Positions 1-34,062 of a stretch of 34,062 nt of DNA are shown here, piece by piece. The stretch spans positions 1-34,062 of the forward strand of contig CALCGJ010000110.1 of the NCBI GenBank assembly GCA_937900965.1, in the 5' to 3' direction. A program made the position numbers and the translations under genes. The notes below the pieces were generated by a model that saw only the letters and a list, made by a program, of their open reading frames with translations, was not told where the DNA came from and made no database searches. The stretch comes from an uncultured Bacteroidota bacterium (GTDB lineage: Bacteria; Bacteroidota; Bacteroidia; Bacteroidales; FEN-979). Position 1 is the first letter of the stretch; each line of letters begins with the position of its first letter.

Positions 1-135
1 CTGGGAGAATTGAGATCTAATCTTTTACCGTTATACGAGAGAACCACAATACGAATTTGTTCCAAAGATACAGGATAAGCGATACACTATAAGTCAAAAT
101 TCATTAATTTTAGCCGCTTCAAGAGAGCCCGGCAC

Positions 136-693
136 ATGGATGACATCCAGAAAACTTCCCACCAATTTGACTCTATAGTCAACGTATGCCGTGATATTTT
201 TCTCATGAAGCTCAAAGATTACGGTACAGCCTGGCGGATATTGAGGATCCCTTCTATTACAGACCAGGTATATATCAAGGCGCAACGAATCAGGAGCATT
301 GATACCAAAGGAGCCCGGAAAATCGATGAAGGGATACGGTCGGAGTTTATCGGGATCGTTAATTACTCGGTGATAGCGTTGATCCAACTGGAATTAGGAC
401 CCGTGGGAACCCGGGAAGAGCTCCCAACCGCAGAAGGTGAAAAGCTTTATGACTTCTATATCCAGGCTGCCAAAGATCTGATGCTGAATAAAAATCACGA
501 TTATGGTGAAGCGTGGAGAAATATGCGCCTGGGTTCTCTTACTGATATCATCCTGATGAAGTTGATGCGCGTGAAGCAGATTGAAGATAATCAGGGAAAA
601 ACTTTTATCTCTGAAGGAATCGATGCCAACTATTACGATATAATCAACTATGCAGTATTTGCATTAATAAAGATTGACTATGAAGGTAGTTAG
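136..693 (+). CDS. DUF1599 domain-containing protein
   Basis: Complete 185-aa ORF with two internal repeats (LMKLKDYGTAWRILR / LNKNHDYGEAWRNMR) typical of Bacteroidetes DUF1599 proteins. Confidence 0.85.
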   Translation: MDDIQKTSHQFDSIVNVCRDIFLMKLKDYGTAWRILRIPSITDQVYIKAQRIRSIDTKGARKIDEGIRSEFIGIVNYSVIALIQLELGPVGTREELPTAEGEKLYDFYIQAAKDLMLNKNHDYGEAWRNMRLGSLTDIILMKLMRVKQIEDNQGKTFISEGIDANYYDIINYAVFALIKIDYEGS

Positions 694-1786
694 AACTCTG
701 TTTCGGGTCATAGTAGGAATTGTTTTTATCTTTTCCGGGTTCGTTAAAGGAATTGATCCTCTTGGAACTGTTTACCGGATGCAGGATTACTTCCTCGCTT
801 TTGGCACCACCTGGGCAAACGACCTGGCCCTCCCCCTTACCATTTTCCTGTGTGTTCTGGAGTTTTCCCTCGGGATCAGCCTGCTGTTCAACCTATGGAT
901 CCGTAAAAGTGCATGGATGCTGATTGCCATGATGACCTATTTCACCGTCCTCACTTTTTTCGATGCCTTCTTCAATCTTGTCTCCGATTGTGGTTGTTTC
1001 GGAGATGCGATCAAGATGACCAACACTGAAACATTTCTCAAGAATGTTGTTCTTATGGGAATGGTAGTCCCTATATTCCTATGGCGAAAAAAATTCAAGG
1101 GCATGCTGAAACCTCCTGGGGATCTGATCGTGCTTGGAGCAATTATGGTGCTGTTTACCGGTCTGTCTCTTTACTGTCTCTGGCATCTGCCTGTCATCGA
1201 TTTCCGGGGTTGGAAAACAGGGTCCGAGGTGAATAAAACCAGCGATCAGGCCGTACAGTTCTTTGTTACCTACAAGAATAAGAATACAGGTGAAAGACAG
1301 GAGTTTCTTACACCTAACTATCCCTGGAACGACTCCACGTGGCTGGCTAACTGGATCTTTGACAGCCAGCGTGTGGAAGATCCAAACCAGGATGCCATTA
1401 CCCTGATGATTGAAGATTCCCTTGGAAACGATCTGGCTCAGAACTTTCTGGAGATCCCGGATTACCATTTCTTCGTGGTTGTCTACAGCCTTGAGGAATC
1501 CAACAAACCTGCACTGATCCGACTGAAACCATTTTCAGTTGCCGCCTCCCAGGCCGGCTATTCGTTTATCGGACTAACCAGTACTCTCCCACAGGAGGTA
1601 GCTGCCTTTAAAGCAGAATCAGGCATTGGGTTTGAGTTCTACAGCTCCGACGATGTGGTGTTGAAAAGCATGATTCGCTCTAATCCTGGCTTAATACTCC
1701 TCAAGGATGGGGTCGTCGTAAAAAAATGGCACTATAACGACTTCCCCGGGTGGGAGCAGATCAGGGAGAGGTATATTGATAATTAG
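680..1786 (+). CDS. DoxX-like / BT_3928 family membrane protein
   Basis: ORF overlaps the end of the upstream gene; ATG at 680 preferred over TTG at 674. N-terminal MKVVRTLFRVIVGIVFIFSGFVKGIDPLGTVYRMQDY plus several TM helices; recognised as the DoxX/BT_3928-type family. Confidence 0.8.
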   Translation: MKVVRTLFRVIVGIVFIFSGFVKGIDPLGTVYRMQDYFLAFGTTWANDLALPLTIFLCVLEFSLGISLLFNLWIRKSAWMLIAMMTYFTVLTFFDAFFNLVSDCGCFGDAIKMTNTETFLKNVVLMGMVVPIFLWRKKFKGMLKPPGDLIVLGAIMVLFTGLSLYCLWHLPVIDFRGWKTGSEVNKTSDQAVQFFVTYKNKNTGERQEFLTPNYPWNDSTWLANWIFDSQRVEDPNQDAITLMIEDSLGNDLAQNFLEIPDYHFFVVVYSLEESNKPALIRLKPFSVAASQAGYSFIGLTSTLPQEVAAFKAESGIGFEFYSSDDVVLKSMIRSNPGLILLKDGVVVKKWHYNDFPGWEQIRERYIDN

Positions 1787-1900
1787 ATGCCAGATACCGG
1801 ATGCCGGATACCGGATAACGGATACCGGATAAAACTTTAGCTTAGGTTCCAATCTTTCTTACATCTGGCATCAGGCATCAGGCATCAGGCATCTGGCATC
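1786..1900. repeat. Inverted arrays of heptanucleotide units (GATRCCN ... RC) filling the intergenic gap
   Basis: Left arm 1786-1834: GATGCCA GATACCG GATGCCG GATACCG GATAACG GATACCG GATAAAA. Right arm 1863-1900: ATCTGGC ATCAGGC ATCAGGC ATCAGGC ATCTGGC ATC, the reverse complement of GATGCCA/T units. Confidence 0.9.
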
Positions 1901-1901
1901 T

Positions 1902-2981
1902 ATGTTTAAGTTTATCCTAAAACGTCTTCTTTACGGACTTCTCGTTCTTCTCGGGGTAGTAGTTGTCATCTTTTTTCTATTTAACGTTCTTCCCGGAGAT
2001 CCTGCCAGGATGATGCTTGGGCAACGTGCTGACCAGTCGTCGGTGGAGGCTATTAACAAAGACCTGGGCCTTGACAGATCCCTGGCAGTTCAGTTCATCA
2101 GCTACCTGAATGATCTCTCCCCGCTGTCTGTTCATAATCGTGTTGACTCTTCAAACTATTGGTATCTCGATAGGGGGAAATACGGATCAGCTACTATGCT
2201 GGTTCCATTAGGAAAGAGTGCACTGGTCTTGAAAAAACCATACCTCAGGAAATCGTATCAGTCAAAACGCAACGTCACGGAAATCCTTTCTGAAGCGCTT
2301 ATCAACACGTTGATTCTTGCCATTGTTGCAATGACTTTCGCCGTTGTGATCGGGATTGCAATTGGTATCCTGACTGCGTTGAAAAGGAATAGCATAACCG
2401 ACCGGGTTGCTCTTGTCTTCTCTGTTCTTGGGATGTCTGTCCCCTCTTTCTTTGCCGCGATCCTCAATGCCTGGATATTTGCCTTTGTCCTGGTCGACAT
2501 TACACATCTGAATATGGTAGGCAGCCTGTACTCTGTGGATGATCTGGGTAGGGGAGAGTATCTGGATCTGAAGAACCTGATTCTTCCGGCATTTACTCTT
2601 GGTATCCGGCCTCTGGCAATCGTTGTCGAACTTACCCGGAACTCTATGCTCGAAGTTTTATCGCAGGATTATATCCGCACAGCCCGTGCTAAAGGGTTAA
2701 GTAACTTCAGTATCGTATTCAAACACGCTCTGAAAAATGCTCTCAACCCTGTCGTGACAGCTATCTCTGGCTGGCTGGCTTCCCTGCTTGCCGGAGCCGT
2801 TTTTGTAGAGTATGTTTTCGACTGGAAAGGGATCGGGGTGGTGATCGTCAATGCACTTGATAAATACGACTTTCCTGTTATCATGGGAGCGGTTCTATTC
2901 ATCTCGGTCGTACTTATCGTGATCAATATTTTGGTGGACATTGTGTATGGACTGTTGGACCCGAGAATCAGGGTACAATAA
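1902..2981 (+). CDS. ABC transporter permease, DppB/OppB type
   Basis: 359 aa; N-term FILKRLLYGLLVLLGVVVVIFFLFNVLPGDPARMMLGQ; permease EAA-like loop ELTRNSMLEVLSQDYIRTARAKGLS. Confidence 0.88.
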   Translation: MFKFILKRLLYGLLVLLGVVVVIFFLFNVLPGDPARMMLGQRADQSSVEAINKDLGLDRSLAVQFISYLNDLSPLSVHNRVDSSNYWYLDRGKYGSATMLVPLGKSALVLKKPYLRKSYQSKRNVTEILSEALINTLILAIVAMTFAVVIGIAIGILTALKRNSITDRVALVFSVLGMSVPSFFAAILNAWIFAFVLVDITHLNMVGSLYSVDDLGRGEYLDLKNLILPAFTLGIRPLAIVVELTRNSMLEVLSQDYIRTARAKGLSNFSIVFKHALKNALNPVVTAISGWLASLLAGAVFVEYVFDWKGIGVVIVNALDKYDFPVIMGAVLFISVVLIVINILVDIVYGLLDPRIRVQ

Positions 2982-3023
2982 TTGCCATCATTGCCACCAT
3001 TGCCATCATTGCCATCATTGGGC
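2981..3023. repeat. Left inverted array of 9-nt units (CATTGCCAY)
   Basis: ATTGCCAT CATTGCCAC CATTGCCAT CATTGCCAT CATTGGGC; starts at the last base of the permease stop codon. Confidence 0.9.
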
Positions 3024-3392
3024 AAGTTTTCTTGGTTTATATTGATTTTTTCTAACAGTACTTAAGCTTTTCCCTATAATTTTAATTAACTCAACTGCTT
3101 CATTAATTAGGGGTATAAGTTTTTCCTGAATGTAATGGTGGGTCTCACCAATCATCTCTAACCAATAGATCGTTTCATCCAATTCTTCTTCAACCACTTT
3201 CAGTTTGTAGATAAAATCTTTTCTTGATTTAGATCTGCAAGCTGCCCGGTAATTTGCGCCAACGGAAGTACCGGCTCTGATAAGTTGATTACCCATAGCT
3301 TGTGAAGGATATACCTTTGGCAACTCCTTAACCAGATTAAAAATACCAACTGCCAGGAGTTTTGTCCTTGAGATAAGTTGTTGTGGATTCAT
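3015..3392 (-). CDS. Four helix bundle protein (S23 / 23S rRNA intervening-sequence protein family)
   Basis: MNPQQLISRTKLLAVGIFNLVKELPKVYPSQAMGNQLIRAGTSVGANYRAACRSKSRKDFIYKLKVVEEELDETIYWLEMI, with the characteristic GNQLIRAGTSVGANYREA-like and EELDETIYWLE motifs. Start may instead be the ATG at 3425. The listed ORF start at 3728 overlaps tpiA and is an artefact. Confidence 0.9.
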   Translation of the reverse strand: MNPQQLISRTKLLAVGIFNLVKELPKVYPSQAMGNQLIRAGTSVGANYRAACRSKSRKDFIYKLKVVEEELDETIYWLEMIGETHHYIQEKLIPLINEAVELIKIIGKSLSTVRKNQYKPRKLAQ

Positions 3393-3481
3393 AATATTTT
3401 TCTCATTAATCCGGAAACCAACCATAAGGTTATACGTTGCCCCCCAAAAGTTATTAACAATCTCTATCAAAACTAATAACA

Positions 3482-3524
3482 GCAATGATGTGCAATGATG
3501 GCAATGGTGGCAATGATGTGCAAT
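3482..3524. repeat. Right inverted array (GCAATGATG units)
   Basis: GCAATGATGT GCAATGATG GCAATGGTG GCAATGATGT GCAAT; reverse complement of the 2981-3023 array. Confidence 0.9.
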
Positions 3525-3529
3525 ATCTT

Positions 3530-3537
3530 TATCTTTG
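3530..3537 (+). promoter_or_regulatory. Bacteroidetes-type -7 element TATCTTTG upstream of tpiA
   Basis: Matches TAnnTTTG, 25 nt upstream of the tpiA start, immediately after the right repeat array. Confidence 0.6.
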
Positions 3538-3561
3538 CACAAACCCCAAATCCTATTCCCT

Positions 3562-4332
3562 ATGCGCACTATGATTGTTGCCGGTAACTGGAAGATGAAC
3601 AAGACGTTCCAGGAAGCCGAAGATCTGACTGCTGAAATCACGAAAGGCGTTGAGAAACTGGGAGCACCGAATGTCGAGGTGATTCTTTGTCCACCTGCTC
3701 CTTTTCTCGAGATGGTACTGGACCTCACGGATGAAACGTATGTTGCAGTCGGAGCCCAGAATGTCAGTGAGTTTGATTTCGGAGCCTATACGGGAGAGAT
3801 CTCTGCTCCGATGCTCCGGTCAATGGAGGTGGAATATTGCATCGTCGGTCATTCAGAGAGGAGAAAATATTTTCAGGAGTCGAATGACCTGCTTGCCCGG
3901 AAAGTAAAATCGGTTCTTCGTGCAGGTGTAATTCCGATCTTCTGCTGCGGGGAGCTACTCCCTGAGCGGGAAGCCGGCAACCATGTTAAAGTGGTAAAAA
4001 ATCAGTTGGAAGAGTCCCTTTTTGATCTTGAAGAGAAGGATTTCAGGAACGTGGTTATAGCCTATGAGCCTGTCTGGGCAATCGGAACGGGTATGACTGC
4101 CTCCCCTGAACAGGCCCAGGAGATGCATGCATCCATCAGGGAGCTGATTACCCTGCAATATGGTGAACGTGTGGCGCAGGATGCTACCATTCTTTATGGC
4201 GGCAGCTGCAATCCCGGCAATGCCATGGAGCTCTTTTCACAACCTGATGTAGATGGTGGATTGATAGGAGGAGCCTCGTTGAAGGCGGATGAGTTTGTGG
4301 AGATCGTTAAAATTGCCATCAATTGCACATGA
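3562..4332 (+). CDS. tpiA: Triose-phosphate isomerase
   Basis: VAGNWKMNKT, VGHSERRKYFQE, IAYEPVWAIGTGMTAS, LYGGSCNPGNA, GGLIGGASLK. Start MRTMIVAGNWKMN rather than the listed 3535. Confidence 0.97.
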   Translation: MRTMIVAGNWKMNKTFQEAEDLTAEITKGVEKLGAPNVEVILCPPAPFLEMVLDLTDETYVAVGAQNVSEFDFGAYTGEISAPMLRSMEVEYCIVGHSERRKYFQESNDLLARKVKSVLRAGVIPIFCCGELLPEREAGNHVKVVKNQLEESLFDLEEKDFRNVVIAYEPVWAIGTGMTASPEQAQEMHASIRELITLQYGERVAQDATILYGGSCNPGNAMELFSQPDVDGGLIGGASLKADEFVEIVKIAINCT

Positions 4333-4423
4333 ATTGCCGTGAATTTTAATCTCACGACTCGTATCTACTTTAATTACTTTATTTTCCGGTTCTCCTCCTG
4401 CAATCCACCATCCTCCGCCAGAT

Positions 4424-4580
4424 AGAGGTTGCTTCACTTCGTTCGCAATGACACGGGAGCCGATTAAAAGAAGGGAGGGGGAAGGGTGGCGGGCGGTGCA
4501 TCGCACCGCCCGCCACCCTTCCCCCTTCTTACCACCAATCGCCGTGTCATTGCGAGGAGCAGAGCGACGAAGCAACCTCG
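4424..4580. repeat. Nested palindromic intergenic repeat (outer arms GAGGTTGCTTC..CGCAATGACACGG / inverse)
   Basis: Left arm ~4424-4456 (agaggttgcttcacttcgttcgcaatgacacgg) is the imperfect reverse complement of ~4542-4580 (ccgtgtcattgcgaggagcagagcgacgaagcaacctcg). A separate 28-bp hairpin with one 4-nt bulge lies inside at 4468-4530. Confidence 0.85.
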
Positions 4581-4673
4581 TACCGATTACCTTCAACTAT
4601 GCAAATACAAAATCAACTTAGTATCGACCAACGCCCATAAATTGATCAATTCCTATAAGCTACCAACATTCGT

Positions 4674-4681
4674 TATCTTTG
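4674..4681 (+). promoter_or_regulatory. Bacteroidetes-type -7 element TATCTTTG upstream of prmA
   Basis: TAnnTTTG match 17 nt upstream of the prmA ATG; the extended context TTATCTTTGCACAAA is shared with the tpiA promoter. Confidence 0.6.
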
Positions 4682-4697
4682 CACAAACTTCTTAAGC

Positions 4698-5594
4698 ATG
4701 AATCCTATTATATATCTTGAGGTTTCTTTTTCTTCTGTTCCTGAAGGGTTTGATGAGATTCTGACCGCTGAACTGGCAGAGATAGGATTCGATAGCTTCA
4801 GCGAAGAGGAGCCTCTGTTTCTGGCATATATTCCAGAAGCTGACTTCAATGAAATGGCCGTTCACCAGGTGGTTCAGAAATATCCTGTGCTTAAAGATAT
4901 TATATGGAGCGTTACCCGGATGCCGTATAAAAACTGGAATGAAGTTTGGGAAAGCTCTTACGAACCTGTCCTGATCGCCGGCCGATGTTACATCCGCGCC
5001 CCCTTTCATCCGACATACCCCACCCCCAACCCCTCCCCACTAAGGGAGGGGAGAAAGCCCCCTTCAGGGGGTTTGGGGGTAGCATCCGTTATCGAGATTA
5101 TCATCGAACCAAAAATGTCCTTCGGCACAGCACATCATGAAACCACGGCACTGATGATTGAAGCGCTGCTCGAAGAAGAGTTGAAAGGGCAACATGTTTT
5201 GGATATGGGTTGCGGTACCGGTGTGCTCGCAATCCTTGCTCACAAGCTGGGCGCCAGCACTGTTGTTGCCATTGATAACGATACCTGGGCATTTGAAAAT
5301 GCGTCAGAAAATGTGTTGAAAAATGAGGCTGTCTCTGTCCATGTTATCAAAGGAGATGTAAATGCTATTCCGAAGGAATTGTTTGATTTGATCCTGGCCA
5401 ACATAAACCGGAATACACTGGTTGAGCAAATTTCTGTCTATTCAGAGGCTCTGCAGCCAGGAGGAAGGTTAATACTGAGTGGGTTCTATAGTGAAGATTT
5501 GCCTGATATTAAAGAGTGTGCAGCACGGCATGGTCTCAGCTTCTCAGCTTCCCGGAAGGAAAACAATTGGACAGCAGCCAAATTTAACCGATGA
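4698..5594 (+). CDS. prmA: Ribosomal protein L11 methyltransferase, with an in-frame repeat insertion
   Basis: MSFGTAHHETTALMIEALL, VLDMGCGTGVLAILAHKLGA, LILANINRNTL. Abnormal segment TYPTPNPSPLREGRKPPSGGLGVAS at residues 106-130. Confidence 0.93.
   Translation: MNPIIYLEVSFSSVPEGFDEILTAELAEIGFDSFSEEEPLFLAYIPEADFNEMAVHQVVQKYPVLKDIIWSVTRMPYKNWNEVWESSYEPVLIAGRCYIRAPFHPTYPTPNPSPLREGRKPPSGGLGVASVIEIIIEPKMSFGTAHHETTALMIEALLEEELKGQHVLDMGCGTGVLAILAHKLGASTVVAIDNDTWAFENASENVLKNEAVSVHVIKGDVNAIPKELFDLILANINRNTLVEQISVYSEALQPGGRLILSGFYSEDLPDIKECAARHGLSFSASRKENNWTAAKFNR
5016..5081 (+). repeat. Palindromic element, predicted three-way junction, inside prmA
   Basis: Outer stem CCCCCAA 5023-5029 / TTGGGGG 5073-5079. 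Hairpin B CCCCTCCC 5030-5037 / GGGAGGGG 5044-5051, loop CACTAA. Hairpin C CCCCC 5058-5062 / GGGGG 5067-5071, loop TTCA. Confidence 0.88.
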
Positions 5595-8500
5595 AAAGAT
5601 CTGCCTGGTTTCGTTTTATTCACCTCTTGATTTTCTCAGGAATCATCATCTCATTGAATGCACAGCAACTGAAGAGCTTTTCAGGCGATTCAACCAAATT
5701 TGTCGGCGAATTGAACCTGCTATTCTCCAATGTCAGCAAAAACGACCAGAAGATTATTAACGAAGCGATGATCCCGTTTATTCAGCACTGGGAATCTGAG
5801 CACTTTGATCCGGCGAAAAAGCAAGTCATTTACTCTTTGTGCAACAAGATGCTGAAGAAGCGGATGCGGGCTTTTCCCGATATATACAACTACATCAACG
5901 TATTGAATATCTTGTACGATGCGCATCTATCCGATCAGCTGTTTTTTGATTGGAGTACTGTCATGACGACCCTGGCCGATGGGAAATACAGCAGGCATTT
6001 CATCAGATTTCTGGAGTTCAGCATTCATCTTTTCGAAGAGAATATGATCTACAAATCCTCTTCCACGGCCTGGAAACTGGTAACTCCTGACTACCGGTTC
6101 CGGAATGATTCGGTTCCTGCTTTGGAAGTCTCTCCAACCGATATCATTTGCTACTCTAACCGCGACAGCCTTACGATCTACAATACACAGGGGGTTTATC
6201 TGCCGCTGGAGACAAAGTGGACCGGATCGGGCGGGAGGGTCGACTGGCAACGTGCTGGTATTGACGCTTCGAAGGTTTTTGCTAACCTGGTCAACTATGA
6301 AATCCAGATGAACTTCTCAAAGTTTGAGGCTGATTCGGTTGAGTTTTACAACAAAAGTTATTTCCCCACACCGCTCACAGGTCGGTTGGTCGATAAGGTT
6401 CAGGCCGATGTTGATGAGGAAAAAGCATCTTATCCACGGTTTTATTCCTACGAAAATTTGATTGGGATCCGGGATATTTTCAAAAATATAGATTACCTGG
6501 GTGGGTTCTCCATGGTGGGAAGAAAAGTGGTAGGGTTTGGGATTCCCGACCGGGATGCGGAACTGATATTCAAACGGGACAACCTTGAATTTGTGACCAT
6601 ACGATCCAAAACCTTTGTTATTCGCCCAGACCGGATCAACTCAGCAGATGCCTCTGTGACCATCCACTTCGAACAGGACTCAATCTACCATCCCGGACTG
6701 GTGATGAAATACCTGGATGAGGCCAAAGAACTTTCGTTGAATAAGAATGAACGTATTGCTGTGATCAGTCCCTGGTTTGATACCTACCATGACATTGAGA
6801 TCTACAGTGAAGCACTCAGTTGGAAACTGAATGAATCAAAAATCAATTTCGAGGCGATGCCCGGACCTGGAACCTCCAGCAAGGCGATGTTCGAGTCAAG
6901 CAATTATTACTCGCTTCAACGATACGAAAAACTTCAGGGTATTGATGTACTGAATCCTCTTCAGATCATTAAAAACTTCACGGAAAGACGAGCTTCGAAT
7001 GAGTTTACGCTTCAAGAGCTGGTAGAATTCTGGAGAATGCCTCCTGAACAGGTTGAATCACAGCTGTTGCTGTTAAGTGCAAAAGGATTTTTGATCTATG
7101 ACCAGGAGGACAAAAAGGCTGTAGTGAAAGATAAATTGATTCATTACGTGAACGCAAGCCATGAGAAGACCGATTATGACGAGATATTTTTCTTTTCAGA
7201 GGTGAAAGGGAAAAGCAATGCTGTCCTGAACCTCGAAAACTTTGACCTTAAACTACAGGGGATTGCCGGCGTATCACTGTCGGATTCGCAACATGTTTAT
7301 ATTGAACCCAGGAATCAGGAACTGATTTTAAAAGAGAACTGCAACTTCCTCTTTTCCGGGAAGGTAATGGCAGGTTTGTTCGACTTTTACGCGGATAGTT
7401 GCTCATTTGACTATAACAATTTCAGGCTCAATATGCCGGCTATCGATACCCTTGAATTTTATGCAGTCAGCCGGAACATAGATCCCAAAACCGGTCGGTA
7501 TCCAATGAAGAAGGTGCAAACAGCTCTCAACGATCTTAGCGGCTTCCTATTGATCGACGACCCTGGAAATAAAGCCGGATTAAAAAATTATCCCGAATAC
7601 CCGGTCTTCACAAACCGTGATACAGCTCATGTCAACTGGGATCAACCATATATTCATCACGGAGTTTATGATAAGGAGCGGTTCTATTTTGAGGTGCTGC
7701 CCTTCACGATCGCCAGTCTGGATTATATTGATACCGACAGTCTCAAATTTGATGGACATTTGGTCTCAGCAGGAATCTTTCCTGAGATTCCGGAGCCTCT
7801 TACAATACGTCCCGACTTCTCCCTTGGTTTTGAGAAATTTACGGAGGCAGGTGGCTATCCGGTATATGGTGGAAAAGGAACCTTTGTTTCCAGAATTGAC
7901 TTGAGTAACCAGGGATTGCAGGGAGACGGACAGCTTTTATACCTGAATTCAACTTCTGTGTCAGACAAGTTTATCTTTTACCCCGACAGCATGAAGTCAC
8001 TTGCCCGGGGATTCATTGCAACAGAGCAGATTGCCGCTGTGGAGTATCCCTCGGTAATGGCTGACAGCGTGAAAGAGTTCTGGCTTCCCTATCAGGATTC
8101 AATGGTCGTAACCTCCACTGTCAGAAATATGGTGATGTACAACAACGAGGCGCTGTTTAACGGATCGCTTGGATTAACACCGCACGGGCTGAATGGCTCC
8201 GGAACCGTTAGAATTGAAGATGCTGAGATGGATTCAGAAGGATTTAATTTCAAACAACACACGTTTGATGCCTTGATTGCGGATTTCAGGATAAAATCAT
8301 ATGACCTGAATGCGCTGGCGATATCAACCCAGAACTACCGGACCCATTTTGATTTTAAAGAACGGCGGGGCGAATTTCGCTCCAACATCGGGATCTCCAG
8401 GATGGAGTTTCCGATAAACCAGTACATCTGTTCCATGGACCGGTTCGACTGGATGATCGATAACGAAGAGATCGTTCTTTCGAACGAAGAGAACCAGCAA

Positions 8501-10087
8501 TATGCCATTCCCGATAACCTTAGCCTATCGGAGCTGATTGATGTGGGCTATACCGGAACAGAGTTTATTTCAGTCCATCCCAGGCAGGACTCACTACGGT
8601 TCTTTGCCCTTCGTGCGCGGTTTAGCATCCGAACCAATGTGATCAATGCCGAGGAGGTGAAGATCATCAAAGTAGGTGATGCAGCTATTTATCCTGACAG
8701 CGGAAAGGTGGAGATCCGGAAGAGCGCAGATATAAGCTTGTTAACAAATGCAAATATTATAGCTAATACTACTACCCGCGAGCATAATTTCTACAATGCT
8801 TCGGTGAAAATCCTGGGACGAAAAAAATACTCCGGTTCAGGAACGTATGATTATGTGGACAGGATAGACAGTCACCAGAAAATTTTCTTCGATAAAATCT
8901 CTGTCGATACTTCAGGAAATACAGTTGGAAATGGAAGAATCTCAGATTCAGTGGATTTCATGCTTAGTCCTGAGTTCGCTTTTACCGGGAATATCAGGTT
9001 GAATGCCCCGGTCAAGGCACTGAATTTTACCGGGACTTTCAGACCAGCGGTGGATTGTTATAATCTTGGTACTAATTGGGTGAAGTTCTCAGCTATGGTT
9101 GATCCCGACAATGTTAAACTGCCGGTCTCCGATCCTCCGCAAAACCGGAACTCAGAGAAACTGCTTCTCGGGATGGCCTATTCCAACACCGAGAACGTAA
9201 TATACCCTGCCTTTTTTACTCCGCGAAGAAGCTTCAGTGATACAATTATGATTACCGCTTCCGGGATGATGGATTACCAGAACTCAACCAATACATTTCG
9301 AATTAAACATGCTGAAGCTCAGGATAATACAACGACAACTGGTTCCAGTGTATCCCTCAATACCTATACCTGTACAATGCGTTCGGAAGGAAAGATCAAC
9401 CTGGGTCTTAATTCTGGTCCTTTGCGGATGGAGAGTTATGGGTCTATGGAGTACTTCATCCTGCCTGATTCTTCTACGTTCCGGCTGGCGATGACCTTTG
9501 ATTTTCCATTTGAAGAGGATGTGCCGGATAGAATCCGAACCCAGATGACCTCAACAAACCTTCCGGGAATCCAGTTGTTCAATTCCCCCTTTAATTTCGT
9601 TTTTGAAGAGCTGGTCGATGAAAAGGATCGGGATAAACTGAAGTCGGAACTTGAGACTGTCGGGAGATTCAGGAGATTCCCTGATGAGCTTTCAAAGATG
9701 CTGATTATCGGGGATGTGAAAATGAGCTACGATTCCCTTTCACGTTCTTTTGTCTCCAATGGCCCCATTGGGATCGCTTCTATCCTTGACGGGATGGTCA
9801 ACCGGTATCTCAGTGGAAAAATCGAGATGACGAAAAAGAGAAACGGCGATGAATTCACATTCTACCTGGAGATATCCCCAAATGACTGGTTCTTTTTCAA
9901 CTACCGGAATAATGTGATGCAGTTTCTCTCCTCCGATCTTGAGCTGAATGATAAAATCAAAGAGGCACAATTAAGTCGCAAGGAACAAAACCGGGTCAAC
10001 AAAATATGGCGGGGATATCGCTATACCCTCTCCACCGACCGAAAAAAACGGGATTTCATCCGGCGTTATGAGTTGGGAGAGGAATAA
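5591..10087 (+). CDS. Large exported protein of unknown function (1498 aa)
   Basis: Long complete ORF with an N-terminal signal-like hydrophobic segment (FRFIHLLIFSGIIISLNAQ); ATGA overlap with the prmA stop; no enzymatic motif recognised. Confidence 0.85.
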   Translation: MKRSAWFRFIHLLIFSGIIISLNAQQLKSFSGDSTKFVGELNLLFSNVSKNDQKIINEAMIPFIQHWESEHFDPAKKQVIYSLCNKMLKKRMRAFPDIYNYINVLNILYDAHLSDQLFFDWSTVMTTLADGKYSRHFIRFLEFSIHLFEENMIYKSSSTAWKLVTPDYRFRNDSVPALEVSPTDIICYSNRDSLTIYNTQGVYLPLETKWTGSGGRVDWQRAGIDASKVFANLVNYEIQMNFSKFEADSVEFYNKSYFPTPLTGRLVDKVQADVDEEKASYPRFYSYENLIGIRDIFKNIDYLGGFSMVGRKVVGFGIPDRDAELIFKRDNLEFVTIRSKTFVIRPDRINSADASVTIHFEQDSIYHPGLVMKYLDEAKELSLNKNERIAVISPWFDTYHDIEIYSEALSWKLNESKINFEAMPGPGTSSKAMFESSNYYSLQRYEKLQGIDVLNPLQIIKNFTERRASNEFTLQELVEFWRMPPEQVESQLLLLSAKGFLIYDQEDKKAVVKDKLIHYVNASHEKTDYDEIFFFSEVKGKSNAVLNLENFDLKLQGIAGVSLSDSQHVYIEPRNQELILKENCNFLFSGKVMAGLFDFYADSCSFDYNNFRLNMPAIDTLEFYAVSRNIDPKTGRYPMKKVQTALNDLSGFLLIDDPGNKAGLKNYPEYPVFTNRDTAHVNWDQPYIHHGVYDKERFYFEVLPFTIASLDYIDTDSLKFDGHLVSAGIFPEIPEPLTIRPDFSLGFEKFTEAGGYPVYGGKGTFVSRIDLSNQGLQGDGQLLYLNSTSVSDKFIFYPDSMKSLARGFIATEQIAAVEYPSVMADSVKEFWLPYQDSMVVTSTVRNMVMYNNEALFNGSLGLTPHGLNGSGTVRIEDAEMDSEGFNFKQHTFDALIADFRIKSYDLNALAISTQNYRTHFDFKERRGEFRSNIGISRMEFPINQYICSMDRFDWMIDNEEIVLSNEENQQYAIPDNLSLSELIDVGYTGTEFISVHPRQDSLRFFALRARFSIRTNVINAEEVKIIKVGDAAIYPDSGKVEIRKSADISLLTNANIIANTTTREHNFYNASVKILGRKKYSGSGTYDYVDRIDSHQKIFFDKISVDTSGNTVGNGRISDSVDFMLSPEFAFTGNIRLNAPVKALNFTGTFRPAVDCYNLGTNWVKFSAMVDPDNVKLPVSDPPQNRNSEKLLLGMAYSNTENVIYPAFFTPRRSFSDTIMITASGMMDYQNSTNTFRIKHAEAQDNTTTTGSSVSLNTYTCTMRSEGKINLGLNSGPLRMESYGSMEYFILPDSSTFRLAMTFDFPFEEDVPDRIRTQMTSTNLPGIQLFNSPFNFVFEELVDEKDRDKLKSELETVGRFRRFPDELSKMLIIGDVKMSYDSLSRSFVSNGPIGIASILDGMVNRYLSGKIEMTKKRNGDEFTFYLEISPNDWFFFNYRNNVMQFLSSDLELNDKIKEAQLSRKEQNRVNKIWRGYRYTLSTDRKKRDFIRRYELGEE

Positions 10088-10096
10088 ACTTTTAGC

Positions 10097-10154
10097 CATG
10101 AGGCATGAGACATAAGGCATGAACAACATGAACCTGAAACCTGAAACCTGAAAC
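10097..10154 (+). repeat. Heptanucleotide arrays CATGARR and CTGAAAC
   Basis: CATGAGG CATGAGA CATAAGG CATGAAC (aa) CATGAAC CTGAAAC CTGAAAC CTGAAAC, ending 9 nt before the plsY ATG. Confidence 0.9.
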
Positions 10155-10163
10155 TGAAATAAC

Positions 10164-10808
10164 ATGACTGTGTTCTCCATTATATTAGTCATTCTGGCAG
10201 CCTATTTAATCGGCTCTATCCCTACAGCTGTATGGGTTGGGAAAGTGTTCTACAGAATTGATATCAGGGAACATGGAAGCGGAAACGCCGGTGCAACCAA
10301 TACCATACGTATTTTGGGTTATAAAGCTGGCATTCCGGTTCTTCTTTTTGATGTGTTCAAGGGCTGGGTGGCAGTCCAGGTTGCTTTATGGATCCCGCTT
10401 CCCGACTTAACCTTCGATGGCTTAACGTATGTCAGAATAGGTTGTGCCATAGCCGCAGTAGTTGGGCATATATTCCCGGTTTATGCCGGATTCCGTGGAG
10501 GAAAAGGGGTGGGAACCCTTACCGGGGTTGGGTTGGCCCTCTATCCCATCGCCTTATTGATTGTGCTTGGTATCTTCATCTTAACGCTGGCTATCACAAG
10601 GTATGTCTCTCTCTCCTCAATAATTGGGGCATTCTCATTTCCCTTTGTGGTCTTTTTTATCACACATGAGAGAAACATTGCACTATTGGCTCTCGCTATC
10701 CTTGTCGCCATATTTATTCCTCTGACACACCGGAAAAATATCAAGCGGCTTTTCCGGGGAGAGGAGAACAGGTTCGATTTTCGGCGAAAGAATGTTAAGA
10801 ACCAATAA
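10164..10808 (+). CDS. plsY: Glycerol-3-phosphate acyltransferase
   Basis: AYLIGSIPTAVWVGK, GSGNAGATNTIRILG, LLFDVFKGW, GHIFPVYAGFRGGKGVGT. Confidence 0.95.
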   Translation: MTVFSIILVILAAYLIGSIPTAVWVGKVFYRIDIREHGSGNAGATNTIRILGYKAGIPVLLFDVFKGWVAVQVALWIPLPDLTFDGLTYVRIGCAIAAVVGHIFPVYAGFRGGKGVGTLTGVGLALYPIALLIVLGIFILTLAITRYVSLSSIIGAFSFPFVVFFITHERNIALLALAILVAIFIPLTHRKNIKRLFRGEENRFDFRRKNVKNQ

Positions 10809-10851
10809 AAACCAACCCGGAGCATCTGTTGTTTATCAAACCGGATTATTG

Positions 10852-10859
10852 TATATTTG
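10852..10859 (+). promoter_or_regulatory. Bacteroidetes-type -7 element TATATTTG upstream of dnaN
   Basis: TAnnTTTG match 25 nt upstream of the ATG. Confidence 0.55.
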
Positions 10860-10883
10860 ACCGAAATTTAAACTATACAAATT

Positions 10884-12008
10884 ATGAAATTTATCATCTC
10901 GAGTTCGCTGCTGCTGAAGAATCTGCAGGCAATAATCGGTGTGATCAATAGCAATAACACCTTGCCCATCCTGGACGATTTCCTTTTCGAGCTTAAAGAG
11001 GACGGCTTGAAAGTGACCTCCTCGGATCTTGAGACAACTATGAGTGTCAGCATGAATCCCGACAGGGCTGAAGAGCCTGGCAGCGTGGCTATCCCAGCCA
11101 AGATTCTGGTGGATACCCTGAAGACCTTTCCTGATATTCCCCTCTCATTCACCATCAACGATTCAAACCAACTGATTGAGATCTCAGCAGGCGAAGGGAA
11201 ATACAAGCTTTCTGGACATAAAAACGATGAATATCCAAGAACCCCCTCACTTGAAGAAACTACTTCGATAGAACTTCCATCTGATGTCCTGGCAGAGGCG
11301 ATCAATAAAACGCTCTTTGCTACCGGAAACGATGAGTTGCGACTTGTACTCTCGGGTGTCTTCTGTGAGCTTTCTCCTGACGACATTACGTTTGTTGCCA
11401 CTGACGCCCACAAGTTGGTTAAGTATACCCGTACGGATGCTAAATCAACCGATTCGGCTAACTTTATTCTTCCCAAGAAGCCTCTGAACCTGTTGAAAAA
11501 TATTTTGTTAACGCAGGATGTACCTGTTAAACTGGAGTACAATAAAGCCAATGCTTTTTTCTCCTTCAGCAACATTGAGCTTGTTTGCCGGCTGATTGAC
11601 GGCAAGTACCCCAATTACGAAGCGGTGATCCCGACAAACAATCCCAACAAACTGACAATTGATCGGTTGTCGTTGCTTACTTCAATCCGCAGGGTGTCAA
11701 TTTTTGCCAATCAATCTACGCATCAAATCCGGTTTAAGGTGTCTGGTCAGGAGCTTGTCCTTTCTGCAGAAGATATCGATTTTTCCAACGAGGCGAAAGA
11801 ACGTCTTACCTGTGCATATGAAGGAGACGATATGGAGATCGGTTTCAATTCCAAGTTCATGGTTGAGATGCTGAATAATGCCGAAACCGATGAGGTGCTG
11901 ATCGAAATGTCAGCTTCCAACCGTGCCGGGATCCTTCTTCCGGTCAATAACGAAAACAAAGCAGAAGATATCCTGATGCTGGTGATGCCGGTAATGCTGG
12001 CGAAGTAA
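10884..12008 (+). CDS. dnaN: DNA polymerase III beta subunit (sliding clamp)
   Basis: MKFIISSSLLLKNLQAIIGVINSNNTLPILDDFLFEL, LVCRLIDGKYPNYEAVIP, C-terminal LMLVMPVMLAK. Confidence 0.97.
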   Translation: MKFIISSSLLLKNLQAIIGVINSNNTLPILDDFLFELKEDGLKVTSSDLETTMSVSMNPDRAEEPGSVAIPAKILVDTLKTFPDIPLSFTINDSNQLIEISAGEGKYKLSGHKNDEYPRTPSLEETTSIELPSDVLAEAINKTLFATGNDELRLVLSGVFCELSPDDITFVATDAHKLVKYTRTDAKSTDSANFILPKKPLNLLKNILLTQDVPVKLEYNKANAFFSFSNIELVCRLIDGKYPNYEAVIPTNNPNKLTIDRLSLLTSIRRVSIFANQSTHQIRFKVSGQELVLSAEDIDFSNEAKERLTCAYEGDDMEIGFNSKFMVEMLNNAETDEVLIEMSASNRAGILLPVNNENKAEDILMLVMPVMLAK

Positions 12009-12029
12009 GGGCGACCTGCCAGGTCGCCC
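12009..12029. repeat. Perfect 10-bp palindrome GGGCGACCTG-C-CAGGTCGCCC after the dnaN stop
   Basis: Direct reading; shares the GGCGACC core with the adjacent terminator hairpin. Confidence 0.8.
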
Positions 12030-12033
12030 ATAC

Positions 12034-12067
12034 AAAAAAAAAGGCGACCCTCGGGTCGCCTTTTTTT
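12034..12067. terminator. Bidirectional intrinsic terminator between convergent dnaN and csp
   Basis: A9-GGCGACCC-TC-GGGTCGCC-T7; A- and T-runs on both sides. Confidence 0.88.
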
Positions 12068-12085
12068 GCATCAATAGTAATTAAA

Positions 12086-12277
12086 CTATGCTTTCTTTAC
12101 ATTGATTGCTTTTTTACCACGTTGATCCTCTGTAATATCAAAAACAACATCATCATTCTCCTGAATCTTGTCGATGATACCGCTGACATGAACAAAAAGA
12201 TCCTTTTGACTTTCGTCATCAATGATGAAACCAAAACCTTTTCTCTCATTGAAAAATTTTACTTTACCTGTTGACAT
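12086..12277 (-). CDS. Cold shock domain protein
   Basis: MSTGKVKFFNERKGFGFIIDDESQKDLFVHVSGI: CSD with RNP1 (KGFGFI) and RNP2 (DLFVHVS). Confidence 0.95.
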   Translation of the reverse strand: MSTGKVKFFNERKGFGFIIDDESQKDLFVHVSGIIDKIQENDDVVFDITEDQRGKKAINVKKA

Positions 12278-12307
12278 AATAGTATTATATTAAAAATTAA
12301 TTGGGGG

Positions 12308-12315
12308 CAAATATA
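12308..12315 (-). promoter_or_regulatory. Bacteroidetes-type -7 element (TATATTTG on - strand) upstream of csp
   Basis: CAAATATA on + strand. Confidence 0.5.
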
Positions 12316-12355
12316 TAAATATTATTTTATATATGTGAAATTATTTAAATAAAAA

Positions 12356-14644
12356 TCAATCCCCCTTATTTGCATGTTGTGCGTCAACGATAGCAATAGT
12401 AGTGATATGAACAACTTCCCGAACACTGCATTCCAACGGAACTACGTGAATAGGTTTGTTCATTCCCATAAGGATAGGACCAATGGCATCAGTGCCTCCA
12501 ATTTCCTGCATTACCTTATAGGCTGCATTGCCGGAGCTTAAGTTTGAGAATATTAAAACATTCGTATCGTGGTCTGCAATCTTGCAAAAAGGGAACTTGG
12601 ATTTGCGGAGCTCCCTGTTCAGGGCAAAGTTTGCCTGCATCTCTCCGTCAACCAGTAAATCCGGATAATTCTGATGTAAATACTGAGTGGCTTGCCGAAC
12701 TCTGGCAGGCCCCTGGGTATGTTCTGCCGCTTTGATCGAACCAAAGTTTGAAAAGGAAACCATTGCGATAACAGGTTCTATGCTGAACCGACGAACCGTT
12801 TCTGCAGTCAGTAACGCAGTATCTGCCAGTGTTTTCCAATCAGGATCAAGGTTGACAGTCGTATCCGCGAAGAAATAGGGCCCTTTTTTAGTAGCGAGAA
12901 TGTACATGCCGGCGACCCGGCCCTTGTCCGACCTCGGTCCGATGAGCTGCAACGCAGGTCCCATCACCGCTCCATATTCACTGGTAATACCAGAAACCAT
13001 CGTATCAGCTTCTCCTGTTTCGACCATCATAATCCCGAAATAATTCCTGTCAAAGGTCAACTCATAAGCTTCATCTTTCGTAATACCTTTTCGCTGCCTT
13101 TTTTGCCAGATTAATTCTGCAAAACGATACCTGCGAGCCTCTTCTTCCTTCCCCCTTGGATCGATGATTGTTACTCCATTGAGGTCCAGGTTGTTTTCCG
13201 TCAGGATTTGTTGGATTTGCTCCTTATTCCCAAGCAGGATCGGAATGGCGATCCCTTCGTGATACACTTCATTAGCTGCCTTAAGTATCTTTAGATTGGC
13301 GCCTTCCGGATAAACGATTCGCTTAGGATCAAGTTTTGCCTTCAGGGTAATTCCCCGCAGGAGCTGGTTTTCAAGACCAAGCCGACGACTTAATTCGGAT
13401 CTGTATGCATCCCAGTCGGTGATTGGTTTACGTGCTACACCGGAATCCATAGCTGCTTTGGCAACAGCTGGAGAAATAGTTGTGATTAGTCTGATATCCA
13501 ATGGTTTTGGAATGAAATATTCGCGACCATAGATCAGATTTTTCACATTATATGCTTCGCTAACATTCTCAGGCACATCCTCTTTGGCCAGTTTTGCCAG
13601 AGCATAAACGGCGGCAATCTTCATCTCCTCGTTGATGCATGTAGCTCTGACATCAAGGGCTCCTCTGAAAATAAACGGAAAACCCAGAACGTTGTTCACC
13701 TGGTTCGGGTAATCGGAACGTCCGGTTGCCATCATCACATCACTCCGGGCATCCATGGCATCTTCGTAAGTAATTTCCGGATCGGGGTTGGCCATAGCAA
13801 ATACAACAGGATTTGCAGCCATGGAACGGACCATCTCTTTGGAGACAACGTTTTTGGTGGACAAACCCAGGAATACATCCGCACCATTCATAGCCTCTTC
13901 CAGGGTATGAATATCCCGGTCAGTGGCAAAAAGTTGTTTGTACTTATTAAGATCTGTTCTGTCTTTACGTAAAACTCCTTTCGTATCGAGCATGACGATG
14001 TTCTCTTTTTTTGCTCCAATGGAGACCAGAAGGTTCGTACATGCAATGGCAGATGCCCCTGCTCCGTTTACTACGATCCTGACCTCTTCCTTCTTCTTAC
14101 CCGCGATTTCTACTGCATTGATCCAACCTGCAGCCGTGATGATGGCAGTCCCGTGCTGATCATCATGCATGATAGGAATTCGCAGCTCTTTCTTCAATCT
14201 CTCCTCTATCTCAAAACACTCCGGTGCCTTGATATCTTCCAGGTTAATTCCACCGAATGTAACAGCAATTTGTTTTACCGTTTCTACAAATTCGTCGATA
14301 TCTTTTGTTTCGATTTCAATATCAAAGACATCGATATCAGCAAAAATCTTGAAAAGCAAGCCTTTCCCTTCCATTACAGGCTTTCCCGCATCCGCTCCAA
14401 TATCACCCAATCCCAGTACCGCAGTTCCATTGGAGATGACTGCCACTAAATTTCCCTTGGAGGTATACCTGTATATATCGTCCGGATTTTTTTCAATTTC
14501 AAGACAGGGGAAAGCAACTCCCGGTGAGTATGCAAGTGATAAGTCTCGTTGCGTTCTGTGTGGTTTGGTAGGGATAACCTCAATTTTTCCGGGGCGTCCT
14601 TGTTCATGATACTTCAGTGCATCTGATTTTGTAATTTTTGCCAT
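12356..14644 (-). CDS. maeB: NADP-dependent malic enzyme with C-terminal phosphotransacetylase-like domain
   Basis: HEQGRPGKIEVIPTKP, MHDDQHGTAIITAAG, VNGAGASAIACTNLL, plus C-terminal PTA-type region (RIVYPEGANLKILKAANE, SSGNAAYKVMQEIGG). Confidence 0.95.
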   Translation of the reverse strand: MAKITKSDALKYHEQGRPGKIEVIPTKPHRTQRDLSLAYSPGVAFPCLEIEKNPDDIYRYTSKGNLVAVISNGTAVLGLGDIGADAGKPVMEGKGLLFKIFADIDVFDIEIETKDIDEFVETVKQIAVTFGGINLEDIKAPECFEIEERLKKELRIPIMHDDQHGTAIITAAGWINAVEIAGKKKEEVRIVVNGAGASAIACTNLLVSIGAKKENIVMLDTKGVLRKDRTDLNKYKQLFATDRDIHTLEEAMNGADVFLGLSTKNVVSKEMVRSMAANPVVFAMANPDPEITYEDAMDARSDVMMATGRSDYPNQVNNVLGFPFIFRGALDVRATCINEEMKIAAVYALAKLAKEDVPENVSEAYNVKNLIYGREYFIPKPLDIRLITTISPAVAKAAMDSGVARKPITDWDAYRSELSRRLGLENQLLRGITLKAKLDPKRIVYPEGANLKILKAANEVYHEGIAIPILLGNKEQIQQILTENNLDLNGVTIIDPRGKEEEARRYRFAELIWQKRQRKGITKDEAYELTFDRNYFGIMMVETGEADTMVSGITSEYGAVMGPALQLIGPRSDKGRVAGMYILATKKGPYFFADTTVNLDPDWKTLADTALLTAETVRRFSIEPVIAMVSFSNFGSIKAAEHTQGPARVRQATQYLHQNYPDLLVDGEMQANFALNRELRKSKFPFCKIADHDTNVLIFSNLSSGNAAYKVMQEIGGTDAIGPILMGMNKPIHVVPLECSVREVVHITTIAIVDAQHANKGD

Positions 14645-14678
14645 GGCAAATAAAATTTTTTTAAAGTTAATTAATTCA

Positions 14679-14686
14679 CAAAACTA
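14679..14686 (-). promoter_or_regulatory. Bacteroidetes-type -7 element (TAGTTTTG on - strand) upstream of maeB
   Basis: CAAAACTA on + strand. Confidence 0.5.
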
Positions 14687-14807
14687 AGAAATAAATAGAC
14701 GTCCATGTGTTCATCAGAGAAAATCTTTTCACCGGTCATTAAGCGGTTTCCCTGTCAGGATGGAACGGGTAAAGGTAGTTAAACTTGGCGTTCCTCCATA
14801 TATTTTG

Positions 14808-14815
14808 TAGTTTTG
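14808..14815 (+). promoter_or_regulatory. Bacteroidetes-type -7 element TAGTTTTG upstream of the KamA-family gene
   Basis: TAnnTTTG match 47 nt upstream of the ATG. Confidence 0.5.
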
Positions 14816-14861
14816 CGACTTAGACCATCCCCACGGTTAGATCAATTAATTTTTTAAGAAT

Positions 14862-16676
14862 ATGACAGATACGAATCATACATTGATTGACCTCTCAAAA
14901 GAAGATCTTTTGGAAGAGATGTGGAAGGCAGCACCCATAATAAAGAGTATCCTTGAGAATAGCGGGGACCCGGAACGGGCCAGGGATAAATTCTTTCATT
15001 ATCTGAATGATCTTGAGCGGAGTTTCTTCAATATTTATTCTGAAAAGCCATATAATTTTCACCAGGTAGAAAAAAACATGGCTAAGGAGTGCATCCGGGT
15101 GCTGAAAAATATCATCCGGACAGAGAATGAAAACCTCACCGGTTTTTCAGCATTTATGGTACTCTACAAACTGTCTAAGAATGAAACAGATATTCTCTCT
15201 TCTGTCAGAAAAGGATTTCTGGCTGAATTTCTGTATCTCTTTCGTGGTATCAGTGGAGACCTGTTTGTAGCAGACAAAGTGGATTTGTTAGATACCGTTG
15301 GAAAGTCGGCCGGTAAGGTCAGATCGAGGATCCTCGACCGATATTCGAAACTCCTGATGAGCAGCTTCGCAAAAATGAAAAGTGGTCTCGATCAGGATAT
15401 TATTGACAGACGGTTGAAGCTACGAAACAAGATCCTTAAATATTTTGATGCCAGCGAAGGAGACTGGTCAGATTATAAGTGGCAGCTCCGGTATGTGATC
15501 AAGGATCTTAACACCCTGCGGGATCTGGTCCACCTGGATGAGGATGAGATCCAGGGACTTAAGCTTGCAAAGAAATACCGGATCCCTGTTCAAATCACAC
15601 CCTATTACCTCTCCCTCTTTAGCGAAAGAGGCAGAAATAAATTCGATGAGGGAATCAGGGCACAGGTGATTCCTAGTGTTACCTACTGCGAAAATGTCAA
15701 CAGGAACCAACTGGAAAAAACCGATATGGATTTCATGGGTGAGCAATCAACCAGCCCCATTGATGCCGTAACCCGCAGATATCCACAGATCGTGATATTA
15801 AAGCCGCTTGACACCTGTCCGCAGATCTGCGTCTATTGCCAGAGGAATTGGGAGATCAAGGATATTGATGAAGCCATTGTCACGCACCAAAAGGTTCAGG
15901 ACGCCATCGAATGGATACGGGACCATAAATACATTACAGAGGTTCTTCTGACCGGGGGCGATCCCCTGACCATGAACAACAGGGTCCTCCTTCAGATCAT
16001 TCAATCTGTTGCTGAAATTGACCATGTGGAGCGGATCCGTATCGGGACCCGTACCCTGGTGACACTTCCATATCGTTGGGACCAGGAATTCATCGATAAA
16101 CTGGAGCAATATAATGTGCTTGGGAAACGTGAAGTTTGTATCATTACCCATTTTGAATACCCTCCGGAGATCACCCCCGAGGTTCTCTCCGTTATCAAAC
16201 GAATCAGGAAAGCCGGGATCAGCATTTATAACCAGCTTGTGTACACATACTATAACAGCAAACAATATGAGCTTTGCTACATGAGAAGGATGATGAAACT
16301 CTCGGGGATTGATCCCTACTACACCTTCAATACGAAAGGGAAAGAGGAGACAATCGATTTCCGGATACCTATTGCCCGCATACAACAGGAGCGCAAAGAG
16401 GAGGCCCGGTTACTCCCTGGTATCGTAAGAACCGATGAACCTGTTTTCAATGTACCGAAACTTGGAAAATCGCACCTGCGTGCATGGCAGGATCATGAAC
16501 CTGTGATGATTACACCCAGAGGCGAACGTATCTACCGGTTCTATCCCTGGGAGTCAAGAATCGCCATCGTTGATGACTATCTCTACACTGACATCTCTAT
16601 CTATGATTACCTGAAAAGGCTTCATGAAGATGGAGAGGATATCAGCAAGTATCAGTCGATGTGGTACTATTTTTAA
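14862..16676 (+). CDS. KamA-family radical SAM protein (lysine 2,3-aminomutase-like) with long N-terminal extension
   Basis: DTCPQICVYCQRNWEI (CX3CX2C), VLLTGGDPLTMNNRVL, RIRIGTRTLVTLPYRW, ITHFEYPPEITPE. About 270 aa precede the usual KamA core. Confidence 0.88.
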   Translation: MTDTNHTLIDLSKEDLLEEMWKAAPIIKSILENSGDPERARDKFFHYLNDLERSFFNIYSEKPYNFHQVEKNMAKECIRVLKNIIRTENENLTGFSAFMVLYKLSKNETDILSSVRKGFLAEFLYLFRGISGDLFVADKVDLLDTVGKSAGKVRSRILDRYSKLLMSSFAKMKSGLDQDIIDRRLKLRNKILKYFDASEGDWSDYKWQLRYVIKDLNTLRDLVHLDEDEIQGLKLAKKYRIPVQITPYYLSLFSERGRNKFDEGIRAQVIPSVTYCENVNRNQLEKTDMDFMGEQSTSPIDAVTRRYPQIVILKPLDTCPQICVYCQRNWEIKDIDEAIVTHQKVQDAIEWIRDHKYITEVLLTGGDPLTMNNRVLLQIIQSVAEIDHVERIRIGTRTLVTLPYRWDQEFIDKLEQYNVLGKREVCIITHFEYPPEITPEVLSVIKRIRKAGISIYNQLVYTYYNSKQYELCYMRRMMKLSGIDPYYTFNTKGKEETIDFRIPIARIQQERKEEARLLPGIVRTDEPVFNVPKLGKSHLRAWQDHEPVMITPRGERIYRFYPWESRIAIVDDYLYTDISIYDYLKRLHEDGEDISKYQSMWYYF

Positions 16677-16680
16677 TTTA

Positions 16681-16755
16681 CCTCATCCCCTGGCCCCTTC
16701 TCCTAAATGAGAAGGGGAGTTGTTCCCTCTCCTTGAGGAGAGGGTTAGGGTGAGG
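16681..16755. repeat. Palindromic element, predicted three-way junction, between convergent genes
   Basis: Outer CCTCA 16681-16685 / TGAGG 16751-16755. Hairpin CCCCTTCTC 16694-16702 / GAGAAGGGG 16709-16717, loop CTAAAT. Hairpin CCCTCTCC 16725-16732 / GGAGAGGG 16737-16744, loop TTGA. Confidence 0.88.
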
Positions 16756-16759
16756 TGTG

Positions 16760-19700
16760 TTACTTCTGCACCACTACCTTACTGAACAATTTCCCGTTGG
16801 CATTCGAGACCTCCAGGATGTAGCTTCCCTGTGGCAGGTGTTTGACGTCAACAGGAAGGTTCAACTCCCCTCTTACATCAATGTTCTGAAGTTCGTGAAC
16901 GACCTCTCCTGTGGCGCCAATCATACGAATGTTCACCTGTTCGTTTGAACGGGTGGTCATATGTAGCGTAAATGAACCGTTGTTAGGATTGGGGAAGAGT
17001 GTAAGCTTCAGCTGATCTGCAAGCTCATTAATGCCCGTACAATCCTTAAACGTAATAGTCACTTCGTCTGATCCGTCACAACCATTCACGCTGGTGACTG
17101 TAACCTGGTAAAGCTGGCTGCCAATTCCAACACCGGTAGAGTCGACCGTAATCATCGCTGTGGTCTCTCCTCCGGGTGCCCATAGATAACCGGCGGCATC
17201 CGGTGTGGTAGCATCGAGGGTATAACTCAGCTGGGCACAAACAGCCGTGTCCTGGCCAAGATCGACCACAGGTGTGGGAGAGATGGTAAGGACCATCATG
17301 TCCTCGGCGGGATCACAAATTCCGGAACTTGCTGCCACTAGTCTAAGAGTAGCTGAACCGGTAATAATATCCTGTCCACCAGGAAGATAGGTTGGGTTGA
17401 CAATGTGAATATCATTGAATGTTCCGTCTCCTTCAGTTTCCCAGGTTAATTCTGTATAGTTTGATGCTGTTGCATTACTCAGTTCATATCCTGCCGGGCA
17501 TCCTGAAGCATCAGATCCGGCATCGGCCTGAGGAGGTGATTCAATGGTTAGAGTCATCTCGTCTGTGACAATGATGCTTCCATCACCGTAAGCAGTAATA
17601 GTCAGTATCACACTGCCTGCGATAATATCTTCCGGACTTGGTGTGTAGAGAGGATTATAGATGGTTGGATCATCAAATATACCTGTTCCGCTGGTTGTCC
17701 AGAGAACTGAATCGTAACCGATTGCAGCGCTCATCAATTGAAATGATGAACCGGCACAAATTCCGTCATCACTCCCGGCTGAGGCAGCCGTCTGGTACTC
17801 AGGCGGAAAAATGATGTAATCAGTCCAGCCCTGATCATCTCCGAAACTAACGGAACTGTTTTTCACATATTCCCATGTGAAGGTGTGAGGGCCTGCCATC
17901 ACAGGATAGGATTGGTATTGCCAATCCTGATTCCCGGCCCAGGTACCAACAAGCAGGGTGTCGATATAGAAATTCAGCCTGTCGTTGAAGATCTCCGACG
18001 AGACCTTCCTGTGGAATGAGATCGTGTCGTCAAGCAGAACGTTGTAGCTGATAACCAAACCTGACATCTGGTCATCATTGATATCGCCCGAGTGTGCTGA
18101 ATAGTTTCCTTCCCATTTTACATCCGGATCGATCACCCAGTCCTGGTTACCGCTGAAACTCCATGGGAATTTCAGAAAATTACCGGTTTCCCAGTCCTCT
18201 ACGTTGAGTCCGATCTTCGTGTTTTTATAGAATTCATCCATACCGAACTCCCAGGTAGCTATGTTGTGGAATGTTGTGGCAGAACCATACGGACAATCCA
18301 GGCTTACAACAACGGAGAAGTCGGCATTGACCGATTGTCCGGGCGACAGCGCCCCCAGTTCCTGAGTATCATCTGGGATGGCTACGAACGAATTACTGGA
18401 AGCCAGCATACTTACAATGTCGTTGGCTTCATACTCCCCGGTATTTTTTGTCAGGCAACTGATCACAGCAGACTCTCCGGGATCAAGCCTTCCGTTATTA
18501 TTTCCGGTAGCATCGTTGATCGACATACTCAGGATCGTAACCGCTGGTGCATGGGCCTCAATGTCAAAGAAACTGACAGTGGTACTGTCAAGGGAATTGA
18601 CTGATGTTACCCGGAATGTCACGAAATACCCATCAGGAATATAGCTTGAAACCTCGAATTTAAAGGCATCCATCATAGTAAGAGACTCACCGATGCCGAA
18701 ATCACCGTAAAACTCCGTACTGTCTTCAAACGTAATGTAAGGCGACTCTGTAGAAAGTGTTACAGTGACGCTGTCGGCTTCCAGGTCTCCGTTGTTGATC
18801 ATCTCAAGTCCCAACAGGATCGTCTCTCCGTAATCCATTCTTCCGTTTATGTGAACCGATGTTGAATCGTTGATAAAGTCTTCCTGGTATACTACCTGGG
18901 ATGCCGGAACTACAAGGGAGATAGGGGAGACGTACGTCATGGCATATCCCAGGCGATTGTCAGTCCAGCAGGGATAAACTTGTCCGTTGTAAGCATCGAT
19001 ACCGAGGTAATCCCCGAAATATCCTCCTGCCATGCCGGGAATGGGTGAAGGGGTCCAGGAGACATCACTTACCTTCATATCTTCCCAGGTATCGCCACCG
19101 TCCTGCGACCAGGCCATCCAGGCTTCGCACTGGTTGTTGTTCACATTGCGGTTATCATAATAGACCACAGCGAGATTCCCGTTCGCCTGGTCACAGGCCA
19201 TCCAGCACATATAATGTGTTTTTCCCTGCCCGATAGGATCCTGGTTTACCTTTAGCGGAGTTGACCATGTTGCTCCCTGGTCAGTTGATTTGATCATATA
19301 AACATCACAACCTGAACCGCTGTTGATGCCTGGAACTCCGATATTCGGCCATACGATGTAAATGGTTCCCCGGTAAGGACTGTTGCTGATGTCGCATGCC
19401 ATGGAGGGAAAGGAATTTACGCGTTGATTCTGGGGAACACCTGACGTACGAATGCCCCGAATGTTGTTGAGCGCTCTGAACCCGGGCTGCCAGGTTATTC
19501 CGCCGTCAAGTGATTTGGAAAACCCGATTGCCTTCTCATCTCCCGGCCAGCTGTCATAAACAGACCATGCAGCATATGCCTCCCCATCAGGGCCGGTCTT
19601 GAAGTTGATTCCCTGGTTGTGACTGCCGGCGCTGGTGCCCTGGCTTATGTTGATCTTGGGCTCCCAGCTGGTTCCATAGGTGATCGATCTTGAAACCTGG

Positions 19701-20389
19701 ATGTTATTGCTCTCCATCCAGCCGTTGTACATGTATCCGTTAAAGGAACTAGTAGGGCTGTTGTCTACCCATAAATGGTTTTTATCAAGGATGTTGAAAA
19801 TACTTCCGTTGGCTGTGACTGATGCACTCCAGGTTGCACCCTCGTCGTCAGACCAGGCAACACTCTGCCCGTAGCTGTTGTTGATATATCCAATAAAATA
19901 CCGGCCATTCGTATTGATCAGTGAAACGGGGTCGCCCTGGTTAGTACCAACCGGCCCCTGGATTGATCCACCCCAGGAAAGCCCTCCATCATGGGAATCC
20001 AGGCGGTCGGCTCCATAAAAGTTCGAGGTACTTGGCCAGTTGCCGGAATTGTTTGAGTTGAGAACATTGGATGAATTATTCAGATTTACAAAAATGGAGT
20101 TTTCACTTTGATGCGACGATTCAGTCGTAACCGGTACATCCGGTGAGTCATCCACCAGCACTCCATCAATCAGAACCTTTGTCCCGCTGAATTTTGCATG
20201 GGGGATCGGAATAAATGGCTGCACAGGGACCAGTCCCAGTTCGGCCATGGCCCGCCAGTATCCCATGTTGTCGATCCGGGTATCAGGTTGGTAACCCGGA
20301 GGAAGGATGATATTATCCTGTGCTGTTATCACAGGAATAAACAGAAACATCGAACTGGCAACGGCCAATAGTGTAAAGAACTTTTTCAT
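16760..20389 (-). CDS. T9SS type A sorting domain-containing secreted protein with sialidase/BNR-like repeats and PKD/Ig-like modules
   Basis: Signal peptide MKKFFTLLAVASSMFLFIPVITAQ; SDDEGATWSAS / STDQGATWSTP / SQDGGDTWEDM Asp-box repeats; C-term LTLFPNPNNGSFTLHMT...LPQGSYILEVSNANGKLFSKVVVQK. Start at 20389 preferred over 20440. Confidence 0.9.
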   Translation of the reverse strand: MKKFFTLLAVASSMFLFIPVITAQDNIILPPGYQPDTRIDNMGYWRAMAELGLVPVQPFIPIPHAKFSGTKVLIDGVLVDDSPDVPVTTESSHQSENSIFVNLNNSSNVLNSNNSGNWPSTSNFYGADRLDSHDGGLSWGGSIQGPVGTNQGDPVSLINTNGRYFIGYINNSYGQSVAWSDDEGATWSASVTANGSIFNILDKNHLWVDNSPTSSFNGYMYNGWMESNNIQVSRSITYGTSWEPKINISQGTSAGSHNQGINFKTGPDGEAYAAWSVYDSWPGDEKAIGFSKSLDGGITWQPGFRALNNIRGIRTSGVPQNQRVNSFPSMACDISNSPYRGTIYIVWPNIGVPGINSGSGCDVYMIKSTDQGATWSTPLKVNQDPIGQGKTHYMCWMACDQANGNLAVVYYDNRNVNNNQCEAWMAWSQDGGDTWEDMKVSDVSWTPSPIPGMAGGYFGDYLGIDAYNGQVYPCWTDNRLGYAMTYVSPISLVVPASQVVYQEDFINDSTSVHINGRMDYGETILLGLEMINNGDLEADSVTVTLSTESPYITFEDSTEFYGDFGIGESLTMMDAFKFEVSSYIPDGYFVTFRVTSVNSLDSTTVSFFDIEAHAPAVTILSMSINDATGNNNGRLDPGESAVISCLTKNTGEYEANDIVSMLASSNSFVAIPDDTQELGALSPGQSVNADFSVVVSLDCPYGSATTFHNIATWEFGMDEFYKNTKIGLNVEDWETGNFLKFPWSFSGNQDWVIDPDVKWEGNYSAHSGDINDDQMSGLVISYNVLLDDTISFHRKVSSEIFNDRLNFYIDTLLVGTWAGNQDWQYQSYPVMAGPHTFTWEYVKNSSVSFGDDQGWTDYIIFPPEYQTAASAGSDDGICAGSSFQLMSAAIGYDSVLWTTSGTGIFDDPTIYNPLYTPSPEDIIAGSVILTITAYGDGSIIVTDEMTLTIESPPQADAGSDASGCPAGYELSNATASNYTELTWETEGDGTFNDIHIVNPTYLPGGQDIITGSATLRLVAASSGICDPAEDMMVLTISPTPVVDLGQDTAVCAQLSYTLDATTPDAAGYLWAPGGETTAMITVDSTGVGIGSQLYQVTVTSVNGCDGSDEVTITFKDCTGINELADQLKLTLFPNPNNGSFTLHMTTRSNEQVNIRMIGATGEVVHELQNIDVRGELNLPVDVKHLPQGSYILEVSNANGKLFSKVVVQK

Positions 20390-20429
20390 GATCGAACTGA
20401 TTTGATGTGGTTTTATGAATATCTCTGGA

Positions 20430-20437
20430 CAAAGATA
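20430..20437 (-). promoter_or_regulatory. Bacteroidetes-type -7 element (TATCTTTG on - strand) upstream of the T9SS protein gene
   Basis: CAAAGATA on + strand. Confidence 0.55.
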
Positions 20438-20500
20438 CAAATATTGAAAATTAGTTATTTAAAGTTATTATAAATAGCGACACATATCACAAGTTATTAA

Positions 20501-20508
20501 TATATTTG
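20501..20508 (+). promoter_or_regulatory. Bacteroidetes-type -7 element TATATTTG upstream of the copper island
   Basis: TAnnTTTG match 28 nt upstream of the first ATG of the island. Confidence 0.55.
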
Positions 20509-20535
20509 TAGTCCTATATCTAAATACTTTTTTTT

Positions 20536-21030
20536 ATGCAAGCCAGGGTCAGGCAGTTCAGTATAATGATGATAGCATCCTTAATGCTCTTCAGCACCAC
20601 GGGAGTTGCGATCTATCATCATATCTGCGGATGTCCTGTTCCAGTGGCTCAGACAACCAAAGTTTCAGATCACGAACACAGTTGTTGTGCAGTTGCAGAA
20701 ATTCAGTCGGACCCGATTTGCTGTACCGATGAGAACCATGATGCATGTGATTCAGAGCACCACGACGGATGCAAAAACGAAGTTACCTATCTCAAGGCGC
20801 CAATTATCTTCATGATGCCGGTTCAGGAACTGGCTGTTTCTGAGCTCTCCTTCGAGATCCCGCTGCTTCGTCGGTTCACTCCTCGCAGTGACAATGATGC
20901 CGGATTATCTGATGAATGGCTTCGTCCTGAACCTCTTATTCACTCCTATGTGATGCCTCCCCGAGCGGGCGGTTCCCTTGTAATTCTCCTTCATTCCATC
21001 AAAATACCCTTCCCGGAAGATATTGCATAA
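20536..21030 (+). CDS. HYC_CC_PP-like small Cys/His-rich exported protein
   Basis: Signal-like N-term, IYHHICGCPVP, HEHSCCAV, PICCTDENHDACDSEHHDGC, C-terminal MPPRAG; resembles the HYC_CC_PP family. Confidence 0.7.
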   Translation: MQARVRQFSIMMIASLMLFSTTGVAIYHHICGCPVPVAQTTKVSDHEHSCCAVAEIQSDPICCTDENHDACDSEHHDGCKNEVTYLKAPIIFMMPVQELAVSELSFEIPLLRRFTPRSDNDAGLSDEWLRPEPLIHSYVMPPRAGGSLVILLHSIKIPFPEDIA

Positions 21031-21055
21031 GTCACACTGAATTGTTCGGTGTGAC
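21031..21055. other. Hairpin GTCACAC...GTGTGAC downstream of the HYC_CC_PP-like gene
   Basis: 7-bp perfect stem with an 11-nt loop, right after the stop codon; no T-tract. Confidence 0.5.
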
Positions 21056-21056
21056 C

Positions 21057-21143
21057 CCTTTGCGTCCTTAGCGCCTTAGCGCCTTTGCGGTAAAAGTCTT
21101 AAACCACAAAGGAGCACCAAGGATGGCACAAAGGACTCGAAGG
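21057..21143. repeat. Imperfect inverted repeat (CCTTTGCGTCCTTAGCGCCTTAGCGCCTTTGCGGT / ACCACAAAGGAGCACCAAGGATGGCACAAAGGACTCGAAGG)
   Basis: Arms read directly; pattern resembles common bacterial intergenic repeats of the ACCGCAAAGGCGCAAAGACGC kind. Confidence 0.75.
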
Positions 21144-21188
21144 GAGAATTCTCAGTATTTTGAATTGTTTCGAAAAATTCCTTACACA

Positions 21189-24100
21189 ATGCTCAACAAA
21201 ATCATTGGATATTTCCTGAAAAACAGGCTGCTCTCCATGCTGATCCTGATCACCTTTATTGTGTGGGGTCTATCTACTGCGCCGTTCAACTGGAACCTTG
21301 GTTTCATGCCTCGTGATCCTGTACCTGTTGATGCCATCCCTGATATCGGTGAAAACCAGCAGATTGTTGCTACCGAATGGATGGGGCGGTCGCCAAAGGA
21401 TATCGAAGACCAGGTAACCTACCCGTTATCTTCAGCCCTGCTGGGCATCCCCGGGGTGAATACGATCCGCAGTACCTCCATGTTTGGGATGTCATTCATC
21501 TATATCATCTTTACCGATGATGTGGATTTCTACTGGAGCCGCTCCCGGATCCTGGAAAAACTCAACTCGCTTCCTTCAGGAACATTGCCAGAAGGCGTGC
21601 AACCTACCCTCGGTCCTGATGCTACCGCACTGGGTCAGATTTACTGGTATACACTGGAGGGGAGAAACCCCGAAACCGGTGAGCCAACAGGAGGCTGGAC
21701 GCCTGAAGAGTTGCGAACACTTCAGGATTTCTACGTGAAGTACAGCCTGGCTACGGCTGAGGGAGTTTCTGAAGTAGCCTCCGTAGGTGGGTTCATCAAG
21801 GAGTACCAGGTAGATATCAACCCTGAAGCCCTTAAGGCTTTTGGAGTTTCCATGATGGATGTGATGAATGCGGTGAAGAAAAGTAACCTCGATATTGGGG
21901 CGGAGACGATCGAAATGAACCAGGTGGAGTACCTGATCCGGGGACTGGGTTATATCAGGAGTCTGGAAGACCTGGAGAACTCTGTGATCGTGGCAATGAA
22001 CAATACCCCTGTCAGGATCAAGGATGTGGCACGTGTTTCGTTTGGCCCGGCTCCACGCCGTGGCGGCCTCGATAAAGAGGGATCAGAGGCAGTTGGAGGG
22101 GTGGTGGTTGCCAGGTATGGATCCAATCCCATGGAGGTGATCGACAATGTGAAAGAGAAGATCATCGAGATTGATCAGGGTCTTCCTCAAAAGGTACTGC
22201 CCGACGGCACCATCTCGAAAGTTACAGTAATCCCTTTTTACGACCGTACCGGACTGATCAGGGAGACAATCGGAACCCTGGAATCGGCGCTCTCTCATGA
22301 GATTCTCATAAGTATCATAGTGATCCTTGTGTTGGTTCTGAATCTCAGGGCCTCAATCATTATCTCCGGCCTACTGCCGGTAGCCGTACTGATGACATTC
22401 ATTGTGATGAGGTACCTCGGGGTGGAAGCTAATATCGTGGCATTGTCGGGCATTGCAATCGCTATTGGTGTAATGGTTGATGTAGGGATCATCTTCGTTG
22501 AAAATATTCTTCGGCATCTGGAGATGCCTGGAAACAAAAGAGCTAAAGGACCAAGACTGCTGGAGGTGATCAGGGAGGCTACCACTGAAGTATCGCCTGC
22601 TGTGACCGTGGCACTGGCAACCGTTGTAGTCAGCTTCCTGCCGGTCTTCTTCATGATGGCTTCAGAAGGAAAACTATTCCGGCCGCTTGCTTTTACAAAA
22701 ACATTTGCACTCACCGCCTCATTCATCCTGGGTATTGTGGTGTTGCCAACACTTTCCTACTATATTCTCTCAGTCAGGTTTGACCGGAAGAGAGTCAGGA
22801 TAGGATGGAATACACTGCTTATCCTGGCCGGGATCGTTTTGATGGCCGTTTGGGGAGACTGGGTAGCTCTTGGGTTAACAGCTATTGGTATCAATAACCT
22901 GCTGGAATCGTGGCTGAGGCGGAAAAACGACAACCTCCATAACCTCATCAACATCGCCATCATCCTGCTTTTTGCCACCTGGTTCCTGGCTTCAGAGTGG
23001 CTACCTTTGGGGGCGCACAACAGCGCCTTTCTGAACTTCTTATTTGTTTCGGCAATCATTGCCCTGATCCTGCTGTTACTCTCTATTGTTGTGAAATTCT
23101 ATGAACCATTGCTGAGGTGGTGTCTGAGAAACAAGTGGCAGTTCCTCTCCATTCCTTTGATAACAATTCTATTTGGAGTCGTGATCTGGCTGGGTTTCAA
23201 CCGCACCTTCGGATTCGTTACCAACACGTTTCAGGTTGTGAATCTTGATCTGCGGGAGACTGCCCTCTGGAAAAAATCCTCCTCTGCTTTCCCCGGCATA
23301 GGAAAGGAATTTATGCCTTCGCTTGATGAAGGATCCTTCTTGCTGATGCCGACAAGTATGCCACATACCAGTATTGAAAAGAACCTGGAATACATTGAGC
23401 AGCTGGATCGTGGTATGACCGCTATCCCAGAAGTGGAGATGGCTGTTGGAAAGTGGGGACGGGTAAACTCGGCTCTCGACCCTGCGCCCGTTCAGATGTT
23501 TGAGAATACGATCAACTACCGTCCGGAATTTATCCTGGATGAAAATGGTCATAGGATGCGGTTTAAAATGAACAGGTCGGGTAGTTTTATCCTGATCGAC
23601 AGTACAACGTATAATCCTGCGGAAGCTGGCTTCCGGATCATCCAGGCGGATAGCCTGATCCCTGATCGGAGGGGAGAGTATTTCAGGCAATGGCGTGAGG
23701 AGATCAGATCTCCCGACGACATCTGGGAAGAGATCGTGAAGGTTACAAACCTGCCCGGATTGACGTCGGCGCCGAAGCTTCAGCCCATTGAGACCCGGCT
23801 GGTGATGTTATCTACCGGCATGCGCGCACCGATGGGAATCAAGGTTTATGGCCCTGATCTTCAGTCTATAGAGGACGCTGGGATGGCATTTGAACAGGCT
23901 ATGAAAGAGGTCCCTTCAGTAAAACCGGCTTCGGTATTCTACGATAGAGCTGTGGGAGCGCCATACCTTGAGATTACGCTGAACCGGGAAGCGATGGCAC
24001 GTTTTGGGATGACAGTAAGTGATGTGCAGGAGGTGCTGGGAGTTGCTGTTGGAGGAATGTCGCTGGGAACCTCCGTGGAGGGGCGTGAGCGGTTCCCGAT

Positions 24101-25079
24101 CAGGGTACGTTATGCCCGGGAACTTCGGGATAACCCGGAAGATATCGGCAGGATACTGATCCCTGCCATGAGCGGAGCGCAGGTCCCACTCAGTGAAATA
24201 GCTTCTATCGATTATACACGCGGAGCCCAGATGATCAGAAGCGAGAACACATTTCTCGTCGGCTATGTCATCTTCGATAAGATCGCCGGGAAAGCAGAAG
24301 TGGATGTGGTGGATGAGGCAAGAGTAATAATCAGTGAAAAGATTAAGAGAGGTGAATTGATTCTCCCTCCTAATGTCACCTTTAAATTCGCCGGAAATTA
24401 TGAGCAGCAGGTCAGGGCAACCAAACAGCTTGCTGTTCTGATCCCGGTGAGTCTGATCATTATTTTCCTGTTGCTCTTCTTCCAGTTCCGGACAATTACC
24501 GCCTCTTTCATTCATTTCTCCGGTGTCTTTGTGGCTTTCGCAGGAGGATTTATAATGCTTTGGCTCTATAGCCAGGGTTGGTTTATGAACTTCTCCTTTG
24601 CGGGCACCGATATGCGGGAACTCTTCCAGATACACACCATCAACCTGAGCGTAGCCGTGTGGGTGGGGTTTATTGCACTGTTTGGCATCGCCACCAACGA
24701 CGGTGTGATCATGGGAACCTATATCCACCAGGTATTTGAGCATAAAAAGCCCTCTACCGTCTATGAGGTTCAGGAAGCTGTAGTGGAGGCGGGAAAAAAG
24801 AGGGTCCGGCCGGCTATGATGACTGCTGCCACCACGATCATTGCTCTGCTTCCGGTACTTACATCCACCGGGAAAGGAGCCGATATCATGGTGCCGATGG
24901 CTATCCCCACATTCGGCGGGATGATCATCCAGATGATGACCATCTTCGTAGTTCCTGTGATGCAGGCGATGTGGAGGGAAAGAGCTGTTAAGAGGGAAGA
25001 AGGGCGAAGGACGAGGGACGAAGGACGAGGGACGAAGGATGATGGACGAGGGATGATGGACGAGGGAATTGAAAATTGA
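21189..25079 (+). CDS. cusA: CusA/CzcA-type heavy-metal efflux RND transporter
   Basis: MLNKIIGYFLKNRLLSM, DPVPVDAIPDIGENQQIVATEWMGRSPKDIEDQVTYPLSSALLGIPGV, Met-rich MMTAATTIIALLPVL region. Start 21189 (residue 23 of the listed ORF). Confidence 0.94.
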   Translation: MLNKIIGYFLKNRLLSMLILITFIVWGLSTAPFNWNLGFMPRDPVPVDAIPDIGENQQIVATEWMGRSPKDIEDQVTYPLSSALLGIPGVNTIRSTSMFGMSFIYIIFTDDVDFYWSRSRILEKLNSLPSGTLPEGVQPTLGPDATALGQIYWYTLEGRNPETGEPTGGWTPEELRTLQDFYVKYSLATAEGVSEVASVGGFIKEYQVDINPEALKAFGVSMMDVMNAVKKSNLDIGAETIEMNQVEYLIRGLGYIRSLEDLENSVIVAMNNTPVRIKDVARVSFGPAPRRGGLDKEGSEAVGGVVVARYGSNPMEVIDNVKEKIIEIDQGLPQKVLPDGTISKVTVIPFYDRTGLIRETIGTLESALSHEILISIIVILVLVLNLRASIIISGLLPVAVLMTFIVMRYLGVEANIVALSGIAIAIGVMVDVGIIFVENILRHLEMPGNKRAKGPRLLEVIREATTEVSPAVTVALATVVVSFLPVFFMMASEGKLFRPLAFTKTFALTASFILGIVVLPTLSYYILSVRFDRKRVRIGWNTLLILAGIVLMAVWGDWVALGLTAIGINNLLESWLRRKNDNLHNLINIAIILLFATWFLASEWLPLGAHNSAFLNFLFVSAIIALILLLLSIVVKFYEPLLRWCLRNKWQFLSIPLITILFGVVIWLGFNRTFGFVTNTFQVVNLDLRETALWKKSSSAFPGIGKEFMPSLDEGSFLLMPTSMPHTSIEKNLEYIEQLDRGMTAIPEVEMAVGKWGRVNSALDPAPVQMFENTINYRPEFILDENGHRMRFKMNRSGSFILIDSTTYNPAEAGFRIIQADSLIPDRRGEYFRQWREEIRSPDDIWEEIVKVTNLPGLTSAPKLQPIETRLVMLSTGMRAPMGIKVYGPDLQSIEDAGMAFEQAMKEVPSVKPASVFYDRAVGAPYLEITLNREAMARFGMTVSDVQEVLGVAVGGMSLGTSVEGRERFPIRVRYARELRDNPEDIGRILIPAMSGAQVPLSEIASIDYTRGAQMIRSENTFLVGYVIFDKIAGKAEVDVVDEARVIISEKIKRGELILPPNVTFKFAGNYEQQVRATKQLAVLIPVSLIIIFLLLFFQFRTITASFIHFSGVFVAFAGGFIMLWLYSQGWFMNFSFAGTDMRELFQIHTINLSVAVWVGFIALFGIATNDGVIMGTYIHQVFEHKKPSTVYEVQEAVVEAGKKRVRPAMMTAATTIIALLPVLTSTGKGADIMVPMAIPTFGGMIIQMMTIFVVPVMQAMWRERAVKREEGRRTRDEGRGTKDDGRGMMDEGIEN
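25003..25065 (+). repeat. Heptanucleotide array GAYGANG (9 units), translated as the CusA C-terminal tail
   Basis: GGCGAAG GACGAGG GACGAAG GACGAGG GACGAAG GATGATG GACGAGG GATGATG GACGAGG; protein repeat RRTRDEG RGTKDDG RGMMDEG. Confidence 0.95.
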
Positions 25080-25093
25080 AAATATTGAGTATT

Positions 25094-26596
25094 ATGAAGT
25101 GTGTTAATATGATCCGATATCAGTGGAGAAGGAGGATTGCTTCCAGGCTTCTGTGTGTGATCCTTTTAGGGTTCATGGTTCTCGCGATCGGAGGGGCCGT
25201 GAAAGGGCAGACCTATCTGCATGACTCCCTGACAGCCTACCTGGAACTTGCAGCCAGAAACAACCCCACTGTTCAGGCAAAGTTTAACGAATACCTGGCG
25301 GCACTGGAGAGAGTTCCGCAGGCAGGCGGACTGCCTGATCCGGAGTTAAGCTTCGGAATATTCATCAAACCAATGGCCCAGGTAAACGGGAGTCAGGTAG
25401 CTGATTTTCAGATTATGCAAATGTTTCCCTGGTTGGGAGCCCTCAGCTCTGCAAGGGATGAAGCTTCGCTGATGGCAAAGGCAAAGTACGAGGCCTTTCG
25501 TGAGGTTAAGCAGGTGGTTTTTTTCAACCTGAGAAAAGAATGGATGAATCTCTACCTGAATCAGAAACGGATAGAGATCGTACAGGACAACCTGGATATC
25601 CTGAAAACGATCGAACGAATTGCCATAACACGATTCTCCTCTTCATCAGGCAGTAAGACGGTTTCTGTGCAACGTCAGCCTTTAGTCTCGGCAGGCATGC
25701 CGGTGCAACAGAGAGGGATGAATGCCGGAGCTTCCTCTTCAGGGATGCAGGGAGGAATGAGTGATGAGTCCAATGGTTCAGGGATCCCCGGAGAGATGAA
25801 CAACGGCAACCCTATGGGAAGCATGGATGGAACATCAGGTCTGATCACGCTCTACCGGATACAGATTGAGATGGGGGATCTGGAGAACAGCCTGGCCGAT
25901 TGGATCAGCAAAACCTCAGTGCTGGAGGCATCTGTCAACAGTCTTCTGAACCGGCATCCGGCCACTCCAATATACATATCCGATACCCTGATTCAGGATT
26001 CACTGACCGGAACGCTTCAGATGATCCGAAACAACATGATGACACAGAATACGATGCTCACGATGCTGGGGGCTGAGAAATCGGCCTTCGATGAACGGAT
26101 CCGCATGACGAAACGGATGAGTTACCCGATGTTCGGAGTCGGAGTGGACTACATGCTGATGAAAGAGCGACCGGGTGTGACCTCCGACATGAACGGAATG
26201 GATATGATAATGCCTATGGGGAAGATCACCATCCCGATTTACCGGGGGAAGTACAAAGCGATGCGGAAAGAGGCAGAATTTCTGAGCCTTTCGGTTCAAT
26301 CACAGATCAGTGCCACGGAGAATATGCTGTCTGTGGAATATTCCGAAACCCTGAGGAATCTGGAAGATGCATCACGCAGTCTCAAACTGTTTACCCGGCA
26401 GGCTGCTCTGGCTGAGAAGACACTAACGCTGATGATCAGTGAATTCAGTGTCTCAGGTGCGGGGTTTGATGAGTTGCTGAAAATCAGGCAGCAGTTGCTT
26501 GATTATGAATTCAGAAAAGAGGAGGCTGTTGTCGATTACAACACTGCCATTGCGGGATTCGACCGGTTAATGGCGGCATCAGGGAGCAATGAATAA
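25094..26596 (+). CDS. TolC-family outer membrane protein (CusC-like)
   Basis: LPDPELSFGIF, MQMFPWLGALSSARDEA, TolC-like helices. The listed start at 25076 is a TTG overlapping the cusA stop; ATG 25094 or 25109 is more likely. Confidence 0.85.
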   Translation: MKCVNMIRYQWRRRIASRLLCVILLGFMVLAIGGAVKGQTYLHDSLTAYLELAARNNPTVQAKFNEYLAALERVPQAGGLPDPELSFGIFIKPMAQVNGSQVADFQIMQMFPWLGALSSARDEASLMAKAKYEAFREVKQVVFFNLRKEWMNLYLNQKRIEIVQDNLDILKTIERIAITRFSSSSGSKTVSVQRQPLVSAGMPVQQRGMNAGASSSGMQGGMSDESNGSGIPGEMNNGNPMGSMDGTSGLITLYRIQIEMGDLENSLADWISKTSVLEASVNSLLNRHPATPIYISDTLIQDSLTGTLQMIRNNMMTQNTMLTMLGAEKSAFDERIRMTKRMSYPMFGVGVDYMLMKERPGVTSDMNGMDMIMPMGKITIPIYRGKYKAMRKEAEFLSLSVQSQISATENMLSVEYSETLRNLEDASRSLKLFTRQAALAEKTLTLMISEFSVSGAGFDELLKIRQQLLDYEFRKEEAVVDYNTAIAGFDRLMAASGSNE

Positions 26597-26617
26597 AAAA
26601 AACAAAAGATTAGAACT

Positions 26618-28420
26618 ATGAAAAGAGAGAAGATAATCATCCGGGCAAGGCGCAGCGCTTTTGTAAAAGCGCTGATTTTTATATCATTTGGTATTCTTGT
26701 TGGATGGATGCTGTTTCACACGCCGGGTTCCACAGTTACTACAGAGGGGCACGACCATGAAAAAGAGACGACTCAACCCGAAATATGGACCTGCTCCATG
26801 CATCCGCAATTCCAGCTTCCTGATCCTGGGAAATGCCCGATCTGTGCAATGGATCTCATTCCACTGATCAAAGGGGGTGAGGTAAGCGACCCGGGAGCGA
26901 TTAAATTATCGGTAGAAGCGCTTGCGCTGGCGAATGTGCATACTTCGGTTGTTGGCAAGGCTAAACCGGTTCGCAAGGTTCGTCTTTACGGTACCATCCA
27001 GCCGGATGAACGGCTTATGCAAAGCCAACCATCACACATTCCAGGCCGGATAGAGCAACTCCTGGTGAATTTTACCGGCGAACAGGTGAAAAAGGGGCAA
27101 CCACTGGCAACGATTTACTCTCCTGAACTTATCAACGCTCAGCAGGATCTGCTGGAAGCAATGAAGATGAAAGATGTTCAGCCTGCTATCCTGGAGGCTG
27201 CACGTGAGCGTCTCAGGCAGTGGAAATTATCCTCAGATCAGATTGCATCTATCGAACAATCGGGAACAGTTACCACCGAATTCCCTGTCCTGGCAGGAAC
27301 CTCGGGGATCGTAATGGGACGCCGGGTAAATGTAGGAGATTATGTGAACCGGGGAACGGTCCTGTTCGATATCACCGACCTATCTAAACTCTGGGTACTG
27401 TTTGATGCCTATGAGCAAGACATTGCCTTCATCAGGATTGGAGATAAGATCACCTATACCTTACAGGCAATGCCCGGGAAGAGATTCGAAGGACGAGTTA
27501 CATTCGTGGATCCTTTTGTTGATCAGATGACTCGTGTTGCCAAAGTGAGGGTAGAGGTGTCGAACAGCAATGGAGCATTGAAACCAGAGATGTTCGTCAC
27601 AGGGCTGATCGAAGCCCGGTTGGATGAATACCGCAATAATATGGTTATCCCCCGATCGGCGGTGTTGTGGACTGGAAAACGTTCGGTTGTATATGTAAAA
27701 CTTCCTGAAGAAGAGGAGCCTGCCTTTAGACTACGAGAGATCACGCTGGGACCAAAGTTGGGAAACAGCTACGTAGTAGTCGACGGGCTGGAAGAGGGGG
27801 AGGAGATTGTAACCGATGGTACCTTCAGCGTGGATGCTGCCGCGCAACTGGAGGGCAAACCCAGCATGATGAATCCGTCAGGAGGGAAAGTCTCCACCGG
27901 GCATGATCATGGTGCCATGATTGCAGAGGGAACCTCCTCAACCATGGAAATGGAATCAGAAAAAGTGAAAGTAGATCAACGGTTCACCAAACAGTTCAAG
28001 AGCGTCTACGATCATTATCTCCAAATGAGCGATGCCTTTGTGGATTCAGATCCCGATAAAGTGACGCAACAATCTGCATACGTTCTTGAAGCTCTGAAAA
28101 AAACAGAAATGAAATACCTGAAAGGTGCGGCTCATGATATCTGGATGAAGCAACTCCCGGCTCTTGAAAAAGCGCTGGACAAGATCAGGAGCAGTGATGA
28201 CCTGGAGGTTCAGCGGGAAGCTTACGCAGGGTTTAACCTGGCATTTTACAAAGTGCTCAAGGCTTTTGGACTGGAGGGAGACACCGCGTATTACCAGTAT
28301 TGCCCGATGGCGCTTGGCGATAAAGGAGCCTACTGGTTCAGCGATCAGAAGGAGATCAGGAATCCCTATTTCGGCGATGCCATGCTGAAGTGCGGAGAAA
28401 CCCGCGAAACGCTTAAATGA
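26618..28420 (+). CDS. cusB: Efflux RND periplasmic adaptor (CusB-like) with heavy-metal-binding domain and C-terminal DUF3347-like domain
   Basis: WTCSMHPQFQLPDPGKCPICAMDLIPL; GRIEQLLVNFTGEQVKKGQPLATIYSPEL; C-term YYQYCPMALGDKGAYWFSDQKEIRNPYFGDAMLKCGE. Confidence 0.93.
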   Translation: MKREKIIIRARRSAFVKALIFISFGILVGWMLFHTPGSTVTTEGHDHEKETTQPEIWTCSMHPQFQLPDPGKCPICAMDLIPLIKGGEVSDPGAIKLSVEALALANVHTSVVGKAKPVRKVRLYGTIQPDERLMQSQPSHIPGRIEQLLVNFTGEQVKKGQPLATIYSPELINAQQDLLEAMKMKDVQPAILEAARERLRQWKLSSDQIASIEQSGTVTTEFPVLAGTSGIVMGRRVNVGDYVNRGTVLFDITDLSKLWVLFDAYEQDIAFIRIGDKITYTLQAMPGKRFEGRVTFVDPFVDQMTRVAKVRVEVSNSNGALKPEMFVTGLIEARLDEYRNNMVIPRSAVLWTGKRSVVYVKLPEEEEPAFRLREITLGPKLGNSYVVVDGLEEGEEIVTDGTFSVDAAAQLEGKPSMMNPSGGKVSTGHDHGAMIAEGTSSTMEMESEKVKVDQRFTKQFKSVYDHYLQMSDAFVDSDPDKVTQQSAYVLEALKKTEMKYLKGAAHDIWMKQLPALEKALDKIRSSDDLEVQREAYAGFNLAFYKVLKAFGLEGDTAYYQYCPMALGDKGAYWFSDQKEIRNPYFGDAMLKCGETRETLK

Positions 28421-28453
28421 CGATGGACGAAAGACGAAGGACGAAGGACGAAA
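28419..28453 (+). repeat. Heptanucleotide array GACGAWR (5 units) starting inside the cusB stop codon
   Basis: GACGATG GACGAAA GACGAAG GACGAAG GACGAAA; same unit family as 25003-25065. Confidence 0.92.
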
Positions 28454-28457
28454 GTAC

Positions 28458-28477
28458 AGCCGCAATTCATTGCGGCT
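28458..28477. other. 8-bp hairpin AGCCGCAA-TTCA-TTGCGGCT
   Basis: Perfect stem with a TTCA loop between cusB and the HMA gene. Confidence 0.7.
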
Positions 28478-28530
28478 CCTCAATGAGAATTATCAATTAT
28501 CAATTAATATTAATCTTTAAAATCAAAACA

Positions 28531-28917
28531 ATGAAAACAAAATCAATGATGCTGGTAGTAGCAATGCTGTTTATCGGTATGACCACCCTGTTTGCCAATG
28601 ATGGGAAAACAGAGGAAATCAAAGTGTACGGGAATTGCGGCATGTGTAAAACCCGGATTGAGAAAGCAGCCAAAACTGTTGAAGGGGTAACCAAAGCTAC
28701 ATGGGATGACACGGAAAAGGTTCTGACCGTGACATTTGATGACACCAAGGCCACTGTCCTGAAGATTGAAGAAGCAGTTGCAAAAGTAGGTCATGATACC
28801 GACCACGTGAAGGCTGATGATAAAGTCTACGCAAAATTACACGGATGCTGCAAATATGATCGTCCTGTCTCCGGGGAGAAAAAGGAGATGGAAGGACATG
28901 AAGGTCACGATCATTGA
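28531..28917 (+). CDS. Exported heavy-metal-associated (HMA) domain protein with His-rich C-terminus
   Basis: Signal peptide MKTKSMMLVVAMLFIGMTTLFA; VYGNCGMCKTRIEKA (GxCxxC); EGHEGHDH tail. Listed start 28417 lies in the repeat and is unlikely. Confidence 0.9.
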   Translation: MKTKSMMLVVAMLFIGMTTLFANDGKTEEIKVYGNCGMCKTRIEKAAKTVEGVTKATWDDTEKVLTVTFDDTKATVLKIEEAVAKVGHDTDHVKADDKVYAKLHGCCKYDRPVSGEKKEMEGHEGHDH

Positions 28918-29034
28918 TTATTCCATGAATCTGCTGACATACTGCACTTTCCCTGATCACGGATGTTCTGTTCCTGCCGGCTTCGATCTTTGGACCTGGC
29001 TGGCAGGAATAGGTTATCCTGGTTGTTTAAGTAG

Positions 29035-29223
29035 TTGAATTCAGAAGATAAAATAGGTATCATGCTGCCTTGCAATGTGATTGTTCAGGAAACTGCCGAT
29101 GGTACCATTGAAGTAGCGGCCGTCGATCCGGTTGCCTCCATGATGGCTGTGCAAAACCAGGCACTTGCCGGCATTGCTGTGGAAATAAAAGAAAAACTCG
29201 AACGGGTGATCGCATCTTTGTAG
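29035..29223 (+). pseudogene. Truncated DUF302 domain protein (C-terminal ~60 aa only)
   Basis: SEDKIGIMLPCNVIVQETADGTIEVAAVDPVASMMAVQNQALAGIAVEIKEKLERVIASL matches the C-terminal half of DUF302 proteins; an in-frame TAG lies directly upstream (29032-29034). Confidence 0.75.
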
Positions 29224-29272
29224 ATCAGTGAAAATACAATGAGTATCCCCTCTTCCTAAAAAGTAATTAGTT

Positions 29273-31540
29273 ATGAAACATCATAAAATTCCTGTAAATC
29301 AGTCGCATAGTATATATTACTGCCCCATGCACTGCGAAGGTGATAAAACATACGACAAACCAGGCGATTGCCCTGAATGTGGGATGCACCTGAAAAAAGA
29401 GGAAACGCAGTCAACGGGAGGAGGAGGAAAGGCACTGTATACCTGTCCCATGCATCCGGAAATAAAACAGGACCATCCGGGGAGTTGCCCAAAATGTGGA
29501 ATGGATCTGGTGCCGGAAAAAGCAGGAGATACAAGTGATGAGGAAAAAGCCTACAAAAGAATGGCAAAACGATTCTGGATCGCACTGGCATTGAGCATCC
29601 CGGTGTTTATTATCGCCATGTCGGAATTTCTCCCGTTCATGCATCTCGATGCGGTTGCCTATCAAAAAGTGTGGAACTGGGTGCAATTCATCCTGGCAAC
29701 ACCCGTCCTGTTTTATTCAAGTTGGGAGTTCTTTAAGCGTGGATGGAGCTCTATACGACGATGGGCCCCCAATATGTGGACATTGATTTCCATTGGCGTT
29801 GGGGCGGCATATCTGTTTAGTGTCTTCGGGCTTTTATTTCCAGAGCTGTTCCCACCCCAGTTTAAAGATTCTCAGGGAAACGTGCATCTGTACTTTGAAG
29901 CAGCAGCTGTTATCCTCACACTGGTATTGCTGGGCCAGGTACTTGAACTTAAGGCACACAGCAAAACAAATTCTGCTATCAAAGCGCTGCTTGGCCTTGT
30001 ACCACCAGTAGCCAGGATTGTTCGCAACGGAGAGGAACAGGAGATACCCCTTGAAGAGGTTCAGGTGGGAGATCTGCTAAGAGTGAAGCCGGGCGAAAAG
30101 ATTCCCGTAGATGGGATGATCTCGGAAGGTACTGCAATCATCGATGAAAGCATGATTACCGGAGAACCCATTCCGGCTGATAAATCAATCGGTGATAAAG
30201 TTACCGGGGGCACGATTAATAGCAAGACATCTTTCATCATGAAGGCAGAAAAAGTCGGTTCCGACACCCTGCTTTCACAAATTATTGAGATGGTTAACAA
30301 AGCTAGTCGTTCACGGGCGCCTATCCAGAAGCTGGCCGATGTGGTGGCGAAATATTTCGTCCAGATTGTGATCGGTATAGCCTTGATAACTTTTGCTATA
30401 TGGGCTCTTTGGGGGCCAGAGCCAGCTTTCGTATATGCATTTGTCAATGCAGTTTCGGTGTTGATTATTGCCTGCCCATGCGCGTTAGGTTTGGCAACAC
30501 CTATGTCCATCATGGTAGGCACGGGACGTGGGGCCCAATCGGGTGTTCTGGTGAAAGATGCCCGAGCTATTGAAGAGATGAACAAGGTGGATACCCTGAT
30601 TATTGATAAAACCGGAACAATTACTGAAGGTAAACCTGCTTTAAAATCGTTTACTTCATTTGGAGAATTCTCTGATGATGATATACTCCGCCTGGCAGCT
30701 TCTGTTGATTCTTTCAGCGAACACCCTGTTGCTGAAGCAATAGTGAGGGGCGCCAAAGAGAAAGGAGTTGTGCTGGAAACAATAGAAAATTTTGAATCAG
30801 TAACAGGGAAAGGAGTTCAGGCTGTTTATAAAGGGAAGAAGGTTGGTCTGGGGAACTCCCGGTTGAAGGACGACTTTGGTGCAGATCTTGAAAAAGAAAA
30901 GGAGAATAAGGTGAAGGCATGGCAGCTTACAGGACAAACAGTGATGTATTTGATGGTAGAGAAAAATGTGGAGGGGATTATCAGTGTGGCCGACACCATC
31001 AAACCAACTTCAGCAACGGCAATTAAAGCGCTCCAAAAGTTGGGTATGAAAGTATACATGCTTACCGGCGACAATGAATTTACTGCCAAAACAGTTGCCG
31101 GGGAGTTACACCTGGATGGATACCAGGCTGATTGCCTGCCCGAGGATAAATATAAAAAAGTGAAAGAGCTTCAGGAAATGGGTCACATCGTGGCAATGGC
31201 TGGCGATGGCATCAACGATGCACCGGCTCTTGAACAGGCAAATGTTGGGATTGCCATGGGAACCGGTACCGATATTGCCATGCAAAGCGCTGAGATCACC
31301 CTTGTTAAGGGCGACCTTAACGGCATTGTCCGTGCCAGGGAATTGAGTATTAAAGTAATGAGGAATATCAAGCAGAATCTCTTTTTTGCTTTTGTATATA
31401 ATGCATTAGGAGTTCCGGTTGCCGCTGGGATCCTGTTCCCCTTCTTTGGAATTTTACTTAGCCCGATTATCGCGGCTGCCGCTATGAGTTTCAGTTCTGT
31501 TTCGGTTATCTCAAATGCGTTGCGGCTACGGAAGATGTAA
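29273..31540 (+). CDS. copA: Copper-translocating P1B-type ATPase with two N-terminal heavy-metal-binding (YCPMH...CPxCGM) domains
   Basis: YYCPMHCEGDKTYDKPGDCPECGMHL, YTCPMHPEIKQDHPGSCPKCGMDLVP, ACPCALGLATP, DKTGTITEGKP, MLTGDNEFTAKTVA, MAGDGINDAPAL. Confidence 0.95.
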   Translation: MKHHKIPVNQSHSIYYCPMHCEGDKTYDKPGDCPECGMHLKKEETQSTGGGGKALYTCPMHPEIKQDHPGSCPKCGMDLVPEKAGDTSDEEKAYKRMAKRFWIALALSIPVFIIAMSEFLPFMHLDAVAYQKVWNWVQFILATPVLFYSSWEFFKRGWSSIRRWAPNMWTLISIGVGAAYLFSVFGLLFPELFPPQFKDSQGNVHLYFEAAAVILTLVLLGQVLELKAHSKTNSAIKALLGLVPPVARIVRNGEEQEIPLEEVQVGDLLRVKPGEKIPVDGMISEGTAIIDESMITGEPIPADKSIGDKVTGGTINSKTSFIMKAEKVGSDTLLSQIIEMVNKASRSRAPIQKLADVVAKYFVQIVIGIALITFAIWALWGPEPAFVYAFVNAVSVLIIACPCALGLATPMSIMVGTGRGAQSGVLVKDARAIEEMNKVDTLIIDKTGTITEGKPALKSFTSFGEFSDDDILRLAASVDSFSEHPVAEAIVRGAKEKGVVLETIENFESVTGKGVQAVYKGKKVGLGNSRLKDDFGADLEKEKENKVKAWQLTGQTVMYLMVEKNVEGIISVADTIKPTSATAIKALQKLGMKVYMLTGDNEFTAKTVAGELHLDGYQADCLPEDKYKKVKELQEMGHIVAMAGDGINDAPALEQANVGIAMGTGTDIAMQSAEITLVKGDLNGIVRARELSIKVMRNIKQNLFFAFVYNALGVPVAAGILFPFFGILLSPIIAAAAMSFSSVSVISNALRLRKM

Positions 31541-31564
31541 CTCGTAGACCTTTTAATTTTTGTT

Positions 31565-31780
31565 ATGATGAAAAACAAGTTAAAGCTGATTTCAGTAATA
31601 ACGTGTCCTTCTTGTGGATCCGAAAAAGAGGAAACCATGCCAGTTGACTCATGTCAGTTTTTTTATGAGTGTGAATCGTGCCATGTTGTCGTAAAACCTA
31701 AATCTGGTGATTGTTGTGTCTATTGTTCTTATGGATCGGTAAAATGCCCTTCGATACAACTCAGGGAGAATTGTTGTTAA
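31565..31780 (+). CDS. GDCCVxC domain-containing protein (Cys form)
   Basis: ITCPSCGSEKEETMPVDSCQFFYECESC...KSGDCCVYCSYGSVKCPSIQ. Confidence 0.85.
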   Translation: MMKNKLKLISVITCPSCGSEKEETMPVDSCQFFYECESCHVVVKPKSGDCCVYCSYGSVKCPSIQLRENCC

Positions 31781-31838
31781 TTTATTTCTTTCAGTGATCT
31801 TCCTTTCAGCAATAAAACACAGTTACTAAAGAAAATAA

Positions 31839-32192
31839 TCAAAATGTCAGCGTGGTATCACTATCCAGTGTCCACTGAACCAGCTCTTTCATGGTACTGA
31901 GTTCAGTGCCGTCAATGAGTTTGAGCTCTTTGATGCCACGGGCTTCGGCACAGGAACCACAGATTTTCACCTTCCCACCCTTTAAGATTACAGAACGAAT
32001 CATCCGCTCAATATTATAGTACCCCTGGGGAGTATTCTGATTGGGTAAGGCAGCAGTAGCCGCGTCGGCCATCAGGAAAACGCGTACTTCTGATGCTCCA
32101 TCTTCTTTCTGGATTGTCATGGCCATCCTGAGTGCATTGTAAGCTTTTTCGGTGCCGTAAGGGGCATCGTTGATGATGAAGAGTATTTTCAT
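31839..32192 (-). CDS. DsrE/DsrF-like family protein (cytoplasmic)
   Basis: MKILFIINDAPYGTEKAYNALRMAMT...VRVFLMADA...GGKVKICGSCAEARGI. Confidence 0.85.
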   Translation of the reverse strand: MKILFIINDAPYGTEKAYNALRMAMTIQKEDGASEVRVFLMADAATAALPNQNTPQGYYNIERMIRSVILKGGKVKICGSCAEARGIKELKLIDGTELSTMKELVQWTLDSDTTLTF

Positions 32193-32225
32193 ACAAGTGG
32201 GATCTTATTAATATTTTACCGGGAT

Positions 32226-32645
32226 CTAAAAGGTGATGATTTTATTGCTCCACATAATCATTTCATACATATCCTGCATGGTTGATAACGGACACATATC
32301 GGACCCCTCTTTTTCCCGGATAGTCAGACAAGTCCCGCAAGCAAATATTTTTCCTCCATTGTTTACAAACCGCTTTATCTGGTCTGTAACGTTGAATTTG
32401 TCACTATCGAGCGATTCAGCTTCAACCCCTTTAGCCAATAAAAAAACGTTCACCGAATCTCCCTCATCCAGGGCAAAATTGCCAAACCGGAAGGCATTCC
32501 ATACCGTCTCAGCATCGTTTGAATATATAACCATCCCGATTTTCATCTTATGGTCGTTTTTTGCATCCTTATTGGATTGGTTGTAGTTTTGGCTTATCGA
32601 ATAAAGAGGGATAATCAACATCAGGATAATGAAGATTCTTTTCAT
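32226..32645 (-). CDS. Exported DsrE-like protein
   Basis: Signal-like MKRIFIILMLIIPLYSISQ followed by a DsrE-like fold pattern: IGMVIYSNDAETVWNAFRFGNFAL...VFLLAKGVEAE...NNGGKIFACGTCLTIRE. Confidence 0.8.
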   Translation of the reverse strand: MKRIFIILMLIIPLYSISQNYNQSNKDAKNDHKMKIGMVIYSNDAETVWNAFRFGNFALDEGDSVNVFLLAKGVEAESLDSDKFNVTDQIKRFVNNGGKIFACGTCLTIREKEGSDMCPLSTMQDMYEMIMWSNKIITF

Positions 32646-32691
32646 ATCGCAATCATTTAATAATGAGGTTTATAAACTATTTGAGTGTTTG

Positions 32692-33357
32692 TCATTTTAT
32701 TTGTAAATTTACTTTTCTTTCAAAATAATTTCCTGTCATTCCTTCTTGTGCATTACCTTTGATACTTTCACCTTTAGTCAACATTACCTGCAATTGTATT
32801 TCAGCATCCTTTGCATTACTTAATGGCTGAATAGTCATCGATAAACTTGTAATATCGGCATCTTCATATCCGGGCAGTTTATCACCTACCAGACGACAAG
32901 ATATTGGCAGATTTACATCCCAACCGGGAGCAAACTTTGAAAGTGAATTTGTTCCGATGGTTGTCGGGTCAATATAGAGCCAGGCATTGCGGTATGGGAT
33001 GGGAATGATATTGTCTTTTTTTCTTCCGATTACCGTGAGTACTGTTTTCTGTTCCAATCTCTTTACTTCAATTAAAAAGGTTCCGTCTGGTTGTTTAAAT
33101 GATTTTTTGGTATCCTTGTCAAGAATGTCAATAATGATTTTTTCATCGTCTTTCCACTGTCCGTTGTTGTCATGACAGGTAAGGCAATTCTTTGCATTAC
33201 TCAAAATGCCTACCGCTGGCGGATAAGCATAAGCAATTCCGTTGCTGTTTTTGTTTTCACGAAATTCGGGATGAAACAGGTTTTCTATCCCGATAAGTTG
33301 ACTGACAGCAGCATAGATCATCAAAACTGCCGTGAGAATGATTGCTTTTGTTTTCAT
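32692..33357 (-). CDS. Exported protein with a single CxxCH heme-binding motif
   Basis: N-terminal hydrophobic anchor; SNAKNCLTCHDNNGQW. Confidence 0.75.
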   Translation of the reverse strand: MKTKAIILTAVLMIYAAVSQLIGIENLFHPEFRENKNSNGIAYAYPPAVGILSNAKNCLTCHDNNGQWKDDEKIIIDILDKDTKKSFKQPDGTFLIEVKRLEQKTVLTVIGRKKDNIIPIPYRNAWLYIDPTTIGTNSLSKFAPGWDVNLPISCRLVGDKLPGYEDADITSLSMTIQPLSNAKDAEIQLQVMLTKGESIKGNAQEGMTGNYFERKVNLQIK

Positions 33358-33411
33358 TTTTTTATCGTCAGTGTTTATCGTGCTGACTCCGCACTTTCAA
33401 AACCAATGTTG

Positions 33412-34062
33412 TCAGAAGTATCTAAAGAACCAATGTTTTTCAAACCATACTTTCGACCAGTGCCAGAGATAACCAGGCTTTTTCATTTTCACAACCGGCA
33501 ATGGTGATCCGTAGAAATTACCTCCGGCATAACCTGCTTTTCCATCACCCATTTCTAAAAAGCATTGTCCTTCACCGTTGAATGTTTTGTCCCGGTTTTT
33601 ATCGGGATTATCGGTTATCTTTTGAGCAATATTATGAGCTACTGTTTCAGCCTGGTAATGTGCAAAGACTCCTGCTTTAGGTAATGGTTTACCCATTTCC
33701 AATGGAATAGATGTAATGTCGCCAATGGCATAAACATTTGGAAACTGTGTTTCCATTGTGTTACGGTCGGGTTCTATCCATCCAGACTTTCCAATTAAAT
33801 TTGTTTTGCTGATTACTGCCGGGCATTGATGCTTGGGAGTAAACGTTAGTAAATCGTATTCAGCTGTTTTGCCATTCGTGAAAGTCATCGTTTTTTCTGT
33901 TGCTGCTGTGAGTTGATGTTCGGGGAAAAACGTTATGCCTTTCATCTCTACCATTTGTCTCACCGCTCCTGATAATTCTTTTCCGGCCACTCCCATGGGC
34001 CCCTGTTCGGGTGTATAAAGTGATATCTCAGTGGTGTTGCTCAATCCTTTTTTCCGGATAAA
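33412..34062 (-). CDS. FAD/NAD(P)-binding oxidoreductase, sulfide:quinone oxidoreductase-like (5' end beyond the window)
   Basis: FPNVYAIGDITSIPLEMGKPLPKAGVFAHYQAETVAHNIAQ, GQCFLEMGDGKAGYAGGNFYGSPLP; the frame stays open to the window edge. Confidence 0.8.
   Translation of the reverse strand, partial: FIRKKGLSNTTEISLYTPEQGPMGVAGKELSGAVRQMVEMKGITFFPEHQLTAATEKTMTFTNGKTAEYDLLTFTPKHQCPAVISKTNLIGKSGWIEPDRNTMETQFPNVYAIGDITSIPLEMGKPLPKAGVFAHYQAETVAHNIAQKITDNPDKNRDKTFNGEGQCFLEMGDGKAGYAGGNFYGSPLPVVKMKKPGYLWHWSKVWFEKHWFFRYF

Follow-up and report, generated by a model that had tools for sequence, protein, structure and literature searches.

It was found that the prmA gene of an environmental Bacteroidales genome most probably contains a non-autonomous, REPIN/RPE-like palindrome that was inserted into a loop already expanded by repeats, and that is translated as a disordered surface loop tolerated by the enzyme. 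The window, i.e., the whole stretch of 34,062 nucleotides that was analyzed, carries this element inside the prmA reading frame, as a preliminary description had placed it; the ORF reads through it and the inserted length is a multiple of three (Table 1). According to the proposed mechanism, a palindrome composed of two inverted hairpin modules and an outer inverted repeat would spread in the genome, land in the repeat-expanded loop of prmA and be translated as about 22 residues rich in proline, glycine and serine, forming a disordered surface loop that PrmA tolerates. As a few frames of the C/G-rich sequence contain no stops, an insertion into a permissive loop would survive if it preserved the reading frame, and others would be purged. 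We infer that the 22-residue peptide is present in mature PrmA, that the insert is nearly neutral and that a transposase provided in trans mobilized the element.

Table 1. Features of prmA and its palindromic element in the window, with the element-derived stretch of ValS.
Feature	Position	Strand	Description and basis
prmA, ribosomal protein L11 methyltransferase, 298 aa	4698..5594	+	Pfam PrmA E=5e-42; NCBIfam NF001785, 319 bits
Heptamer array, left remnant CATCCGACA	5007..5015	+	Homologous site in G004 filled by the array alone
Composite palindromic element	5016..5081	+	66 bp, exactly 22 codons; read as YPTPNPSPLREGRKPPSGGLGV
Outer stem, left arm ACCCCC	5022..5027	+	Pairs with 5075-5080 (fold)
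Module A hairpin, CCCCTCCC-loop-GGGAGGGG	5030..5051	+	Fold; compensatory CG/UA variants among copies at one pair
Module B hairpin, AAGCCCCC-TTCA-GGGGGTTT	5055..5074	+	Fold; compensatory CG/UA variants among copies at one pair
Outer stem, right arm GGGGGT	5075..5080	+	Fold
Heptamer array, right remnant GCATCCG	5082..5088	+	Comparison with G004
Element-derived stretch of ValS			HLTPNPSPEGEGSKSPSGDLGV

The palindrome and the expanded loop of PrmA

The minimum-energy fold of the element is a three-way junction consisting of an outer stem of 6 bp and the hairpins A and B of 8 bp each. The preliminary description had proposed stems of 7, 8 and 5 bp, which was close: the junction and the length of hairpin A hold, but the outer stem is one pair shorter and hairpin B is longer than was stated because A-U and G-U pairs count. 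The folding energy amounts to -41.5 kcal/mol compared with -32.4 +/- 3.3 kcal/mol for shuffled sequences (z -2.8), the excess being modest because the composition of the element is already very C/G-rich. Its dispersed repetition is stronger evidence against chance than its folding energy. The window gave no match to any curated RNA family of Rfam at gathering thresholds.

In the draft genome from which the window originates (G000), prmA is a single-copy gene with one real match only. Between the APFH motif and the strand [DE]I[IV]IEPKMSFG the protein has 28 residues, compared with about 8 in the aligned relatives from other genera, confirming the earlier statement that these motifs are normally only a few residues apart; in Thermus PrmA (1UFK), only 4 residues (84-87) separate the positions that correspond to residues 105 and 131. 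The insertion is located in a widely conserved enzyme, identified by Pfam and NCBIfam, at a permissive loop that is short in other genera. An AlphaFold2 model based on a 12-sequence alignment (mean pLDDT 86.7) assigns a pLDDT below 50 to residues 111-127, which lie between the strands 97-100 and 132-135, and otherwise matches the PrmA fold with the Thermus PrmA entries 3CJT and 2NXC as best structural matches. The insert is predicted to be a disordered loop that connects two strands and immediately precedes the AdoMet domain. The site had been described as the probable inter-domain linker; the model agrees with a loop but not clearly with the inter-domain linker, as it puts the insert between these two strands.

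The element is flanked by remnants of a heptamer array with the unit (GCATCCG)n, the site reading CATCCGACA-[66 bp]-GCATCCG, and in the closest species (G004) the prmA loop consists of the heptamer array CATCCGGCATCCGACATCCGGCATCCGGTATCG only, with the palindrome being absent. These remnants and the array-only loop of G004 suggest that the palindrome entered an older heptamer array in prmA. In G005 the loop is filled by CACCAGTTCACCAATTCATCAGTTCACCAG and in G002 by a TCATTGCGAGCAAAGCGAAGCAA repeat together with two tandem arrays. Every complete prmA within the genus carries its own, different loop filler; close relatives do not share the segment seen in the window, and since the sister species fill the loop with other repeats, the palindrome is one among several repeat kinds at this site. 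A contig of G001 (C229) starts at the prmA insertion site, and a search for the N-terminal half of prmA in G001 and G003 did not find it.

How the element arrived in prmA can also be thought of differently. Recombination between repeat-bearing sites could have copied it there instead of transposition, which would concern the arrival step only and leave the reading as a translated loop in place. This route is less likely, yet a serious alternative for the arrival: the element lies within heptamer remnants and a number of other copies border on heptamer arrays of a similar kind, but further copies have no adjacent array.

A dispersed family with two hairpin modules

The search for further copies in the genome and its relatives returned 51 full or partial matches in G000, and altogether 52 distinct composite copies were collected, all from the genus with the exception of one (L068) from a genome of a sister genus (G023). 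The element is present in 6 of 6 genus genomes examined, all of them drafts. In most copies, the family consensus comprises module A (CCCCTCYCC-loop-GGRGAGGGG) and module B (AAGYCCCC-TTYA-GGGGRTTT) enclosed by C/G arms, and GTAA precedes module B in most copies; module A is without a clear GTAG/CGTC tag. The outer stem ACCCCC/GGGGGT constitutes terminal inverted repeats. No constant target-site duplication was seen by eye in the flanks of the copies, and the prmA site itself is a repeat array. One pair in A and one pair in B alternate between C-G and U-A among the copies with both sides changing, and the stem variants of A and B are found in all four combinations, mosaic-like. Compensatory change is hence observed at two pairs, but it represents few independent covariation events because both pairs mark subfamilies.

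The full composite is narrow in range, as in a phylum-wide sample of 396 genomes no genome besides G000 passed the threshold of E 1e-12. The sister genus g3 contains weaker copies, mostly of module A, and in this genus A-type hairpins terminate a larger element of about 130 bp; a compact near-symmetrical form is found there too.

As these genomes are drafts, it was considered whether repeats were misjoined into genes by assembly or binning. Contigs do break at repeats: in G000 contig C21 ends and contig C126 begins inside the mtaB copy, and the G001 contig mentioned above begins at the prmA site. Such an artefact is nevertheless scarcely credible as an explanation of the insert, for in-frame copies recur across the genomes of the genus with reading frames continuing through them, and mtaB, uvrA, M14 peptidase, the aminotransferase-SelD-like fusion and cytochrome c have the same sites occupied in more than one species.

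Y1_Tnp/RAYT was rejected as candidate mover after searching G000, its genus and five sister-genus genomes: no A or B module adjoins Y1_Tnp at 7 loci of the genus or at 28 loci in the five sister-genus genomes, within the flanks available in these drafts. Most Y1 transposase genes of the genus have other palindromes alongside, some of them in frame inside the transposase ORF. Two such genes of G000 (L061 1-693 and L062 1312-1932) each possess their own palindrome family around and, in frame, within their ORF.

Copies in frame within other genes

Of the 52 composite copies, 25 are located in frame within ORFs of recognized families. The hosts include prmA, rsmA, queE, purL, mtaB (two species), UbiD-family decarboxylase (two), valS (two species, at different sites), M14 peptidase (two), uvrA (four copies in two species), an aminotransferase-SelD-like fusion (three species), a MurG-type glycosyltransferase (murG) and another glycosyltransferase, a HypD-like glycyl radical enzyme, an amino-acid permease, a cytochrome c and a PHP protein. 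Two frames account for 22 of the 25 copies, 15 being read as SKxPxGxLG ("SKPPSGGLG") and 7 as NPLKGxYS; two further copies are read as TPKxPEG and one as VSPLQGVWG. The collection of copies was ORF-based and favors open frames, for which reason the frame counts alone are no test against frame-breaking insertions. When 22 other copies, most of them not enclosed by a long ORF, were inspected by eye, no gene was obviously split, and copies outside genes are intergenic in appearance. In the aminotransferase-SelD fusion, the orientation of the copies is opposite between species, suggesting that the element entered this linker more than once independently. In uvrA (L134, L117), at least three distinct element sites are found in two species.

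It could be argued that the element has been selected for a function in prmA, as a regulatory RNA structure or as a useful peptide, for instance by slowing translation at the domain boundary. Compensatory variants that keep the stem pairs at two positions would be in line with this, but stem conservation is equally expected if the palindrome is merely the moving form. Moreover, the copies are spread over unrelated genes, with either orientation and in several frames, and the prmA loop of sister species consists of unrelated repeats or a short array, which makes a selected function improbable.

Full-length valS gives one match each in G000, G002, G004 and G005, and ValS is essential. A single NF004349 match of 1117 bits in valS runs through the element. 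Across the species (L137-L142), ValS has two hypervariable loops that are differently filled with repeats in each species: in the loop preceding DPDVMDTWFSSWLWP, G004 has the palindrome, whereas G000, G002, G003 and G005 have other sequence derived from repeats, and the second loop holds a palindrome in G003. As there is a single full-length valS per genome and the G004 copy contains the element, an essential gene appears to be read through it in this species. The essentiality of ValS makes translation through such inserts very likely.

If the mRNA lost the element by excision, or if the ribosome skipped it as it does the byp elements of yeast mitochondria, PrmA would be made without the insert. 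Strong hairpins in coding sequence and the occurrence of copies in essential genes would suit such a process. It would, however, not need the copies to be in frame and stop-free, as the in-gene copies examined are in a search that selected open frames; in addition, the prmA and valS loops of sister species hold plain tandem arrays without hairpin structure, and neither the intergenic appearance of the non-gene copies nor the lack of out-of-frame split genes on inspection by eye fits it. Loss of the element before or during translation is therefore considered highly improbable, and translation as a tolerated loop is preferred.

Beyond the single insertion, it seems rather probable that in this Bacteroidales genus several unrelated repeat families, i.e., A/B doublets, heptamer and other short tandem arrays and repeats of the TCATTGCGAGC type, continually invade the same permissive loops of essential single-copy proteins and replace one another there, the loop sequence of housekeeping enzymes being to a large extent mobile or expanding repeat DNA.

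Relation to known repeat systems

In-frame palindromes are established in Rickettsia and Wolbachia (PMC3733652; PMC2229807). The Rickettsia palindromic elements (RPE) are located in conserved genes, in frame and translated (Ogata et al., 2000, 2002; as described in PMC2229807 and PMC3733652). Intragenic REPs were furthermore catalogued in Opitutus terrae, Rickettsia conorii, Xanthomonas and others (PMC3733652; PMC3116915), and uvrA is a target of intragenic REPs in Opitutus and Thioalkalivibrio (PMC3733652). The preliminary description was hence right to regard in-gene palindromes as established for Rickettsia, but they are reported well beyond this genus (PMC3733652). With Rickettsia, Wolbachia and several REP-bearing bacteria as precedents, the principle is already known; what appears to be new is the lineage, the family of elements and the fact that unrelated repeats use the same loops again. 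A keyword search of the open-access literature found no paper on in-frame palindromes in Bacteroidales, which is not proof of absence.

The element resides in frame in conserved genes whose homologues elsewhere are uninterrupted, as seen in the prmA and valS alignments, by which it qualifies as a protein-coding palindrome. It shares with RPE the translation in frame in conserved genes, the tolerance by the enzymes and the preferred frames. In contrast to RPE of 105-146 bp (PMC2229807), it is a 66-bp A/B doublet in Bacteroidales that shares its sites with unrelated tandem arrays, and by this description it is an analogue only. The proposed equivalence to RPE in Bacteroidetes thus holds for an RPE-like in-frame repeat family, but the architecture is closer to a REPIN/MITE-like doublet than to RPE-1. 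With REP/BIME/REPIN it has in common the many dispersed short palindromes and the inverted doublets encoding 20-30 residues, some of them in repair and tRNA genes including uvrA. It differs from REP/REPIN in that it is not mostly extragenic, with nearly half of the composite copies inside known genes, and in the lack of an adjoining RAYT in the genus and five sister genomes; a clear GTAG/CGTC tag was not seen. Bacterial MITEs such as ERIC and YPAL (PMC2229807) are likewise non-autonomous, with terminal inverted repeats and in-frame fusions, and the A-type hairpins at the ends of the longer g3 element resemble them as well. For the Bacteroidales element, in contrast, neither a target duplication nor a parent transposase could be recognized.

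Protein-coding palindromes are herewith extended to an environmental Bacteroidales genus, including essential genes such as valS and murG. The genus carries the element and unrelated repeats in many household genes, some of them essential, suggesting that genomic repeats keep becoming new protein loops. Because sister species fill the same loops differently, they provide natural before-and-after pairs, from which it may be learned how non-coding repeats become protein, which insert sizes are tolerated and whether a function can be gained. It is also a warning that repeat-derived segments are present in the protein families and annotations of such genomes.

Other repeats in the genome and the window

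In 425 kb of G000 including the window, 18 repeat stretches of several classes lie well inside ORFs of at least 100 aa, a count obtained with an ad hoc motif list in which some ORFs are possibly spurious and the rate may be somewhat high because the sampled contigs were mostly picked for carrying an element. Cyanobacterial STRR are heptanucleotide tandem repeats scattered in the genome; the heptamers of the genus are similarly dispersed, but they have another sequence and also serve as in-frame linker filler and as target of the palindrome. Within the window, heptamer-type arrays are located at 1784-1902 and 24986-25064, the latter encoding the C-terminal tail (RRTRDEGRGTKDDGRGMMDEG) of a CusA-like efflux protein. 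Between the genes upstream of prmA, an inverted repeat of 39 nt with a spacer of 3 nt (4461-4541) is adjoined by a TGTCATTGCGAGGAGC-type repeat (4545-4574), a kind of repeat that the prmA gene of G002 contains in frame. Perfect 27-nt inverted repeats at 2986-3012 and 3492-3518 bracket a four-helix gene of the 23S_rRNA_IVP family (PF05635), as if they formed one insertion unit with it.
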